Assembly: GCF_022549785.1 (NCBI RefSeq)
Contig: NZ_JAKZGO010000006.1
Span: 62,001-126,000 of the forward strand
Source of the DNA: Belliella alkalica
GTDB lineage: Bacteria > Bacteroidota > Bacteroidia > Cytophagales > Cyclobacteriaceae
Reading direction: 5' to 3'
DNA length: 64,000 nt
The notes under the pieces are model-generated. The model was not told the origin of the DNA. It did no database searches and was given only the letters and a program-made list of their open reading frames with translations. Each line of letters opens with the position of its first letter. The first letter of the stretch is position 1. This document shows, piece after piece, positions 1 to 64,000 of the stretch. The translations under genes were made by a program, and so were the position numbers.

Positions 1-158
1 GTTCATATATGTTTTTTTGTTTGTGAAATATAGGTTATTGGTGATCAAAGATTTATGTAAATATTTCTTCAGAAAAAGGCTCATTTGATGCCAAAATCGC
101 TTACTTTCGTTTATAGTACTGCATCAAAAAGAAAAAAAATATACCCAAAAAAAAATCT

Positions 159-881
159 ATGTCGCTATTTATCATCGGAGATGTTCATGGCTGTTTCCAT
201 TCATATCTTAAACTAATGGATCATTGGGAGCCAAAAACAGAAACCCTTATTCAACTTGGTGATCTTGTTGATAGAGGTAACTTTTCACCGTTGACTGTCA
301 GGTTAGCTTTCGAAATCAAAAAGGTTTTTAAAAACTCAGTTCATTTCCTTAGAGGAAACCATGAACAAATGATGATCAAATACCTTCTTGGAGGAGACCA
401 CTCAGATCATTGGCTGAACAATGGTGGAAGACAAACTCTTGAACAGTTTAGTAAACACAAGATAGATCCAAAAAAATACATAGACTGGCTTAATGCAATG
501 CCATTATATTGGGAAAACAAAAATGTAGTAGTATCCCATGCTGGATTCTCTGGAGTAGGATCTCCTCTAGATCTAAATAATCCTGATGGAGTACTATGGA
601 ATAGAAAATCATTGGTGAATCTTGGGAAAATCCAAGTAATTGGACATACGCCACTAGTGGATGGTAGGCCTGAATTTCAAAGTAGCAGCAACTCTTGGAA
701 TATTGACACAGGTGCATACAAAGGAAATTGCCTAACAGGAATAAAGCTTAATAATGACGGGACTTTTTTGGAAGTAATCAGTATTCCCACTGATCCTAAA
801 GATATTGACAATCCATCAAATCAAGCTTCCACTATTAAAACAAAAAAAACTATTCAAAAAAATTTTATTACTTATAAGTAA
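159..881 (+). CDS. PP2A-like serine/threonine (or nucleotide) metallophosphatase
   Basis: A 240-aa calcineurin-type phosphoesterase that should use a two-metal centre to hydrolyse phosphoester bonds in the cytoplasm. The full signature is visible: GDVHG at residues 7-11, GDLVDRG at 34-40, GNHE at 66-69, SHAG near 126-129 and a GHTP near 161. This set is that of the bacterial PPP family (protein phosphatase 1/2A-like, also close to ApaH), so the substrate could be a phosphoprotein or a dinucleoside polyphosphate. The last 30 or so residues are Lys/Thr-rich and look disordered. There is no signal peptide. It stands alone, with convergent manC downstream across a 466-base gap. Confidence 0.88.
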   Translation: MSLFIIGDVHGCFHSYLKLMDHWEPKTETLIQLGDLVDRGNFSPLTVRLAFEIKKVFKNSVHFLRGNHEQMMIKYLLGGDHSDHWLNNGGRQTLEQFSKHKIDPKKYIDWLNAMPLYWENKNVVVSHAGFSGVGSPLDLNNPDGVLWNRKSLVNLGKIQVIGHTPLVDGRPEFQSSSNSWNIDTGAYKGNCLTGIKLNNDGTFLEVISIPTDPKDIDNPSNQASTIKTKKTIQKNFITYK

Positions 882-1347
882 TTAATTCTAAATATTTTTC
901 CCCTATAAAAACCAAACTCTAAACAACTATAGGGCTGTCTTCAATATAATCACTTTAAAATTTTGGTTGTTCATCAATTCTCAAAACATAAAAAATAATA
1001 TGTATATCCGCAATAGCACCACTATCCACATTTAGATAGGTACACACCTAGAATTCAGCTGCTGACAACTGTCGACAGTCAATAGTCGACGATTATCCGT
1101 TTGATCGAATTGCTTTATTTTCCTATTGGTGTCATTGCAAATAATCATAAAAAAAATATCTACATCTGCCTAATTATCAATAGCCTAACAAATGGCAACA
1201 TTTTAAACTTTTAAAATACTTATTACCAAACACTTACAACCACCCTTATATTTTCATTTGAAAATTCACCCCTTGATATCATTGAGGATAGTCTTAAACT
1301 CAAATACTGGTCTTAACAATCATACTACTTTTCAAAACTAAAATAAA
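882..1347. other. 466-base gap holding one MITE-like repeat
   Basis: This stretch lies between the convergent phosphatase and manC genes. I see no credible coding region. It holds MITE-like copy A (997-1150); the remainder is AT-rich sequence without an obvious terminator. Confidence 0.6.
997..1150 (+). repeat. MITE-like intergenic element, copy A
   Basis: A 154-bp element that starts with AATATGTATATCCGCAAT and ends with ATTGCAAATAATCATA; the two ends are imperfect inverted repeats. Its length, its ends and the internal GTCGACGATTAT block match copy B at 14998-15151. It carries no ORF. The relation to a mobile element is inferred from ends and copy number. Confidence 0.6.
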
Positions 1348-2421
1348 TCAAACATAATCTTCTCCCTTAGCCTTGGCATCAATGACAAATTCCCTAAACT
1401 TCTTTTCTGCATCAAGTTTACAAATTAGTAATACATTTTCAGATTCATTGACAAGGTAATTTTCCAGACCCTGTATTACTACTAACTTGTTTGGAGAAAC
1501 CTTGACAAAACAATTTTTTGTATCATACAGTAAAGCATTTGCATCCACCACGTTATTTTCTTGATCTTTCTTTTGAAGCTCGTGTAAGCTCATCCATGAA
1601 CCTAAGTCTGACCATCCAAAATCACCTAAGATTACAAAGACTTCATCTGACTTCTCCATTACCCCAAAATCAATCGAAATATTTTTTACCTGAGAGTAAG
1701 CCCTTATCACAAAATCATTTTCCTTGTCTGTATTGTAGAAACTAGCCCCTTCCTCAAAGACTTCTGCTACCTCAGGCATATACCTTTCAAATGCCTTTAT
1801 GATACTTTGCACTTTCCATACAAACATTCCCGAGTTCCAAACAAAATCCCCACTCTCAAGAAATGTTTTAGCTAATTTTAAATTCGGCTTTTCAGTAAAT
1901 GTTTTTACTTTTTTTGCTGCTTCAGTATCATCAATGAAATATTGAATATAACCATAGCCTGTTTCAGGTCTATTTGGGTGGATACCTATAGTTATCAGAC
2001 GATCAGTGATTTCAGAGGAAAAAAGAGATTTTTCTATATTCTGGATAAAATTAATCTCATTCAAAATCAAGTGATCAGATGGCGTGACGATCACTTTAGC
2101 ATCTGCATCTTTCTGCAAGATTTTATAACTCGCATATGCTATACAGTTTGCTGTATCTCTTCTTTGCGGTTCTTTCAAAATATTAGTCTCCGGAATATCT
2201 GGCAATTGTTCTTTGACTAAATCAAAATATTGCTTGTTTGTAACTACCAAAAACCTATCTACATCAGTCACATTCAAAAAACGATCATAGGTCATTTGAA
2301 GTAAAGTTCTTCCTGTCCCTAATATATCAAGAAATTGTTTGGGTTTATTATTTCTACTATAAGGCCAAAAACGGGAACCTATCCCACCTGCCATGATAAC
2401 TATATATGGTTTTTCTTGCAT
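1348..2421 (-). CDS. manC: Mannose-1-phosphate guanylyltransferase
   Basis: A 357-aa nucleotidyltransferase expected to convert mannose-1-phosphate and GTP to GDP-mannose for surface glycans. The N-terminus carries the nucleotide-binding signature AGGIGSRFWP (residues 11-20) followed by KPKQF (26-30), both diagnostic of the GMP/ManC family. The length fits the short form without the C-terminal phosphomannose isomerase domain. It starts 9 bases after the stop of the upstream kdsD gene on the same strand, so the two form an operon of sugar-phosphate enzymes for envelope polysaccharide. I am confident of the family; GDP-mannose rather than another hexose product is inferred from the family. Confidence 0.9.
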   Translation of the reverse strand: MQEKPYIVIMAGGIGSRFWPYSRNNKPKQFLDILGTGRTLLQMTYDRFLNVTDVDRFLVVTNKQYFDLVKEQLPDIPETNILKEPQRRDTANCIAYASYKILQKDADAKVIVTPSDHLILNEINFIQNIEKSLFSSEITDRLITIGIHPNRPETGYGYIQYFIDDTEAAKKVKTFTEKPNLKLAKTFLESGDFVWNSGMFVWKVQSIIKAFERYMPEVAEVFEEGASFYNTDKENDFVIRAYSQVKNISIDFGVMEKSDEVFVILGDFGWSDLGSWMSLHELQKKDQENNVVDANALLYDTKNCFVKVSPNKLVVIQGLENYLVNESENVLLICKLDAEKKFREFVIDAKAKGEDYV

Positions 2422-2430
2422 TTATTTTTG

Positions 2431-3399
2431 TTATACAATTCCCTCTTTCATTAAATCATGAATATGAATAAATCCCGCGATATTATCACCATCCATAGCT
2501 ACCAATTGTGTAATATTAAATTCTTTCATTTTATTCAAAGCCCTGATTGCAAATTCATCTTGAGAAATACGTTTTGGATTCTTAGTCATTATTTCAATAG
2601 CCTTGACTTGGTTGATATCCGCACCAGACATCAACATCCTTCTCAAATCCCCATCAGTGATTATCCCTAGCAGTTCTTGATTTTCATCTACTACAGCCGT
2701 AGCTCCTAATCTTTTGCTGCTTATTTCTACGATAATTTCTGTCAAAAGGGCATCTTTTTTTACAATCGGGATCAAATTTTTTGGTATTACATCGGAAACT
2801 GTCAGATAAAGTTGCTTTCCGAGAGCCCCTCCTGGGTGATAGACGGCAAAATCTTCGGGGGAAAACCCTCTAGCTTCCAATAAGCAAACAGCAAGCGCAT
2901 CGCCCATAGCCATGTGTACTGTCGTGCTGGTAGTTGGCGCAAGATTATTTGGACAAGCCTCTTGATCAATCGTCGCATTTAAAATAAAATCAGCATTTTC
3001 AGCTAGATAGCTATTGACATTACTTACTAAAGCTACGAGTTTAGACCCCAATCTCTTAAGCAATGGAACCAAGACTTTGATTTCAGGGGTGTTTCCACTT
3101 TTCGAAATACAAATTACGAAATCATTTTTTTGTATCATACCCAAATCTCCATGAATGGCATCGGCAGCATGCATGAATAAAGCAGGAGTTCCAGTGGAGT
3201 TAAGTGTCGCAACAATTTTGTTGGCTACGATAGCACTTTTGCCAATTCCCGTAATTACGACTCTTCCCGAGGAGGCCAAAATAGCCTCAACACAAGCAAC
3301 AAAATCATCATCTATAAAATTTATTAGATTTTGAACCGCATTTGCCTCCTTTTGGAGTACTTCGATAGCGCTAGTTTTAATATTTTTTGTTAATTTCAA
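2431..3399 (-). CDS. kdsD: Arabinose-5-phosphate isomerase (KdsD/KpsF/GutQ family)
   Basis: A 322-aa enzyme with an N-terminal SIS sugar-isomerase domain (about residues 35-180, with GIGKS and a Ser-rich CISKSGNTPE motif) and two C-terminal CBS domains (about 205-320). It should interconvert ribulose-5-phosphate and arabinose-5-phosphate, the first step to KDO of lipopolysaccharide. No in-frame ATG fits the N-terminus: the likely start is TTG at 3399, since an in-frame stop lies six codons upstream and alignment-style length agrees. A TACCTTTG -7 box lies 30 bases upstream. It is first in an operon with manC. Confidence 0.9.
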   Translation of the reverse strand: MKLTKNIKTSAIEVLQKEANAVQNLINFIDDDFVACVEAILASSGRVVITGIGKSAIVANKIVATLNSTGTPALFMHAADAIHGDLGMIQKNDFVICISKSGNTPEIKVLVPLLKRLGSKLVALVSNVNSYLAENADFILNATIDQEACPNNLAPTTSTTVHMAMGDALAVCLLEARGFSPEDFAVYHPGGALGKQLYLTVSDVIPKNLIPIVKKDALLTEIIVEISSKRLGATAVVDENQELLGIITDGDLRRMLMSGADINQVKAIEIMTKNPKRISQDEFAIRALNKMKEFNITQLVAMDGDNIAGFIHIHDLMKEGIV

Positions 3400-3429
3400 T
3401 TTTGACAGGCTTTATCATTAAATTTGTAT

Positions 3430-3437
3430 CAAAGGTA
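3430..3437 (-). promoter_or_regulatory. Bacteroidota -7 box for kdsD-manC
   Basis: On the minus strand this reads TACCTTTG, an exact match to the Bacteroidota consensus TAnnTTTG. It sits about 30 bases before the TTG start of kdsD in the kdsD/recQ divergent gap. No clear TTTG -33 box was found at the expected spacing. Confidence 0.5.
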
Positions 3438-3499
3438 AAAAAGAAATCCTTAAAGTTTAATGAATACCCAAAAGCGGAACATTAAAACGTCATTGTGAA

Positions 3500-5677
3500 G
3501 TGGATCAATCAGTAAAAGAAAATCTAAAAGAAATATTTGGTTTCAGTCAGTTTAGAGGAAATCAAGAAGCCATCGTTGATAACATCTTGGGAGGTAGCAA
3601 TACATTTGTAATCATGCCAACAGGTGCAGGCAAATCACTATGCTATCAGCTTCCAGCAGTAATCAAAGATGGTACAGCTGTAGTCATATCACCTTTGATT
3701 GCATTGATGAAAAATCAAGTTGACCAACTCAATGCCTTTGGTATCAACGCATACTTTCTGAATTCAACTCTAAACAAATCAGAGACGACGAAAGTCAAAA
3801 AAGAAGTTCTTGCAGGAAAGACAAAGCTTCTATATGTAGCACCAGAGTCTCTTACCAAGGAAGAAAACGTCCTTTTCCTGAAAGAAGCAAATATCAGCTT
3901 TGTGGCAATAGATGAAGCGCATTGTATCTCAGAATGGGGACATGATTTCAGGCCTGAATACCGCAGAATCAAATCTATCATCGCCCAGATAGGTGAAAAA
4001 TTGCCAATTATCGCACTCACTGCTACCGCTACCCCAAAAGTACAACAAGACATTCAGCGAAATCTTCAAATGGAAGAAGCTGATTTGTTTAAGTCTTCCT
4101 TCAACAGAACTAACCTTTACTACGAAGTAAGGCCGAAGGTGAAAAATGAGACCAAAAAACAAATCATCAAATATATAAAAAGCCATAAAGGTAAGTCAGG
4201 CATCATCTATTGCTTAAGTAGAAAAAAAGTAGAAGAAATAGCTTCTCTACTAAAAGTAAATGGAATCAATGCAGCACCATATCATGCAGGATTGGATCAA
4301 AGTGTCAGAATCAAAAACCAGGATGATTTTCTTAACGAGGAACTTGATGTAATAGTGGCGACTATTGCTTTTGGGATGGGAATTGATAAGCCTGATGTAA
4401 GGTATGTGATTCACTATGATGTACCAAAATCTCTTGAAGGTTATTATCAAGAAACTGGAAGAGCCGGTAGAGATGGTCTTGAAGGCCATTGTCTAATGTT
4501 CTATAGATATGAAGATATTGTAAAATTAGACAAGTTCAACAAAGATAAGCCCGTAACAGAACGAGAAAACGCAAAGGTATTGCTTCAGGAAATGGCTGCC
4601 TATGCAGAAAGTTCTGTTTGTAGAAGAAAAACGCTTCTTCACTACTTTGGCGAATACATGGAAAAAGACTGTGGCTTCTGTGACAACTGTAAACACCCGA
4701 ATGAGAAGTTCGAAGGCAAAGATTATTTGGTCTCTGCTATAAAAGCTGTCAAGGAAACCAACAACCGTTTCAATATAGAGCATATTGTCAAGGTAATCAG
4801 AGGAGAGCAAAATGACTATATGAAAAGCTATGGTCATGATAAGCTCAGCATCTTTGGTGTTGGTTCTGAAGAGGATGAAAGACTTTGGAAGACCATCATC
4901 CGCCAAGCCATGATCAATGATTTCATTGAAAAAGACATAGAAAATTATGGAGTCATAAAAGTAACTGCCAAAGGCTTAGACTACATCAAAGAGCCATACA
5001 GCATTTCGATGAGCAAAGACCATGATTTTGAGAAAATGCTACTAGCTGAAGCTAATGATGATATATCAAATGGTGCAAAAGCATATGATGAAAAGCTTTT
5101 TGAATTGCTCAAAGCTGAGAGAAAGAAAGTGGCAAAATCAAAAGGATTGCCTCCTTATGTGATTTTTCAAGACCCATCATTGGAAGAAATGGCTACAGTA
5201 TACCCTACCACTAGAGATGAATTGGCGCAAATAAATGGCGTCGGTATGGGAAAAGTCACTAAATTTGGCTCGTCATTTCTGAAATTGATAGAAAACTATG
5301 TCGAGGAAAATGATATCATGACAGCCTCAGATGTAGTCGTCAAAACTGCTGGAAGTAGATCAAAAGTAAAAATCTCAATTATCCAACAAGTAGATAGAAA
5401 AATCGATCTTGATGAAATTGCTGAAAATTTGAATATTTCCATGGCTGAATTGCTTCAAGAGATAGAGCAAATCATCTACAGTGGCACAAAATTGAATATC
5501 AATTATTACATTGAAAATATCATGGATGAAGAACGAGAGGATATTCTACATGATTATTTCATGACTGCAGAAACGGACAACATCAAATCAGCTTTGAGTG
5601 AACTCGAAGATGAAGATTTTGCCGAAGAAGAAATCCGTGTGTATAGAGTGAAATTCATCTCTGAACACGCAAATTAA
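3500..5677 (+). CDS. recQ: ATP-dependent DNA helicase RecQ
   Basis: A 725-aa 3'-5' DNA helicase for recombination and repair. Walker A TGAGKS is at residues 41-46, the DEAH box at 138-141, helicase motif VI (ETGRAGRDG) near 319, and the RQC zinc cysteines start near 374 (CRRK, then CGFCDNC). An RQC winged helix follows, then an HRDC domain near 530-605, and about 100 further residues with a helix-turn-helix look that are seen in Bacteroidota RecQ proteins. The start is GTG at 3500; no ATG precedes it in frame. purD follows after 14 bases on the same strand. Confidence 0.95.
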   Translation: MDQSVKENLKEIFGFSQFRGNQEAIVDNILGGSNTFVIMPTGAGKSLCYQLPAVIKDGTAVVISPLIALMKNQVDQLNAFGINAYFLNSTLNKSETTKVKKEVLAGKTKLLYVAPESLTKEENVLFLKEANISFVAIDEAHCISEWGHDFRPEYRRIKSIIAQIGEKLPIIALTATATPKVQQDIQRNLQMEEADLFKSSFNRTNLYYEVRPKVKNETKKQIIKYIKSHKGKSGIIYCLSRKKVEEIASLLKVNGINAAPYHAGLDQSVRIKNQDDFLNEELDVIVATIAFGMGIDKPDVRYVIHYDVPKSLEGYYQETGRAGRDGLEGHCLMFYRYEDIVKLDKFNKDKPVTERENAKVLLQEMAAYAESSVCRRKTLLHYFGEYMEKDCGFCDNCKHPNEKFEGKDYLVSAIKAVKETNNRFNIEHIVKVIRGEQNDYMKSYGHDKLSIFGVGSEEDERLWKTIIRQAMINDFIEKDIENYGVIKVTAKGLDYIKEPYSISMSKDHDFEKMLLAEANDDISNGAKAYDEKLFELLKAERKKVAKSKGLPPYVIFQDPSLEEMATVYPTTRDELAQINGVGMGKVTKFGSSFLKLIENYVEENDIMTASDVVVKTAGSRSKVKISIIQQVDRKIDLDEIAENLNISMAELLQEIEQIIYSGTKLNINYYIENIMDEEREDILHDYFMTAETDNIKSALSELEDEDFAEEEIRVYRVKFISEHAN

Positions 5678-5691
5678 ACTGAAATTCACAA

Positions 5692-6990
5692 ATGAATATA
5701 TTATTATTAGGAAGCGGAGGTAGAGAACATGCCTTTGCTTGGAAAATTGTAGGCAGCCCGAAATGTTCAAAACTTTTCGTAGCACCAGGAAATGCAGGAA
5801 CTGCCCAAATTGCACATAATGTTTCGATTGGCATCAATGATTTTGAAGCTATCACAGAATTTGTATTGGAAAACAATATCGGAATGGTGGTAGTGGGTCC
5901 TGAGGAGCCTCTTGTAAAAGGAATAGTTGATTATTTTCAAGCGAACCCAGCTACAAAAAACCTACCTATCATTGGCCCAGGTCAACTTGGAGCTACAATG
6001 GAAGGGTCTAAGGACTTTTCAAAGCAGTTTATGGAACGAAACAATATTCCAACAGCTGCTTCAGAGACTTTCACAAAAGATAACATCGACCAAGCTTACA
6101 AGTTTATTGATGCACAGACCATTCCAGTTGTTTTGAAAGCAGATGGTTTGGCAGCAGGAAAAGGTGTTTTGATCTGCCAAAGCCACCAAGAAGCGAAGGA
6201 ATCTCTTCGAGAAATGCTTGTGGACAACAAATTTGGCGAAGCCTCATCAAAGGTTGTGATAGAGCAATTTCTCGATGGCATAGAGCTTTCTGTTTTTGTG
6301 GCAACAGATGGAAAAAGTTACAAAATCCTCCCTGAGGCAAAAGATTATAAGAGAATAGGCGAAGCCGATACAGGTTTGAACACTGGCGGTATGGGAGCTG
6401 TAAGCCCTGTTCCATTTGCAGATGCAGATTTTATGCAAAAGGTGGAGGAAAGAGTGATCAAGCCTACTGTAAGCGGACTTCACAAAGAAAACATTAGATA
6501 CACTGGATTTCTATTTATCGGCTTGATGAATATAGGAGGCGATCCATATGTGATCGAATACAATGTCCGAATGGGTGATCCAGAAACTCAAGCTGTCCTT
6601 CCAAGGATAAAAAGTGATTTCGTCGATTTACTATACTCCATGGGTACGATGCAACTGGATGAATATAGAATTGAATTAGAATCATTTACCACCACCACAG
6701 TCGTGTTGGTAGCAGGTGGATATCCAGGAGATTATAATAAAGGCGACAAAATTTCAGGCTTAAGTAAGCAAGTAAAGGATAAAAATTCGTTGGTATTCCA
6801 TGCTGGCACTACGCTAAATTCGGATGGCGATGTATTGACAAACGGCGGAAGAGTACTCGCCATTACTGGTATAGGTCAAGATGTAGAATCTGCACTTACA
6901 AATGCATACAGCAAAGTAGCTGAAATCACTTGGGATGCTCAGTATCACAGAAAAGATATTGGTCAGGATATTCTGGCATTAGTAAAGTAA
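5692..6990 (+). CDS. purD: Phosphoribosylamine-glycine ligase (GAR synthetase)
   Basis: A 432-aa ATP-grasp enzyme joining phosphoribosylamine and glycine in purine synthesis. The N-terminal LLLGSGGREHA loop (residues 4-14), the ATP-grasp central domain and the GGMGAVSP segment near 233 are all present, and the length matches the family. Here purD is separate from other pur genes and sits 14 bases behind recQ, so the two may share a transcript. A short GC-rich hairpin follows the stop. Confidence 0.96.
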   Translation: MNILLLGSGGREHAFAWKIVGSPKCSKLFVAPGNAGTAQIAHNVSIGINDFEAITEFVLENNIGMVVVGPEEPLVKGIVDYFQANPATKNLPIIGPGQLGATMEGSKDFSKQFMERNNIPTAASETFTKDNIDQAYKFIDAQTIPVVLKADGLAAGKGVLICQSHQEAKESLREMLVDNKFGEASSKVVIEQFLDGIELSVFVATDGKSYKILPEAKDYKRIGEADTGLNTGGMGAVSPVPFADADFMQKVEERVIKPTVSGLHKENIRYTGFLFIGLMNIGGDPYVIEYNVRMGDPETQAVLPRIKSDFVDLLYSMGTMQLDEYRIELESFTTTTVVLVAGGYPGDYNKGDKISGLSKQVKDKNSLVFHAGTTLNSDGDVLTNGGRVLAITGIGQDVESALTNAYSKVAEITWDAQYHRKDIGQDILALVK

Positions 6991-7003
6991 ACCCAATTTA
7001 ACG

Positions 7004-7024
7004 AGGAGCGAAAGGCTCCCTTTT
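7004..7024 (+). terminator. Short hairpin after purD
   Basis: GGAGC-GAAA-GGCTCC (loop included) followed by TTTT, between purD and ricT. It is a weak intrinsic terminator or attenuator on the plus strand; ricT starts only ten bases later, so partial read-through is likely. Confidence 0.5.
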
Positions 7025-7033
7025 GATATAATT

Positions 7034-8503
7034 ATGGCAGGATGTAGTAGCTGCTCTACCACCACCGGATCGAGTGGAGGATGCCAAAACAACGGCACTT
7101 GTGGTACGAGCGATTGTAATAAAATGAATGCATTCGACTGGCTATCCCATATGGGAATCCCAGTTGTAGATAAGTATAACGTAGTCGAAGTAAAATTTAA
7201 GGGCGGTAGAAAAGAATATTACCGCAATGTAGATCACCTTCAACTCACTACTGGAGACCCTATTGTCGTAGATGTCCCCAATGGACATCACATTGGCTGG
7301 GTTTCATTACAGGGAGAATTAGTACGTCTTCAAATGCAAAAACGGAAAATCAAGGATGATGATAGCATCCTAAGGATATACCGTGTCGCAAATCAAAAAG
7401 ACATAGAAAAATGGGAAGAATCAAAGAATCGAGAAGTCCCTACTATATACAGAACAAAGCAAATCATTGATGAGCTGAAGCTTGACATGAAATTGTCTGA
7501 CGTGGAGTTTCAAGCTGACAATTCTAAAGCTACATTTTACTATTCTGCAGAAGATAGGGTAGATTTTAGAGAACTGATCAAACTGCTCGCCTCGGAGTTC
7601 AAAATCCGTGTAGAAATGCGTCAGATTAGCCTAAGACAGGAAGCGGGAAGATTAGGTGGAATCGGTGTTTGTGGAAGGGAACTTTGCTGCTCTACTTGGA
7701 TTCATGACTTCAAAAGTGTCAGCACTTCTGCTGCCAGATACCAAAACCTTTCCCTAAACCCAACAAAGCTTTCCGGTCAATGCGGTAGGTTAAAATGCTG
7801 CTTGAATTATGAGTTGGACACTTATATGTCTGCACTGGAGGATATCCCGACTGTAGAAAAACCATTGTTCACTGAGGCCGGACCAGCAAAACTTCAAAAG
7901 ACGGATATTTTCCGGAAACTGATGTGGTTTAGCTACAACAATGAAAACAACTGGCATTCCATTACCTGCGAACGTGTGAAGGCTATTCAGTTAATGAATG
8001 CAAAAGACATTAAGCCTTTTGACCTACAAAATGATCACTCTAAAGATGCTGAAGATAAAATCAGTAGGTCTAATATGGAGTTGGAGGCCCTCGATAAAAA
8101 GTTCAGTACGACAACTACGAGGAAAAAGAAGAAAAAGAAGAAACCTAGAAGTCGCGTGGAAGGAGAAACTACTCCTCAAGTTGATTCTACCCAAAGGCAA
8201 AACAAGCCCGCGCCACAAAACCCAAAAAATCCAAATGCTTCCACTGAACCTAAAGAGGGTAACAGAGATAGGAATAGATTCAAAAAGAACAGGATGGGGA
8301 GAAAAAATGTGGACCAAAATAATAAAACCGAGAATAAAGTAGAAGGGAATAAAAATACCGGAACACCAAAACCTCGGAATACCCCAAGGCCAAAGCCAGA
8401 AGGAAACGCTGAAAACAAACCAAGAGAGAACAAACCGGCGGGTAAAAGAAGATATCCACCAAGAAATAGAGGAGACCAAAACAAAGGTGATCAAAATGAA
8501 TAA
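7034..8503 (+). CDS. ricT: RicT/YaaT-like PSP1-domain protein
   Basis: A 489-aa PSP1-family protein. The N-terminus is rich in Cys (CSSCSTTTG, CGTSDC), and the PSP1 core at about residues 60-270 holds the Cys clusters GVCGRELCCSTW and CGRLKCCLNYE that in Bacillus RicT bind an Fe-S cluster within the Ric complex. From about residue 345 on, the tail becomes very Lys/Arg/Asn/Pro-rich and is probably disordered, a possible RNA-binding arm. In Bacteroidota this gene is regularly next to gldH, as here, where the two overlap by 8 bases. The exact role in these bacteria is not established. Confidence 0.85.
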   Translation: MAGCSSCSTTTGSSGGCQNNGTCGTSDCNKMNAFDWLSHMGIPVVDKYNVVEVKFKGGRKEYYRNVDHLQLTTGDPIVVDVPNGHHIGWVSLQGELVRLQMQKRKIKDDDSILRIYRVANQKDIEKWEESKNREVPTIYRTKQIIDELKLDMKLSDVEFQADNSKATFYYSAEDRVDFRELIKLLASEFKIRVEMRQISLRQEAGRLGGIGVCGRELCCSTWIHDFKSVSTSAARYQNLSLNPTKLSGQCGRLKCCLNYELDTYMSALEDIPTVEKPLFTEAGPAKLQKTDIFRKLMWFSYNNENNWHSITCERVKAIQLMNAKDIKPFDLQNDHSKDAEDKISRSNMELEALDKKFSTTTTRKKKKKKKPRSRVEGETTPQVDSTQRQNKPAPQNPKNPNASTEPKEGNRDRNRFKKNRMGRKNVDQNNKTENKVEGNKNTGTPKPRNTPRPKPEGNAENKPRENKPAGKRRYPPRNRGDQNKGDQNE

Positions 8504-8966
8504 AATAGGTGGTTTATTTCTTATCCCATTTATATTGATATTGGTTTTTTCCTGCAATAGCGATAGGGTTTTTGAAGATTATAAGGGAATGGAAACGCAA
8601 TCTTGGCACATTGCTGATACAGTTGCTTTTGATTTACCTCAATCAGATGAAGCTATAAGTTCATTAATCGGGATCAAATACAATGTTGATTATCAGTTTA
8701 GAAACCTTTATGTCAAGTATTTTCTTTCTGATAGTCTTGGGAATAAATTTGAATCGCAATTGCTTAATGTATCCTTGTTTGATAGTAAAGAAGGCCGGCC
8801 CACAGGGGCTGGTTTTGGTAGTTCTTATACTAGATTTGACACTTTACCTTTGCAAACAAAAAAACAATTCTCCAAAATCGAGTTTGTACAATATATGCGC
8901 GTAGAAGATTTGAAAGGGATTGAAGCTATAGGCTTCAAACAGGTAGAAAAAGAGTCCGATAATTAG
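8496..8966 (+). CDS. gldH: Gliding motility lipoprotein GldH
   Basis: A 156-aa lipoprotein with a hydrophobic signal peptide ending in the lipobox VFSC, Cys at about residue 20. The remainder matches GldH in length and in the pattern of aromatic and Asp/Ser residues. In Flavobacterium johnsoniae GldH is required for gliding and chitin use and belongs to the machinery around the T9SS; that role is transferred by family. I chose the ATG at 8496 over an upstream GTG at 8487. The start lies inside the 3' end of ricT, indicating translational coupling. Confidence 0.82.
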   Translation: MNKIGGLFLIPFILILVFSCNSDRVFEDYKGMETQSWHIADTVAFDLPQSDEAISSLIGIKYNVDYQFRNLYVKYFLSDSLGNKFESQLLNVSLFDSKEGRPTGAGFGSSYTRFDTLPLQTKKQFSKIEFVQYMRVEDLKGIEAIGFKQVEKESDN

Positions 8967-8987
8967 AAAATCGGACTCTTTTATTTT
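8947..8987. terminator. Bidirectional terminator between gldH and the helicase gene
   Basis: A perfect 10-bp stem, AGAGTCCGAT at 8951-8960 and ATCGGACTCT at 8970-8979, is flanked by AAAAA and TTTTATTTTT. It overlaps the gldH stop codon and can serve both convergent genes. Confidence 0.85.
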
Positions 8988-11900
8988 TCAAGAATATCTT
9001 TTCCCATCCAATATTGACGGCTAAAGTAAAAATGATACGGCCACGATTTTTGCTTCAGTTGCATACAGTGATAGACAAAAGCTTCCTTGGAACTGCTAGC
9101 ATTATAAAGTCTTTGGTCATCCGTCAAAATGGCTTCTACATAGCCCTCCACTTCTTTCTTGACAGCTAAATCTACCCATGAAGATTCTCGATAATTTGAT
9201 ATATTGACTCCATTACTCGTGGACAACAACCTGCTTTTTAGTGTCCAACTTTCTTCGAAACCTGAACTAGTATTTTGATCATATTCTACAGATTTCCCTT
9301 TTGATAAATCCTCCACAAACCTTAAGTACTTCTTAAGCATATCAATACCAGGATTATTGAGTTGCTCTTTTTTAAAATCCTTAGATGTCAGACTTGTAAT
9401 TAAACTGATCTTTCTCTTCGCTCTTGTGATTGCGACATTCAACCTATTTTGACCACCATTTTTGGAAAGCATACCAAAGTTAGCTATCAATCTTCCTGCT
9501 TTGTTTTTCGCATATCCTATGGAGAATATGACCCAATCAAATTCATCCCCCTGCACATTTTCTATATTCTTGATTGATAATTGACTGTGATCAATAGACT
9601 CATCCATTTCAGCCAATTTTGATATCAATTCCATCTGAAAAAAATTAAAAGTGATGACTCCAATAGAATAATTTGGATGGATCTTCTGCACTTTTTTTAT
9701 GGTTTCTAGCACTGTCTCAGCTTCAACCTTATTTGTTTGATTTTCCCATATTCCATCGACATGAATAAACTCAAAGGGTATTTCATTGGCATTCACCAAC
9801 TCTCTTTCAGTCAGCATTTCCAACTTATTTTGATAGAAGTGATGATTTGAAAACTCAATCAGCGGTTTTTGAGAACTTCGGTAATGTCCTTTCAGCCAAA
9901 ACTTTTTGAAAAAACTGGACGATAGATCTAGCAATGACTCTGTATCTACTTCCAATCCCTCTTCGTCGGAATCCACCCTGACCTGATACATGTCAAAAGG
10001 CTGTAGCTGTTGGGAATCTCCAGCAATCACAACTTGCTTGCCTCTTAGCATGGCTGGAAGTCCTCGTTCTACATAACATTGGGATGATTCATCAAAGATG
10101 ACCAAGTCAAAATTTTGCTTCAAAGGAAACAATGCTGAAACCGTCTCTGGCGAAGCCATCCAACAAGGCATTAAGTTAAATACCTCTTCCTCAAAATTTT
10201 CCACCAACTTCTTGATGGACCACAGCTTTTTCTTCTTACTTACTTGGTGCAGTAATTCCCTATAAGTTGTTCTATTATTAAGTCTATTAAATTCAAGTTT
10301 TTTAAACGTCTGTTCCCGAATCCTGAGCTCGGAAATATGCTGCGACAAACTCCATTTCTCTTCTACAGCATCTATCAAATCTTTATGTAAGTTCAGAAAC
10401 TTTACTGTACCAACCTCTCTCAAAACAGGATATTTTGACTCAATATGATCTATCCAAGCAGTACTCAGACCTACCAAAAACAAATAACTCAATTGTTCAT
10501 ATTCGTGGTCTGGAAATTCATCCAAAAGCTTTTCCATTACTTGGATATCTGTCACAGAAAGCCTTTTTCTCAATTTATCAAATTCCACCAATTCCTCGAA
10601 AACGTGTGGTATTTGCTCTTTTTGTTCCAAAAAAGATTTTTCAGGAGCATGCGAAATCAGATGTTGAATCTGTATTTTACTCAAATAAATACTCCATGAA
10701 TCAATTTTTGACTCCAATTTCAAAATGAAATTTTCAATTCTATTGATCAAACTTAAAACCTCCTTTGATGATGAATCTGAACTCAAAATTGCATTTTCCA
10801 AGCCCTCTAAATCCTTCATCACCAATCTAGCTTGGATAGCATCTAAGTGCGTTGAGGAAAAATGATTGAATGTAGAAAAGTCAAATGGCTTTTGGGGCAA
10901 GTTCAACCAATCTTTTTGGTTGAGCAATGTATATTGGTGATTGAGGTTTAATCTGTTTTCCAATTTCTTTACCAACAAACTAAAATCATGATCATTTTCC
11001 TTCAAATGATGTGTTTTGATCAACTCGATTACTCTACTGAATTTATTTTTGTTGAATTTCAAATTGATTTTACCCCACCATGATTTTCTACTTTCTATAT
11101 ATTCCAACAATTCTGACAAAGTATCCTGAACTTCCCCATCTGGAATTTCCCACTCCACCCCTTCTTCGGAAAGCAAAGATTTTACTGTTTCGAATTTATT
11201 TTCTAACCAAAGAAGATCAAAAACATCACTCGGTTGGTCAATGATATCATCAAAAACAATTTGTCTATCTAAGAGGTGTAAATATTGCTTGAATTTGCTT
11301 AAGCTTGCCTTTTTCTCAAAAATCGAGAATAAAAAAGATGCGTTTAGCCCATCAATTCCCGCAAACTCTTTACCAAAATCCGATTTAATACTTTCGATCT
11401 CCGAAAGAATTTCTTTCAAACGCTTCGAAGCTGTCACACCAAAACTGCTAAAATCAACTCTGTGAAGCCAAAATGAACGCGAATTTTGATACTTTTTGTA
11501 ATAAATCTCATATTCCTTCAAATCTCTCAAAAAATCAGCAACTCGGTCCCAAGTGAAACTCTTGTAAAATTGGGTCAGATCAATAGACTCATCATCAAGT
11601 TTTGACGTCATGTAGAGCTGTTTGATTGGTATTCCACATTCTTCAGTATTAAAAAGACTTTTTTTATAATCATCAAAATAATCCAAAGAAGTGTCTATAG
11701 ACCTGGATAGTTGAGAGAATTGACGTTCGTACTGAATTGCATCAATTCCCCTATTTAACTCTTGATAGTGATCAATAGAATCGATTTGAGCTTTCAGCTT
11801 CTGAAAAAGCAGCTTCCTATCAGTCCTAAAATCATGAATCAACCCCAAAAAGGCTCCAAACCCTTTTTCTTCAAGTCTATTATAGACCACATCTAAAGCA

Positions 11901-12916
11901 GCTCTTTTTTGAGAGACTATCAGCACTTTTTTGCCTCTGGAAATGTAATCTACCGCCAGATTACTGATCAACTGAGACTTCCCAGTGCCAGGAGGCCCTT
12001 CGACCACACAAGAATCACCTGATCTCACGGCTTTTACTACAGCTTCTTGACTTGCATCCAAAGGAAAAACATTATACAATTGGTCTTCCCTTGGTGAGCT
12101 TGACTCTTCCTCCTTCGCAAAACGGGCAGCAAGCAAGTCTTCGAGATCGGACTCATTTTCTGCTATCAATTGCTCATAATCTTGAATCAAAAAGCTCGTT
12201 TTCTGTGAAAATTGTCCCAAAATAGCATAAGGTCTTAATTTGAGTACACCAGAAGCTAACTGCTCTTCATCAATAGTCTTACTGTTTTCAGGAAATCCAG
12301 CTAGCTTTTGCTCATACAGTTCTTGGTTAAAATTTATGGAAAAATTTTCTTTTAGAAAATCATAAATCTTCGACAAAAAACCAGTAACCTCATTTGGTGC
12401 TTCTTCAAAAATATGCTCATCCTTGATAGCAGGCGCCAAATATGCTCGCTGATAAGCCAATATAAATGTTTTGTTGAAAATGATCTGTGAAGAAGCATTT
12501 CTTTTTATAACCCAATTGTCATCTTCCTTTGTAAGAGTAACAGAAAAAAACAGCAAGGGACATCTTATGATTTGATCATTTATCAATTTGCCTTCTACGA
12601 AAGGATAGGCAACATAAAGACTTTTCTCTCCAGTTTCTTCTTCTGTTGTTTTTACTTGTTGGAAAATTGATTGAAGATTTTTTGAAAAATGGTTAAGCTG
12701 CTTGTCTCTTGGGTCAGAAGTAGAAATCAAGGGAATGGATTTTTCTCCCTGGATCAATTCCCTGATATATTCGTATGGATCAGAATGCTTTAGGAATTCA
12801 AGACTTTTCAAGTCAATCATTTGTGAAGAAAAAAGCTTTGGGAGATACAAAGACCTATTTCTACTGGAGAGATCCGTCAAACGATTAAGATATACCTGAA
12901 AAGTGTTTTTGACCAT
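8981..12916 (-). CDS. Large SF1 helicase, DUF4011/AAA_11-AAA_12 (Upf1-like) family
   Basis: A 1311-aa protein. The first 60 residues (LTDLSSRNRSLY) match the DUF4011 start. Walker A GPPGTGKSQ is at about 307-315, a region of long helices and likely coiled coil runs from 390 to 880, Walker B with DESSQ near 941 and AGDSQQLQP follow, and the C-terminal helicase core ends with the VAITRAK motif near 1165. This is the SF1 Upf1-like fold with a long insertion between the two RecA motifs. The last 100 residues do not show a PD-(D/E)XK nuclease pattern that I can recognise. It is a stand-alone gene, 5 bases downstream of the SDR gene. Relatives occur in both housekeeping and defence contexts; nothing here favours defence. 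Confidence 0.78.
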   Translation of the reverse strand: MVKNTFQVYLNRLTDLSSRNRSLYLPKLFSSQMIDLKSLEFLKHSDPYEYIRELIQGEKSIPLISTSDPRDKQLNHFSKNLQSIFQQVKTTEEETGEKSLYVAYPFVEGKLINDQIIRCPLLFFSVTLTKEDDNWVIKRNASSQIIFNKTFILAYQRAYLAPAIKDEHIFEEAPNEVTGFLSKIYDFLKENFSINFNQELYEQKLAGFPENSKTIDEEQLASGVLKLRPYAILGQFSQKTSFLIQDYEQLIAENESDLEDLLAARFAKEEESSSPREDQLYNVFPLDASQEAVVKAVRSGDSCVVEGPPGTGKSQLISNLAVDYISRGKKVLIVSQKRAALDVVYNRLEEKGFGAFLGLIHDFRTDRKLLFQKLKAQIDSIDHYQELNRGIDAIQYERQFSQLSRSIDTSLDYFDDYKKSLFNTEECGIPIKQLYMTSKLDDESIDLTQFYKSFTWDRVADFLRDLKEYEIYYKKYQNSRSFWLHRVDFSSFGVTASKRLKEILSEIESIKSDFGKEFAGIDGLNASFLFSIFEKKASLSKFKQYLHLLDRQIVFDDIIDQPSDVFDLLWLENKFETVKSLLSEEGVEWEIPDGEVQDTLSELLEYIESRKSWWGKINLKFNKNKFSRVIELIKTHHLKENDHDFSLLVKKLENRLNLNHQYTLLNQKDWLNLPQKPFDFSTFNHFSSTHLDAIQARLVMKDLEGLENAILSSDSSSKEVLSLINRIENFILKLESKIDSWSIYLSKIQIQHLISHAPEKSFLEQKEQIPHVFEELVEFDKLRKRLSVTDIQVMEKLLDEFPDHEYEQLSYLFLVGLSTAWIDHIESKYPVLREVGTVKFLNLHKDLIDAVEEKWSLSQHISELRIREQTFKKLEFNRLNNRTTYRELLHQVSKKKKLWSIKKLVENFEEEVFNLMPCWMASPETVSALFPLKQNFDLVIFDESSQCYVERGLPAMLRGKQVVIAGDSQQLQPFDMYQVRVDSDEEGLEVDTESLLDLSSSFFKKFWLKGHYRSSQKPLIEFSNHHFYQNKLEMLTERELVNANEIPFEFIHVDGIWENQTNKVEAETVLETIKKVQKIHPNYSIGVITFNFFQMELISKLAEMDESIDHSQLSIKNIENVQGDEFDWVIFSIGYAKNKAGRLIANFGMLSKNGGQNRLNVAITRAKRKISLITSLTSKDFKKEQLNNPGIDMLKKYLRFVEDLSKGKSVEYDQNTSSGFEESWTLKSRLLSTSNGVNISNYRESSWVDLAVKKEVEGYVEAILTDDQRLYNASSSKEAFVYHCMQLKQKSWPYHFYFSRQYWMGKDILEK

Positions 12917-12921
12917 ATTTG

Positions 12922-13734
12922 CTATTTGAATGGGGAATCTTTTTCTTTTGCCATTTGATTATAGACCACTCCATCCATGATTCCCGGTATCCATTTGTTC
13001 AAAAATACCGCCAATTTTCCTTGAGTTGTCAAAACAATCTCTCTTTTTCTTTTGGAGGTTGCATTCAGGATATGCTCTGCAACTTCTTCAGGAGACATCA
13101 TTTTTGCTTCATCACGTGGAGAAGCACCTTGAGGGGAGCCATCGGCAAGCAATGCATTTGATCTGATGTTAGAAGCAGTGAAGCCAGGGCATGCCACCAA
13201 TACATGTACATCTTTTTTTAGCAACTCAGTACGTAAGGATTCAAAAAAGCCGTTCATCGCAAATTTGCTGGCAGTATATGCAGTCCTAGCCGGAGTTCCT
13301 CTGTATCCATTTATTGACGAAATCCCAATGATACTGCCTTTGTTTTGAGTAATTGACTCCAAACAATATTTCGTAGCGTAAACTGAGCCCCAAAAATTGA
13401 TATCCATTACCTTTTTGAATACTTCAATATCCAAATCTTGAAAAAGGGCCCGCATCGAAATACCTGCATTGTTGATTAAAATATCTATTTTCCCAAATTG
13501 GGAAATTGCAGTCTCAGCCATTCTTTTATTGTCCTCTTCTAACGCTGAGTCTGCCAAAACACCTACCGCCGCAATTCCATGGTTTTGTAGTTTGACCAAT
13601 GAATTATCAAGCTTAACCTGACTTCGACCTGTTATCACCACCTTTGCACCCTCTTTGCCAAACGCCAAAGCACATGCCTCACCTATTCCTGATGTTGCTC
13701 CTGTGATGATAACTACCTTTTCCTTAAATTTCAT
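12922..13734 (-). CDS. SDR family oxidoreductase
   Basis: A 270-aa classical short-chain dehydrogenase/reductase. It shows the NAD(P)-binding TGATSGIG at residues 12-19, NNAG near 88, and the catalytic Ser-Tyr-Lys with YTASK near 155-160. RS near 37-39 after the second strand favours NADP(H). The substrate cannot be told. A TATCTTTG promoter box lies just upstream, and the large helicase gene follows after 5 bases, so the two are probably co-transcribed. Confidence 0.9.
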   Translation of the reverse strand: MKFKEKVVIITGATSGIGEACALAFGKEGAKVVITGRSQVKLDNSLVKLQNHGIAAVGVLADSALEEDNKRMAETAISQFGKIDILINNAGISMRALFQDLDIEVFKKVMDINFWGSVYATKYCLESITQNKGSIIGISSINGYRGTPARTAYTASKFAMNGFFESLRTELLKKDVHVLVACPGFTASNIRSNALLADGSPQGASPRDEAKMMSPEEVAEHILNATSKRKREIVLTTQGKLAVFLNKWIPGIMDGVVYNQMAKEKDSPFK

Positions 13735-13989
13735 TTCATTTTAATTTGACTGCAAAGATAAAAATTTAGCATGTATGCCTAGCGGTGATTAATTTTTTTG
13801 ATCAATTTTCTGATTTTTGGAACATGCAACATTTTTTTGATGCTTCTTTTGAAAGAAACCTTCATTTTGAGCATCAACCTTGATCATTTTTCAATTTATT
13901 GATAAAATTCATTTAATTGGAGAAATTTCTTAAATCTTAAGACATTCAAGCTTAATAATGTTTTGAGATTATCTAACTTCCAGCTAAAA
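13735..13989. promoter_or_regulatory. Divergent promoter region of the SDR and Pr6Pr genes
   Basis: On the minus strand, 13753-13760 reads TATCTTTG, an exact TAnnTTTG -7 box about 20 bases before the SDR start. The plus-strand side is AT-rich with several TGATCAATTTT-like stretches; I cannot assign a promoter for the Pr6Pr gene. Confidence 0.45.
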
Positions 13990-14610
13990 ATGAAAAGAAA
14001 ACTAGCGATTTTATTCGCAATAATTGCCTGGTTTGCAGTAATTGTTCAGTTTTATATAATGATAGAAAATAGGGTTTCTTCAATATCAGAAACTGTCATT
14101 AGATTTTTTAGTTTCTTTACCATTTTGACAAATATCATTGTCGCAATATATTTCTCAAGTCAATCCACCAAAAGTAAAGTCTCTGGATTTTTTGATCAAC
14201 CTGGCAGACTTACTGCTGTCACTGTTTATATATTGGTAGTTGGGTTGGTATATCAATTTGTCTTAAGGCAAGTCTGGGAACCTACAGGAATGCAAAAAGT
14301 GGTTGATGAATTGCTCCACTCAGTGACGCCAATAATTACTTTGATCTATTGGTTTCTATATGAAAAAAAGAAAATGGTCAAATGGTCTGAAGTTCCAAAT
14401 TGGCTAATTTATCCAGCTGTCTATCTTATTTACATCCTTTTTAGAGGGGATTTTTCCGGATTCTATCCCTATCCTTTTGTCAATGTCCCCGAGATAGGCA
14501 TTCAACAAACATTGATCAATTCCTTTTTTGTTTTGATACTTTTTTTAGTGCTTTCGTATGGAATGATTTTGATTGGTAAAGGTTCTGTGGCAAATTCTAA
14601 AGACACTTAA
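13990..14610 (+). CDS. Pr6Pr family membrane protein
   Basis: A 206-aa integral membrane protein with about six hydrophobic helices. The conserved motifs of the family are visible: RFFSFFTILTN after the first helix, a LLHSVTP around the middle, and FRGDFSGFYPYPF near the end. The name comes from six-transmembrane proteins; no biochemical function is known to me. I start at the ATG at 13990 because the nine residues upstream are not family-like. It is monocistronic and followed by a hairpin array. Confidence 0.8.
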   Translation: MKRKLAILFAIIAWFAVIVQFYIMIENRVSSISETVIRFFSFFTILTNIIVAIYFSSQSTKSKVSGFFDQPGRLTAVTVYILVVGLVYQFVLRQVWEPTGMQKVVDELLHSVTPIITLIYWFLYEKKKMVKWSEVPNWLIYPAVYLIYILFRGDFSGFYPYPFVNVPEIGIQQTLINSFFVLILFLVLSYGMILIGKGSVANSKDT

Positions 14611-14616
14611 AAAATT

Positions 14617-14822
14617 CAACTCTTTCAGAGTTGGAAGCAGATGGCATTATTTGTATAGCTTTTTTCCTCCGCATTGACATGCGGAGTTAATTAAGGTTTA
14701 TCCCCGTTGGGGATAGTAGTACGCTTTAGTTCCTGGAAGGAACAAATTTGAGTAACCCCGGATAAAATCCAGTGGACAATGAAATCATTTCACTAATCTT
14801 ACTGACAACTCCAAAGGAGTTG
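14617..14822 (+). repeat. Array of short hairpins (REP/BIME-like intergenic cluster)
   Basis: At least five small perfect or near-perfect palindromes follow one another: CAACTCTTTCAGAGTTG (14617-14633), CTCCGCAT-TGAC-ATGCGGAG (14667-14686), TATCCCCGTTGGGGATA (14699-14715), GTTCCTGGAAGGAAC (14729-14743) and CAACTCCAAAGGAGTTG (14806-14822). A weaker CCCCGGAT-AAA-ATCC lies at 14756. The first and last share a stem sequence, so the array is bounded by like units. Similar clusters are a known repeated type in Bacteroidota genomes, possibly moved by RAYT-type transposases, but no such gene is in the window. Confidence 0.65.
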
Positions 14823-14997
14823 AATTTGAAAAGGATGAATCTTTAATTATTAGAATCTTTTTCAATAACAATCTGATAAAAAAAATTCCAATCCAATTGA
14901 TCAATAAGGTCAATTACAACAGCTAATTCTGCATTCTTAGAAATGGTTTTTTCTCTAAGTCCATAATCCGAAATCAACTTAACTTTCATTATTATCC

Positions 14998-15151
14998 AAT
15001 ATGTATTTTCGCAATTATGCCCGTATCCAAATTTATATAGGTAAATACCTTAAGTTCAATGCTGTCGTCAGTTGAGAGACGACCGTCGACGATTATCTGC
15101 ATGATATCATGCGAAAATTCACCTCCTGGTGTCATTGCGGAAAATCATATT
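14998..15151 (+). repeat. MITE-like intergenic element, copy B
   Basis: A 154-bp element with ends AATATGTATTTTCGCAAT and ATTGCGGAAAATCATATT (imperfect inverted repeats) and an internal GTCGACGATTAT block shared with copy A. It is flanked on both sides by ATTATCC. Copy C starts only four bases later in the same orientation. Confidence 0.65.
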
Positions 15152-15155
15152 ATCC

Positions 15156-15311
15156 AATATGTATATCCGTTTTCATACCAGTAGAATCTAAATAATTGAA
15201 TTAACCTGTGATTTCGAACCAATATCAATAAATATCCAATATCTATTAGTATCAGTTTGCCAAAAAACAATCGTTTAATTGATTAGTGGCATGATTGCGG
15301 AAAATCATATT
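15156..15311 (+). repeat. MITE-like intergenic element, copy C
   Basis: A 156-bp element with ends AATATGTATATCCG... and ATTGCGGAAAATCATATT, in tandem with copy B. TTATCC follows each copy and precedes copy B, which resembles a short target duplication or a shared junction. The interior is more diverged than that of A and B. Confidence 0.6.
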
Positions 15312-15394
15312 ATCCAAATAAAGATTTGACCTTATTGCATCCAAAATATGAAAAGCATATTTCAATAATACCCATTTACATTGACTTTTTTGAT

Positions 15395-15402
15395 TAATTT
15401 TG
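15395..15402 (+). promoter_or_regulatory. -7 box of rlmD
   Basis: TAATTTTG, an exact TAnnTTTG match, ends six bases before the ATG at 15408. Transcription would begin at or just before the start codon, implying a leaderless or nearly leaderless mRNA. Confidence 0.5.
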
Positions 15403-15407
15403 CGCCC

Positions 15408-16814
15408 ATGTCGAGAAAAATGAAAAATAAGGTTGTCGAGAACCTGACTATTGAGAGAATTGCTACTGAAGGGAAATGTGTTGGACATCATGAAGGTAAA
15501 GTGGTATTTGTTCAGGGCGTGGCACCTGGAGATGTCGTAGATGTAAGAATCACCCGAGGTAAAAGCTCCTTCATGGAAGGTGAGGCCATTAAATTCCATG
15601 AATTTTCAAAAGATAGAATTGACCCATTTTGCTCCCACTTTGGCACCTGCGGAGGCTGCAAGTGGCAACATATCAATTATGATTTACAAAAAACCTATAA
15701 AAGACAGCAGGTTGTAGACCAGTTTACCCGAATCGGTAAAGTAGAAATTCCCGAGGTACAACCGATTATAGGCTCTGCAAATACACAATACTATAGAAAT
15801 AAGCTTGATTTTACTTTTTCGAATAACCGTTGGCTTACACGCGAAGAGATTGACTCAGGAGCAGAATTCGAGAGAAATGCACTTGGTTTTCATATTCCGA
15901 AGATGTTTGACAAAATTGTAGATATCGAACATTGCTACCTTCAGGGTAATATTTCAAATGATGTAAGAAATGAATTGAGAAAATTTGCACTAAGTAACGC
16001 GCTTTCATTCTATGACATCAGAAATCAAGTTGGCCTGCTTAGAAACCTCATCATCCGAACCACAAGCACTGGCGAAAGCATGGTCATTGTTCAGTTTGGT
16101 GGTGACAATGAAGCAGAAATTGACTTGGTGATGAATTTTCTTCATGAAAAATTCCCGCAAATCACTGCATTGCTTTACATCATCAATTTGAAGAAAAACG
16201 AGACATTCAATGATCTTGAAGTGGTGACTTTTGCTGGAAAAGACTACATTGAAGAAGAAATGGAAGGGTTGAAATTCAGAATTGGTCCAAAATCATTTTA
16301 CCAAACCAACTCAGACCAAGCATATGAACTATACAAAGTCACGAGAGAATTTGCGGGATTGAAAGGAGATGAGGTAGTTTATGATTTGTATACAGGAACA
16401 GGTACGATTGCAAACTTTGTTGCCAAGCAAGCCAAACAAGTCATTGGGATCGAATACGTAGAGGCAGCGATAGTTGATGCCAAGCTAAATTCCAAAGTCA
16501 ACGGATTGGAAAACACGCTATTCTATGCAGGTGACATGAAGGACATGCTGAATGACGAATTTATCGCGGCGCATGACAAACCTGATGTCATTATCACAGA
16601 TCCACCGAGAGCCGGTATGCATGATGATGTTGTCAACATGCTCCTTAAACTGGAAGCTCCAAAAATCGTCTATGTAAGCTGCAATCCAGCGACTCAAGCA
16701 AGAGATGTTGCTTTGCTTTCAGAGAAATATAGTGTAGATAAAATTCAACCTGTAGATATGTTCCCACAAACTTATCATGTTGAAAATGTAGTACTCCTAA
16801 CCCTGAAATCATGA
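15408..16814 (+). CDS. rlmD: 23S rRNA (uracil-5-)-methyltransferase RlmD (TrmA/RumA family)
   Basis: A 468-aa SAM-dependent RNA methyltransferase. An N-terminal TRAM domain (about residues 8-65) is followed by Fe-S ligands: Cys near 76, then CGGC near 82-85, and a fourth Cys near 176. The C-terminal Rossmann domain has DLYTGTGTIA and DPPRAG, and the catalytic Cys in SCNPATQARD near 425. It should methylate U1939-type sites of 23S rRNA. The ATG at 15408 is chosen because a -7 box ends just before it. Its last four bases overlap the next gene. Target site specificity is inferred. Confidence 0.9.
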   Translation: MSRKMKNKVVENLTIERIATEGKCVGHHEGKVVFVQGVAPGDVVDVRITRGKSSFMEGEAIKFHEFSKDRIDPFCSHFGTCGGCKWQHINYDLQKTYKRQQVVDQFTRIGKVEIPEVQPIIGSANTQYYRNKLDFTFSNNRWLTREEIDSGAEFERNALGFHIPKMFDKIVDIEHCYLQGNISNDVRNELRKFALSNALSFYDIRNQVGLLRNLIIRTTSTGESMVIVQFGGDNEAEIDLVMNFLHEKFPQITALLYIINLKKNETFNDLEVVTFAGKDYIEEEMEGLKFRIGPKSFYQTNSDQAYELYKVTREFAGLKGDEVVYDLYTGTGTIANFVAKQAKQVIGIEYVEAAIVDAKLNSKVNGLENTLFYAGDMKDMLNDEFIAAHDKPDVIITDPPRAGMHDDVVNMLLKLEAPKIVYVSCNPATQARDVALLSEKYSVDKIQPVDMFPQTYHVENVVLLTLKS

Positions 16815-17188
16815 TATCAGACTTTAACGACCCGGAATTGAGTGGAAAATACCTTGGAACGATCACCAAGGATTTTCTTAATGTTTCAGAAATCCTCAAA
16901 GAAGCTTCTTATCAAGTCAGAAGTAGGAAATTCTCCAAATTCCCCATTTTCCCAATATCCAAGGAAGAACAACCTATCGGTCAGCTCCTCTTGGGAAAAG
17001 AAGAGAAAAATCTTGATTGGAATTATTACATTACCTATATCGATGAATTTATCCAAAGAAAATTGATCGCAGAGGAACTTCGGGAAGAATTCGAAAACAA
17101 CTACAAAAACCCTGATGAATTCTGCTGCCTTTTCGTGATGGATAAGGAGTTTACGAGTTTTGTTTATATTCCATTTCCAGAGGAGTAG
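16811..17188 (+). CDS. Hypothetical protein coupled to rlmD
   Basis: A 125-aa acidic, probably cytoplasmic protein without signal peptide or membrane helix. Its ATGA overlap with the rlmD stop implies translational coupling. Aromatic and charged residues dominate, with FPIFPISKEEQPIGQLLLG in the middle and a C-terminal CCLFVMDKEF strand. I recognise no domain. Its constant partnering with rlmD could be tested in related genomes. Confidence 0.65.
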   Translation: MISDFNDPELSGKYLGTITKDFLNVSEILKEASYQVRSRKFSKFPIFPISKEEQPIGQLLLGKEEKNLDWNYYITYIDEFIQRKLIAEELREEFENNYKNPDEFCCLFVMDKEFTSFVYIPFPEE

Positions 17189-17584
17189 CAATGAGCTCGC
17201 AAAGGGGGTGGAGGAGCAAAGGAGCGAAAGGGATTGAGAAATTGGAAGAACTTGTCCAGAGTATTGGGATTGGAAAATTGAAAAATTAGAAGATTAGAAG
17301 ATTTTTGGATTAACTTGTCTGATGGGGTTGATTGGAAGTTTGGGAATTGGAATGTTCAAAAGTTACAAAGTTGGAAGGTTAGGGAGTCCTCGTAATGTGG
17401 GTGTCTTTGTGCAATGAACATCTTTTCCGTTTAGGGGAATTATACTGGTACAAAAATATTGGAAGAGCTTGTCCGTTGCAGAGGATTTGATAATTCATTG
17501 ATTTATTGAGAGATTTTTACCATTTTCATTTACGCCTACTTTTCTTCCTTTTTCTCTCTTCCAAAAACTTTCTAATTCCAGAAT
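17189..17584. repeat. 396-base gap of purine-rich degenerate repeats
   Basis: The plus strand is strikingly purine-rich, with loose iterations of ATTGGAAAATTGAAAAATTA and TTAGAAGATTAGAAGA. The segment GAAGA(A/G)CTTGTCC occurs twice, near 17246 and 17462. No ORF, terminator or promoter is convincing. It resembles degenerate spacer repeats of Cytophagales genomes. Confidence 0.5.
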
Positions 17585-17944
17585 ATGGAGATAGACTATG
17601 ATAATAGTCCACAAGATGCTTTAGATTTTATATTTTCATCTAATAAATGGATTGAGGAAACACAAACTCAAGAAGTGAAAAATAAACTGACTGAACTTAC
17701 AAAACTTATTGGTTCTTATCAAGAAAATGAAGCCATTGCTAATAAAAGCGTTGGTCAAAACTATTTGCTTTATACATTTCTTGTAAAACATGATCGCCAA
17801 CCTATAAGGTTTATGTTTATCTATTATAAACCAAAAGATAAATGGCAATTACAGAAATTCCAATACTATGACAATTTAGAAAATGAGTTAATTGAGGCAT
17901 CCAGTGCTTACAGACTAACTGAAAATCTCCCATGTGATCAGTAG
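17585..17944 (+). CDS. Hypothetical protein, apparently lacking a signal peptide
   Basis: A 119-aa protein with a polar N-terminus containing SPQDALDFIFSSNKW, a central IGSYQENEAI and a C-terminal YKPKDKWQLQKFQYYDN. From memory, similar Bacteroidota proteins have a secretion signal before the SPxxALDFIFSTNKW part; here an in-frame TAA lies three codons before the ATG, and the preceding 396 bases are repeat-like. It may be an N-terminally truncated or internalised copy. Function unknown. Confidence 0.55.
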   Translation: MEIDYDNSPQDALDFIFSSNKWIEETQTQEVKNKLTELTKLIGSYQENEAIANKSVGQNYLLYTFLVKHDRQPIRFMFIYYKPKDKWQLQKFQYYDNLENELIEASSAYRLTENLPCDQ

Positions 17945-17966
17945 AGAATTTCTTTATTGAAATAGT

Positions 17967-18653
17967 TCAATTCACTTCATTCAAAATAACCTTCATTTTC
18001 TGCACAGTGGATTTCCCTATTCCTATTACAGAAAGTAAATCTGATTCTGAGGCATTGAATATATGCTGAAGGCTACCAAAATGATTCAGTAGGTATTCTG
18101 CCCTATCGGCACCAATTCCTGGAAATCCTTCAAGGATATGGATTTTTTGTTTTAAAAACTTATCTGATTTCTGAAATTTAGGCTTCAATCGTGGATGAAA
18201 TTTACAATCTGCCAATTTATCCTTTGTAAGTTGTTTGAAAGATTGGAGCATAACTGAAACAGTTTCTTTCCGAGTCTTAGCTCTTATAATAGGGATTTTG
18301 AAAATCAAGGATACAGACATTAAAATTGCTTGAACTGCATTTTTGCTAAAACCTAAATTCTTGTATTCTCTTTTTCGACCTTCCAAAATCAGACAAGCAG
18401 GTACTTTTGAATTCGCCAACTTACCAGCCTGCTTAAAAAATCTTCCATCTTTAATAGAAGCACTAAAATCTGAAGGGGTTTTTCTCTCAACAATTAATTC
18501 CGAATCTAGAAGATAATCCCCTACAAGCAACCGTTCTTTCCTTACAATGATGTTTTTGTAAAAAAGCAGATACTCAAGCATCGCATCAGGCTCCCTATCA
18601 TCAATCACAATCTCCAACGGATAAAGCTTCGACCCACTCAAAAAATCCTTCAT
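17967..18653 (-). CDS. ERCC4-domain nuclease with C-terminal helix-hairpin-helix
   Basis: A 228-aa XPF/MUS81-like nuclease. The ERCC4 active-site motif is plain: DDREPD at about residues 17-22 and ERKTPSDF near 55-62, giving the ERKxxxD core, followed by LILEGR. The C-terminal 60 residues hold tandem HhH motifs (FPGIGADRAEYLLNHFGS, VIGIGKSTVQKM), so it should bind and cut branched or flapped DNA. It has no helicase domain, like archaeal short XPF forms. It follows thiL on the minus strand after a strong terminator, so it likely has its own promoter. Confidence 0.85.
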   Translation of the reverse strand: MKDFLSGSKLYPLEIVIDDREPDAMLEYLLFYKNIIVRKERLLVGDYLLDSELIVERKTPSDFSASIKDGRFFKQAGKLANSKVPACLILEGRKREYKNLGFSKNAVQAILMSVSLIFKIPIIRAKTRKETVSVMLQSFKQLTKDKLADCKFHPRLKPKFQKSDKFLKQKIHILEGFPGIGADRAEYLLNHFGSLQHIFNASESDLLSVIGIGKSTVQKMKVILNEVN

Positions 18654-18698
18654 ATAGTTAAAAGTTGATTACATCTAAAAATAAAGAAAAAACCAACT

Positions 18699-18745
18699 AT
18701 TTTCAATATTAAAGGGAATATTTCGCTCCCTTTAATATTGAAAAT
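18699..18745 (-). terminator. Strong terminator after thiL
   Basis: A perfect 19-bp inverted repeat (18699-18717 and 18727-18745) with a 9-base loop begins three bases past the thiL stop. On the minus strand a TTTTTT run follows after six bases. Confidence 0.85.
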
Positions 18746-18748
18746 AAA

Positions 18749-19780
18749 TTAAAAATGCTTCCAACCTTGAGCCTTTAATTCTACAACTGTACCGCTCTTG
18801 GTGACTAGATTTTTGCCATTGTCTGGCTTGGTTGTGTGTCCGATAAAGTGGATGTCTGCATGCTTTTCCAATTTTTCAAAATCCTTTTGATCTATCGTAA
18901 ACAGCAATTCATAATCTTCTCCTCCATTCAATACACAAGTAATCGGATCAAGTCCAAGCTCCACGGCTGTATCATAAGTTTGCTTGTCGATTGGCAACTT
19001 ATCTTCATAGATCGTCACGCCAACATTAGATGCTTTGCAGATATGAAAAAGCTCAGAAGCTAGTCCATCGGAAATATCCAACATACTCGTAGGAACTACT
19101 CCCAATTCTCGCAATTCATGAATGATATCCATCCTAGCATCTGGCTTCAACTGACGGGCTGTCACAAAAGTGTATTTATCCAAATCAGGTTTCATATCAG
19201 GATTTGCCATAAAAACCTGTTTCTCCCTTTCCAAGATCTGCAATCCTACCAATGCACCACCCAAATCGCCAGTGGCACAGATGATATCATTGGTCTTGGC
19301 TCCTGACCGATATGATAGCTCTTCTTTTTTTGCTTCACCTATAGCTGTGATCGAAATAACCAAGCCTGACCTAGAAGCAGTAGTATCTCCACCAACCACA
19401 TCGACATTATAATGCTCTGATGCGGCATTGATACCTGAGTACAAAGCATCGACAGCCTCTACGGAAAAACGATTGGATAAGGCAATACTGACAGTAATTT
19501 GTTTTGGAATTGCATTCATCGCTGCTATGTCAGATACATTGACGGCGACGGCTTTGAATCCTACATGCTGAAGTGGTGCATAAGCCAAATCAAAATGTAC
19601 ACCCTCTAGCAACAAATCTGTAGTTACTACCTTCACATGATCGCCAGCTTCGATGACAGCTGCATCATCTCCAATTCCCTTGAAAGTTGACGTGTTTTTG
19701 ATTTTGATACTTTTATTCAAATGGTCAATCAAGCCAAACTCACCCAATTCACCTATTTCTGTTCTTTTATTATCTTCCAT
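18749..19780 (-). CDS. thiL: Thiamine-monophosphate kinase
   Basis: A 343-aa kinase that phosphorylates thiamine monophosphate to thiamine pyrophosphate. The N-terminal GIGDDAAVIE, the VVGGDTTAS motif near 130 and the C-terminal LDISDGLASEL and NGGEDYELLF motifs identify the PurM-like ThiL family, and the length is typical. It begins two bases from the end of the epimerase gene, so the two form an operon, although they belong to different pathways. Confidence 0.95.
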   Translation of the reverse strand: MEDNKRTEIGELGEFGLIDHLNKSIKIKNTSTFKGIGDDAAVIEAGDHVKVVTTDLLLEGVHFDLAYAPLQHVGFKAVAVNVSDIAAMNAIPKQITVSIALSNRFSVEAVDALYSGINAASEHYNVDVVGGDTTASRSGLVISITAIGEAKKEELSYRSGAKTNDIICATGDLGGALVGLQILEREKQVFMANPDMKPDLDKYTFVTARQLKPDARMDIIHELRELGVVPTSMLDISDGLASELFHICKASNVGVTIYEDKLPIDKQTYDTAVELGLDPITCVLNGGEDYELLFTIDQKDFEKLEKHADIHFIGHTTKPDNGKNLVTKSGTVVELKAQGWKHF

Positions 19781-19781
19781 A

Positions 19782-20186
19782 TCAATTGTTTTTTTCCTGA
19801 CACAATTCTACCAAAACTCCATTAGTAGATTTGGGATGCAAAAATACAACTAATTTATTGTCCGCACCTGATTTTGGAGTTTCATTCAAGATTTCAAAAC
19901 CTTCAGCCTTGAGTCGTTCTACTTCTGCATAAATATCTTCCACGTCAAAGGCTATGTGATGGATTCCTTCAGATTTTTTCTCTAAATACTTCGCTATGGG
20001 ACTGTCATCACGTGTTGCTTCCAAAAGCTCTATCTTTGTATCCCCTACCTGAAAAAATGATGTGAGTACACCTTCACCGGAAACTTCCTCTTCTTTATAA
20101 TTTGATTTCCCCAACAGCTTTTTAAACAGTTCATTTGATTTACTTAAATCTTTAACCGCAATTCCTAAATGTTCAATTTTCCTCAT
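19782..20186 (-). CDS. mce: Methylmalonyl-CoA epimerase
   Basis: A 134-aa glyoxalase-fold enzyme interconverting (R)- and (S)-methylmalonyl-CoA in propionate metabolism. Two beta-alpha-beta repeats are visible, with the metal His in EHLGIAV near residue 5, a second in GIHHIAFDV near 75-83, and a Glu in the last strand (LVELCQ). The start is set at the ATG at 20186, giving the standard MRKIEHLGIAV N-terminus; eleven upstream residues are not family-like. thiL follows with no gap. Confidence 0.93.
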   Translation of the reverse strand: MRKIEHLGIAVKDLSKSNELFKKLLGKSNYKEEEVSGEGVLTSFFQVGDTKIELLEATRDDSPIAKYLEKKSEGIHHIAFDVEDIYAEVERLKAEGFEILNETPKSGADNKLVVFLHPKSTNGVLVELCQEKNN

Positions 20187-20647
20187 TTCAATTTTTATTT
20201 GCCATTTCAAAAATAACACAAACTATACGAGGAACATTAAATTATCATCCAAAAGAATTGTATTATTTCTCCATATGAAACTCATAATGTTGAATGATTC
20301 ATCAGGTCAATGTCTATTCTTGAATATTATTTATATGCCAAAAAAAATAGAGTTTGGTAAAAATGAATATTAAGTTTTTGGATAAAACATTACAATCACT
20401 AAGGGAAAAATTAAAAAATGACTCCACCAGCAGTCGTCCCTTAGAAATAAAAAAAAACACATCTTCAATATTTCAATTTCTTTAATCTACTATCCAAATT
20501 TTCTTTCAATAAATAAGACACAACTTTTTTAGAGAGGTCACTTTTTTGAATAAAAAAAATGAAAAAATTTATTATAAAGCTATCGTATGGTTTGAAAAGC
20601 TATACAGACAACTCTTTAGAAAAAAATTCGAATTCATTAAATCATCA
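20187..20647. other. 461-base gap with one sigma-motif site and short ORFs
   Basis: This AT-rich stretch contains the promoter-like motif described for 20516-20542. Two short plus-strand reading frames begin with ATG, 40 codons at 20363-20485 and 30 codons at 20559-20651. Both are within chance expectation for this base composition; the first has a protein-like mix of residues. I see no homologous domain. Confidence 0.4.
20516..20542 (-). promoter_or_regulatory. Candidate ECF sigma promoter, site 3
   Basis: The plus strand reads AGACAC-N15-GTCACT; on the minus strand this is AGTGAC-N15-GTGTCT, the layout of an ECF -35/-10 pair. The same motif with the same spacing lies before the sigma gene and before the orphan gene at 20648-21244. 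On the minus strand it would fire toward mce/thiL, 330 bases away, with no long ORF in between. Confidence 0.5.
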
Positions 20648-21244
20648 TTAAGCTTGCTGAATTGTATTGAAAACTACAAATGATGGAGATAAAACACTAT
20701 ACTCCTGAAACTCTTCAAATGATGATTCTAAAGTCAGCAAATCAAATTTTATCGTTTCCATGTTATTTAAATACAAGTTAGATCTATTTTGAAAATTTGG
20801 ACTTTTTAAATGTTTTACAATATTTTCAAACAAAACTTTTTTATCATATAACACTCCTCCTTTGTGATAGAAAATAATTTGAACTAATCTTTTATCCTGA
20901 AGACAACCATTATAAGCAGATCTTAGTAATTGGTTCACGCAAAACATCGTAATGTAAAGTGGTCCCCATTGACTATCATCCCCATTCAGCAGGACATATA
21001 TATAGTGTTTGATTTCATCTTCTTTTAGAATCCCACCAAACTTATACTTCAATACTATCTCAGCACTTTTTGATGGGTCATTCCAACTTATCGCTAGTTT
21101 GATACTATCTAACAAATCAACATCTCTAATCTTCTCTGGATTTGGAAACTCAAACAAATGTAATAGTTCCCTGTAATCATACAGAGTCCAAAAATTGGAA
21201 ATCCAATTAATCTTCTTTATCGACTGAATAATAATTCTTTCCAC
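20648..21244 (-). CDS. Hypothetical protein, candidate member of the local sigma regulon
   Basis: A 198-aa protein without signal peptide or membrane helix, with many aromatic and Leu/Ile residues. It appears to start at GTG (21244), with AGGAG about 15 bases upstream, and I recognise no domain. A candidate ECF promoter (21273-21299) ends 29 bases before the start, matching the motif in front of the sigma factor gene. Another copy lies 106 bases beyond its stop, so the gene is bracketed by imperfect direct repeats of about 36 bp. It may have been acquired. Confidence 0.6.
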   Translation of the reverse strand: MERIIIQSIKKINWISNFWTLYDYRELLHLFEFPNPEKIRDVDLLDSIKLAISWNDPSKSAEIVLKYKFGGILKEDEIKHYIYVLLNGDDSQWGPLYITMFCVNQLLRSAYNGCLQDKRLVQIIFYHKGGVLYDKKVLFENIVKHLKSPNFQNRSNLYLNNMETIKFDLLTLESSFEEFQEYSVLSPSFVVFNTIQQA

Positions 21245-21272
21245 AAATTGAAATAGTTTCTCCTATTCAATA

Positions 21273-21299
21273 AGACACGTTGGTCATTTATGGGTCACT
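21273..21299 (-). promoter_or_regulatory. Candidate ECF sigma promoter, site 2
   Basis: AGACAC (21273-21278), 15 bases, GTCACT (21294-21299); on the minus strand AGTGAC-N15-GTGTCT. The distance to the GTG start of the orphan gene is right for a 5' leader of about 20 bases. Confidence 0.6.
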
Positions 21300-21377
21300 T
21301 TTTTTTCATTATTTTTCTACTCAAAGCTGAAAATCAGTGTGATTTATTTTTTCTAACTTGAAAAAACAAGCTAGAAA

Positions 21378-22202
21378 CTACTTTTTTATGGTTGTCTCAT
21401 TTATGAATTCTTTGATTGGAATTGAAAATATACCTTCTTCATTTTTAATTGAGATCATAAGATTTCCAATTGACTCGACAACTCCTTCTATTCCTTTATA
21501 AATAATCCTATCTCCTACTTCCACATTTCTTCTTACATAGTATGTGTAGAGGATTTTTTGTACTACATCAATTGATCCCACCCCAAGTGAGATAACAAAA
21601 ATCAACACCAATCCAGCCAAAATTATCACTAGATTATTGGTAATGGCCGAAGTGTCAATATTTGCTTGATTAAGTGCTGTTACAGAAAAAATAATCAGTA
21701 TGACAAAAAAGACAAAACCGCTAATTAAAGAACTTCCTGCAATTGAAAGTGCTTCAAGAAATCCTTTAAGAGCTTTTTTAATAAAATTGGCTATATAAAG
21801 ACCGATCACAAATAGCGCTATCGCACTAAATAACTTAGGTAAATAAGTCACTAAACTACTTATTTCATTTGATATGATAGTCCATCCTAATATATCGGCA
21901 GCTACAGTTAGAAATACTAAGTATAAAATCCACCTTACAAATGCAACGATGACAGACGACAACTTGAATTCAACTCCAACTTCTCCAAACAGCTTTGCAT
22001 CTTTGATTCTTTCAGACAAATCATCTACCCTACTTGTCTTAAGGATTTTCTTTAGCAAAAAAGAGAGCAACTTAGTGATCAACCAACCCAAAACTAAAAT
22101 CACAACCGCCCCAAACAAGCTTAATAAGTTTGAACTCAATTGCTCTCCCATTTTCAGAAATGCATTCATCGTCACTTCTGCCCAATTTGTAATAGTCTTC
22201 AT
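21378..22202 (-). CDS. Small-conductance mechanosensitive channel-like protein
   Basis: A 274-aa inner-membrane protein with about five hydrophobic helices. The N-terminal TM with GAVVILVLGWLITK and the later helices match the MscS_TM/Cmp-like family (mechanosensitive channel TM helix repeats); the C-terminal part from 210 has VEVGDRIIYKGIEGVVESIG, an MscS-like beta domain. It should form a channel easing osmotic stress. It is third in an operon with an ECF sigma factor and a 62-aa protein (22-base gap), which points to envelope or osmotic stress control. Confidence 0.82.
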   Translation of the reverse strand: MKTITNWAEVTMNAFLKMGEQLSSNLLSLFGAVVILVLGWLITKLLSFLLKKILKTSRVDDLSERIKDAKLFGEVGVEFKLSSVIVAFVRWILYLVFLTVAADILGWTIISNEISSLVTYLPKLFSAIALFVIGLYIANFIKKALKGFLEALSIAGSSLISGFVFFVILIIFSVTALNQANIDTSAITNNLVIILAGLVLIFVISLGVGSIDVVQKILYTYYVRRNVEVGDRIIYKGIEGVVESIGNLMISIKNEEGIFSIPIKEFINETTIKK

Positions 22203-22224
22203 AATTCTTTTCTTTTATTTTTAA

Positions 22225-22413
22225 TTAATGCTTAGGTTTATTTTTGAAAAGATCATTTATAGACACTGGAAATGCATCTGTAAATAAATCCGATAATTCT
22301 AAAAGCAGTTTTGCTTTCGAAACATCAGACATTACTTTTTCCTTTAATCCAACAGGGACTTCCTCCAGCCTCGCGTCAAGATTTTTGAATGGATTTTTAG
22401 TATTCATTTTCAA
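22225..22413 (-). CDS. Small protein partner of the ECF sigma factor
   Basis: A 62-aa soluble protein. It overlaps the 3' end of the sigma gene by 17 bases, so it is co-translated. The segment with LEEVPVGLKEKVMSDV and KLLLELSDLF is one I associate with short proteins located between a sigma factor and a mechanosensitive channel in other Bacteroidota. It has no membrane helix, so it is not a classical membrane anti-sigma factor, but its position makes it a candidate modulator. Function unknown. Confidence 0.65.
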   Translation of the reverse strand: MKMNTKNPFKNLDARLEEVPVGLKEKVMSDVSKAKLLLELSDLFTDAFPVSINDLFKNKPKH

Positions 22414-22975
22414 TTTCTTTATAAGATCTCAACAGATTCATTTTTGCTCTGCTTAATCGCATCTTTACTGCACTTTGACCAACGCCAAGCACTTCCTGTA
22501 GCTCCTTGATCGAAGTGTCATCTTGATATTTCAACAATAAAATCATTTTCTCTTCATAGGTGACCCTCTGAAGTGCCATATCTAACTTTTTCGATTCCAA
22601 TTCCCAAAGAAGATGATCATTATCATCATCTTCTATTTCTGATAACTCATCTACTTTGGATGATTCACGTAACATCTTGGCATTCTTATCTCTATTTAGA
22701 TGATTTACGCAATAGTTGTATGTTAAGCTATATAACCAAGTTGAAAATTTTGATTTCCCTTTAAACTGCCTAATGGTGACAAACAACTGTAAAAAAACAT
22801 CATGGGCCAAATCTTCCGCCATTTCTGGTTGTTTGACAAAACTTAGACATTTGTTATACACCCTCTTTGAAAACCTGTTATAGAGCTCCTCAAAAAATTT
22901 AACATTACGATCTTTACCTACCCCGTAGGCCAATTCCTCATCTGTTAAAAGAAGTAAATCTACTTTTTCTTTCAT
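22397..22975 (-). CDS. RNA polymerase ECF-type sigma factor
   Basis: A 192-aa sigma-70 family factor. Region 2 (about residues 25-95) has the AHDVFLQLFVTIRQF and FSTWLYSLTYNYCVNHLNR motifs; region 4 (about 130-185) has LLLKYQDDTSIKELQEVLGVGQSAVKMRLSRAK in pieces typical of a DNA-binding helix-turn-helix. The start is put at ATG 22975, because the candidate promoter AGTGAC-N15-GTGTCT lies at 22987-23013 and would overlap a longer reading. It leads an operon with the 62-aa protein and the channel, and probably drives its own transcription. Confidence 0.88.
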   Translation of the reverse strand: MKEKVDLLLLTDEELAYGVGKDRNVKFFEELYNRFSKRVYNKCLSFVKQPEMAEDLAHDVFLQLFVTIRQFKGKSKFSTWLYSLTYNYCVNHLNRDKNAKMLRESSKVDELSEIEDDDNDHLLWELESKKLDMALQRVTYEEKMILLLKYQDDTSIKELQEVLGVGQSAVKMRLSRAKMNLLRSYKEIENEY

Positions 22976-22986
22976 ATTAGTAGTTG

Positions 22987-23013
22987 AGACACAAAACAAC
23001 TCAAAAAGTCACT
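22987..23013 (-). promoter_or_regulatory. Candidate autoregulatory ECF promoter, site 1
   Basis: AGACAC (22987-22992), 15 bases, GTCACT (23008-23013). On the minus strand AGTGAC and GTGTCT act as -35 and -10; the sigma gene's ATG is 12 bases beyond. Identical hexamers and spacing recur at sites 2 and 3. Confidence 0.6.
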
Positions 23014-23085
23014 AATTATATACACAAAAAATTTCTACATTTCTAAGCTAGCTAAAACTGAATAAAGTTCTAATAAAAAACTGAA

Positions 23086-23117
23086 TTTGTTACTTTATTA
23101 TTACAAAAGTATATTTG
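23086..23117 (+). promoter_or_regulatory. Promoter of hesB
   Basis: TTTG at 23086-23089, 20 bases, then TATATTTG at 23110-23117, fitting the Bacteroidota -33/-7 pattern. The hesB start is about 65 bases downstream. Confidence 0.5.
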
Positions 23118-23184
23118 TATATGAATCATTTCAGAATGAAGGTTGTTTTGCAAATGATTTGTGAAATCTGAAAATATAAATGAT

Positions 23185-23511
23185 ATGATAGTAGTTTCTG
23201 AAAAGGCAAAAGAAAGAATCTTGGAGCTTAGAAAAGAAGAAGGCCGATCTGAAAATGAAAATATAAGAGTTTCTGTAAAAGGTGGTGGATGCTCAGGCTT
23301 GATGTATGACCTAGGTTTTGACGCTAGCTTAGTAGAAACTGACCATGTATTCGAAGACAAAGGCATCAAGATTCTGGTAGATCGCAAAAGTTTATTATAC
23401 CTAGCAGGCACAGTTCTGGAGTTTTCTGATGGTCTAAATGGCAAAGGTTTCCAATTTGTAAACCCAAACGCTTCAAGAACCTGTGGATGTGGAGAAAGTT
23501 TCTCAGTATAA
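23185..23511 (+). CDS. Iron-sulfur cluster assembly accessory protein (HesB/IscA/SufA)
   Basis: A 108-aa A-type Fe-S carrier. The three conserved Cys are present: one in GGGCSGLMYDL near residue 39 and two in the C-terminal TCGCGESF, so it should hold an iron or Fe-S cluster for transfer to client proteins. The ATG at 23185 gives the usual MIVVSEKAKERI start; a GTG at 23161 would add eight residues. It is monocistronic with its own promoter and terminator. Which of SufA, IscA or ErpA it is cannot be told alone. Confidence 0.93.
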   Translation: MIVVSEKAKERILELRKEEGRSENENIRVSVKGGGCSGLMYDLGFDASLVETDHVFEDKGIKILVDRKSLLYLAGTVLEFSDGLNGKGFQFVNPNASRTCGCGESFSV

Positions 23512-23530
23512 GCATTTAACTAAGTTGAGT

Positions 23531-23574
23531 AAAATAAAAGCCTTTGCGACAAATTCGGAAAGGCTTTTATTTTA
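23531..23574 (+). terminator. Terminator after hesB
   Basis: AAAAGCCTTT... pairs with ...AAAGGCTTTT around a 13-base centre, followed by ATTTT. A-run before and T-run after make it work in both directions. Confidence 0.8.
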
Positions 23575-23720
23575 AATGGTTCTCCCTAATCTTGCACCTA
23601 GGCAAACATTAAATTGCCAGATGAATATTTTGAATGCTGTAGCCTACGCCGCGGCACACTAGTGTTGTCTGTAAACATGTATCCACTACAAATAAGGTCA
23701 GTTTTAGCTCTAAGTCAAAC

Positions 23721-23738
23721 ATTGCGGAGATACATATT
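23721..23738 (-). repeat. MITE-like terminal sequence, partial copy D
   Basis: ATTGCGGAGATACATATT is the reverse complement of AATATGTATCTCCGCAAT, one base different from the 18-bp end of copy A. The expected other end near 23585 is too diverged to call. It lies right at the 3' end of the propeller gene. Confidence 0.4.
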
Positions 23739-25008
23739 AATTTAAGTCATAAACATAAAGATTATGCTCTTTCTCATGGGGCAGATAACAATATACTTTT
23801 TTGTTAGTAAAATCAACAGCGAAGGATTCTACGAATTTGTTGTCTGCAAGGATAAATTTCTTCAGTAGATTGCCATCCCAATCGAACTGCAAAAAATTCA
23901 AATCTTGATGATTGTAATGTTTATAGATGGCAGTAGATGAATTGTTATAATTAAGCCCGATAATATAGTCCTCATTTGAATCTATATCGACAATAAAATG
24001 CTTCGAATCAAATTCTCCTGATTTTTGATACTCAGTCAAAGCATATTTCAAAGAATCAATACTGTCAAAGTTTACAGATGCTATGTTTCGCTGACTAAAA
24101 TCCCAAATCTCGAGATTAGGAATCAAAATCGATGCTACAGCTATCTTTTGTTCCTTTTCATTCACTGAGATAGCAGGTCTGTATACAGAATAAAGCCAAC
24201 TTGATTCAATTTCGATATCTAATGGTGGAGTATAATCAAAACCTATTTCAGACTTATTTTTTCTATCAAATAAAATAAATTTCTCTTTTCCCTCTAATAC
24301 TCCAACATAGTATTCATCTGAACTAAAATAAAAATTCAAGTAATAATTACTTCTATCTTCGATAGCCTTTTGTTCGTGAAAATCAGCCCTGCCTACAATC
24401 AAGCCATGAAGATTTATCTTATTAATCATCCTTCGGTCAAAATCATAAACATGTAAGATTGGAGATTTATCAACCAAGGATCTAGAATAGCTCTTTAATA
24501 AATGAGGAGCTGAAAATTCCAAATCTCCATTGCCTATAGCACCATATTCAGCTATGAGCTGAAAGTTATTAGTATTGTATATACTCAAAACTTTTCCACT
24601 CCCTTTTTGAACTATTAAAAGAGAATCAACTACCAACAAATTAACATTGCCATTACTAAAAATGCTGATGTCTTTGATACAATCTCCAGTTATGGAAACC
24701 TCTTCATTAAATTGTTGAACAGTACACTTATTATCAGTACAATTAAGAAGCCAAAAAGCTAAAGAAACCAATACCCAAAAACTGACTAATTTATTTGGGG
24801 AAGACTTTGATTTTTGGCTTTTTTGCAGTTCTAGGATCAACCCAAGAAGCAGTGTCAGTCCGGCAAAGGTTAGCAAAGCAAAAGAAACCCCAATGACATA
24901 ATAGGTATCATACAATTGAAAATCAATAGTTTCATTTCGAAAAATAAAACTCAAAATCAATAACCAAATTATCAATCCAGAAAAAACAACTCTACTTAAT
25001 CTTTTCAT
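23737..25008 (-). CDS. Membrane-anchored six-bladed beta-propeller protein (BF3164-like)
   Basis: A 423-aa protein. The first 110 residues hold three hydrophobic helices; between the first two is IDFQLYDTYYVIG, a motif shared with small Bacteroidota membrane proteins and reminiscent of the haem-copper oxidase HDTYYV loop. From about residue 115 on comes a propeller region with repeated strands (for example FQLIAEYGAIGNGDLEFSAP and LHVYDFDRR) like the BF3164/TolB-like family. The propeller should face the periplasm. A shorter relative is at 51879-52904. Ligand unknown. Confidence 0.7.
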   Translation of the reverse strand: MKRLSRVVFSGLIIWLLILSFIFRNETIDFQLYDTYYVIGVSFALLTFAGLTLLLGLILELQKSQKSKSSPNKLVSFWVLVSLAFWLLNCTDNKCTVQQFNEEVSITGDCIKDISIFSNGNVNLLVVDSLLIVQKGSGKVLSIYNTNNFQLIAEYGAIGNGDLEFSAPHLLKSYSRSLVDKSPILHVYDFDRRMINKINLHGLIVGRADFHEQKAIEDRSNYYLNFYFSSDEYYVGVLEGKEKFILFDRKNKSEIGFDYTPPLDIEIESSWLYSVYRPAISVNEKEQKIAVASILIPNLEIWDFSQRNIASVNFDSIDSLKYALTEYQKSGEFDSKHFIVDIDSNEDYIIGLNYNNSSTAIYKHYNHQDLNFLQFDWDGNLLKKFILADNKFVESFAVDFTNKKVYCYLPHEKEHNLYVYDLN

Positions 25009-25237
25009 CTATATAGTTCTGCTTGTGTATACGCCTTATTGCATGTAGCGATTCAATAGAATGTTTGATAAACCATCTGAGGTTCTGTTGGCTATTGACA
25101 GTTGTCTGGTGACGAGACACATAAAACCTCTTTAGAGCCAACGACCAACATTGTGGATACTCATCAAGTTCTGTTTTGAGTTTCCAAACTAAACAAAATA
25201 TGTTGAAGAAAGAAGGATTCTGTTTTTTGTAATCCAT
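24992..25237 (-). CDS. Possible small protein before the propeller gene
   Basis: An 81-codon frame that starts at ATG in the middle of the gcvT promoter palindrome and overlaps the propeller start by 17 bases. It is rich in Trp, His, Gln and Cys, with no signal peptide and no domain I know. Coding overlap with the next gene argues for it; its position on the gcvT promoter and unusual composition argue against. Low confidence. Confidence 0.3.
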   Translation of the reverse strand: MDYKKQNPSFFNIFCLVWKLKTELDEYPQCWSLALKRFYVSRHQTTVNSQQNLRWFIKHSIESLHAIRRIHKQNYIDEKIK

Positions 25238-25255
25238 GTTTATGGATTACCTTTG
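25222..25255 (+). promoter_or_regulatory. gcvT promoter with an internal palindrome
   Basis: TTTTTTG (-33) ends at 25229 and TACCTTTG (-7) runs 25248-25255, 18 bases apart. GTAATCCAT-GTTT-ATGGATTAC (25229-25250) fills the spacer exactly. A protein bound there would block RNA polymerase, so it is a candidate operator for the glycine cleavage gene. Confidence 0.6.
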
Positions 25256-25277
25256 CCTCCTCAAGAAATAAACCCTT

Positions 25278-26372
25278 ATGGAAGATAATATCAAAAAAAT
25301 CCAACTTAATGACCTCCACGTAGCTCTTGGAGGAAAAATGGTCCCTTTTGCAGGTTATAATATGCCCGTACGTTATTCTTCGGATATCGAAGAGCATAAG
25401 ACAGTCCGTGAAGGGGTAGGTGTTTTTGATGTTTCCCACATGGGTGAGTTTATGGTCACAGGACCAAAAGCGCTAGATTTGATCCAAAAAGTCACTTCAA
25501 ATGATGCCAGTAAATTGGTAATCGGACAAGCTCAATATTCTTGTTTCCCAAATGAAAAGGGAGGTATTGTGGACGATTTGATTGTTTACAAATTTGAAGA
25601 AGAAAAATACATGCTGGTAGTAAATGCTTCAAACATCGAAAAGGACTGGGCATGGATCAATCAGCATAACACCATGGGAGCTGAATTGAAAAATATTTCC
25701 GATACCCTTTCACTTTTTGCTATACAAGGCCCAAAAGCTATAGAAGCTGTTCAATCTTTAACCCCAGTCAATCTTTCGGAAGTAAAATTCTACCACTTTA
25801 CAGTTGGTGAGTTTGCAGGTGTGCAAGATGTAATCATCTCAGGAACTGGCTATACTGGTGCAGGAGGATTTGAGATATATGTCAAAAATGAGGATGCAGA
25901 AAAGGTTTGGAAGGCAGTGTTTGAAGCAGGAAAGGATCTGAATATCAAACCAATTGGACTTGGTGCCAGAGATACTTTGAGACTAGAGATGGGCTATTGT
26001 CTTTATGGAAATGATATCAATGATGAAACCTCTCCACTCGAAGCAGGTCTTGGCTGGATTACAAAGTTCACCAAAGATTTCATCAACAGCGAAAATCTCA
26101 AAAAACAGAAAGAAGCTGGAGTGGACAAAAAACTTGTCGGATTTACTTTGCAAGAAAGAGGAATTCCTAGAGGCCATTATCCTATCGTAAATACATCAGG
26201 GGAAGTAATTGGAGAGGTGACTTCTGGAACCCAGTCCCCATCAATGGGCATTGGTATTGGCATGGGATATGTAAAAACTGAATACGCTACCCCTGGAACA
26301 GAAATCGCCATAACGGTGAGAAATAAAAATTTGGCTGCAAAAGTCGAAAAACTTCCACTACTCAAAAAATAA
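25278..26372 (+). CDS. gcvT: Glycine cleavage system T protein (aminomethyltransferase)
   Basis: A 364-aa folate-dependent enzyme that moves the methylene group from the lipoyl-bound aminomethyl of GcvH to tetrahydrofolate and frees ammonia. Family motifs include MPVRY near 27, [10 protein letters not shown] near 47-56, [13 protein letters not shown] near 192 and [17 protein letters not shown] near 229. The length is typical. gcvP and gcvH are not in the window. The gene has a good promoter with an inserted palindrome and its own terminator. Confidence 0.96.
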
Positions 26373-26378
26373 TATCTG

Positions 26379-26416
26379 ACCCGCAAGAGCTAACTTTGGC
26401 TTTTGCGGGTTTTTTC
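26379..26416 (+). terminator. Terminator after gcvT
   Basis: ACCCGCAAGAGC and GCTTTTGCGGGT pair around an 8-base loop, followed by TTTTTC. It lies just before comB. Confidence 0.85.
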
Positions 26417-26426
26417 ATTTATAGAA

Positions 26427-27152
26427 ATGACAAAAAAAATTGAAGTTTGCTTTACTCCGGAATTGATACATCTCCATCAACTTGATGGGAAAATAATAGT
26501 GGTAGTGGATATTTTCCGTGCTACGACTACTATGATGGCTGCTTTGGCGAATGGTGTAGAAAGCATTACTCCCGTAGAGAATTTAGAGATTTGTAGAGAA
26601 ATGTCCAAATCTGGATACATTATCGCTGGAGAAAGAAATGGAGTAATAGCAGAAGGTTTTGAATTGGGAAATTCTCCTCTTTCCTATCTCAACAATGCAT
26701 ATTCGGAAAAAAAGATAGCCATGACCACCACAAATGGGACAGTAGCAATCGAAAAATCCAAGAAAAATTCGGCGGAAGTACTAATAGGTGCTTTTGTCAA
26801 CCTAAGGGCTACAGCTGATTACTTGAAATCAAAAGAAAACGATGTCCTGATACATTGTGCGGGCTGGAAAGGCAAATTCAATCTTGAAGATTCTTTGTAC
26901 GCAGGAGCATTGGTAAGTTTACTATCTGAAAAATTCGAGTTTGATTGTGATGGTGCCATTGCGATGAAAGCACTTTATGAAGCAAATCAATCAAACCTAA
27001 AAGGATTCCTTTCCCAAGCCTCCCATGCAAAGCGTCTTCAAAACCACAATATCGAAGATGATATAGATTTTTGCCTTACCCTCGACAAGTATGATATAAT
27101 TGGAAAAATTAAAAACCAAGTACTTGTTTATCAAAAAGTTGAATCAAATTAA
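26427..27152 (+). CDS. comB: 2-phosphosulfolactate phosphatase (ComB family)
   Basis: A 241-aa ComB-type phosphatase. The N-terminal VVVDIFRATTT (residues 22-32) and the GERNG... LGNSP segment are family signatures, with the Mg-binding Asp in VVDIFRA. In methanogens it makes sulfolactate for coenzyme M; in Bacteroidota the product may feed sulfonolipid or another sulfonate route, which I infer. The start is the ATG at 26427, just after the gcvT terminator. It is not obviously in an operon with prs (100-base gap). Confidence 0.85.
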   Translation: MTKKIEVCFTPELIHLHQLDGKIIVVVDIFRATTTMMAALANGVESITPVENLEICREMSKSGYIIAGERNGVIAEGFELGNSPLSYLNNAYSEKKIAMTTTNGTVAIEKSKKNSAEVLIGAFVNLRATADYLKSKENDVLIHCAGWKGKFNLEDSLYAGALVSLLSEKFEFDCDGAIAMKALYEANQSNLKGFLSQASHAKRLQNHNIEDDIDFCLTLDKYDIIGKIKNQVLVYQKVESN

Positions 27153-27252
27153 TAAATACATAGAAAGACACTTCTTTCCTAAAGCTTACAAAAATCATTA
27201 CCTTTACAGGTATCATAATCATTTAGATCCATTCCAAAAACCTTCTTAAAAC

Positions 27253-28179
27253 ATGTCTGAGGTCAAACTCTTCTCCGGAACCAACAGCAAACAATTAGCA
27301 GAAAAAATCGCAAAGCACTATGGCAAAAAACTTGGTGACTTGACGATGTCCAAATTTAGCGATGGTGAAATGTCACCTAGCTTCAATGAATCTGTGAGAG
27401 GTTGCACGGTATTTTTGATTCAATCTACAAATCCAAGTGCAGATAATCTATTAGAACTTTGCTTGATGATCGATGCCGCCAAAAGGGCTAGTGCATACAA
27501 AGTCTGTGCAGTGATTCCTTATTACGGATACGCTAGGCAAGATCGTAAAGATCGTCCGAGAGTGTCGATAGCTGCCAAGCTTGTAGCCAACATATTGACA
27601 TCTGCTGGTGCAGACAGAATTATGACATGCGATCTACATGCAGGACAAATTCAGGGATTTTTTGATTTACCTTTGGATCATTTAAATGGTTCAGCTATCT
27701 TTGTGCCCTATTTGGAAAGGCTTGATACAAAAAACCTTATTTTTGCAGCTCCTGATGTAGGAGGTGTAGCAAGAGCCAGGTCTTATGCGAAGCATTTTGA
27801 AGTAGAAATGGTGGTCTGTGATAAGCACAGAAAGAGAGCCAATGAAGTAGCCTCAATGCAGGTAATTGGTGATGTTGAAGGAAAAGACGTCGTATTGGTC
27901 GATGATTTAGTGGATACCGCAGGCACGCTTTGCAAAGCAGCTCAAATCATCATGGACAAAGGAGCTTTGTCTGTAAGGGCAATCGCTACTCATGGTGTAT
28001 TATCTGGAAAAGCTTACGAAAACATCGAAAACTCTGTGCTTCAAGAACTAGTAATCACTGATACAATACCGGTGAAACAATCTTCTGAAAAAATAAGGGT
28101 GATTACCGTTTCGGATTTGTTTGCCAAGGCAATTCATGCAGTGACTGGAAACACCTCTATATCAGCATTATTTATCTAA
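27253..28179 (+). CDS. prs: Ribose-phosphate pyrophosphokinase
   Basis: A 308-aa PRPP synthetase making phosphoribosyl pyrophosphate from ribose-5-phosphate and ATP for nucleotide, histidine and NAD synthesis. Motifs: FSDGE near 37, the ATP-loop YYGYARQDRK near 95-104, HAGQIQGFFDLP near 131, and the PRPP loop VDDLVDTAGT at about 216-225. The length is that of class I enzymes. It is followed by rplY and pth on the same strand with small gaps, a common arrangement. Confidence 0.97.
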   Translation: MSEVKLFSGTNSKQLAEKIAKHYGKKLGDLTMSKFSDGEMSPSFNESVRGCTVFLIQSTNPSADNLLELCLMIDAAKRASAYKVCAVIPYYGYARQDRKDRPRVSIAAKLVANILTSAGADRIMTCDLHAGQIQGFFDLPLDHLNGSAIFVPYLERLDTKNLIFAAPDVGGVARARSYAKHFEVEMVVCDKHRKRANEVASMQVIGDVEGKDVVLVDDLVDTAGTLCKAAQIIMDKGALSVRAIATHGVLSGKAYENIENSVLQELVITDTIPVKQSSEKIRVITVSDLFAKAIHAVTGNTSISALFI

Positions 28180-28222
28180 GAATTATTACTTAATTATTTA
28201 TAAACAATCAATTTTAAAATTT

Positions 28223-28795
28223 ATGAAATCTTTAGAGATTATAGGGTTTAAAAGAGCAAATCTCGAAAAAGGAGAGTTGAACCAAATCCGTGAGGAAGGT
28301 AATGTACCATGCGTAGTCTACGGTCCAGGTATCAAGGAACAAATTCACTTCTATTCGCCTGCCATCCTTTTCAGAGACTTGATCTACACTCCAGACGTTC
28401 ACATGGTAGATTTGAACATCGAAGGAACAATCGTAAAAGCAATTCTTAGAGATGCACAATTCCACCCAGTAAGTGAAGTTTTACTTCATGCTGATTTCTT
28501 GGCATACACAGAAAACAAAGAAATCAAAATGGATATCCCTGTTGAGATCAAAGGAACTTCTCCTGGTATCATCAAAGGTGGTAAATTGGAAATGAAAGCT
28601 AGAACTTTGAAAGTAAAAGGCTTCGCTTCTAACCTACCTGACAGAATCCCTGTTGATATTTCTCACCTTGATTTGGGTAAGTCTGTAAAAGTAAGTGAAC
28701 TTTCTGTAGAAGGTTTTGAAATCTTAACAAGCCCTAACGTGTCTATCGCTACCATCGGTATCCCTAGAGCACTTAGAGGTAAAAAAGCTGAATAA
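28223..28795 (+). CDS. rplY: 50S ribosomal protein L25 (CTC form)
   Basis: A 190-aa two-domain L25/general-stress CTC protein that binds 5S rRNA. The N-terminal L25 domain (about residues 1-90, with VPCVVYGPG) and the C-terminal TL5 beta domain (to about 185) are both there; E. coli L25 has only the first. The G-rich codon choice (AAA/GAA/GGT, few rare codons) is that of a highly expressed gene. It lies 43 bases after prs and is followed by a terminator. Confidence 0.95.
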   Translation: MKSLEIIGFKRANLEKGELNQIREEGNVPCVVYGPGIKEQIHFYSPAILFRDLIYTPDVHMVDLNIEGTIVKAILRDAQFHPVSEVLLHADFLAYTENKEIKMDIPVEIKGTSPGIIKGGKLEMKARTLKVKGFASNLPDRIPVDISHLDLGKSVKVSELSVEGFEILTSPNVSIATIGIPRALRGKKAE

Positions 28796-28816
28796 GATCA
28801 ACTTATTACAATATTT

Positions 28817-28857
28817 GAAAATCCTGCTTGTTCACGAGCAGGATTTTTTATTTTTGT
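28817..28857 (+). terminator. Terminator after rplY
   Basis: AATCCTGCT-TGTTCACG-AGCAGGATT then TTTTATTTTT; a clear intrinsic terminator ending the prs-rplY unit. Confidence 0.88.
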
Positions 28858-28913
28858 CTCAATATTTTCAAACCAAACTGTCAGGTTTAGTATTAGAATT
28901 AAGTTTATTATAG

Positions 28914-29474
28914 ATGAAATATTTGATCATTGGATTGGGCAACATAGGCCCTGAATATGAATTGACCCGTCATAACGTAGGATTTCTAACATTGGATAGG
29001 TTGGCTGATAAGCAAGGAGCTACATGGAAAAGTGGTCGCCTCGCTTTTACAACAGAGTTCAAATACAAAGGGCGCCAATTCAACTTAATCAAACCAACCA
29101 CCTACATGAATCTCAGCGGAAAAGCTGTGAACTATTGGATGAAAGAATTAGGTATCCCAAAAGAAAATATCCTAGTCATTGTAGATGATGTTGCATTACC
29201 CTTCGGAAAATTAAGAATGCGTGGAAAAGGCTCTGCAGCAGGACATAATGGGTTAAAAAATATTGAGGAATTGACAGGTGGACAAGATTACCCAAGATTG
29301 AAATTTGGAATTGGTGATGATTTTCCAAAAGGAAGACAAGTAGATTATGTATTGGGAAGATGGACTCCAAAAGAAATCGAGGAACTTCCAATTTTTATGG
29401 ATAAAGCAGTAGATATGATTATCTCTTTTGCAACGATAGGAATCAACATGACAATGACTCAGTTTAATGATTAA
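28914..29474 (+). CDS. pth: Peptidyl-tRNA hydrolase
   Basis: A 186-aa enzyme freeing tRNA from prematurely released peptidyl-tRNA. The catalytic His20 sits in TRHNVGF exactly as in E. coli Pth, and the later [24 protein letters not shown] region (in part) carries the catalytic Asp near 94 and the substrate-binding Asn/His. The length is standard. It follows rplY behind a terminator and about 120 bases, so it may be expressed from its own promoter. Confidence 0.96.
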
Positions 29475-29775
29475 AGGAGTTTTAGATTTTAGATCTTAGG
29501 TTTTAGATTTTAGATTTAAAAATGTTTCATCTTCGAAATCAGGGACAGTTCCGCAAATCATAAATCTACCATCTGAAATTTAAAATCAACCCACTATTTA
29601 TCTGTGGCAGAATAAAATTCGTGTACCTACCTCACTTAAGGGAGGATCTGCAAGAACCAACCCAATCCTAAATCTACTTTCTAAAATAAAAAATTAAGTG
29701 AAAATCAGCTATTGCTTTTTTTTGATTTTCGGGAATTTGAACTTTACTTTGCAATTACTTCAGTTTATTGATTTA
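29475..29775. other. 301-base gap with TTTAGAT repeats and the metZ promoter
   Basis: The first 55 bases consist of near-iterations of TTTTAGAT(T/C)TTAG, with a degenerate inverted counterpart around 29560-29590 (AAATCTACCATCTGAAATTTAA in part). At its right end TTTTTTTTG (to 29724), 19 bases, TTACTTTG (29744-29751) form a plausible promoter for the riboswitch transcript. No ORF is credible. Confidence 0.5.
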
Positions 29776-29862
29776 TAAAGAAGAGGTGAGAGAACAGGCT
29801 CGATGACCCTCTGGCAACCATCATACCCAATATGAAAGGTGCCAAAACCTGCCCAAAATGGG
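29776..29862 (+). ncRNA. SAM-I (S-box) riboswitch
   Basis: The conserved S-box core is readable: GAGGTGAGAGAACAGGC, then GATGACCCTCTGGCAACC, and AAGGTGCCAAAACCTGCC, in the right order and spacing. It senses S-adenosylmethionine and should turn down metZ when SAM is high. A 220-base tract follows before metZ, long for a simple expression platform; it includes a perfect 20-bp palindrome at 29922-29941. Confidence 0.87.
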
Positions 29863-29921
29863 AACTATAAATTAGATGTTATGTATATTTCTAATCAGTC
29901 TTTGTATTCTTTAAGGTTCAC

Positions 29922-29941
29922 TTACATTTTTAAAAATGTAA
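29922..29941 (+). repeat. Palindrome in the metZ leader
   Basis: TTACATTTTTAAAAATGTAA is perfectly self-complementary. It sits 60 bases after the riboswitch core and could be part of the expression platform, though no T-run follows directly. Confidence 0.45.
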
Positions 29942-30082
29942 ATATAGATCTACTATGTCTCCCTATTTTCAATCAGTATTTCCACTGTATTGCTTTCATA
30001 TTTCTAAGTTATTTTAGAAGTATCTATCTTCAAGTTTCTTACCCTATTCATTCATAACTAATTCACAGTTAACTAATATACC

Positions 30083-31252
30083 ATGTCTCACTTCGAAACA
30101 GATGCCATCAGAATAGGTTCTTCAAAGTCTAACCAAAGAGAACACTCGGCTCCTTTATATCTTACATCAAGTTTTACATTTGACACTGCTGAAGAAGCAA
30201 GGGCTATGTTTGCTGAGGAAATCCAAGGAAATATCTATTCCCGCTATGCAAACCCAAACTCTTCTGAGCTACTAGACAAAGTCTGTGCAGCCGAAGGAAC
30301 TGAAGACGGTATAGCCACAGCTTCTGGAATGGCGGCGATGTTTGGCAGCATTGCTTCGCTCCTGCAGCAATGCGATCACATTTTGGCTTCAAGGTCTTTG
30401 TTTGGTTCTACTCATCAACTTCTGACTAGAGTTTTTCCAAAATGGGGAATTACTTCAACTTACGGCGACATCTCTGACATTGAAAACTGGGAAAAACTGA
30501 TTCAGCCAAACACTAAAATGCTCTTTATTGAAACTCCTTCAAATCCAGGGTTAGAGATTATAGATTTGGAATGGGTAGGTAAATTTGCAGCAGCCCATAA
30601 TTTAATTTTGGTTGTCGATAATTGCTTTGCAACACCTTACTTACAACAACCTGCCAAATGGGGAGCACATATCGTGACGCATTCTGCCACAAAATACATT
30701 GATGGACAGGGAAGAGTTTTGGGTGGATTGATATTAGGAAAAAGTGAATTGATCAAAGAAGTACAATTCTTCACAAGACATACAGGCCCTTCAATTTCCC
30801 CGTTCAACGCATGGATTTTGGCGAAAAGCATGGAAACATTAGCAGTAAGAATGGATAGGCATTGTGAAAATGCACTGACAGTAGCGAGATATTTTCAAGA
30901 AAGTAGGGATTTGGAATTTGTAAAATATCCCTTTCTTGCTTCTCATCCACAATATAATTTGGCAAAAAAACAAATGAAACATGGTGGTGGAATCATCACT
31001 TTGAACCTAAAAGGTGGAATCGAAAGGGCACAAAGGTTTATTGATCAACTTCAAATGATATCTGTGACAGCCAATCTTGGGGACAGTAGAAGTATTATCA
31101 CCCATCCTGCTTCTACTACTCATAGCAAGCTAAGTGAAGAAGAAAGAGCTCAAGTCGGGATTTCAGACGGTCTTATCCGATTATCTGTAGGTTTGGAACA
31201 TCAAGAAGACATCATCAAAGATGTCGAGAACGCTTTAGAAAAATCTAGGTAA
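30083..31252 (+). CDS. metZ: O-succinylhomoserine sulfhydrylase
   Basis: A 389-aa PLP enzyme of the Cys/Met metabolism family. The PLP lysine is K204 in HSATKYIDGQGR, with YSRYANPNS near 53 and SGMAAM near 79. It should make homocysteine from O-succinyl- or O-acetylhomoserine and sulfide. The preceding SAM riboswitch supports a methionine role. MetZ rather than cystathionine gamma-synthase is favoured by GQGRVLGG after the lysine; the acyl group used is not certain. Confidence 0.92.
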   Translation: MSHFETDAIRIGSSKSNQREHSAPLYLTSSFTFDTAEEARAMFAEEIQGNIYSRYANPNSSELLDKVCAAEGTEDGIATASGMAAMFGSIASLLQQCDHILASRSLFGSTHQLLTRVFPKWGITSTYGDISDIENWEKLIQPNTKMLFIETPSNPGLEIIDLEWVGKFAAAHNLILVVDNCFATPYLQQPAKWGAHIVTHSATKYIDGQGRVLGGLILGKSELIKEVQFFTRHTGPSISPFNAWILAKSMETLAVRMDRHCENALTVARYFQESRDLEFVKYPFLASHPQYNLAKKQMKHGGGIITLNLKGGIERAQRFIDQLQMISVTANLGDSRSIITHPASTTHSKLSEEERAQVGISDGLIRLSVGLEHQEDIIKDVENALEKSR

Positions 31253-31267
31253 CATACGAAAAGTAAA

Positions 31268-31300
31268 AGACCTGACAGGTTTTCAAAACCTGCCAGGTCT
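31268..31300. repeat. Long palindrome after metZ
   Basis: AGACCTGACAGGTTT and AAACCTGCCAGGTCT form a 15-bp stem with one mismatch and a TCA loop. AAAAAAA follows on the plus strand, i.e. a T-run precedes it on the minus strand. I recall this very palindrome as a common intergenic repeat in Bacteroidota. Confidence 0.6.
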
Positions 31301-31306
31301 AAAAAA

Positions 31307-31338
31307 AGGGAAGACCTCTTGAAGATCTTCCTTTTTTA
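31307..31338 (+). terminator. Terminator after metZ
   Basis: GGGAAGA...TCTTCC stem with an 11-base interior, followed by TTTTTTATTT. It directly follows the long palindrome. Confidence 0.75.
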
Positions 31339-31430
31339 TTTATTTTTGATAAGACTACTTTTTACAAGTAAATTATCAGAATTCCATACTAGCTAACCAA
31401 GTCACTCAATTAACCAATAACTATTTCACT

Positions 31431-32006
31431 TTATCCAACCACAATCGGTAGAACTAATTTCTCCCATTTCACAACTATGCCTGGAGATTCTACAGCAATT
31501 GTCATTTGCTCTTGACTTTCTTCTGCCCAAGTAGGGGTAGATTCAACTCTCAACACATCGTTTTCTTCTTTATATTGAAAATGTCCATGTTCCAAATCCC
31601 ACTCAGAATTGAAAATAACTGTCCATTTTCCAGATTCTTTGGGAATTGTGAATAGAGAATATCTTCCAGCAGGAAGTACAGACCCTTCAACAGTAACATC
31701 TGAATCAAACTCAACAAAAGTCGCCTCATTTGCGCCAGTTCTCCATACTTCATTGTAAGGTTCCAAATCACCCCAAATGACTCTTCCTTTTACTGAAGGA
31801 GCTCCATATTGGACTTTAACTTTCACATTGTCACCAACTGTACCTTCGGTAGTCCTCAATGGACTAGCACGCTCTTGTACCGGGGCAAGCTCTTCCATTT
31901 CAGTATTTGTTTCTTCCTCTTCTGATTTATTCTCTCCACCGCAACCATAAAAGGTCATTGATCCAGCCATCAAAATGGCAATCATCCAAGCATTTGATTT
32001 TTTCAT
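31431..32006 (-). CDS. DUF2911 family lipoprotein
   Basis: A 191-aa secreted lipoprotein: signal peptide with lipobox FYGC, Cys near residue 22, followed by a Glu-rich linker. The DUF2911 domain (about 50-185) is marked by VQYGAPSVKGR, WRTGANEATF and LPAGRYSLFTIP. The domain is widespread in Bacteroidota and has no established function; the fold is predicted to be a beta-sandwich. It is followed by no same-strand partner within 150 bases. Convergent metZ lies on the other side. Confidence 0.88.
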   Translation of the reverse strand: MKKSNAWMIAILMAGSMTFYGCGGENKSEEEETNTEMEELAPVQERASPLRTTEGTVGDNVKVKVQYGAPSVKGRVIWGDLEPYNEVWRTGANEATFVEFDSDVTVEGSVLPAGRYSLFTIPKESGKWTVIFNSEWDLEHGHFQYKEENDVLRVESTPTWAEESQEQMTIAVESPGIVVKWEKLVLPIVVG

Positions 32007-32068
32007 GTGTTCATATTTTTTTCAAGTCCGAATTTAAAGAAAAATTATTGAAGTAAATGCTAGCGCAC

Positions 32069-33730
32069 TTATTTCCCTTGCACAAAGATCCGTTCAACTT
32101 GAATTTCTTTAATTTTTGACGGCTCGACTTTCAATGGATTGTCTGATAGAATCACAAAATCTGCAAATTTCCCGACTTCAAGAGATCCAGTCATTTCTTC
32201 CATAAACGCAGACTTAGCTCCGTCTAGGGTCATGGCTCTCAGTGCTTCTTCAGCCGTCAAAGCCTGCGTTGAATACCAGCCCGTAGGCGGGTTACCTTCC
32301 AAGTCCATTCTGGTCACACCAAAGTATAAGGTCTGCATAGGTTCCCATGGTTCACCAGGCATATCTGAGTTAAGAATGAAAGGAACCTTATGGTCAAGCA
32401 TATTTCTCCAAGCATAGGCATGTTTGATTCTTGTAGGCCCCAGCCTATCTTCTGCCCAGTTGCGATCGCCTACTGCATGACTACTCTGCATACTCACCCA
32501 TATTCCAAGATCCGACGCTCGTGAATAAAAATTTTCATAGACCACTTGAGCATGTTCCAACCTCCAGCGATGATCAAAAGGCTTCCTCTGAATAGCTTCT
32601 TCATATACATCTAGTATCCTATCATTACCTAAGTCTCCGATTGCGTGTATGGCCAGCTGAAACTCCTTTTCTGTTGCCCGAAATGCCAAATTTTTGATCT
32701 TAGAAATGCTAATCCTCTCGGTCATTCTCGCCGCCTTGGGATTGTCTGCATATGGTGCAAAGAGCAACGCCGTCCTTGAGCCCAAGGAACCATCATAAAA
32801 TACTTTGATTCCTTTGACAAAAAATTTTCGCTCTAAATCCATTTCTGGGCCTTTTTCAAACCATTCTTCCATCATTTCATCATCGTTTCCATTGAGCATG
32901 CCGTAAACCCTGATTGGAAGCAAATTTGCATCGTCTAATTCTTGGTAAGCCTGAAGTGAAGTCTTCGTCACACCAGCTTCATGGACGGCAGCTATACCTT
33001 TGGATTTTAATTTTTCCAAACCTGAAAGAATCGCACGCTTTGCATCATCCACGGTTTCTTCTGGCACAAAGCGGTTGACTAATTGCTGAGCTGAAGTTTC
33101 CAAAACACCAGTAGGTTCTCCATTTTCTCTCCTGATGATTGCCCCTACTTCGGGCTCAGGTGTGCTGCTGTCAATCCCCGCGATTTCTAACGCCTTACCA
33201 TTATAGAAGCCAGCAAACCCATGCAATGCCTGTAACTTGACTGGATTATCAGGAAAAGCCAAATCTAAAGCAGCTCGATCTGGATAGCCAATGCTTGCCC
33301 ATTCACCCTCATCCCATCCAAATCCCAATAGCCATTCTCCTTTTGCCGGATTAGGAAAAAACACTCTCAAGCGCTCCACCATTTCATCTACAGTAGTGGT
33401 TCCTTCAAGGTTAGCTTTAAGTGTTTGCTGACCAAATTCATGTGCATGCACATGTGAATCAACTATACCCGGGATGACTGTCTTTCCCTCGAGGTCAACT
33501 TGAGAAGCCTTGGGGAATTGCGACTTTAGCAATTCGTAAGATCCAATTCCTACAATGACTCCAGACTGAACAGCCATTGCCCCTACCACTCCCCCTTCTT
33601 CTGCCATCGTAATCACCTCAGCGTTGAAATACAAAGTGACTTTTTCTTCTGTCTGGCAGGAAAACAAAAGACAGCTTACCGTTACTGTAATTAGGGTTTT
33701 TATTTTTGATTTTATAATGCTTATTTTCAT
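32069..33730 (-). CDS. Amidohydrolase 3 family lipoprotein (YtcJ-like)
   Basis: A 553-aa metal-dependent hydrolase. An N-terminal signal with CLLFSC lipobox (Cys near 24) sends it to the envelope. The amidohydrolase fold shows GIVDSHVHAHEF near 86-97 (metal His pair), the KVFYDGSLGSR segment with the bridging Lys near 313, HAIGD near 362 and the final NSDMPGEPWEP near 457. The family hydrolyses amides or cyclic imides; the substrate is unknown. Its start is 62 bases upstream of DUF2911 on the same strand, so co-transcription is possible. Confidence 0.88.
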   Translation of the reverse strand: MKISIIKSKIKTLITVTVSCLLFSCQTEEKVTLYFNAEVITMAEEGGVVGAMAVQSGVIVGIGSYELLKSQFPKASQVDLEGKTVIPGIVDSHVHAHEFGQQTLKANLEGTTTVDEMVERLRVFFPNPAKGEWLLGFGWDEGEWASIGYPDRAALDLAFPDNPVKLQALHGFAGFYNGKALEIAGIDSSTPEPEVGAIIRRENGEPTGVLETSAQQLVNRFVPEETVDDAKRAILSGLEKLKSKGIAAVHEAGVTKTSLQAYQELDDANLLPIRVYGMLNGNDDEMMEEWFEKGPEMDLERKFFVKGIKVFYDGSLGSRTALLFAPYADNPKAARMTERISISKIKNLAFRATEKEFQLAIHAIGDLGNDRILDVYEEAIQRKPFDHRWRLEHAQVVYENFYSRASDLGIWVSMQSSHAVGDRNWAEDRLGPTRIKHAYAWRNMLDHKVPFILNSDMPGEPWEPMQTLYFGVTRMDLEGNPPTGWYSTQALTAEEALRAMTLDGAKSAFMEEMTGSLEVGKFADFVILSDNPLKVEPSKIKEIQVERIFVQGK

Positions 33731-33861
33731 CTGAATTTAATTTGTCATTCAATTGCCAGACAGAATCTTCCATAAATATAATGACCCCTCAGATAAAGGG
33801 CTTTATAGCAATGCTCGATTTTTAGGAATTTGAATCAGTAAAAGAATAACCCCTAAGATAA

Positions 33862-35205
33862 ATGAAACATTTATTCCATGTATTGAAATCCTTGCCGTAT
33901 GCATTGATTATTATTTTAATGGCAAATGCCTGTCAGCCATCTACACCAGAAACTGAAACTTTTGAAAATCCATTTTCTGGATCTAGTCCTTGGCCAGAAA
34001 TCAGAAAAGAAAGGCTTCAAAAACTCCTTCCACAAGCAATGGAAGCTGCAAATGTAGATGCTTGGGTAATTATTTGTAGAGAAAACAACAATGATCCAAT
34101 TGCCCATCATGTTGGTGGGGAAAATGCAGGTGGCACTGCAGTATTCCTTTTTCATAAAGTCGAAGAAAAGTTCAAATCAACGGTGTTTTCACCAATCGGA
34201 GAAGCGACTGCTTTGGCTGATTTAAAGATCCATGACGAAGTTATCCCTGTCGAAAGAGGATCTTCTGCAATTTCCCATGCAGCAGAATTTATCAAAACAC
34301 AAAATTTCAACGCTATCGCTGTCAATAGTTCAACAGAAAATGAATTGGCTGACGGATTAAGTTTTACTCAAAGAAAAACCTTGGAAGAAGCGCTTGGAGA
34401 CCATGCTAAAAAACTTGTTTCATCTGATGATTTGGTTTATGAATTTTTGGCTATCAAACTCCCCGCTGAAATCGAGATCATGACAAAAGCTGCTCAGGCA
34501 ACTTCTGATTGGCAATATGAAGCATATTCTCAAATCATTCCTGGCAAAAGTACCGATGCCGATATCGCTAAATTCCTAAAAAAGAAAATGGAGCAATATG
34601 GAGTGACTGACGCATGGTCTCCCGACCAAAATCCAAATGTAAATTCAGGAGAAGATAGAGGCCATTCCCATGCTACAGAAAAAATAATCATGCCAGGTGA
34701 TGTGATTCAAATTGATTTCGGTATTAGAGTTTTTGACATGTGGGTTTCTGACATCCAAAGATTTGCCTATGTGTTGAGAGATGGGGAAGAGGTTGCTCCC
34801 GACTCTGTACAGTTCTACTTTGAATCTTCTATTGGCGGGAATAGAATTGCACTGGAAGCAATGAAGCCTGGTATTCTAGGATATCAAGTAGACAAAGCCC
34901 AAAGAGACTGGATGGCAGAGAGAGGTTCTGAATATGTAATGTGGAGCACTGGACATCCAGTTGGATATGTTGCACATGATATTGGACCAAATTTGGGAGG
35001 AGGAATGCTGGCAGACCCAAGTACAAGACCTGCTTCAATGAAGCCATTGAAGGAAGGGATGCTTTTTGCGTTCGATGGATTTCATGCTTGGAAGTTACCA
35101 AACGGAGGCACTAAAACTATGTCAGTAGAAGAAACAGCTGTAGTAACTGCAAATGGAGCAAGATACTTGATAGAACCTCAGAAAGAGTTGATTTTAATAA
35201 AGTAA
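33862..35205 (+). CDS. M24 family metallopeptidase (Xaa-Pro aminopeptidase-like) lipoprotein
   Basis: A 447-aa pita-bread peptidase. A signal peptide with ANAC lipobox (Cys near 24) predicts envelope location. The N-terminal creatinase domain is followed by the M24 catalytic domain, with metal ligands in IQIDFGIRVFDMWVSDIQR (Asp pair), GHPVGYVAHDIGP and a final Glu in SVEETAVV. A motif ACCCCT(C/A)AGATAAA occurs at 33784 and again right at the ATG. Its last 89 bases overlap the convergent gene. Confidence 0.87.
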   Translation: MKHLFHVLKSLPYALIIILMANACQPSTPETETFENPFSGSSPWPEIRKERLQKLLPQAMEAANVDAWVIICRENNNDPIAHHVGGENAGGTAVFLFHKVEEKFKSTVFSPIGEATALADLKIHDEVIPVERGSSAISHAAEFIKTQNFNAIAVNSSTENELADGLSFTQRKTLEEALGDHAKKLVSSDDLVYEFLAIKLPAEIEIMTKAAQATSDWQYEAYSQIIPGKSTDADIAKFLKKKMEQYGVTDAWSPDQNPNVNSGEDRGHSHATEKIIMPGDVIQIDFGIRVFDMWVSDIQRFAYVLRDGEEVAPDSVQFYFESSIGGNRIALEAMKPGILGYQVDKAQRDWMAERGSEYVMWSTGHPVGYVAHDIGPNLGGGMLADPSTRPASMKPLKEGMLFAFDGFHAWKLPNGGTKTMSVEETAVVTANGARYLIEPQKELILIK

Positions 35206-35971
35206 ATCGAAATTTCTCTTCCACTCCCAATCCAAAAAGTGCAAAGTCATACTTGACTGGGTCGGCTGGATCAAATTCACGAAGCTTTTGTGTGAGTTCT
35301 GTGGCTGTGATCCAGTCGGTTTGTTTTCTAGTGATCAGCCCAAGCTTTCTGCCTACTCGATCTACGTGGATATCACATGGGCAAATCAATTGACTTGGCT
35401 GAATAGTTTTCCATATACCAAAATCTACTCCTTGGCTATCCTGTCTTACCATCCAGCGAAGAAACATGTTGATTCTTTTACAAGCTGCTTTTCGCTTTGG
35501 AGTAGCAATGTGCTTTCTTGTTCTTTGAGGCGCTTCAGGAAGTTGGAAAAAAAAGTCATGAAAATTGGTCAATAACAATCCCATTACATTGACATCTTCA
35601 CTGTAGCCTTGGAGAAATGCTGTTTCCAAACTATCGTGATTTTTATAATACCAAGAAAAAAACTCGATGAAATACAATGTATCTATATCATTGAAAGTTC
35701 TATGCTTGAAATTCAAAAATGGTTTTAGATCGCTATCCGAGTGATTACACATAAAATCATATGGCGAATTATCCATCAACTCAAACAACTCTAAACATTT
35801 ATTGATGATAGTCTTTCGCTGTCCCCACGCCAGAATCGATGCTATAAAAGCTGTTATCTCAATATCCTGCTTTTTGGTAAATCTGTGAGGAATGGAAATT
35901 GGATCCAGTGCGATAAAGCCAGGTTGATTATACTCGTCTACTTTGGAATCCAAAAAATCTTTCAAATCCAT
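35117..35971 (-). CDS. TIGR02757 family protein
   Basis: A 284-aa cytoplasmic protein of the uncharacterised TIGR02757 family of Bacteroidota and related bacteria, which has a helix-hairpin-helix glycosylase-like fold by prediction. Conserved stretches are FIASILAWGQRKTIINK near 45, PYDFM near 70, RWMVRQD near 185 and YDFALFGLGV near 250. The frame then runs 28 residues further into the antisense of the M24 gene (89-base convergent overlap), longer than I expect for the family. The start is ATG at 35971, one base after the upstream gene's stop. Confidence 0.8.
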   Translation of the reverse strand: MDLKDFLDSKVDEYNQPGFIALDPISIPHRFTKKQDIEITAFIASILAWGQRKTIINKCLELFELMDNSPYDFMCNHSDSDLKPFLNFKHRTFNDIDTLYFIEFFSWYYKNHDSLETAFLQGYSEDVNVMGLLLTNFHDFFFQLPEAPQRTRKHIATPKRKAACKRINMFLRWMVRQDSQGVDFGIWKTIQPSQLICPCDIHVDRVGRKLGLITRKQTDWITATELTQKLREFDPADPVKYDFALFGLGVEEKFRFTLLKSTLSEVLSSILLHLQLLQLFLLLT

Positions 35972-35972
35972 C

Positions 35973-36527
35973 TTAAATCGCAACTTTCACTTCTCCACCT
36001 TGAATTCCATCAAACCACTTGAATGAAAGACTTTCTTCTTCAATTTCAGACAGATGCCAATCAAAACATTTAATATTGGTTAGTGATTTTAATCGATCTT
36101 CATCAGGGTAATACATACAAATATCAAAATCCGGTAAGTCTTTTGAGTCTGTAGCGTTCCATTTTTCCAATAGAATTCCATCTTCCATAAACCTGACCTT
36201 CGACCCAAAATAGTAATCCTGCAATACTGAAGGTATTCCGTCTTTTCTTCTCATTTGAAAGCAAGTTGGCCCGAACATAATCTGTTTATAAATTTTGGCT
36301 TCTAGCAAATCATTGGTGTTTGGCAGAGATTCCCATTCTGATTGGTGTATGGTGACAGATTCTTGGTCAGGTCTGAGCTTGGTCAACAACTTCGAAAATG
36401 CAGAAAACAAATACGTAACCCCAATAAAAAGAACCCCAAATGTAGCCAACACAGGATAACTTATGATAAAGAGAGCATTCCAAACGTATCTGAATGCATG
36501 GTGGAATATGATTTGGATTTTATTCAT
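35973..36527 (-). CDS. Hypothetical membrane-anchored protein
   Basis: A 184-aa protein with one or two hydrophobic helices near residues 13-45 (AFRYVWNALFIISYPVL... LFIGVTYLFSAF) and a soluble C-terminal domain of about 130 residues, rich in Trp and acidic residues. I do not recognise a domain. It directly precedes the TIGR02757 gene (one-base gap) and probably shares its mRNA. Confidence 0.65.
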   Translation of the reverse strand: MNKIQIIFHHAFRYVWNALFIISYPVLATFGVLFIGVTYLFSAFSKLLTKLRPDQESVTIHQSEWESLPNTNDLLEAKIYKQIMFGPTCFQMRRKDGIPSVLQDYYFGSKVRFMEDGILLEKWNATDSKDLPDFDICMYYPDEDRLKSLTNIKCFDWHLSEIEEESLSFKWFDGIQGGEVKVAI

Positions 36528-36608
36528 GGATGAAGCCTAAGCTCTTACAAAAGTACAAGCTTCCTTTGGAATTACCAAAGTCAGTTTTTTGATCAAAATA
36601 TTTCTAAT

Positions 36609-36645
36609 CAAAAAAGCCGATTTGGAAAAAACTCCAAATCGGCCT
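36609..36645 (-). terminator. Terminator after the LysM gene
   Basis: GGCCGATTTGGAG... pairs with ...CCAAATCGGC; on the minus strand it is followed by TTTTTT. Strong intrinsic terminator. Confidence 0.88.
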
Positions 36646-36677
36646 TGAATTATTATTTTAATGATTTACTTAAATTA

Positions 36678-37835
36678 TCAGTAGGAAACTTCCACTGGGA
36701 ATCTAGAGTTCACTGCTCTTAATTGGTCAAATGCAGCTTTTGACAGCTTCACGACGAGCCTACTATTGTCTCCAGTATTAGGCAATTTACCTACTACCCT
36801 TGCAAAAATTGTAATATCATTCTCTTCATTTCTGACACGCATGATAGTTCCAACTGGTGCTTCTTTATGTAATACAAGATATTTTTTGTGATTTCCTGTT
36901 CCTTCAATCACTTCTGCTAAACCTGTTTCTTTGATATTCTTGTAAGGAGTCTCTTCAGCTCTCCCTCCAGAAAGAGTAGCTTCTGACCTTTCGTTATTGA
37001 CAATCACAGGGACTGTAGAACTGATTACTGGAACTGTTGAAGGACCTGCCGCTCCTCTCCCTACTTTCAATTTTTGGCCAAGCGATAGATTATTTGACGT
37101 CAATCCGTTCCAATTGATCAAATCCTCTACTTTTGAATCGTATTTTTTAGCCACTGAAAACAACGTTTCTCCCTGAGCTACTGTATGTGTAATCCAATCA
37201 CCAGGATATACGGCTCCTGTTGCATTGCTGCTTTTTGTTTCTTCAACTTCTCTAGTCGCAACTTCTTTGGCTTTTGGAACCTCTACTTTTGCTTCTTCTA
37301 CTTTCTTTTGAGCTTCATCCTTTTTGGCAGAGGCTTTGGCCTTACCTGAATCTGCTACTTTTTCTAGCTCCTTATTAGCTTCTACAACTGGCTTTGGAGC
37401 TTCAGGTTTGCCTACACCTTGCAAAACCAACGCCTGACCTAGACTCAAATCATTTCCTTTCAAATTATTCCATGACATAATATCTCCAACAGATACATTG
37501 TACTTTTTGGAAATTGAGAAGAGTGTTTCTCCTTGGGCTACGTTATGCAAAATTGACCCTTGTGGCAAAGCTGCTGGCGCGATATATGGAATCCGAATTC
37601 TCTGCCCCATTTTCAAACCAGCTTTCAGCTCATCATTATTCTGAATAATCTCGTTTACTGAGGTGGCGTATCTTCTTGAAATACCAAACATTGTCTCTTT
37701 TTCTTCAACCTGATGAATAATAAAAGTCTTATCTCCAACCTTTTCTATTCCAACAGAATCCAATCTTATCAACTCAGAACCATTAGCGTGTAAGCTCAAA
37801 GCGATTAAAAATGCAACTAGTGTAATTCTTTTCAT
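36678..37835 (-). CDS. LysM peptidoglycan-binding protein
   Basis: A 385-aa secreted protein with a Sec signal (cleaved after about residue 19) and three LysM domains: about 38-85 (HQVEEKETMFGISRRY), 98-142 (HNVAQGETLFSISKKY) and 218-262 (HTVAQGETLFSVAKKY). A Lys/Glu/Ala-rich linker (150-205) lies between the second and third. The C-terminal 100 residues (GNHKKYLVLHKEAPVGTIM in part) form a beta domain, likely RlpA-like double-psi barrel. It should bind glycan strands at the cell wall. It has a strong terminator. Confidence 0.9.
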   Translation of the reverse strand: MKRITLVAFLIALSLHANGSELIRLDSVGIEKVGDKTFIIHQVEEKETMFGISRRYATSVNEIIQNNDELKAGLKMGQRIRIPYIAPAALPQGSILHNVAQGETLFSISKKYNVSVGDIMSWNNLKGNDLSLGQALVLQGVGKPEAPKPVVEANKELEKVADSGKAKASAKKDEAQKKVEEAKVEVPKAKEVATREVEETKSSNATGAVYPGDWITHTVAQGETLFSVAKKYDSKVEDLINWNGLTSNNLSLGQKLKVGRGAAGPSTVPVISSTVPVIVNNERSEATLSGGRAEETPYKNIKETGLAEVIEGTGNHKKYLVLHKEAPVGTIMRVRNEENDITIFARVVGKLPNTGDNSRLVVKLSKAAFDQLRAVNSRFPVEVSY

Positions 37836-38245
37836 AAGTTATCGTGATAGCTATTTTGACACAAATTTCTGATTAATTTTTTCAAAAACAAGTTTTGAAA
37901 TACGCACCTTCACAAATCGTTCCATAGAACACCACAATGCCGTTTCAATTGTTAAATATTTTTAAATTAAGTTTTTTGTTCTTTTGGTAAACATCCCACT
38001 TATCAAAAATGTATTAACATTGAGCTATCTAAATCAATGTTAATATTTATTCAAGCATTTAGATTAAAAATCTTACGTTTGAAATTACCTTCACTGAAAA
38101 GACTGTTTTTGGAAAAGTAAATGATGGAGTTTATTTACTAAAAACGATTGTACGCATTAATTTAAGTGATTATTTTACTAAGTTATGGTATTTCAGATAT
38201 TCATAGAATATTAATTGGTATATTCAAAAATCAAAAATTGATTGT
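37836..38245. promoter_or_regulatory. Divergent regulatory region of lysM and nfeD with a 12-bp inverted repeat
   Basis: The 410 bases between the two divergent genes include TATTAACATTGA (38012-38023) and TCAATGTTAATA (38034-38045), a perfect inverted repeat around 10 bases. Such spacing fits a dimeric DNA-binding protein. I see no ORF and no full promoter consensus. Confidence 0.5.
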
Positions 38246-39604
38246 ATGAAAACTATATTCCCTATCATCATTTTATTATCTCTTCTTTTACCTAATATCG
38301 GTTTTTCTAGCCAAGACAGTACGAGACAAGAAAGCACCAAAAAGGTATATACTTTTGAGATTACTAGTGATATAGACCCACGAATGAATAGAAAAGTGAG
38401 ACTTGCACTAGAAGATGCTAAATCAAAAGAAGCCGATTTGATCATAATTGAAATGGACACTTATGGTGGTGCAGTCAATGATGCTGATGATATCAGGACA
38501 ATGGTTTTGGAGACAAAAGTTCCTATACATGTTTGGATCAACAAAGATGCGGCATCAGCGGGAGCACTGATTTCTATAGCTTGCGACAGCATCTACATGG
38601 CTCCTGGGGCAAGTATCGGTGCAGCGACAGTCGTAATGGGCGGAGGTGGAGAAGCTGCACCTGATAAGTACCAATCCTATATGCGCTCCATGATGAGAAG
38701 TACAGCCGAAGCAAAAGGTCGTGACCCAAAAATTGCAGAGGCAATGGTCGATCAGAACCTGGAGGTGGAAGGTGTAAGTGAAAAAGGTTCTGTGGTCACA
38801 TTTTCAGTATCTGAAGCTATCGCAAATGGCTTTAGCGAAGGGCAAGTAAACAGTATAGAGGAAATCATCGAAAAACAAGGGATCGAGTCTTATGAAATAG
38901 TAGAATATACGAATTCCAATGTAGAAAATGTCATCTCGATATTCCTGAATCCCGCAGTGAGTGGCTTCTTGATATTGATTATTTTTGCTGGAATTTATTT
39001 TGAAATCCAAACACCAGGGGTAGGATTTCCATTGGCAGCATCGTTGATTGCTATCGTTCTATATTTTATTCCGTATTACCTTACAGGGCTGGCTCAAAAC
39101 TGGGAAATTGCTGTTTTCATTGTTGGTGTTATTTTATTGTTGGTAGAGCTTTTTGTCATACCCGGATTTGGAGTGTTTGGCATATTGGGGATTGTTGGGA
39201 TTCTGACTGGTTTGACGCTTGGAATGATACCAAACGATGCATTTGACTTTACATTTGTGCCATCTGGAGATCTCTTTGTTGCTATACTCACGGTCATATT
39301 GGCAGCGATTGTAGCCATGGCACTAATCTTCTTCTTTGCTCCAAAAGTCAATCAATGGAAAGCTTTTAGTACAATTTCACTTGCCAATACACAACAAAGA
39401 TCAGAGGGCTACACCTCATCATCTTATCAGGATAGTCTTCTTGGTAAAGAAGGAATTGCACATACCAGGTTGATGCCTAGCGGAAAAATCCTCGTAGAAG
39501 ACGAAGTTTATGATGCCTACTCTAGAGGTGAATTTATAGACAAAGGGGAAAAAGTCATTGTCATCAGCACAGAAGGAACTTCATTGAAAGTGAAAAAAGG
39601 ATAA
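38246..39604 (+). CDS. NfeD-type membrane-bound serine protease (ClpP-class)
   Basis: A 452-aa membrane protein. After a signal peptide, a ClpP-like Ser-Lys protease domain spans about residues 30-225, with S104 in DAASAGAL as the probable nucleophile. Four or five membrane helices follow (about 232-375), and the last 60 residues (GKEGIAHTRLMPSGKI in part) form the NfeD OB domain. Long NfeD proteins usually pair with a stomatin-like partner and act in membrane-protein quality control; no stomatin gene is adjacent here. Confidence 0.92.
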   Translation: MKTIFPIIILLSLLLPNIGFSSQDSTRQESTKKVYTFEITSDIDPRMNRKVRLALEDAKSKEADLIIIEMDTYGGAVNDADDIRTMVLETKVPIHVWINKDAASAGALISIACDSIYMAPGASIGAATVVMGGGGEAAPDKYQSYMRSMMRSTAEAKGRDPKIAEAMVDQNLEVEGVSEKGSVVTFSVSEAIANGFSEGQVNSIEEIIEKQGIESYEIVEYTNSNVENVISIFLNPAVSGFLILIIFAGIYFEIQTPGVGFPLAASLIAIVLYFIPYYLTGLAQNWEIAVFIVGVILLLVELFVIPGFGVFGILGIVGILTGLTLGMIPNDAFDFTFVPSGDLFVAILTVILAAIVAMALIFFFAPKVNQWKAFSTISLANTQQRSEGYTSSSYQDSLLGKEGIAHTRLMPSGKILVEDEVYDAYSRGEFIDKGEKVIVISTEGTSLKVKKG

Positions 39605-39631
39605 AAGTGAAGATTGCACTTTTATCCTTTT
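39599..39631 (+). terminator. Terminator after nfeD
   Basis: GGATAAAAGTG and CACTTTTATCC with a 7-base loop, followed by TTTT; it includes the nfeD stop codon. Confidence 0.8.
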
Positions 39632-39681
39632 GGAGAAATTCGAAATTTCCAATTTGTATGCGAGCCTGGTGAAATTGATTC

Positions 39682-40140
39682 TTACCAAGTAGTGTCTTTT
39701 AATTTGGGGAATGCCCGAATAATGTCAGAAAGACTTAACTGTCCTACTAACTTCCCATCTTTCATTACAGGAAACCTTCTTATTTTCTTATCCAAAAACT
39801 GCTGGGCGGCATCAAACAAACTCAAGTCAGGTTTCATGGTAATGACATTTGTAGTCATGTGTTCTGAAACTTTCCCAGGAAAAGAGGGAGTATTGGAATA
39901 TTTCCCTTTGATTATTTCCTTAAGACAATCTACTTCTGATATAATCCCTACCAAATTCCCCTCTTGATCAATGACAGGAGCGCCTGATATTTTCCTTTTT
40001 GTCAACAAATCCAACACATGATCTATTGAATCGTCTGGCTGAAAAGTTACTAAATTGGTGGACATGTGATCCTGAACCAGAATAGGAGCGGCTGTTTTCT
40101 TTGGCTCCACTACTCGTACTCCTTGAAAACTCTTTACCAT
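39682..40140 (-). CDS. CBS-pair protein
   Basis: A 152-aa protein with two CBS domains (about 22-78 and 87-143), with ISGAPVIDQEGNLVGIISEVD and RRFPVMKDGKLVGQLS as hallmark strands. Such stand-alone CBS pairs bind adenine nucleotides and act as energy or redox sensors for partner enzymes. No partner is adjacent. No signal peptide. Confidence 0.9.
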   Translation of the reverse strand: MVKSFQGVRVVEPKKTAAPILVQDHMSTNLVTFQPDDSIDHVLDLLTKRKISGAPVIDQEGNLVGIISEVDCLKEIIKGKYSNTPSFPGKVSEHMTTNVITMKPDLSLFDAAQQFLDKKIRRFPVMKDGKLVGQLSLSDIIRAFPKLKDTTW

Positions 40141-40271
40141 GGCTAATTACGGGTTTAAGTGAAATTCAAAATAAGAAAAAAAATCAGTCTTTCAAAATTA
40201 AAAATTACAACAACCCTATTTCACCCCAAAACAAACCTAGAAAATTGATTTTAATAAAATTTTATTACAAT

Positions 40272-41015
40272 TTAACTCTTTAACTCACTATTAAATTCTC
40301 CCACAATTTCTTTACTTATACTCAACACACTTTTGAATGCATTTGGGTCCTTGGATAACTGAACTTGTTCTGAAATAAATTTTGATTCTGTAGGTCGAAA
40401 GACTTTGCAACTCCCATGAACTTCTTTAAGGAACTCTGATTTCTTTAAGGACTCGATATGTCTTGGCTCTAAACCTCCACCTGGCATAATTATTATTCTG
40501 TCTTGGGCTAACTGCAGAAGTTCTTTCACTACCGAAAGTCCTTCTGAAAGAGTATTTCTAGTCCCCGAGGTTAAGAGCCTATCGAAACCACAATCAATAA
40601 TTGTCTCCAGTGATTTTTTCGGATCTTTACTGATGTCAAATGCTCTGTGAAATGTACATGGCTTCCCATTGGCCTCTTTCATTAATTCTTTGCACCTATT
40701 TTTATCTACTTCCCCATCTGCAGTCAATACTCCAAATACAAAACCATCAGCACCATATGATCCTAGAATTTGAATGTCTTTTTTCATTACTTCAATTTCA
40801 TCAGATGTATAAACAAAGTCACCTCCTCTAGGTCTAATCATTACAAAAATCGGAATATCTATTCTCCCTTTCAGATAAGCCAAAGCTCCGACACTCGGCG
40901 TCTCTCCTCCTTCACCAAAATCAGAACAAAGCTCAATTCTATCAACTCCAAACTCCGCTGCTTTCAATGCAGCTTCTATGGTAAAAACAGGTGCTTCTAA
41001 CAGTATGTTATCCAT
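40272..41015 (-). CDS. cutC: CutC family protein
   Basis: A 247-aa TIM-barrel protein with the CutC signatures RIELCSDFGEGGETPS near 26-40, IFVMIRPRGGDF near 56-67, TFHRAFD near 128 and LTSGTRNTLSEG near 153. It was named for copper homeostasis, but the biochemical role is disputed. It is the second gene after glycosylasparaginase (5-base gap), so the two are an operon, a pairing I know from other Bacteroidota. Confidence 0.92.
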   Translation of the reverse strand: MDNILLEAPVFTIEAALKAAEFGVDRIELCSDFGEGGETPSVGALAYLKGRIDIPIFVMIRPRGGDFVYTSDEIEVMKKDIQILGSYGADGFVFGVLTADGEVDKNRCKELMKEANGKPCTFHRAFDISKDPKKSLETIIDCGFDRLLTSGTRNTLSEGLSVVKELLQLAQDRIIIMPGGGLEPRHIESLKKSEFLKEVHGSCKVFRPTESKFISEQVQLSKDPNAFKSVLSISKEIVGEFNSELKS

Positions 41016-41020
41016 TTGGT

Positions 41021-42004
41021 TTACAGTTTAAATTTTGAATCAATAAGATCTTTTCCATCGGCATGATGCCTTGCATAGTTAAATCCTTGTCGGACTGAAT
41101 ATGCACCATAGGCCCCTTCCTTGTTGATGGCCAAAAACCCAGCCTGAATGTCGTCTATATTTTTATTTTTGGAAATCAGTCTTCTCACCGCTTCTTCACA
41201 AGCTTCCTGCGGCGTTCTTCCCTGTCTCATCAGCTCTACTATCAAAAAGCTCCCACAAATCCTTATAATTGATTCCCCTAAGCCCGTAGCGGTAGCTGCT
41301 CCTACTTCATCATCAACAAACAAACCCGCTCCTATAATTGGACTATCTCCAACTCTGCCATGCATTTTGTAAGCCAAACCTGATGTAGTACAAGATCCAG
41401 CCAATTTCCCATCAGCACCTAAAGCTATCATTCCTATAGTGTCGTGATTTTCTATGTTGATGATCGGCTTGTATTCTGAGGTTTTTTTCCATTCTTGAAA
41501 AAGCTCCTCGGATTTTGGACTTAATTTCTCCTCTTCCAAAGGAAAACCTTGTTCTATTGCAAACCGTCTGGCACCCTCTCCGACCAGCATCACATGTGGT
41601 GTCTCCTCCATGACTTTTCTGGCAAGTGAAATAGGATGCTTGATTTGTCTTACAAAACCTACACTACCGCATGAACCATCCCCTTTCATAATGGAGGCAT
41701 CCAATGTCGCAATCCCTTCCCTATCTGGCAAGCCCTGTAGCCCAACGGACAAATTTTCCAAATCCAATTCAGTTACTTTCACACCTTGCTCCACTGCTCC
41801 CACTAAATCCCCTGTTTCACTCAATACTTCCCAAGCTTTGTCATTTGCTGCCATTCCATGCTCCCAAGTTGACAATATGAGCGGCTTGAATTTTTCTCCA
41901 TTATCTTTGCCTCCCGAATTTACACATGCAGTTCCGATCATCCCGGGTAAGAGCAAAGGTGTTGAAAGAATTGATTTTTTGAGGAAAGATCTTCTCGAGG
42001 ACAT
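41021..42004 (-). CDS. N4-(beta-N-acetylglucosaminyl)-L-asparaginase
   Basis: A 327-aa Ntn-hydrolase that should cleave the GlcNAc-Asn bond of N-linked glycan remnants. A twin-arginine-like leader (SSRRSFLKKS) followed by a hydrophobic stretch and a Cys (GTAC) suggests an exported lipoprotein. The autoproteolytic site is HDTIGMIALG with the nucleophile Thr near 189, and the substrate loop GRVGDSPIIGAG follows. It is operonic with cutC. Family assignment is strong; the substrate is by family. Confidence 0.92.
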   Translation of the reverse strand: MSSRRSFLKKSILSTPLLLPGMIGTACVNSGGKDNGEKFKPLILSTWEHGMAANDKAWEVLSETGDLVGAVEQGVKVTELDLENLSVGLQGLPDREGIATLDASIMKGDGSCGSVGFVRQIKHPISLARKVMEETPHVMLVGEGARRFAIEQGFPLEEEKLSPKSEELFQEWKKTSEYKPIINIENHDTIGMIALGADGKLAGSCTTSGLAYKMHGRVGDSPIIGAGLFVDDEVGAATATGLGESIIRICGSFLIVELMRQGRTPQEACEEAVRRLISKNKNIDDIQAGFLAINKEGAYGAYSVRQGFNYARHHADGKDLIDSKFKL

Positions 42005-42109
42005 ATTTTAAGCTTTTGTAATTGATCTGGAAATAGAAAAAAGAATGAAGGCTCAATTTCTTAATTTTTTTGACAAAGTCAGAATACTAAATCTATTATT
42101 TTTTAGAAA

Positions 42110-42142
42110 TAAAAAAAGAGCTTCCCTTTTTGAGAAGCTCTT
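42110..42142 (-). terminator. Terminator of the TPR lipoprotein gene
   Basis: AGAGCTTC and GAAGCTCT around a 9-base loop; on the minus strand TTTTTTT follows. It is 200 bases past the stop because copy E intervenes. Confidence 0.75.
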
Positions 42143-42156
42143 CTATTCAAAAGCTT

Positions 42157-42312
42157 GTATGATTATCCGTAATGACAGCAGTATGTAAACATTTCACTTA
42201 ATTTTATACAAACAATCGTCTGCACCCCATAGTCATCCAACAACAGCTGATTGAAATGAATTTCATACAATATTCTAAGTGACTATTGGGAAACAAGCGG
42301 ACAGATATTTCC
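42157..42312 (-). repeat. MITE-like intergenic element, copy E
   Basis: A 156-bp inverted copy. Its left end GTATGATTATCCGTAATGAC is the reverse complement of CTGTCATTACGGATAATCAT, matching the GTGTCATTGCGGAAAATCAT right end of copy B, and the GACGATT block also lines up. The right end near AAGCGGACAGATATTT is a worn version of the left TIR. It separates the TPR gene from its terminator. Confidence 0.55.
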
Positions 42313-42343
42313 ATGAAACCAAATTGATTAAAATTCAATTATG

Positions 42344-44137
42344 CTATTTGAAAACTTCAATAAACTCTGGCTCTGATCTATATTTTTTGAACAATAGGTC
42401 TGACATCGCTCGATCTCTGAGGAACTCACTGCTCTGCACAGCTTTTTTCAAGTTTTCAAACAAGGCTTGTTTGTCATCTGTAATGGTAGCCACCATAGCC
42501 AAACCATAGAACCCATAGCCGTATTCACGGTTATATTGAACACTTTCTTCAAAAGCCTCCAATGCATTTCTATAGTCTTCGGCTAAAAAATAAGCCAACC
42601 CTTTATTGAATAGGTTACTTTCATTTTCAGGAGCACGGTTCAATCTGATAGTCGCAAGTTTGTAATCTCCATTGATAATATCGATAGCCCCTCTGAGCCC
42701 TTCATTGAAGCGAAGGAATTCATTTGATTCGTCTCTTTCGAGAGCCGACGCTTCAGAGATAGCCACATAAGCTTCGAAGTAATCACCTCTCAGCAAGTAT
42801 GCTTGACCAAGATTATGAAATGAATACGAATTAGCATTCAACCTGTTTGCTTCTCTGAATAGGTTGATAGATCGACTTACCAACTGGTTTTTTGTCCTTA
42901 GGTCCAATTCTCTTTGAGCTTGATTTAGATATACCACACCTAGATTGTTCAAAGACAATTCTGACTTTTCTTTATTATTCAACAAATTGTAAATATCCTC
43001 TTTTTCCTGAAGCCTTTTGGCCACTTGACCAGCATAGACCAATTGCTCATTGGTCAGACCGTCCAATGAAGTTCCATTGTTAAGTAATTTGTAAACACTT
43101 GCCGCTACTTCTGGATCTGAAAAGCCTGTGTTCTCGTAAACTGCCAAAACTTTTGCTTGACGTAATTTAGGAAAAAGTTCTTTTGATACCTTATTGTAAG
43201 TATTTAGTCTTTGCATTTCACGTAATTGTGTATCAAAGGCTTTATCACTCAAAATTATTTTATAATACTCTTCTTTCTGGGCAGCGGTGATTCCTTCAAA
43301 CTCTCCAAGCAGTACTCTCAAATCGAACCAATCATTTTTCCTTGAATTTGCAGAAACTTCCACATTGGGGTTATTCAGCATTGTTCTGATTTTTTGAGCC
43401 GCAATTTCAGCTCTTCTCAATGCCAAATCATTATTGTTTAGCTCCTGTGGCTCAAATGAATGTAAGCCTGTTATTGTCACTTTCTTGAGAACTTTTCCTG
43501 TTTCAGAAAGCGTCAACAAAGGAGAACTATCAGCTTTGACCAATGAATTATCTCGAAGCAAACTACTTCCAAGTGGAAACATAACACTGTTTTCTTGGAC
43601 AATCTCCCTTTGCAAATCAGAAAAATCTGTTTTCATATAGACTCCAATCGGAGGGATAGGCTCGTCAGGTGTAATCTGACCAATTCTTGCCAAAAGTGGA
43701 GTGGTATAAAGACCATCTGCTATTTTTTTTGAAGCGATGTTTCTGGCTTTTCCTTTTTGCATTACCAATCCTTTGAGCATCAAGTCCCCAGATTCCATGC
43801 CTGGTAAATATGGAAAAACAAAATCAGCTTCAACCTTAGCTTCATTGATAACTTTGGTGTATTCGCCATCAAAAGCTACAATTTCAGCCAACCTCAATGC
43901 TCCTTCACCATAGCTATACTCTGGATAAAGAAGTATTCTGACATCATTTTTGAGATACTGGAGAGGGATTGCTCCTTCTAGCTTGAACCTCACAGAATCT
44001 CTATGCATCGTCAATGACTGAGGTTTTGCTGAGATACCATCTAATAAATTATCAAATTTGCTTAGCTTTGGGCTGCAGTTCCAAAAAAGAACGACCAAAA
44101 GGAGGACAGGTAAAATATTTTGCGTGATTCTAAACAT
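42344..44137 (-). CDS. TPR lipoprotein with OmpA-like segment
   Basis: A 597-aa lipoprotein with lipobox FWNC (Cys near 21). The first half is beta-rich and includes an OmpA-like stretch (about 195-265: MFPLGSSLLRDNS, then LNNNDLALRRAEIAAQKI) that may touch peptidoglycan. From about residue 390 on come TPR-type helical pairs (LNNLGVVYLNQAQREL, FHNLGQAYLLRGDYFEA, FNKGLAYFLAEDYRNALEAFEES). It looks like a periplasmic scaffold. Function unknown; a PspC-type gene diverges from it. Confidence 0.75.
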   Translation of the reverse strand: MFRITQNILPVLLLVVLFWNCSPKLSKFDNLLDGISAKPQSLTMHRDSVRFKLEGAIPLQYLKNDVRILLYPEYSYGEGALRLAEIVAFDGEYTKVINEAKVEADFVFPYLPGMESGDLMLKGLVMQKGKARNIASKKIADGLYTTPLLARIGQITPDEPIPPIGVYMKTDFSDLQREIVQENSVMFPLGSSLLRDNSLVKADSSPLLTLSETGKVLKKVTITGLHSFEPQELNNNDLALRRAEIAAQKIRTMLNNPNVEVSANSRKNDWFDLRVLLGEFEGITAAQKEEYYKIILSDKAFDTQLREMQRLNTYNKVSKELFPKLRQAKVLAVYENTGFSDPEVAASVYKLLNNGTSLDGLTNEQLVYAGQVAKRLQEKEDIYNLLNNKEKSELSLNNLGVVYLNQAQRELDLRTKNQLVSRSINLFREANRLNANSYSFHNLGQAYLLRGDYFEAYVAISEASALERDESNEFLRFNEGLRGAIDIINGDYKLATIRLNRAPENESNLFNKGLAYFLAEDYRNALEAFEESVQYNREYGYGFYGLAMVATITDDKQALFENLKKAVQSSEFLRDRAMSDLLFKKYRSEPEFIEVFK

Positions 44138-44215
44138 TTGGCATTAAAATAGATTATTCAAATTATTGCAAATTATTTGTTACATTTATTTAAAACTAAC
44201 TGAAAATCAATCATC

Positions 44216-44434
44216 ATGAATAAACTTAGACTCTTTTTTGAAGACCGTGCGTTTGGAGTTTGCTCTAGGTTGGGAGAGAAATTGAATTTTCCAATTGACA
44301 GCATTCGTCTTTTTTTTATTTACAGTTCCTTCATTACTATGGGTTCTCCGATCATCATCTATGTAAGTATGGCAATGATGATGAAAATCAGGAAGTACTT
44401 TAGAAGAATGAACAACCCTGTTTTATTCGATTAA
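44216..44434 (+). CDS. Small PspC domain protein
   Basis: A 72-aa membrane protein containing one PspC unit: a short N-terminal FEDRAFGVCSRLGEKL motif followed by a membrane helix (about 35-58) and a basic end. PspC proteins sense envelope stress or inhibit phage-shock regulators in other bacteria; the short form probably only anchors. Its stop overlaps that of the convergent glycosyltransferase by four bases. Confidence 0.82.
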   Translation: MNKLRLFFEDRAFGVCSRLGEKLNFPIDSIRLFFIYSSFITMGSPIIIYVSMAMMMKIRKYFRRMNNPVLFD

Positions 44435-45432
44435 AGCTCAGTGAATTTTCTCTTTTTTCTGACATGATAATGCCAGAGAATTGATTTTATTTTATGATTT
44501 GATTTTGATGGCAAGTTTGATGCCATAGAATCTACAAAATCTATTTTTTTCATTTTGTGAAAATCCACATGGGCTTCTAAGATGGCATTCGCATTGCCTA
44601 TTTGGCCTTTGAAGAGGAAAACTACAGACGCCAATACGTCTAAGAGAACTCTAACAAGGTATTTCAAGACAAAACTTGATCCAATCAAATTTTTATGGAG
44701 CATCAATAGGCTGTTTCGGAAATTCAGGTAAGTCTTCTTCGGATTTGACCTAGAAAGGGTTGCCCCTCCAAGATGCTGTACTTCTACTTTTCCTATGTAG
44801 CCTAACCTAAATCCAGCTGATCGAAACCTCCAACACAAATCAATCTCCTCCATGTGTGCAAAAAACCTTGAATCAAACCCACCGAAATCGTGGAAAGACT
44901 TGGATCTCACTGCCATACATGCGCCAGAAGTCCAATCCACTTCTATAAAATCGTCGTACTGACCAATATCCTTTTCCACTGAATCAAAAATCCGTCCTCT
45001 ACAATACGGGTAGCCTAAGTCGTCCAAAAACCCTCCGCCTGCACCGGCATGATCGAAGTATCCTTGATTTTGGATGGAAGTGATTTTTGGCTGCACTGCA
45101 ACGAAATCCTTATTTAAATCTAAAAAATCTATCAACTCAAAATCCCACGAATCTTTAATTTGAATGTCTGAATTGAGTAAAATGTAGTATTCAAAGTCTT
45201 CCTTGATAATAGTTAATGCCTCATTGTACCCTCCTGCATAGCCTCTATTTTGAGGTAACTTGAGAATTTGGACTTGGGGAAAATGTTCGGCCAAAAGCTC
45301 CAATGATCTATCAGTGCTCGCATTGTCAGCTACTATTACTGGAAAAGTTGAAAAAGAAATTATTGAAGGGAGGTAGCGACGAAGCATTTCCTCCCCATTA
45401 TAATTCAAGATGATTATTGCAGCTTTCTGCAT
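44431..45432 (-). CDS. Family 2 glycosyltransferase
   Basis: A 333-aa GT-A glycosyltransferase of the rhamnosyl/WbbL-like group. It has AIIILNYNGEEML at the N-terminus, VADNASTDRS near 35, NRGYAGGYNEAL near 63 and YILLNSDIQI near 86 (DXD-like), then EEIDLCWRFRSAGFRLGYIG near 190. A C-terminal hydrophobic stretch near 255-275 likely binds the membrane. It should extend surface polysaccharide. The start ATG shares a base with the ybaB stop (TGATG), so it is translationally coupled. Confidence 0.88.
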   Translation of the reverse strand: MQKAAIIILNYNGEEMLRRYLPSIISFSTFPVIVADNASTDRSLELLAEHFPQVQILKLPQNRGYAGGYNEALTIIKEDFEYYILLNSDIQIKDSWDFELIDFLDLNKDFVAVQPKITSIQNQGYFDHAGAGGGFLDDLGYPYCRGRIFDSVEKDIGQYDDFIEVDWTSGACMAVRSKSFHDFGGFDSRFFAHMEEIDLCWRFRSAGFRLGYIGKVEVQHLGGATLSRSNPKKTYLNFRNSLLMLHKNLIGSSFVLKYLVRVLLDVLASVVFLFKGQIGNANAILEAHVDFHKMKKIDFVDSMASNLPSKSNHKIKSILWHYHVRKKRKFTEL

Positions 45433-45764
45433 CAAAACATATTTCCTAAATCCATCCCTGGAATATTTGGCATCATTCCTTCGGTTGCAGATTTCATTTC
45501 ATCCTTGATTTTCAATTCAATGGACTCCATAGCTTTATTGATGGCAGCAACAGTGAGATCACTAAGCATTTCCCTATCCGCTGGATTAATCAATGATTCA
45601 TCCATATCAATAGAAACAACCTTTCTGTGACCATTGACAACTACTTTTACCATTCCAGCACCAGCCTCTCCCTCTGCTGTCAGATGAACAAGTTTTTCCT
45701 GAGTCTCTTTTATTTTTGCTTGAGCCTCTTTCACTTTGTTCATGATATTCATAAAATCAAACAT
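45432..45764 (-). CDS. YbaB/EbfC nucleoid-associated protein
   Basis: A 110-aa DNA-binding protein. N-terminal helix NIMNKVKEAQAKIKETQEKL and central VVVNGHRKVVSIDMDESL are the family pattern. The start is ATG at 45764, because the -7 box lies at 45789-45796 and would overlap a longer version. In many bacteria ybaB sits with dnaX and recR; here it is with a glycosyltransferase. Confidence 0.92.
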   Translation of the reverse strand: MFDFMNIMNKVKEAQAKIKETQEKLVHLTAEGEAGAGMVKVVVNGHRKVVSIDMDESLINPADREMLSDLTVAAINKAMESIELKIKDEMKSATEGMMPNIPGMDLGNMF

Positions 45765-45788
45765 ATTCTCTCGTCTTTGTAATTGATG

Positions 45789-45796
45789 CAAATATA
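45789..45796 (-). promoter_or_regulatory. -7 box of ybaB
   Basis: TATATTTG on the minus strand, an exact TAnnTTTG match, 25 bases before the ATG at 45764. Confidence 0.5.
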
Positions 45797-45976
45797 ATCT
45801 TTTTATGAATAGAACTTCAACATCTAAAAACAGAATAAAAATCCGAAAATACCAATATTTAGATATATAATTTTAAATTATAAAAATGCATGAAATTTTC
45901 ACCAACAATATGAAACATTTCTGTTATTTTCATAGTAAATAGATCATATCAGATTAAATTAAACCTAATTTACCCC

Positions 45977-46258
45977 ATGAAAACAGTTGAGAAAATTGAT
46001 AAAGAGAAAATTGCCTCGTTGAAGTTCAACAAGAATGAAGTTTTGCTTTCCCAGGAAGAAATCCAAAAAAGATGGAACAATTTGTCTAGAGCCCAAGCCT
46101 TGGGAAACCTGCTTCAAAGTAAAGTTCAAATAACATTTGAAACCGCAGACCAGAAAACTTTTCAAGTTCAAACCACTATCTGGGCTGTAGGACAAGAGTT
46201 TGTAACACTCAAAGGAGGTGTACATATCCCCGTAAATGCTATTTCTGATGTTGATTGA
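45977..46258 (+). CDS. Conserved hypothetical protein
   Basis: A 93-aa soluble protein, basic in its first half (EKIDKEKIASLKFNK) and beta-rich in the second (VQTTIWAVGQEFVTLKGGVHIPVNAI). The second half resembles a small barrel that could bind nucleic acid, which is a guess. No known domain. It is monocistronic, convergent with hisS. Confidence 0.65.
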   Translation: MKTVEKIDKEKIASLKFNKNEVLLSQEEIQKRWNNLSRAQALGNLLQSKVQITFETADQKTFQVQTTIWAVGQEFVTLKGGVHIPVNAISDVD

Positions 46259-46316
46259 TTTTTCAATTTGAAAGACAATGCTCCAAGCATCATTAAATCA
46301 ACTATGTATAAAAAAT

Positions 46317-46373
46317 GATTATCCGCTTTTCGAATTCCACAATCAATAGAAACCGATAGAATCGCGGATAATC
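46317..46373. repeat. Short element with inverted ends GATTATCCGC / GCGGATAATC
   Basis: A perfect 10-bp inverted repeat spans 57 bases between the convergent stops. ATGATTATCCG is shared with the left end of MITE-like copy E, so this may be a deletion derivative of that family, or a terminator stem with an unusually long loop. Confidence 0.4.
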
Positions 46374-46381
46374 AACATTAT

Positions 46382-47764
46382 CTAATCAATAATAGAATTT
46401 TTTACTTCAGCAATTGCATCTTCTAAACTACATGATTTCTGATCTCCTGTAAGTAAGTTTTTCAAGCTAACCTGTTTTTGCTCTATTTCTTCAGAACCCA
46501 ATATAATCACAAATGGTATTTGCTTTTTGTCTGCATAAGTAAACTGTTTTTTGATCTTTGCTGTATCAGGGTAAAGCTCGGCAGAAATCAAGCTGCTTCG
46601 AAGTTGGTTCAAAACCATCAACCCATAATCTCTTCCTTCATCATCAAAATAGGTAATCAAGACTTTGGTTCCTTCCAATTGCTTCTCCGGGAATAGATTC
46701 AATTCCTCCAAAACATCATAAATCCTATCTACACCAAAGGAAAAACCAACTCCAGAAACACCATCAAGCCCAAAAACACCAGTCAAATTATCATATCTCC
46801 CTCCTCCACTCACAGATCCAATTGATACATTGTTCACTTTCACTTCAAAAATCGCACCTGTATAATAAGACAAACCTCTAGCCAAGACAATATCAAAATC
46901 TACAAATTTCTCATCTTCACCATACTTGGTAAGCAACTCGAAAACCTCTTTTAATTCAGCTATCCCTTTTAATCCAACTTCAGAACTTGCCAAGAAAGTT
47001 GACAAAAAATCCAGCTTTTCTATATTCGACCCTTGAAGACTGATGATAGGGTTCAGCCTATCAATAGCTGCTTGCACAAAGTCTCTTTCGATCAATTCAT
47101 CTTGTACTTTTTCCCAGCCAATTTTATCCAACTTATCAATAGCTACACAAAGCTCAGCCTCCCTTCCTGCTGCACCTATCACTTCCGCCAAGCCAGTCAA
47201 TATTTTTCTATTGTTGAGTTTGATAGCATAATCGTCCAGTCCCAAATGAGCAAAAACCCGCTTGATCATCAACAGAATTTCCAACTCACAAACCAAACTG
47301 TCCGTACCAACCACATCGGCATCACATTGATAAAACTCTCTATACCTTCCTCTTTGCGGCCTATCAGCCCTCCACACAGGTTGGATTTGAAATCTTTTGA
47401 ATGGGTAAGTGATCTCATTTCTGTTCATTACCACGTAGCGCGCAAAAGGCACAGTCAAGTCATAACGAAGTCCTTTTTCGGAAACTTTTGGCAAAGTGGC
47501 ACCTGCTCCAGCCCCTAAATCAGCTACAGAGACATCTTTTAGATAATCGCCACTATTCAAGATTTTAAAAATCAACTGATCTCCTTCATCACCATATTTC
47601 CCAGTCAATGTACTCAGATTCTCCATAGAAGGAGTTTCTAGCTGCTGATAGCCAAAAAGCTTGAAAGTATCTTTGATAATGTCAAAAATATAATTCCTTC
47701 TCGCCATTTGAAGTGGTCCAAAATCTCTCGTTCCTTTTGGTAAAGTAGGTTTCTGAATTGCCAT
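46382..47764 (-). CDS. hisS: Histidyl-tRNA synthetase
   Basis: A 460-aa class II synthetase. Motif 1 lies near YQQLETPSME (38-47), the motif 2 region has FQIQPVWRADRPQRGRYREFYQCD near 122-145 in pieces, the His-binding GLSYYTGAIFEV is near 300-311, motif 3 GVGFSFGVDR near 335, and a C-terminal anticodon-binding domain ends the protein. It is monocistronic. A -7 box TAACTTTG lies 20 bases upstream. Confidence 0.97.
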   Translation of the reverse strand: MAIQKPTLPKGTRDFGPLQMARRNYIFDIIKDTFKLFGYQQLETPSMENLSTLTGKYGDEGDQLIFKILNSGDYLKDVSVADLGAGAGATLPKVSEKGLRYDLTVPFARYVVMNRNEITYPFKRFQIQPVWRADRPQRGRYREFYQCDADVVGTDSLVCELEILLMIKRVFAHLGLDDYAIKLNNRKILTGLAEVIGAAGREAELCVAIDKLDKIGWEKVQDELIERDFVQAAIDRLNPIISLQGSNIEKLDFLSTFLASSEVGLKGIAELKEVFELLTKYGEDEKFVDFDIVLARGLSYYTGAIFEVKVNNVSIGSVSGGGRYDNLTGVFGLDGVSGVGFSFGVDRIYDVLEELNLFPEKQLEGTKVLITYFDDEGRDYGLMVLNQLRSSLISAELYPDTAKIKKQFTYADKKQIPFVIILGSEEIEQKQVSLKNLLTGDQKSCSLEDAIAEVKNSIID

Positions 47765-48082
47765 GCTGATTTTTAATTTTGCGCAAAGTTAATAGATCGC
47801 CCGAAAGAATAAGGCACTTACATGGGAAATTCAGGGAATTCGCTATAAACAATTTCAAGGCAGGAAACCCTTCGTGGATAGTCCAATTTTAGGAGGATTG
47901 GGAGATTGGTCTGTGGAGACAGAGACCAAGGTGATTGGAGATCGCCCGAAACTAAAGGGATTAAAACTGGAAAAAGGAAATAATTCTAAATGTTTTTTAA
48001 AATATTTGAAGGTAAACGTGGTCAATCCAAAATAATCCGTTAATTTTGCGCTTCATTTGAGTTCACATAAACAGATAAGACA
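47765..48082. promoter_or_regulatory. Divergent region hisS / small basic protein
   Basis: 318 bases. On the minus strand 47784-47791 reads TAACTTTG, a -7 box for hisS. On the plus strand 48041-48048 reads TAATTTTG, 35 bases before the small basic protein's ATG. Between them is a purine-rich stretch with an imperfect GGTCTGT...ACAGAGACC hairpin. No gene seen. Confidence 0.5.
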
Positions 48083-48220
48083 ATGGCTGTTACTACATTA
48101 AAGAGAAAATTAAAAAGAAAGAGACAAGCTCAAACTACTAGAGTTATCAAAATCAAACAATTGAGTGCCAAGCCGGTAATCAAAAATGTTGATGTTGAAG
48201 AGTTGAAGAAAAACTTCTAA
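48083..48220 (+). CDS. Small basic protein (45 aa)
   Basis: A 45-residue protein: MAVTTLKRKLKRKRQ at the start, then RVIKIKQLSAKPV and the acidic-basic end VEELKKNF. It is strongly basic, like small ribosome-associated or nucleic-acid-binding proteins. It has a clean TAnnTTTG promoter box and its own terminator, and a codon mix typical of highly expressed genes, so I regard it as real in spite of its size. Function unknown. Confidence 0.72.
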   Translation: MAVTTLKRKLKRKRQAQTTRVIKIKQLSAKPVIKNVDVEELKKNF

Positions 48221-48256
48221 GAAGTTATTTCAAAGTTTCTTTTTTCAAGAAATAAA

Positions 48257-48287
48257 GAGGGCAACGATGAAATCGCTGCCTTTTTTA
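48257..48287 (+). terminator. Terminator after the small basic protein
   Basis: GGGCAACGAT-GAA-ATCGCTGCC with one mismatch, followed by TTTTTT. It also abuts the stop of the convergent phosphoesterase. Confidence 0.8.
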
Positions 48288-48785
48288 TTTTGCCCTTTTT
48301 CCAAGTTCCACTACACGGAGGTTTTGCAGTTTCCCTTGAGTTATTTCAAATAGCAACATGGTACGCATCACATGAAAACCATGTTTCCCAATGGCTCCTG
48401 GATTCATATAAAGGCAATTGACTTTTGGGTCAAATTCAACCTTACATATGTGCGAATGCCCACACACAAATAGTTGACATCCATTTTCAATAATTTTTGC
48501 TTTTACTCCTTTGGCATAAATAGGCGGTTTTCCACCTATATGAAGCATTCCAATCTTCAACCCGTCTATTTCAAACCAAATCTCTTCTGGAAACTTTTCT
48601 CTCGCTTCATTGTCATCAATATTGCCAGTCACTACACGCAAGGCCTTTTCCTTTGGCAAATGTGTAAGAACATCCAAATCCCCAATATCTCCAGCATGCC
48701 ATATTTCATCCACTTCTTTCAAATGATCTAAAACAGCCTGATCTATATAGCTGTGGGAATCCGAAATCAAACCAATTTTTCTCAA
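48285..48785 (-). CDS. YfcE/MJ0936-type metallophosphoesterase
   Basis: A 166-aa calcineurin-like phosphoesterase. The N-terminal ISDSHSY (residues 6-12), HAGDIGD (31-37), GNIDD (55-59), CGHSHI near 107-112 and the LYMNPGA near 124 are the five metal-ligand motifs of the YfcE group, which are phosphodiesterases with unknown natural substrate. No signal peptide. Length standard. Confidence 0.92.
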   Translation of the reverse strand: MRKIGLISDSHSYIDQAVLDHLKEVDEIWHAGDIGDLDVLTHLPKEKALRVVTGNIDDNEAREKFPEEIWFEIDGLKIGMLHIGGKPPIYAKGVKAKIIENGCQLFVCGHSHICKVEFDPKVNCLYMNPGAIGKHGFHVMRTMLLFEITQGKLQNLRVVELGKRAK

Positions 48786-48792
48786 TGCTTGT

Positions 48793-48826
48793 GTTTTTTG
48801 AAAAGTGAAAATTATCTATAGCTTTG
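48793..48826 (+). promoter_or_regulatory. Promoter of the rhodanese gene
   Basis: TTTTTTG (48794-48800), 18 bases, TAGCTTTG (48819-48826): a full Bacteroidota -33/-7 promoter with the same spacing as the gcvT promoter. The ATG lies 40 bases downstream. Confidence 0.65.
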
Positions 48827-48865
48827 CGAAAGTAGTGGATTTTAAACTTTTAAATAAAATTTGAA

Positions 48866-49285
48866 ATGAAAAACACAATCATTAATTCAACCAAAAAACT
48901 TTTCCTTTTTTTTACACTTGCAATGATAATCTCAATCAGTCAATCATTTGCTCAATCAGAAGTAAAAGTACTGACACCTGATAAGTTTGAAAAACTTTCA
49001 AAAAAAGGAAGAAAAGCAGTCATATTGGATATTAGAACTCCGGAAGAGGTAGCTGAAGGTCATATTGAAAATGCGGTTTTCGCAAATTATAGTGGAGGAA
49101 ACTTCGAAGAAGCCCTTCAGAGTTTAGACAAAAAGAAAACCTATTATGTGTACTGCCGATCAGCGAAAAGAACCGTTCCTGCTACAGAAAAAATGAAAGA
49201 AATGGGATTCAAAAAAGTATATATGCTCGAAGGTGGACTAAACAACTGGATAAAATCAGAAAAGGGAATCACTAAAGCTAAATGA
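48866..49285 (+). CDS. Secreted rhodanese-domain protein
   Basis: A 139-aa protein with a Sec signal (cleavage after about residue 29, SFAQ) and a single rhodanese domain: AVILDIRTPEEVAEGHIENA near 49 and the active-site loop YCRSAKR with Cys97. It should transfer or carry sulfane sulfur, or bind such groups, in the periplasm. It lies 120 bases before pdhB on the same strand, probably unlinked. Confidence 0.9.
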   Translation: MKNTIINSTKKLFLFFTLAMIISISQSFAQSEVKVLTPDKFEKLSKKGRKAVILDIRTPEEVAEGHIENAVFANYSGGNFEEALQSLDKKKTYYVYCRSAKRTVPATEKMKEMGFKKVYMLEGGLNNWIKSEKGITKAK

Positions 49286-49407
49286 AATCATCCATTGAAA
49301 ACTAGATAAAAGAAGAACAATCCAAAAATATATCCTTAAGTTCTCTGTAGCGTTTTGGAATTGAACGATTACTTTCTATTTTTACGATCGAAAATTTTGA
49401 CAAAGAA

Positions 49408-50388
49408 ATGAGAGTTATACAATTCAGAGAAGCATTAAGAGAAGCCATGTCAGAAGAAATGAGACGCGACAAAAACGTGTTTCTCATGGGTGAAGAAGTG
49501 GCAGAATATAACGGAGCATACAAAGTATCCCAAGGCATGTTGGACGAGTTTGGACCTGAAAGAGTCTATGACACACCGATTGCCGAACTTGGTTTCTCCG
49601 GATTGGGCGTGGGTGCAGCGATGAACGGACTAAGACCGATCATTGAATTCATGACCTTTAACTTTTCTCTTGTTGCAATTGATCAGATCATCAACTCAGC
49701 AGCCAAAATGTACGCCATGTCAGGTGGGGCATACAATGTACCGATCGTATTCAGAGGTGCTACCGGAAATGCTGGTCAATTAGGTGCTACCCACTCTTCC
49801 AATTTTGAAAACTGGTTTGCAAACACTCCTGGCTTGAAAGTGGTTGTGCCATCAAACCCATTTGATGCAAAAGGTCTTTTGAAAGCCTCTATCAGAGACA
49901 ATGATCCTGTGATCTTTATGGAATCGGAATTGATGTATGGTGATAAAGGAGAAGTTCCTGAAGGAGAATACCTTTTACCAATAGGCGTAGCTGAGATCAA
50001 AAGAAAGGGAAAAGACGTTACGATCATCTCTTTCGGAAAAATGATGAAAGTAGCTTTGGAAGCAGCCGAGGAATTGGCAAAAGACGGTATCGAAGCAGAA
50101 GTGATTGATTTGAGAACTGTAAGACCTATCGATTACGCTACTTGCTTAGAGTCCGTTAAAAAGACCAACAGATGTGTTGTAGTAGAAGAAGCTAACCCTA
50201 TCGCTGCGATCTCTTCCGAACTTACTTACAATATCCAAAGAAATGCATTTGATTACTTGGACTCACCAGTGATCAGAGTCAATTCAATGGATGTTCCGTT
50301 GAGTTATGCTCCTACCTACATTGAAGCAGTCATTCCAAATGTAAAAAGAACCATTGACGCTGTAAAGCAAGTGATGTATAAAAAGTAA
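49408..50388 (+). CDS. pdhB: Pyruvate dehydrogenase E1 component, beta subunit
   Basis: A 326-aa transketolase-fold subunit of the pyruvate (or branched 2-oxoacid) dehydrogenase complex, which decarboxylates pyruvate with TPP. Motifs: REALREAMSEEM at the start, GEEVAEYNGAYKVSQG near 29, PIAELGF near 61, and the C-terminal TVRPIDYATCLESVKKT region. The alpha subunit gene is not adjacent, a split arrangement usual in this phylum. Followed by a terminator. Confidence 0.94.
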   Translation: MRVIQFREALREAMSEEMRRDKNVFLMGEEVAEYNGAYKVSQGMLDEFGPERVYDTPIAELGFSGLGVGAAMNGLRPIIEFMTFNFSLVAIDQIINSAAKMYAMSGGAYNVPIVFRGATGNAGQLGATHSSNFENWFANTPGLKVVVPSNPFDAKGLLKASIRDNDPVIFMESELMYGDKGEVPEGEYLLPIGVAEIKRKGKDVTIISFGKMMKVALEAAEELAKDGIEAEVIDLRTVRPIDYATCLESVKKTNRCVVVEEANPIAAISSELTYNIQRNAFDYLDSPVIRVNSMDVPLSYAPTYIEAVIPNVKRTIDAVKQVMYKK

Positions 50389-50405
50389 AATTGATTAGAT
50401 TCAGT

Positions 50406-50446
50406 AAAAAGCCTGCTAGGAGTTTCTTAGCAGGCTTTTTATTTAG
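50406..50446 (+). terminator. Terminator after pdhB
   Basis: AAAAGCCTGCTA-GGAGTTTC-TTAGCAGGCTTTTT: 12-bp stem with A- and T-runs on its sides. It could also work on the minus strand. Confidence 0.88.
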
Positions 50447-50547
50447 AGTATTTTTGAGGAAGTTTTTCAAGGTTGTTGAAATCAAAACCTAAACATCTAA
50501 ATCTGAGCAAAAATCATCACTACAAATGATTTAATCATGGTTTTTTT

Positions 50548-51129
50548 TCAAAAACTTTTCCCTAGGCTGATACCACCCCAAAGAGGATGGAATTCTACAG
50601 GGTTTTGTGAACTGAATGAGAGATTAAATCCAGGCGTATAACCTACTCTGAAAAAGAATCCTCCTTTAGGCTGCTGGTATCTATACCCTATTCTCAGAGG
50701 TATAATTGCTTCCAATGATTTGTTTTCCTGAAAATTGCTCGAAGCATCAGGGTTAAATTCTAAGGTACGAGATGAATAAAAAGTACCCCCTGTCCCAACT
50801 TCCAAATGATGGCATGACCTTCCCCAAAAAGCAGTGATCTCAACAGGCAGCAAAGGTGACCAATAAGGTGAAACACCCGATATTTGATCCCCTCCGCTTT
50901 GTTTGAAAAAGGAAAACCCAGCACTTCCTGAAATTTTCAATCTATCATGCTGATGTAGAATACGACTATAATTGAGAGAATAAAACAGGGAGTTCCCACC
51001 AAGTTCTACATATACAGAATTTTTTGCAGTGAAAATATCAGCTTCCTCTTGAGCATACAAATGTAATTGGAAAATCATTAAAAATATTGTTGTAATAAAA
51101 GTCAATAATTTTTGCCTACTTGTTTTCAT
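50548..51129 (-). CDS. Outer-membrane beta-barrel-like hypothetical protein
   Basis: A 193-aa exported protein with a Sec signal (ends near YAQE, residue 28). The mature part has alternating hydrophobic/aromatic strands (VYVELGGNSLFYSLNYS, IIPLRIGYRYQ, FFFRVGYTPGF) and ends with F (LGKSF), as expected for a small beta barrel in the outer membrane. Function unknown. It lies next to the decayed T9SS remnant. Confidence 0.7.
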   Translation of the reverse strand: MKTSRQKLLTFITTIFLMIFQLHLYAQEEADIFTAKNSVYVELGGNSLFYSLNYSRILHQHDRLKISGSAGFSFFKQSGGDQISGVSPYWSPLLPVEITAFWGRSCHHLEVGTGGTFYSSRTLEFNPDASSNFQENKSLEAIIPLRIGYRYQQPKGGFFFRVGYTPGFNLSFSSQNPVEFHPLWGGISLGKSF

Positions 51130-51159
51130 AGTATTGAATTTAAGAATTTTATAAAAGAA

Positions 51160-51252
51160 TTATAATTTAACAATAACTTGAGTAATTGTTACTTCTTTTC
51201 CAAAAAGGATATGAAGAAAGTAAGTTCCTTGCTGAAGATCAGAAGAATCATC
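51160..51252 (-). pseudogene. Remnant of a T9SS C-terminal sorting domain
   Basis: The minus strand reads DDSSDLQQGTYFLHILFG, then KEVTITQVIVKL and a stop. SDLxxGTYFLxI...GK......IVKL is the end of a type A (Por secretion) sorting domain, normally found at the C-terminus of large secreted proteins. In-frame TGA codons at 51253-51255 and further upstream cut it off, with FVSEGVIVF between them, so no intact protein remains. The parent is gone or was shortened. Confidence 0.65.
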
Positions 51253-51337
51253 TCAAAAAACAATAACACCCTCACTTACAAACGACTGTTCATTTATCCC
51301 TCAAAAAGTTACGAACTCACAATCACTAAAAGTAAAT

Positions 51338-51889
51338 TCAATTAAAGTCTAAAAAATCAATTTTACTTTTCTGAGAGATAGTTGGATTACCTATTTTAGT
51401 AATTTCATTTTGATCATTTAATAGAACTGCTGAATTTAAATAATTGGGAGTAATAAAAAAAGGAAATGAATCTATAAGAACATCCTTAGGGTCAAAATAA
51501 CAAAGTTCTAATGGAAACCCTATTTTAACTAATTGGTGTTTAATCAATGCCTCACCATTTCCTGACAAAATAAATTTAAAATTTAGATCCTGTTCAAATT
51601 CTTTAACTAGATCTAACCATTTTATTAGCTCAAGGTAACAAGCGCTACAATTTCCATCATAATAAGCTACAACAGTAAAATTATGCGAACTCACTTTAGA
51701 TTCTTGGTCAATTTCAATTAAAGAGATTAATGAAGGAGGGAGGATAACCTCTTTACCATGCTATATACTAATTAAATCTTCCTTTTCAATTTTCTTTTTA
51801 ACATTTTTTCCTGATTCACAAGATAAAAAACCAACAAAAATGAACAGTTGAACAATTATTAATATACTACTTCTGAAATCAAAGCTCAA
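51338..51889 (-). pseudogene. Thioredoxin-like lipoprotein interrupted by an in-frame TAG
   Basis: The frame runs from a likely TTG start (51889) through a signal peptide with lipobox FLSC (Cys at 51818-51820), KKKIEKEDLISI, TAG at 51761-51763, HGKEVILPPSL and on to a thioredoxin-like domain with the redox motif CSAC. Without the TAG it would be a normal 183-residue lipoprotein. A GTG at 51694 could still give a cytoplasmic 118-aa piece with the domain but no signal. It overlaps the end of the propeller gene. A sequencing error cannot be excluded. Confidence 0.7.
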
Positions 51890-52904
51890 ACTTAACAAGC
51901 GCATAATCCAATGATTTAACATTTCTTCCTAAGCCGTATAAATATTTATCATCAAAAACCACAAATTCAAAAACCCTTTCTTCTAACTCTATTTTTTTTA
52001 CAATATTTCCTGTATGATCAAATACAAAAATTATATTTGAAGGATTCTCATAACTATCTTCTCTACCATAATAAGAAGCATATATATATTGGTCATTTAT
52101 AAAAACTGAACCAAAATATGTGGTCTTTCCTAAATCATCAAAATCAGGTAATTTGTCAGGCCCAACAATCGAAACCCAAGTATTATTCTCTAAATCAAAT
52201 ATTTGAATCAAAGGAATATTATAATATGTAAGTACAAATTTATCACCATGATTTGCAAGTCTAGCTAACTCAGCAACTTCATTGACTTCATTGACTTGGA
52301 TTTCCGGATAATTCGACCCCACTTCTGGAAGTTTTCCATAAGAAATTAAATTAGAGCCATCCATATCTGTAGAAAAAAGACGGGCATTAAGGTTATTTGT
52401 ATCTGTAAAAAAAATTTTATCTCTGTGTATAATTACTCCATTACTTCGGGCATTTGACCTAAGCTTAAATTCATCGTAATATATATTTTTCAATAATAAT
52501 GAATCTGTATTGTACTCCACTACCTTTTTCTGTTCAATGTCAAAAACACCAAACCTACCACCTTTGGAATTCAAAAACTTCCATGGTACCAATATTTCAC
52601 CAGGTCCATTTCCTTTACTGCCAAATCTCCCCAAGTACTCATCTTGAGGAACCTTTACCAAATGTAATACGGAATTTGACTTGACCTCATTGATCGCCAA
52701 AAAAGAATTATTGATCAAATGCATTGTTGATGGACGAAACAAGCTATCGGAAAATTGATTCAATATATTAGCCTTGATGAACCGGTTCTCATGAAAGTCA
52801 TTTTCATGAAATATCACTGTTGCACTTTCGTAAAAAATACCCTCAGATTTATGATCACAAGAGAACAAAAAACTTAGGAAAATCATTACACTAAAATACT
52901 TCAT
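51879..52904 (-). CDS. BF3164-like six-bladed propeller lipoprotein
   Basis: A 341-aa lipoprotein with lipobox FLFSC (Cys near residue 16). The rest is a propeller of the BF3164/TolB-like group, with LGRFGSKGNGPGEI near 92 as the diagnostic loop and repeated IFDLENN and FVFDHTGNIVKKI strands. In Bacteroidota such lipoproteins lie beside small Cys-containing peptides and thioredoxin-like lipoproteins, as here. Function is not known to me. It follows a Cys-rich peptide gene by 58 bases, with a hairpin between. Confidence 0.82.
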   Translation of the reverse strand: MKYFSVMIFLSFLFSCDHKSEGIFYESATVIFHENDFHENRFIKANILNQFSDSLFRPSTMHLINNSFLAINEVKSNSVLHLVKVPQDEYLGRFGSKGNGPGEILVPWKFLNSKGGRFGVFDIEQKKVVEYNTDSLLLKNIYYDEFKLRSNARSNGVIIHRDKIFFTDTNNLNARLFSTDMDGSNLISYGKLPEVGSNYPEIQVNEVNEVAELARLANHGDKFVLTYYNIPLIQIFDLENNTWVSIVGPDKLPDFDDLGKTTYFGSVFINDQYIYASYYGREDSYENPSNIIFVFDHTGNIVKKIELEERVFEFVVFDDKYLYGLGRNVKSLDYALVKFEL

Positions 52905-52927
52905 AATACCTAAAATTAAAACTGTAA

Positions 52928-52960
52928 ATTGGTGGTCACCATAAAGATAACCACCACTTT
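52928..52960. terminator. Hairpin between the peptide gene and the propeller gene
   Basis: GGTGGT...ACCACC stem with a weaker inner part. On the plus strand TTTTTTT follows; on the minus strand only a few T. It may act as a partial terminator that reduces propeller expression relative to the peptide. Confidence 0.45.
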
Positions 52961-52962
52961 TT

Positions 52963-53145
52963 TTAATTAAATTTTTTCGTCATGTAATGACATACAACAG
53001 TAATTGGATAACCATCTGAATCATAAGCAGCTATTGAACAAGTTCTGAAGTCATCGTTTTTACAATAATCTTTGCAAGATGATCCTTGTAAATCAGGATC
53101 TACTCCAGCAAAAGAAAAACTAATTGCCGCTATAACAAATAGCAT
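52963..53145 (-). CDS. Small secreted Cys-rich peptide (NVEALA-like)
   Basis: A 60-aa product from the first sensible ATG (53145): a hydrophobic MLFVIAAISFSFA, then a mature part with four Cys (CKDYC, RTC, VVC) and a basic tail. The hydrophobic segment lacks a basic n-region; codons for RFNNVRTALV lie just upstream without any ATG, GTG or TTG, so the start may be a rare codon or may be lost. Such peptides commonly precede BF3164-type genes. Function unknown. Confidence 0.55.
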   Translation of the reverse strand: MLFVIAAISFSFAGVDPDLQGSSCKDYCKNDDFRTCSIAAYDSDGYPITVVCHYMTKKFN

Positions 53146-53632
53146 AACTAAAGCTGTCCTAACATTATTAAATCTGATTAATAAATTTTTTGTTTGATTA
53201 AAGTGAAATAAAGTAAATAAGAAATAATTAAAAAGAATTAGAAAATACCGGTAAACAATTCTTAGTCCACAAATAATAAAAAAAAAAAAAAACCTAATTT
53301 TTTCATTAAAAATATGACTTATCTGAATATTAACCAATAAAAAAGTAATATTTGTTAATAAGTGAATTGCGTTTTAATTGCCTACACTGGCGTGTACAAT
53401 TGTGATTTATTATTTACGAATGATAGGTCATTGATTATTAAAAAAAAATTAAAATCTCTTTATAAATTAAAGTGCAACTTCTTGGGTAATCCAAAAATCA
53501 ATACCTGATCATCTTTCATTTTTAGTGAAAAATGAAAATTATGCAAATTGAAAACTAGCAATATCTAACTCTTTGAAATAAAAAAAACCACTCGGTCTGA
53601 GTGGTTTTTTGAATCTATCGTAAACCTAATTC
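53146..53632. other. 487-base gap upstream of the Cys-rich peptide
   Basis: Very AT-rich, with a run of 14 A at about 53279-53292, a TTTCATTTTT/AAAAATGAAA hairpin near 53515-53537 and the terminator of the barrel gene at 53581-53611. No credible gene. The promoter of the peptide-propeller unit should lie here but I cannot point to it. Confidence 0.5.
53581..53611 (-). terminator. Terminator of the outer-membrane barrel gene
   Basis: AAAACCACTC-GGTCT-GAGTGGTTTT, symmetric with A/T runs on both sides. Confidence 0.87.
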
Positions 53633-56146
53633 TTAATTGCTATTCATAACTGCACCAGCACCACTATCGCCACCTTCTTTCATATCGTCATTGGTAACTC
53701 CTCTTTTCTTCCTCCTGCTTCCTTCTACACTTAGCTTACCAATTCTGTAAGAGAAGTTAATCTTGAAATTCATATTCCTCAATCCGACTGTACTCTGCTG
53801 CATAATGGTAGGAGTTATCAATTCATTTCTGATCTGGAATTCTCTAGTAAAGAAATTCTCCATTCCAAATCCAATACTTCCCCTCTTTTCATTGAATTGC
53901 TTATTTAGATTCAAACCATACACACCAAATCCACCTGCTGAACCTTGAAGCTGTACTGCCCTACCTCTCGCAAATGTGAATGCTTGTATCTGCCAGTTTT
54001 TTGGCAATGTATAATTTCCAAACAATCTACCACTCACTACAAATCCTTCGTTTGATGCTGCAAACATTGGATCTTCCATGCCGTTTGTCAACATAGCATA
54101 GTAGGAATCTATACTTCCATTTAGCGAGAACTTACCCGAGATGTTGATATTAGAAAAAACACTCAAACCTACAGCTCTTTCATTCCCTATATTCTCAAAT
54201 GTCGTGAAGATCACATCATTATCACTTACAGTCCTTACAGGCTGAATAGATCCTGTAGTATTTCTAAAATAAGAAGTGAAATTCAAAGAGCTACCTCCAA
54301 TAAAAGTACTGTAAGCCAATTCATAATTATCAGTCAATTCTGGGTCCAACAATGGATTCCCTTGCGATTGCTGAAGTGGGTTAGCGGCTTCGATATTTGG
54401 ATTCAAAAACTGCAATGATGGACGCTGAATCCTTCTGTTGTAAGCAGCTTTGATCATATTTCCATTGGCTAATTTTCTACCGATGTTCACACTAGGCACA
54501 AAGGTTCCATAAGACGGTATATCTGCAGGAAGTTCTGAATTCTTGAAATCAGCATTAATATTGGTATATTCATACCTTAAACCAGCTTTTACGGTATAAT
54601 TCTCCAAAAAGCCTAAAGTATACGATGCATAACCTGCGGTCACATTTTGGTCATAATTGAATTCATTTGAGAAAGTAACATTATCCACTTGCTGAAACTC
54701 CCCATCAGACCCATCTGCTGTGAAATACGCAAATTCACTGATCGCTTTTCTTAAAATATTCTTTGCACCATATTCTAAAATCTGGTTTCCAGAATTACCT
54801 ATAGGAGTTACGTAATCCAATTGGATCGTGAATTCCTCGTTGATTCCAAGATTTTCATTCTTTATCCTACTCGCAACCTCTGTAAAAGTACCATTGTATA
54901 AGCTGTTGACAAAGTCGTTGTTGTTATTGCTTCTACTGTACAATCCTGAGACACTGAATTCTTTTTGGGGAGTTTCAAAAGTCTTTGTGTAGTTGAAATT
55001 CACATCGACATTATTAGACAAGTTATCTACATTTACATCTCTCAAAAGTGAATTTTGCAATACATCTTCAATAATCGTCTCAGTCAACAAGCCATCTTGG
55101 CGATTTCTCATATTTCTAACTCCTACACTTACTGATGCCGTTAGGAAATTATACTTATTCAATTCATAATCCCAACCCAAATTATATCTACCAAAAAGCA
55201 TGTTGTTTCTAGTATCAGCAGTTTGGTTGATGACCGTATTTTGCCCATCTGGGCCCATCAATGTTTGGGTGTTGTCAAAAGAACCCAAAATATTATATCC
55301 GCTTCTGCCAAAGCCACCAAGCGTCCAGCCCATTTTCCCTCTTTTCAAGCTGGCATTTAATCCCAGATTGGAACCTCTAAGACCTGCACTTGAATTGATA
55401 TTTAAAGAAGCACCTTGAAGGTTATTCTTTTTGGTGATGATATTCAAGACCCCACCTGTACCTTCAGCGTCATATTTTGCAGATGGAGACGTAATCACCT
55501 CCACAGACTTGATTTCTTCAGCTGGGATTTGCTTTAGCGCATCTGCAATATTATTTGCAACAATGGCCGATTGCTTTCCATCTATCAAGACTAAAATATT
55601 TGTACTTCCTCTCATGGAAACATTCCCATCCAAATCAACCGAAAGCATTGGCACTCTTCTCAACACATCACTTGCATCACCCCCTACTGTGGTTTTATCA
55701 TTCTCAGCATTATATATTGTACGATCCACTTTTTCTTCAATGAGCGATCTTTGACCTTGGACAGTCACTTCTTGAAGACCAATAGCCTCCCCTTTCAACT
55801 TGATATCACCAAGGTTCACGTTGGTATTTCCTGTGGTGATTTCGATAACCTGAGTTTTGAAAGGCTCAAAACCTAAATTACTCAACTGAAGAATATATTT
55901 CCCGTTTTTGAAACCTGTGACTATAAATTCACCATCTAAGTCTGCTACTGCACCAGTAGTGTTTTGCATACTTTCAGCATCCAAAAGTGCAGCGGCTGCA
56001 TAAGGAATCGGCTCGCCCGTTTCTCCATCTAAAATTTTACCGGTGATTCTATAAACAGGCTTTTCTCCTGTAGTAGTTTGTGCCTGCAGACCTTCAAAAG
56101 GCGCTATGAAAACTAAAAATGCTAAAATTAAGAGTTGGTACTTCAT
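53633..56146 (-). CDS. Outer-membrane beta-barrel receptor with CarboxypepD_reg and plug domains
   Basis: An 837-aa protein: Sec signal (to about residue 22, LQAQ), a CarboxypepD_reg-like domain (about 32-115, GKILDGETGEPIPYAAAAL), a TonB-plug-like domain (about 120-240, VDRTIYNAENDKTTVGG and MRGSTNILVLIDGK) and a long barrel (OMP_b-brl_3 type) to the end. The tail is basic then Gly/Ser/Asp-rich. It should import a ligand or act as an adhesion-type barrel; no SusD partner is near, so it is not a glycan pair. A LytS/LytTR pair diverges from it. Confidence 0.88.
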   Translation of the reverse strand: MKYQLLILAFLVFIAPFEGLQAQTTTGEKPVYRITGKILDGETGEPIPYAAAALLDAESMQNTTGAVADLDGEFIVTGFKNGKYILQLSNLGFEPFKTQVIEITTGNTNVNLGDIKLKGEAIGLQEVTVQGQRSLIEEKVDRTIYNAENDKTTVGGDASDVLRRVPMLSVDLDGNVSMRGSTNILVLIDGKQSAIVANNIADALKQIPAEEIKSVEVITSPSAKYDAEGTGGVLNIITKKNNLQGASLNINSSAGLRGSNLGLNASLKRGKMGWTLGGFGRSGYNILGSFDNTQTLMGPDGQNTVINQTADTRNNMLFGRYNLGWDYELNKYNFLTASVSVGVRNMRNRQDGLLTETIIEDVLQNSLLRDVNVDNLSNNVDVNFNYTKTFETPQKEFSVSGLYSRSNNNNDFVNSLYNGTFTEVASRIKNENLGINEEFTIQLDYVTPIGNSGNQILEYGAKNILRKAISEFAYFTADGSDGEFQQVDNVTFSNEFNYDQNVTAGYASYTLGFLENYTVKAGLRYEYTNINADFKNSELPADIPSYGTFVPSVNIGRKLANGNMIKAAYNRRIQRPSLQFLNPNIEAANPLQQSQGNPLLDPELTDNYELAYSTFIGGSSLNFTSYFRNTTGSIQPVRTVSDNDVIFTTFENIGNERAVGLSVFSNINISGKFSLNGSIDSYYAMLTNGMEDPMFAASNEGFVVSGRLFGNYTLPKNWQIQAFTFARGRAVQLQGSAGGFGVYGLNLNKQFNEKRGSIGFGMENFFTREFQIRNELITPTIMQQSTVGLRNMNFKINFSYRIGKLSVEGSRRKKRGVTNDDMKEGGDSGAGAVMNSN

Positions 56147-56508
56147 TTTCTTGTTATAAATTGAATTTCAGATTCTTACTCATGAAAAAGAGAAATAACT
56201 TTTGAGACATTTATAAAGTCCAAATGACTTTACAATGTTTAAATTATTTTCTCGGCTGTAGTAAATACAGTTTCCGACAACAAAGGAACATTGAGTTAGA
56301 ATCAAAAAAAAATCAAATAGACTGAAAGGTCTTTTTCATCGACCAACTTGAAATTTAACCTGATGAATGAAAATCCAAGAGTACGACAAAAGTTTTATCT
56401 TTTGTTTTTGGTATTTCAGCGTGAGAATCACACTGTTCATAGATCGAATTAGGTTAAATTCAGAATTTTATTTTTGTTTACTTCCGCAAAACACAATATT
56501 CTAAGAAT
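56147..56508. promoter_or_regulatory. Divergent region between barrel receptor and LytS/LytTR pair
   Basis: 362 bases with TATTTTTG (56469-56476), a -7 box for the kinase, and two small palindromes: CTGTA-GTAAA-TACAG (56256-56270) and ACAAAAG-TTTTAT-CTTTTGT (56387-56406). The latter could bind the LytTR regulator, but LytTR sites are usually direct repeats, so this is speculative. Confidence 0.4.
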
Positions 56509-57579
56509 ATGCCCTTAAACGACAAACAAAAAATTTCAATTCTTATTCACTTTCTTGGGTGGGCATTGTTTGGATTTGTAATATTTGTACTCTCTCCGCT
56601 ATCCGCAGGAGTAGAGAGACCTATTGAATATTGGATCAAACAAGCCATTAACTTCTCCATGCTTTTGAGTATTTTTTATCTCAATTACTTTTACTTTATC
56701 CCAAAAATCCTTTTCAAAAACAGGATCCCGCTTTTCTTGCTTATAAACCTTATAGCTGGATTAGTTTATGTTGTTGCTCTGATTGCTTATGATGATTATA
56801 CCAATTTGCAAGAATTGATGCATCGCGCATTTAGGCCAGATATTACCTATGTCCCAAGACCAAGGAACTATTATTGGGACATTTCTCAGCTTTTGATATT
56901 CTTAATGGCGGTGGGGATTAGTACCAGTATTGCTTCGGTACAAAAGTGGCAAGCTGATGAGAAATTGAGACTTGAGCAAAATCAGCAGCAAATCAATTCT
57001 GAACTGAATTACCTAAAGGCACAGATCAACCCACATTTTTTCTTCAATACGCTGAACAACATTTATTCATTGACAAACATTGATGTAGAGAAAGCAAAAA
57101 CAGCACTTTTGAAACTCAGCAGGATGATGAGGTATGTACTCTATGAAACAGAAAAGACCCATACTTTATTAACCAAAGAGCTTGACTTTATACGTGATTT
57201 TATAGAATTGATGAAATTAAGAGTTTCTTCAAAAGTAAAACTGGAAATCCTAATTCCAGAAAAAATCGAAGAAGCAGTCATCGCTCCAATGCTCCTCTTG
57301 CCGTTCATCGAAAATTGCTTCAAACACGGCATAAGCTCTCAGCAAGAAAGTACTATTTTCATAGCTTTGGAATACGGCCAAAAGGAATTGATATTGACTA
57401 CAAAAAACAAAATATTCAAATCCGGTGAAAATTCGCCAGAGTCAAAAGCTAGTGGAATAGGGTTACAAAACACAAAAAGAAGGTTAGATTTACTATATGA
57501 TCAAAAATATGATCTTCAAATAGAAAACAATAACGAAGAAAACAACTATCAGGTAGTCCTAAAAATCAATCTGCGATGA
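56509..57579 (+). CDS. LytS/YehU-type sensor histidine kinase
   Basis: A 356-aa membrane kinase: four transmembrane helices (about 10-30, 45-65, 75-98, 125-145), then a His_kinase domain with the phosphorylated His176 in QINPHFFFNTLNN and an ATPase core with PFIENCFKHGIS near 265 and a GIGLQNTKRRL near 323. Its ligand is unknown. It overlaps the response regulator by four bases (ATGA). The pair sits divergent to an outer-membrane receptor, a common linked arrangement. Confidence 0.92.
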   Translation: MPLNDKQKISILIHFLGWALFGFVIFVLSPLSAGVERPIEYWIKQAINFSMLLSIFYLNYFYFIPKILFKNRIPLFLLINLIAGLVYVVALIAYDDYTNLQELMHRAFRPDITYVPRPRNYYWDISQLLIFLMAVGISTSIASVQKWQADEKLRLEQNQQQINSELNYLKAQINPHFFFNTLNNIYSLTNIDVEKAKTALLKLSRMMRYVLYETEKTHTLLTKELDFIRDFIELMKLRVSSKVKLEILIPEKIEEAVIAPMLLLPFIENCFKHGISSQQESTIFIALEYGQKELILTTKNKIFKSGENSPESKASGIGLQNTKRRLDLLYDQKYDLQIENNNEENNYQVVLKINLR

Positions 57580-58310
57580 AAATACCTTGTATAGCCATAG
57601 ATGACGAACCATTAGCTTTGGATTTGGTGGAAAAATTCATCAAACAAACTTCATTTTTAGACCTTAAGGCTACTTTTGACAATGCAATAGAAGCTTTGAC
57701 TTACATCAACAAAAATGAAATTGACTTGATTTTTTTGGATATCCAAATGCCAGATCTTTCGGGAATGGAGCTTGCCCGAATTATCGATGGCAAAAAAGGG
57801 GAAAATAAACCCCGCATTGTTTTTACCACCGCTTACAATCAATTTGCCATTGAAGGTTATAAAGTCGATGCATTAGACTATTTACTAAAACCTTTCAGTT
57901 ATGAAGATTTCTTAAAATCAACTACCAAAGCTTATCAATACTTCGAAAATAAAATCGAGGTAGAAAAATCAACCTCGCCATCAAAAGCGGATTACATTTT
58001 TCTAAAAGTAGAGTACCAATTGGTGAAAGTTATGCTCAAAGACATCGCTTATGTAGAAGCCTACAAAGATTACGTCAAAGTACATCTGAGCGAAAAACCA
58101 AACCCTTTACTATCATTGACAAGCCTCAAGAGCATGGAAGAATTGTTGCCCTCAGAAAAATTTATGCGAATTCATAGATCCTTCATTATTGCGTTAGATC
58201 ATATTGAATCTATTTCCAGGAACACGGTACAAATTGGGAACGCCACATTGACAATAAGCGAAAATTACAAAGATGGCTTTATGCAATTCTTGAACAAGTG
58301 GATTGCATAA
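57576..58310 (+). CDS. LytTR-family response regulator
   Basis: A 244-aa regulator with a receiver domain (1-118; acidic DDEP at 9-12, phosphoacceptor D55 in FLDIQMPD, conserved K near 107 in LLKPFS) and a LytTR DNA-binding domain (about 140-240; VEAYKDYVKVHL, FMRIHRSFI). It is the partner of the overlapping kinase gene and should act on nearby promoters. Confidence 0.94.
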   Translation: MKIPCIAIDDEPLALDLVEKFIKQTSFLDLKATFDNAIEALTYINKNEIDLIFLDIQMPDLSGMELARIIDGKKGENKPRIVFTTAYNQFAIEGYKVDALDYLLKPFSYEDFLKSTTKAYQYFENKIEVEKSTSPSKADYIFLKVEYQLVKVMLKDIAYVEAYKDYVKVHLSEKPNPLLSLTSLKSMEELLPSEKFMRIHRSFIIALDHIESISRNTVQIGNATLTISENYKDGFMQFLNKWIA

Positions 58311-58794
58311 AAAGGAACAAGGATATAGGAACTTTGCCACTAACTAAAAAAGCCTGATTTAGCTTAGATCGGATAATAACTGCTATTAGATACTCTTGGA
58401 TATTGAAGATAAGTAAGCATTCAACCATGGAATTAAAACTATTGGCAAAGAAGCTAATGATCATAAAAAGAAATATGAATATCAGCAATACTATCAGTAT
58501 TTGAATATTTCAAAATACATTAATGCGAACAATTGTCAACAACTTGTACTCCACAGTGTGGTCATCAGACCACAATTGATTGAAAGTTATTCCAAACAAT
58601 AATATAAATGGCTGCTATAAAGAAAGGGGATAATCGCAAAATATATCACAAAAAACAGTAGATACAAAAACAAAATTTTATTCCATTTAATTTGAATTTA
58701 CATTCAAAAAATGAAAAAATGGCTAAACTTTTTGAACAAAAGACCGTTATTTTGTCGTAGAATATTTTTCCAAAAAAAAATAACTCAAATTTCT
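58311..58794. other. 484-base gap with a MITE-like element
   Basis: Contains MITE-like copy F (from 58472). The first 160 bases show no gene and no T-rich terminator after the response regulator. The last 130 bases are AT-rich and should include the guaD promoter. Confidence 0.55.
58472..58647 (-). repeat. MITE-like intergenic element, copy F
   Basis: It opens with AATATGAATATCAGCAAT, two bases off the end of copy A, and its first 130 bases align well with copy E in the same direction (shared CAGTAT, AACAAT.GTC, GTCATC and TTGATTGAAA). The right end is worn (ATCGCAAAATATAT), so the limit is uncertain; it is about 20 bases longer than the others. Confidence 0.5.
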
Positions 58795-59271
58795 ATGACG
58801 GAACAACAAAGGATTTTTATGAAAATGGCTATAGATTTATCTCAAAGCGGGATGGATTCAGGCAAAGGCGGTCCTTTTGGCTGTATTATTGTGCATAATG
58901 GTAAGGTTGTAGGAAAAGGCTCAAATTCAGTCTCATCCACCAATGACCCTACAGCCCACGCAGAAGTGGTTGCTATCAGGGATGCCTGTCAAAACTTAGA
59001 TAGCTTCCAACTTGAAGATTGTGAAATATACACTTCCTGCGAACCTTGTCCAATGTGCCTTGGTGCTATTTATTGGGCTCGTCCCAAAGCTGTGTTCTAT
59101 GCCAACTCCAAAGAAGATGCAGCGAAAGCAGGTTTTGATGATCAATTCATATATGATGAATTGGATAAACCCATGGATAACCGAAAAATTAAATTCAAGC
59201 AATTTATGAAAGAGGACGCCAATGTAGTGTTCCAAAATTGGATTGAAAAAGAAAATAAAACTCTATATTAA
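58795..59271 (+). CDS. guaD: Guanine deaminase (cytidine-deaminase fold)
   Basis: A 158-aa Zn-dependent deaminase. H55 and E57 in PTAHAEV and C85/C88 in PCPMC form the catalytic zinc site. The tail motif AGFDDQFIYDEL and the following Asp/Lys-rich end match Bacillus subtilis GuaD closely, which converts guanine to xanthine as a domain-swapped dimer. The ATG at 58795 is used; an upstream ATG at 58711 would add 28 basic residues foreign to the family. Confidence 0.87.
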   Translation: MTEQQRIFMKMAIDLSQSGMDSGKGGPFGCIIVHNGKVVGKGSNSVSSTNDPTAHAEVVAIRDACQNLDSFQLEDCEIYTSCEPCPMCLGAIYWARPKAVFYANSKEDAAKAGFDDQFIYDELDKPMDNRKIKFKQFMKEDANVVFQNWIEKENKTLY

Positions 59272-59288
59272 ACTAAAAAAAATTAAAC

Positions 59289-59822
59289 ATGAAAAAGCTA
59301 TTGATTACAGTATTGAGTGCTTCATTACTAATCGCATGCAGCCAAGAAAAATCAGTTGAAGAGCGATACATTTATCAAGATGATAAAATCATTGATGTCG
59401 ACACAGGTGATGAGTACTTATTAGAAGAGACGGATGAAGAGTTTGTATTAGTGCACAAAGATGGTTCTAAAGAAACTGTCGCAATAGATGAAACACCTTT
59501 TTTCGGAACAGCACTTACAGATGATTATGTCAGTGACTGGAAAAGTAAAATGGAAGAAAGACAGGAAAACCTTTTGATTGAGAAGAAAAATCAGCTTAAA
59601 GAAAAAAGAAAAGATAGATATTCTGAGCTTTCAGATGATGAGTTATTAGAGAAATTCCAAAAAAGCCATAAAGAAGGAGTGGATATGACTATGCAAATGG
59701 ACATGATCGCAGAATTGGTTGAAAGAGGAAGAATATCAAATGAAGAAGCTCCTGAATTATTAGAGATTGAACCTGAACTTTTGAATCTTGAAATAGATAT
59801 AGAAGCTCCAAGCGAACTTTGA
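59289..59822 (+). CDS. Hypothetical lipoprotein
   Basis: A 177-aa lipoprotein with lipobox LIAC (Cys near 17). The mature part is highly charged: an acidic N-terminal beta part (VDTGDEYLLEETDEEFVLVHKDG) in pieces, a helical Lys/Glu-rich middle (about 90-125, probable coiled coil), and an acidic C-terminus. I recognise no domain. It follows guaD by 17 bases and may be co-transcribed; a terminator follows. Confidence 0.7.
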   Translation: MKKLLITVLSASLLIACSQEKSVEERYIYQDDKIIDVDTGDEYLLEETDEEFVLVHKDGSKETVAIDETPFFGTALTDDYVSDWKSKMEERQENLLIEKKNQLKEKRKDRYSELSDDELLEKFQKSHKEGVDMTMQMDMIAELVERGRISNEEAPELLEIEPELLNLEIDIEAPSEL

Positions 59823-59840
59823 TTTAAAAAGTGAAATTTA

Positions 59841-59876
59841 AAAAAGAGTCAATTGCTGTGCAATTGACTCTTTTTT
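59841..59876 (+). terminator. Terminator after the guaD-lipoprotein unit
   Basis: AAAAAGAGTCAATTG-CTGTG-CAATTGACTCTTTTTT: perfect stem, A/T flanks. Confidence 0.88.
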
Positions 59877-59958
59877 GCTTTATGTGACAAACATCACTAG
59901 AACCGATCCAGATTCTATCTAAGTTTAGTTATATAAAAATCACTAAACCCAAGAATCC

Positions 59959-61221
59959 ATGAATCATTTTCAAGTAATCATCATTGGCGGAGGTACGGCA
60001 GGAATTACAGTAGCTGCTCAGCTTAGGAAAAAAGATAAGAAAATACAAATTGCTATCATTGAACCTAGCGAAAAGCATTACTATCAACCAGCATGGACAC
60101 TCGTCGGAGCTGGTGCTTATGAATATAATGATACTGTAAGAGATGAGAAAAAATACATCCCGAAAGATGTCAAGTGGATAGTAGATTATGCAAAAGACAT
60201 AAATCCTGACAACAATTCTTTGAATACCTTAAGTTCTGGAGAGTATACTTACGATTATTTAGTGATTGCACCAGGCTTGGTGATGGCTCCCGAATTACTA
60301 CCCGGCCTGGAAGAAGCTTTAGAAAAAGACAATGTATGCAGTAATTATATTGACCCAAAAAAAACTTGGAATATTCTACAAAACTTTAAAGGGGGAAATG
60401 CAATTTTCACGCAACCAACCACACCAATAAAATGTGGCGGCGCCCCTCAAAAAATAATGTATTTGGCAGAAGAGTATTTCAGAAAATCAGGATTAAGAGA
60501 AAAAACTAATGTGATTTTCGCAACTCCAGGGACTGTGATTTTCGGAGTACCGGAATTCGCAAAAACTTTAAATAAAATAATTATAGATAGAGACATCATA
60601 TTCAAAACATACTATGCCCCTATAAAAATCGACGGAGAGAAACAAGAAATCACATTTAATTATATAAACAGTGATCTACAAGAATGTGCACGAAACCTCA
60701 AGCCTTCTATTGGAGAAGAACTGTTTGGAAGTACTGAAATCAAGTTAAAATATGACATGCTTCATATTGCTCCCCCGCAAAGAGCTCCCGAATTTATCCG
60801 CAACTCAAAGGTTTCGATTCCTGAAGGCCCAAACAAAGGATGGATAGATGTTGACATCAATACCCTTCAACATTTGAGATATAAAAACATTTTCTCTCTT
60901 GGTGATGTAGCAGCATTACCTACAGCAAAGACAGGTGCTGCTATCAGAAAACAAGCTCCCGTAGTAAGTAGCAATCTCTATAGCCTAATTAAGACAGGCG
61001 AATTGGACAAAAAGTCTTATGAAGGATATTCTTCTTGCCCTTTGGTCACAGGATATAGTAAGATGGTTCTTGCTGAATTCAAATATAATAATGTAAGAGA
61101 TAGTGACCCCATCATAAGTAAGGTAATTGATACAACAAAAGAACAATACAGCATGTGGCTTCTCAAAAAGTACGGTTTGCCATTTATGTATTGGGAAATG
61201 ATGCTGAAAGGAAGAGCTTAA
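59959..61221 (+). CDS. sqr: Sulfide:quinone oxidoreductase-like flavoprotein
   Basis: A 420-aa FAD protein of the SQR family, expected to oxidise sulfide at the membrane and reduce quinone. The FAD-binding IIIGGGTAGITVAAQL is at residues 7-22, and the C-terminal SLGDVAALPTAKTGAA near 315 holds the FAD-binding Asp. The three redox Cys of SQR are all in place: C127, C159 (PIKCGGAPQ) and C360 (SSCPLVTGY). It leads a cluster with a DsrE-like protein, a ZIP transporter and an SLC13 permease. Confidence 0.9.
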   Translation: MNHFQVIIIGGGTAGITVAAQLRKKDKKIQIAIIEPSEKHYYQPAWTLVGAGAYEYNDTVRDEKKYIPKDVKWIVDYAKDINPDNNSLNTLSSGEYTYDYLVIAPGLVMAPELLPGLEEALEKDNVCSNYIDPKKTWNILQNFKGGNAIFTQPTTPIKCGGAPQKIMYLAEEYFRKSGLREKTNVIFATPGTVIFGVPEFAKTLNKIIIDRDIIFKTYYAPIKIDGEKQEITFNYINSDLQECARNLKPSIGEELFGSTEIKLKYDMLHIAPPQRAPEFIRNSKVSIPEGPNKGWIDVDINTLQHLRYKNIFSLGDVAALPTAKTGAAIRKQAPVVSSNLYSLIKTGELDKKSYEGYSSCPLVTGYSKMVLAEFKYNNVRDSDPIISKVIDTTKEQYSMWLLKKYGLPFMYWEMMLKGRA

Positions 61222-61275
61222 ATTATGCTAGAAGAGATTACAATAAAAACTTACCAAGTAACACATAAACACCAA

Positions 61276-61698
61276 ATGAAAAAATCCCTGTTGATCATTA
61301 TATTTTCTGTTTTCTTATCAAACCTCTCAAGCGCACAAGTCATTTCAGAAAAACAACATAAAATCTTATTCCAATTGACAAATGCGAATGAATCTATTAA
61401 TGAGAAATTCTTAAAACAATTGAATAATGTATTGGAGGCAGCGCCCAATTCAAAAATTGAAGTTGTGACTCATGGAATGGGAATAGATTTACTAAAAGAA
61501 GAAAGTAATCCATTGGAAGCAGAAATTAGAGCGTTAACTGAAAAAGGAGTCGAATTTGTTATTTGTGAAAACAGTCTAAAGCAGCGTAATCTAAAAAAGT
61601 CAAGCTTTCTTAATATTGCTAAATATACTCCCTCTGCAATTATCGAAATAATTCTTAAGCAAGAAGAAGGCTGGACCTATATCAAAGCTGGGCCTTAA
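61276..61698 (+). CDS. Exported DsrE/DsrF-like protein
   Basis: A 140-aa protein with a Sec signal (to about residue 20, LSSAQ) and a DsrE-like fold: ILFQLT near 30, KIEVVTHGMGIDLL near 59, and FVICENSLKQR near 94 with the single Cys that in this family can carry sulfur. Its location right behind sqr points to handling of sulfur products in the periplasm. The ATG at 61276 is used because it gives a proper signal peptide. Confidence 0.82.
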   Translation: MKKSLLIIIFSVFLSNLSSAQVISEKQHKILFQLTNANESINEKFLKQLNNVLEAAPNSKIEVVTHGMGIDLLKEESNPLEAEIRALTEKGVEFVICENSLKQRNLKKSSFLNIAKYTPSAIIEIILKQEEGWTYIKAGP

Positions 61699-61738
61699 CT
61701 ACTATTTTTTATTTTACAGAATATTTGAAAAAGTTAGA

Positions 61739-61746
61739 TACTTTTG
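61739..61746 (+). promoter_or_regulatory. -7 box before the ZIP transporter gene
   Basis: TACTTTTG, matching TAnnTTTG, 15 bases before the ATG at 61762; the spacing suggests a very short leader. No -33 at the proper distance. Confidence 0.4.
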
Positions 61747-61761
61747 TATAAATCTATACTT

Positions 61762-62589
61762 ATGTTAGAGTTATTAGAAGTATATGCCACAAAACTTGGT
61801 CCAGTCAAATCTGCATTCTTAGCTACAACTTTCACATGGCTAGTTACAGCCTTGGGAGCTTCTTTGGTGTTTTTTTTCAAGGAAATCAAGCGATCTGTTT
61901 TTGATACGCTCCTTGGCTTCACAGGCGGTGTCATGATCGCAGCTAGTTTTTGGTCCTTATTGGCACCAAGCATTAAGCATTCGGAAAATATTTTCCCAAA
62001 TTACCCATGGATTCCCGCAGCAGTTGGTTTTTTGCTAGGGGGATTGTTCATTTTTGCTTTAGATAAATTTATGCCCCATTTACACATCAACTTCAACAAG
62101 AGTGAATCTGAGGGAGTTGCGACGAAATGGCATAAATCGACCCTACTTTTGCTAGCCATCACCTTGCATAATATACCTGAGGGGCTTGCTGTAGGCATAC
62201 TTTTTGGAGCTGCATCCATGGGAATGGAAGGCGCAAGTATATCTGCAGCTATCGCCCTCGCGATAGGTATTGGGATTCAAAATTTCCCTGAAGGGATGGC
62301 TGTCTCCATGCCTTTGAGGAGACAAGGTGTCAGCAGAAGAAAAAGCTTCTGGTACGGGCAACTTTCTGCTGTAGTAGAGCCTGTAGCTGGAGTAATAGGT
62401 GCCGTAGCAGTTATTTATATGCAAAACATCCTTCCTTATGCGCTTTCTTTTGCTGCTGGAGCTATGATATTCGTGGTAGTGGAAGAAGTAATCCCAGAAA
62501 CACAAAGAGATAAATACACTGATTTGGCAGTTTTAGGTTTCATGGCTGGCTTTACAGTCATGATGATACTAGATGTTGCATTGGGATAA
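61762..62589 (+). CDS. ZIP family metal transporter
   Basis: A 275-aa inner-membrane protein with eight hydrophobic helices. The two metal-site helices are clear: HNIPEGLAVG near 134-143 and QNFPEGMAVS near 172-181. It should import or move Zn(II), Fe(II) or similar ions. The group is close to the bacterial ZupT/GufA type. The start is ATG 61762, following a -7 box. The SLC13 gene follows after 24 bases. Confidence 0.92.
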   Translation: MLELLEVYATKLGPVKSAFLATTFTWLVTALGASLVFFFKEIKRSVFDTLLGFTGGVMIAASFWSLLAPSIKHSENIFPNYPWIPAAVGFLLGGLFIFALDKFMPHLHINFNKSESEGVATKWHKSTLLLLAITLHNIPEGLAVGILFGAASMGMEGASISAAIALAIGIGIQNFPEGMAVSMPLRRQGVSRRKSFWYGQLSAVVEPVAGVIGAVAVIYMQNILPYALSFAAGAMIFVVVEEVIPETQRDKYTDLAVLGFMAGFTVMMILDVALG

Positions 62590-62613
62590 AACTACCCTTA
62601 CTTAGAATCAAAA

Positions 62614-64000
62614 ATGGAAAAAGAAATAGTATTTGGTATTCTAGTTCTTGCAATTTTTCTTTTTTCATGGGGCAAACTTCGTCATGATCTAGTTGCTATC
62701 ATTTGCTTATTGCTATTGGTTATCACCGGATTGATTCCTGCTGATGAGTCTTTCAATGGCTTTGCACACCCTGCCGTCATCACAGTCGCTATGATACTGG
62801 TTGTCAGTCATGGACTGGCAAAATCCGGCTTGATAGAATGGTTGGCCAAATTGCTAATGGAAAAAAACTTCCCTTTCACAGTCCAATTGGCAATACTATG
62901 CGGTATGGTCTGTATCGCATCAGCTTTTATGAATAATGTGGGTGCTTTGGCGATGACAATGCCATTGGCGATACATATAGCCAATAAAAATGGCGAGTCT
63001 CCATCATCCTATTTGATGCCTATCTCTTTTGCATCCCTCCTGGGAGGGATGACCACTTTGATAGGAACACCTCCAAATATTATCATTTCAACATTTATGG
63101 CGGAGCAAAGTGGGGAAAAATTTTCCATGTTTGATTTTGCACCAGTTGGGGTAGGACTTGCTATTGTAGGATTGCTTTTTATAGTTTTGATTGGCTGGAG
63201 ACTTGTACCAAAGCGAGCTTCAAATGAAGATGAAAAAAACAAATTCAAAATCGATGATTACATCACCGAAGTACAGATAGTCGAAGACTCCAAATTGATA
63301 GATGAGCCCCACAGGTCAATTCATCAATTCACCAAAGGAAATATTCAAGTTCTTAATATTATTCGAGGTGGTCAGATGACGTATGCACCTGGCAGAAATT
63401 TTGTCTTTAGGGAAAATGACGTGATTACTATACAAGGTGATCCCGATGATATCAAGTCATTCATAGATGATTCCAAAACCTCATTGGTTGGAAAAGAAAA
63501 AGAAACCGGTGAAGATGTCAAGCCCGAAAACATTACACTGGTAGAGGCAGTAGTAATGTCAAATGCAAACATCATCAATACTACAGCTGCACAACTTTAC
63601 CTAAGCTATCGGTATGGAATAAATCTATTGGCTATCTCCCGACAAAACCAAAAAATAAGTAAGCGTATAGATCATGTAAAGTTCCAAGTGGGCGACGTAC
63701 TTTTGGTACAAGGTGACCAAGATAAAGTGGACGAGGCAATAGAAAGAATGGGGTGCTTACCACTTGCTGACAGGAAGCTCAATTTAGGCCAACCAAAAAA
63801 AATACTTTTATCTGTTGGGATTTTCACCTTATCGTTGGCTTTGATCATATCTGGCCTGCTACCTGTACAAATAGCCTTCACCATAGCAGCACTGTTAATG
63901 GTGATCTTTAAAATCTTTCCAATCAGGGAACTTTACAAATCTATAGACTGGCCAGTAATAATTTTATTGGGTGCGCTACTTCCGCTCGGAACTGCCCTCG
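62614..64000 (+). CDS. SLC13/DASS-type permease with TrkA-C domains (3' end outside the window)
   Basis: The 462 codons visible lack a stop at the window edge. The N-terminal half has six or so helices with FMNNVGALAMTMPLA (SNNVGA-like) and GGMTTLIGTPPNI; residues 215-380 hold two TrkA_C (RCK_C) domains (IRGGQMTYAPGRNFVF, HVKFQVGDVLLVQGDQ); then helices resume. This is the ArsB/SLC13 organisation (CitT/SdcS-like), for an anion such as sulfate or a dicarboxylate. In a sulfide cluster, export or import of sulfate is a plausible inference. Confidence 0.87.
   Translation, partial: MEKEIVFGILVLAIFLFSWGKLRHDLVAIICLLLLVITGLIPADESFNGFAHPAVITVAMILVVSHGLAKSGLIEWLAKLLMEKNFPFTVQLAILCGMVCIASAFMNNVGALAMTMPLAIHIANKNGESPSSYLMPISFASLLGGMTTLIGTPPNIIISTFMAEQSGEKFSMFDFAPVGVGLAIVGLLFIVLIGWRLVPKRASNEDEKNKFKIDDYITEVQIVEDSKLIDEPHRSIHQFTKGNIQVLNIIRGGQMTYAPGRNFVFRENDVITIQGDPDDIKSFIDDSKTSLVGKEKETGEDVKPENITLVEAVVMSNANIINTTAAQLYLSYRYGINLLAISRQNQKISKRIDHVKFQVGDVLLVQGDQDKVDEAIERMGCLPLADRKLNLGQPKKILLSVGIFTLSLALIISGLLPVQIAFTIAALLMVIFKIFPIRELYKSIDWPVIILLGALLPLGTAL

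Follow-up and report, generated by a model that had tools for sequence, protein, structure and literature searches.

The DNA analysed here, a window of 64,000 nucleotides from Belliella alkalica, carries on its minus strand a gene for an ECF sigma factor of 192 aa (22397..22975) with a conserved ATG start, followed by an ORF for a soluble protein of 60 aa (22225..22407), which shares 11 bases with the sigma gene, and by the gene for an MscS-like membrane protein of 274 aa (21378..22202). Further along the same strand lie an orphan ORF of 198 aa with a GTG start (20648..21244), a predicted ~115-nt small RNA (20394..20509), and mce and thiL. The sigma protein, assigned also from its orthologs, matched Pfam Sigma70_r2 (1.7e-13) and Sigma70_r4_2 (5e-10), both past the cut-off, and TIGR02937 with 97.1 bits (cut-off 42.9), and the MscS-like protein matched MS_channel_1st_1 (6.9e-18) and MS_channel_2nd (2.7e-05). 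The three copies of AGTGAC-N15-GTGTCT reported in the first-pass annotation were confirmed as exact matches on the minus strand: site 1 (22987-23013), the predicted promoter of the sigma operon, which is also found upstream of sigma orthologs; site 2 (21273-21299), a predicted sigma-dependent promoter of the orphan; and site 3 (20516-20542), a predicted sigma-dependent promoter of the small RNA, 81 nt before the RNA core. Site 1 had been placed immediately before the sigma gene, which holds for the conserved ATG at 22975, 11 bases past the -10 hexamer, and fails for the TTG-started reading, which it overlaps. Site 2 is indeed upstream of the orphan, at an actual gap of 28 bases to the GTG codon rather than immediately before it.

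The three sites cluster in 2.5 kb and both hexamers are exact in all of them, with mutually unrelated spacers. As had been judged by eye, the window contains no other copy, exact or with one mismatch, the nearest rival (47528-47554) having 2 mismatches; at up to 2 mismatches the whole window gave 4 matches when 2.63 were expected, which is ordinary, and the exact matches alone are unusual. The scan of the complete genome that had been proposed detected 4 exact copies in 4,951,846 bases, three of them being sites 1-3 and the fourth lying within an ORF of 564 aa. At up to one mismatch 16 places were found in the genome, as compared to 12 for a reversed-pattern control, and as these counts are close to each other the signal is the exact cluster.

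Relatives of the sigma factor were obtained by an alignment-based search of genome contigs, a single-sequence search having given none. The named loci are the best 80 of at least 504 confirmed sigma relatives, mostly from Flavobacteriaceae, and as they are related to one another they do not count as independent events. The order of sigma gene, small ORF and mscS was kept in 79 of the best 80 of at least 504 loci, the exception (L155) ending at a contig edge, and this comparison supports the suggested link of the sigma factor with an MscS-like protein. The small partner protein of the circuit had been taken to be the 198-aa orphan, which is not supported; the conserved partner is the overlooked 60-aa ORF between the sigma and MscS-like genes, whose product is, from the gene order kept in relatives, a candidate anti-sigma factor or adaptor. 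Scanning 34 members of this 60-aa family revealed no convincing Pfam or NCBIfam match (best E 0.036 in one member and 0.037 in two members, respectively), and a structure model covering 59 of the 60 residues displayed two helices preceded by an N-terminal tail (pTM 0.42, mean pLDDT 77). When eight Belliella genomes were searched for the sigma factor at E up to 1e-40, it was found in four. The operon adjoins mce-thiL in the genome studied here and in that of a sister species (G108) and is located elsewhere, not by mce-thiL, in B. kenyensis and G151. In the four sigma-less Belliella genomes thiL is kept at 94-96% identity; in G149 and G040, two of the four, no operon gene is present in the stretch of over 7 kb read upstream of mce, and in the other two just 313 and 654 bases upstream of mce were read.

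For the 198-aa orphan no Pfam match was obtained at E up to 1. It was not found in the three other Belliella genomes of a 148-genome family sample, including the operon-bearing G108. Homologs are present in 16 other genomes; the 15 that were read show no motif within 200 nt upstream, and the locus of the remaining one, G110, gave no alignment. Missing in other Belliella and with homologs devoid of the motif, the orphan was ruled out as a conserved partner and is a local passenger, a predicted lineage-specific target with distant homologs. A second site within 400 nt past mscS was detected in 19 of the 79 loci listed and in 0 of 158 control windows inside the operon, and the products of sites after mscS differ among genera. 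While site 2 of the window leads to the orphan, a lipoprotein of 139-148 aa is encoded behind the second site in Cecembia lonarensis (G126), G020 and G151, and B. kenyensis has the same kind of lipoprotein behind a 10-of-11 site and a 210-aa protein behind another site. The second-site products are small proteins in L146 and L186 and predicted short RNAs in the Tenacibaculum clade.

Between site 3 and mce, the strand of this site lacks any ORF that reaches 50 aa. The small RNA predicted in its place has a 5' end inferred from the promoter and an uncertain 3' end, and it includes the RNA-core hairpin GACTGCTGGTGGAGTC (20420..20435, minus strand), which is common to all 6 copies compared. In G108 the exact core is present five times in a stretch of 1.2 kb. 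Exact motifs, spaced 186 and 194 bases, precede three of these copies, with 74 nt from motif to hairpin in each case, and the promoter is degenerate at copy 4, which is orthologous to the window copy. The hairpin GACTGCTGGTGRAGTC is kept in 6/6 copies, that is, the window copy (W3) and copies 0 to 4 of G108; the outer stem around it comes in two versions, and the alternative one of G108 copy 0 also pairs. A noncoding block of 76 nt (20394-20469) is 94.7% identical to G108 whereas the 1843-nt operon region is only 74.1% identical. The comparison shows the predicted RNA core to be under selection. Among the 148 family genomes the exact core occurs in G000 and G108 only; it is absent from all four sigma-less Belliella genomes and also from G143 and G151, though both have the sigma factor. 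Matches to the core at other places in the family genomes were rejected as trans copies, as they have 2 mismatches and the two that were read, L085 and L086, look coding. The fold energy of the RNA is ordinary when compared to dinucleotide shuffles (z -0.27 to -1.37, five copies) and modestly low when compared to mononucleotide shuffles (p 0.009 to 0.08, six copies). With Rfam 15 no match to the predicted RNA was detected over the window, which yielded only a SAM riboswitch elsewhere, and at E up to 5 none reached the gathering score in positions 2400-4100 of locus L065.

A counterpart of this RNA was looked for at 16 of the 19 second sites, those behind which no obvious protein gene is located, and a GGGG(G) loop was present at 15 of the 16 (14 Tenacibaculum records and one Bacteroidetes MAG). 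All 15 loci have the same layout, with the second site past mscS and then a predicted hairpin RNA with a covarying stem, and in 14 of the 15 a script detected an intrinsic terminator at its end. In a loop-anchored, gap-free alignment of 13 distinct rows, 79% of the cells of the stem pair and 8 of 10 pairs have both partners changed in one row or more; double-change cells numbered 30 as compared to 12.0 in shuffles (0/500 reach this), and covariation was 0.664 against 0.295 +/- 0.041 in shuffles (0/500) and at most 0.208 when the alignment was slid. Two of five stem measures did not exceed the shuffles (107 and 225 of 500), two inner pairs are mostly unpaired in the Tenacibaculum rows, and RNAalifold found no consensus pair when given MAFFT alignments of the entire Tenacibaculum RNAs. 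Fold tests with shuffled arms of nine Tenacibaculum RNAs resulted in individual p values from 0.0035 to 0.17, and an Rfam search of nine Tenacibaculum loci gave no match at the RNA site. A model built from the 15 RNAs detected further copies directly past mscS in 71 chosen sources, and of the 18 such extra (first) copies listed, 15 were tested for the type of upstream promoter. The housekeeping box TAnnTTTG, a consensus taken from the accessible part of PMC9723704, was found upstream of 15/15 first copies (1.3 expected from shuffles) and the ECF motif upstream of 0/15, whereas second copies displayed the ECF motif in 15/15 and the housekeeping box in 0/15 cases; as second copies had been picked by their ECF motif, the result for first copies alone is free of selection, and the rows of both sets are related to one another. 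The Tenacibaculum model gives no match to the Belliella RNA, so that the two RNAs cannot be called homologs. They are alike in place, promoter, tandem copies and, in most rows, a four-base loop closed by C-G.

Site 3 had been described as facing mce/thiL, which would make it their promoter. This is not supported, and the site is better explained as the promoter of the predicted small RNA. It might instead give rise to a long mce-thiL leader in which the conserved block is a cis-acting element and not a free small RNA, as site 3 is on the same strand as mce, the core precedes mce in G000 as well as in G108, and no clear terminator precedes mce in the window (a pattern scan for a U-rich terminator of the Belliella RNA found none in the window or in L065). 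However, a leader element has no need of the five successive copies in G108, the sigma-less Belliella genomes keep mce-thiL without the core, and the counterpart in Tenacibaculum nearly always has the intrinsic terminator mentioned above, so we consider a leader unlikely. A small hydrophobic peptide encoded by the site-3 transcript is harder still to believe in: a frame of some 30 codons that begins with ATG does run across the hairpin both in the window copy and in G108 copy 4, but over the invariant hairpin G108 copies 0, 1 and 3 have no ORF starting with ATG, GTG or TTG, the sole frame in copy 2 is an unrelated one of 20 codons, and the outer stem of copy 0 changes by compensation.

That the motif is a promoter at all was evaluated by comparing the same intergenic sites in related genomes, as had been recommended. 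At least 10 of the 11 core positions were matched within 200 bases upstream of the sigma gene in 78 of the best 80 of at least 504 loci, the two without such a match being L188 and L199, and a full 11/11 match was present in 38 of these best 80 of at least 504. Controls gave 0.2/80 for shuffles (largest 1) and 0 or 1/80 for seven offset windows. A stricter pattern covered 69 of the 81 loci listed, with 88 matches as compared to 4 for the reversed pattern in the 988 kb around the 81 loci. In 5/5 close Cyclobacteriaceae orthologs GTGAC-N16-TGTC[CT] is located a few bases before the sigma ATG, a closeness that would give a nearly leaderless sigma mRNA, and a form GTGAC-N-[CT]GTC was detected by a script pattern upstream of sigma, on the same strand, in 5 of 13 more distant homologs. 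When the consensus form DGTGACY-N14-GTGTCYH was scanned in the 148 family genomes, the 6 genomes with a close sigma ortholog gave 18 matches (control 6), of which 14 sit in the sigma locus, and the other 142 gave 36, where the reversed control was commoner (about 130 by hand count). One single genome contributed 18 of these roughly 130 control matches. From its conservation in related loci, AGTGAC-N15-GTGTCT is a predicted ECF-type promoter, which bears out the -35/-10 reading of the first-pass annotation, and the self-activation of the sigma operon proposed there is well supported, as a prediction, by the retention of site 1 upstream of sigma in relatives. An operator for a DNA-binding regulator would be compatible with the similar half-sites GTGAC and GTGTC about 21 bases apart, equivalent to two helical turns; the spacing and the position relative to starts, though, suit an ECF promoter, the -10 takes the form CGTC in those 5/13 more distant homologs and the motif travels with the sigma gene, which leaves little room for an operator. 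Least probable of all is that sites 2 and 3 are functionless by-products of a local duplication of site 1, since, plainly duplicated as the G108 copies are (80% identity over 524 nt), the spacers of the window are unrelated yet both hexamers exact, and other genera, too, have second sites past mscS, with products that differ.

Comparison also supports the claim of one local regulon, in the form of a very small regulon centred on a single locus. In ten genomes reached through the named loci 2 to 9 motif matches were found in each, 38 in total, whereas the reversed control gave 0, and of 30 matches inspected among the 38, 29 were outside ORFs of at least 80 codons. In G154 and G155 three sites are arranged in tandem, apart from the operon. 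Two ORF-less stretches behind sigma-type sites (L246 and L263) have C-runs, CCCCC or CCCCCC, that are complementary to the G-loop, which is no more than a hint at possible partners of that loop.

In our reading, which we hold to be probable, the locus is a self-activating envelope-stress sigma operon whose sigma factor would also read sites 2 and 3, with a small RNA made from site 3. Site 1 would be read by the very sigma factor that it drives, so that free sigma would raise its own operon, and the predicted output of the operon is sigma, the 60-aa soluble protein and the MscS-like membrane protein. Gene order and the analogy to SigX-CfrX-CmpX suggest that the 60-aa protein most likely keeps sigma inactive and that the channel-like protein may relay membrane tension through it. 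From site 2 the same sigma would produce a lineage-specific protein, and from site 3 a short structured RNA, the invariant loop of which is the probable target-pairing part. Hypo-osmotic sensing by the operon is suggested by analogy only. For the broader view of a widespread mechanosensing-type sigma operon of Bacteroidota that has tandem loop-exposing small RNAs as a dedicated output, with Tenacibaculum twins of which one has a housekeeping box and one a sigma promoter, and with C-run stretches possibly acting as sponges or partners, we see even chances.

Sigma E of E. coli, an ECF sigma factor of envelope stress, has the small-RNA arms RybB and MicA. Similarly, the regulon described here would be an ECF regulon with short RNAs from its own promoter type, but the RNA genes adjoin the sigma operon, often in tandem, and as far as the Rfam search shows they have no sequence relation to the sigma E RNAs. 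In Flavobacterium psychrophilum, SM6 promoters with a CGT box at -10 have been attributed to ECF sigma factors (PMC9723704, in part), and are thus likewise ECF-type promoters of Bacteroidota with a CGT -10 box; unlike the present case they were tied to type IX secretion and Band-7 genes, and neither MscS nor an array of small RNAs is mentioned in the accessible part of that paper. BatR from Bacteroides thetaiotaomicron is also a small RNA of Bacteroidota and acts on cell-surface genes, but the accessible part of PMC10861873 places it at another locus and gives its promoter a -7 box. Among the literature matches listed, as represented by title and start of abstract, none links an ECF sigma factor, MscS and small RNAs in Bacteroidota.

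The closest known system is SigX-CfrX-CmpX of Pseudomonas. According to the accessible portion of a review (PMC8999054), SigX of Pseudomonas aeruginosa (ECF102) is the only studied ECF sigma factor under a mechanosensing complex, with CfrX as the soluble putative anti-sigma factor and CmpX as the channel; CfrX is predicted to have 84 aa, and the genes cfrX and cmpX are SigX-dependent (PMC8999054, PMC7641640, both in part). In both systems, going by these portions, the gene for an ECF sigma factor adjoins genes for a small soluble protein and an MscS-like channel, whereas here sigma, small protein and channel are encoded in one operon and in Pseudomonas cmaX-cfrX-cmpX is upstream of sigX, and SigX has a broad regulon whereas the intergenic motif is here confined to one locus of the genome. 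The 60-aa protein is likened to CfrX by place and small helical make-up, not by sequence. The window sigma is the best of 19 matches in the genome to the SigX model PRK09640.1 and misses its cut-off (92.7 bits versus 194), so that the locus is not filed as SigX, though built alike. As class I anti-sigma domains were found near only 6% of the ECF sigma factors of Bacteroidetes, according to the part of PMC7406223 available, a conserved 60-aa candidate regulator would be useful. With the tandem RNAs a small-RNA family linked to stress would be gained, in which the housekeeping-box twin is a built-in control, and the sharp promoter with very few genomic sites would allow a clean dissection of tension sensing by an ECF sigma factor. 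If the reading is true, the operon would represent a second mechanosensing-type ECF system beside that of Pseudomonas, compact and widespread, in Bacteroidota.

Three tandem copies of the predicted ECF-type promoter motif were found apart from the sigma operon in genomes G154 (contig C1, 1111140-1111878, locus L260) and G155 (contig C1, 861920-862422, locus L248), no long ORF lies between the copies in either genome, and each set of three may represent a further small-RNA array. At two other loci, L246 and L263, the ORF-less stretches downstream of the motif, which are presumably transcribed from it, contain CCCCC or CCCCCC; in these genomes the hairpin RNA predicted at the sigma locus has a GGGGG loop to which the C-runs are complementary.

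Immediately after the MscS-like gene, a gene for a 194-aa protein is located at loci L067 (3675-4259, minus strand) and L069 (6699-7283, plus strand). The L067 protein displays a weak match to sCache_4 (18.9 bits, below the cut-off of 22.1), and the 194-aa protein is possibly a sensor within an extended operon. Uncharacterised proteins of 210 aa (L068, 8076-8708) and 200 aa (L069, 7872-8474), both encoded on the minus strand near the operon, share 27% identity and have no Pfam match; a motif site precedes the gene for the 210-aa protein by 93 nt.

When the whole window was scanned with Rfam, the sole match was a SAM riboswitch (RF00162; 29770-29873, plus strand; 77.8 bits). Among nine Tenacibaculum loci scanned with Rfam, three gave a match to the Flavo-1 RNA (RF01705), on the upstream side of the sigma operon and 1 to 2.5 kb away from it (L192, 4723-4845; L198, 1551-1622; L208, 3971-4042).
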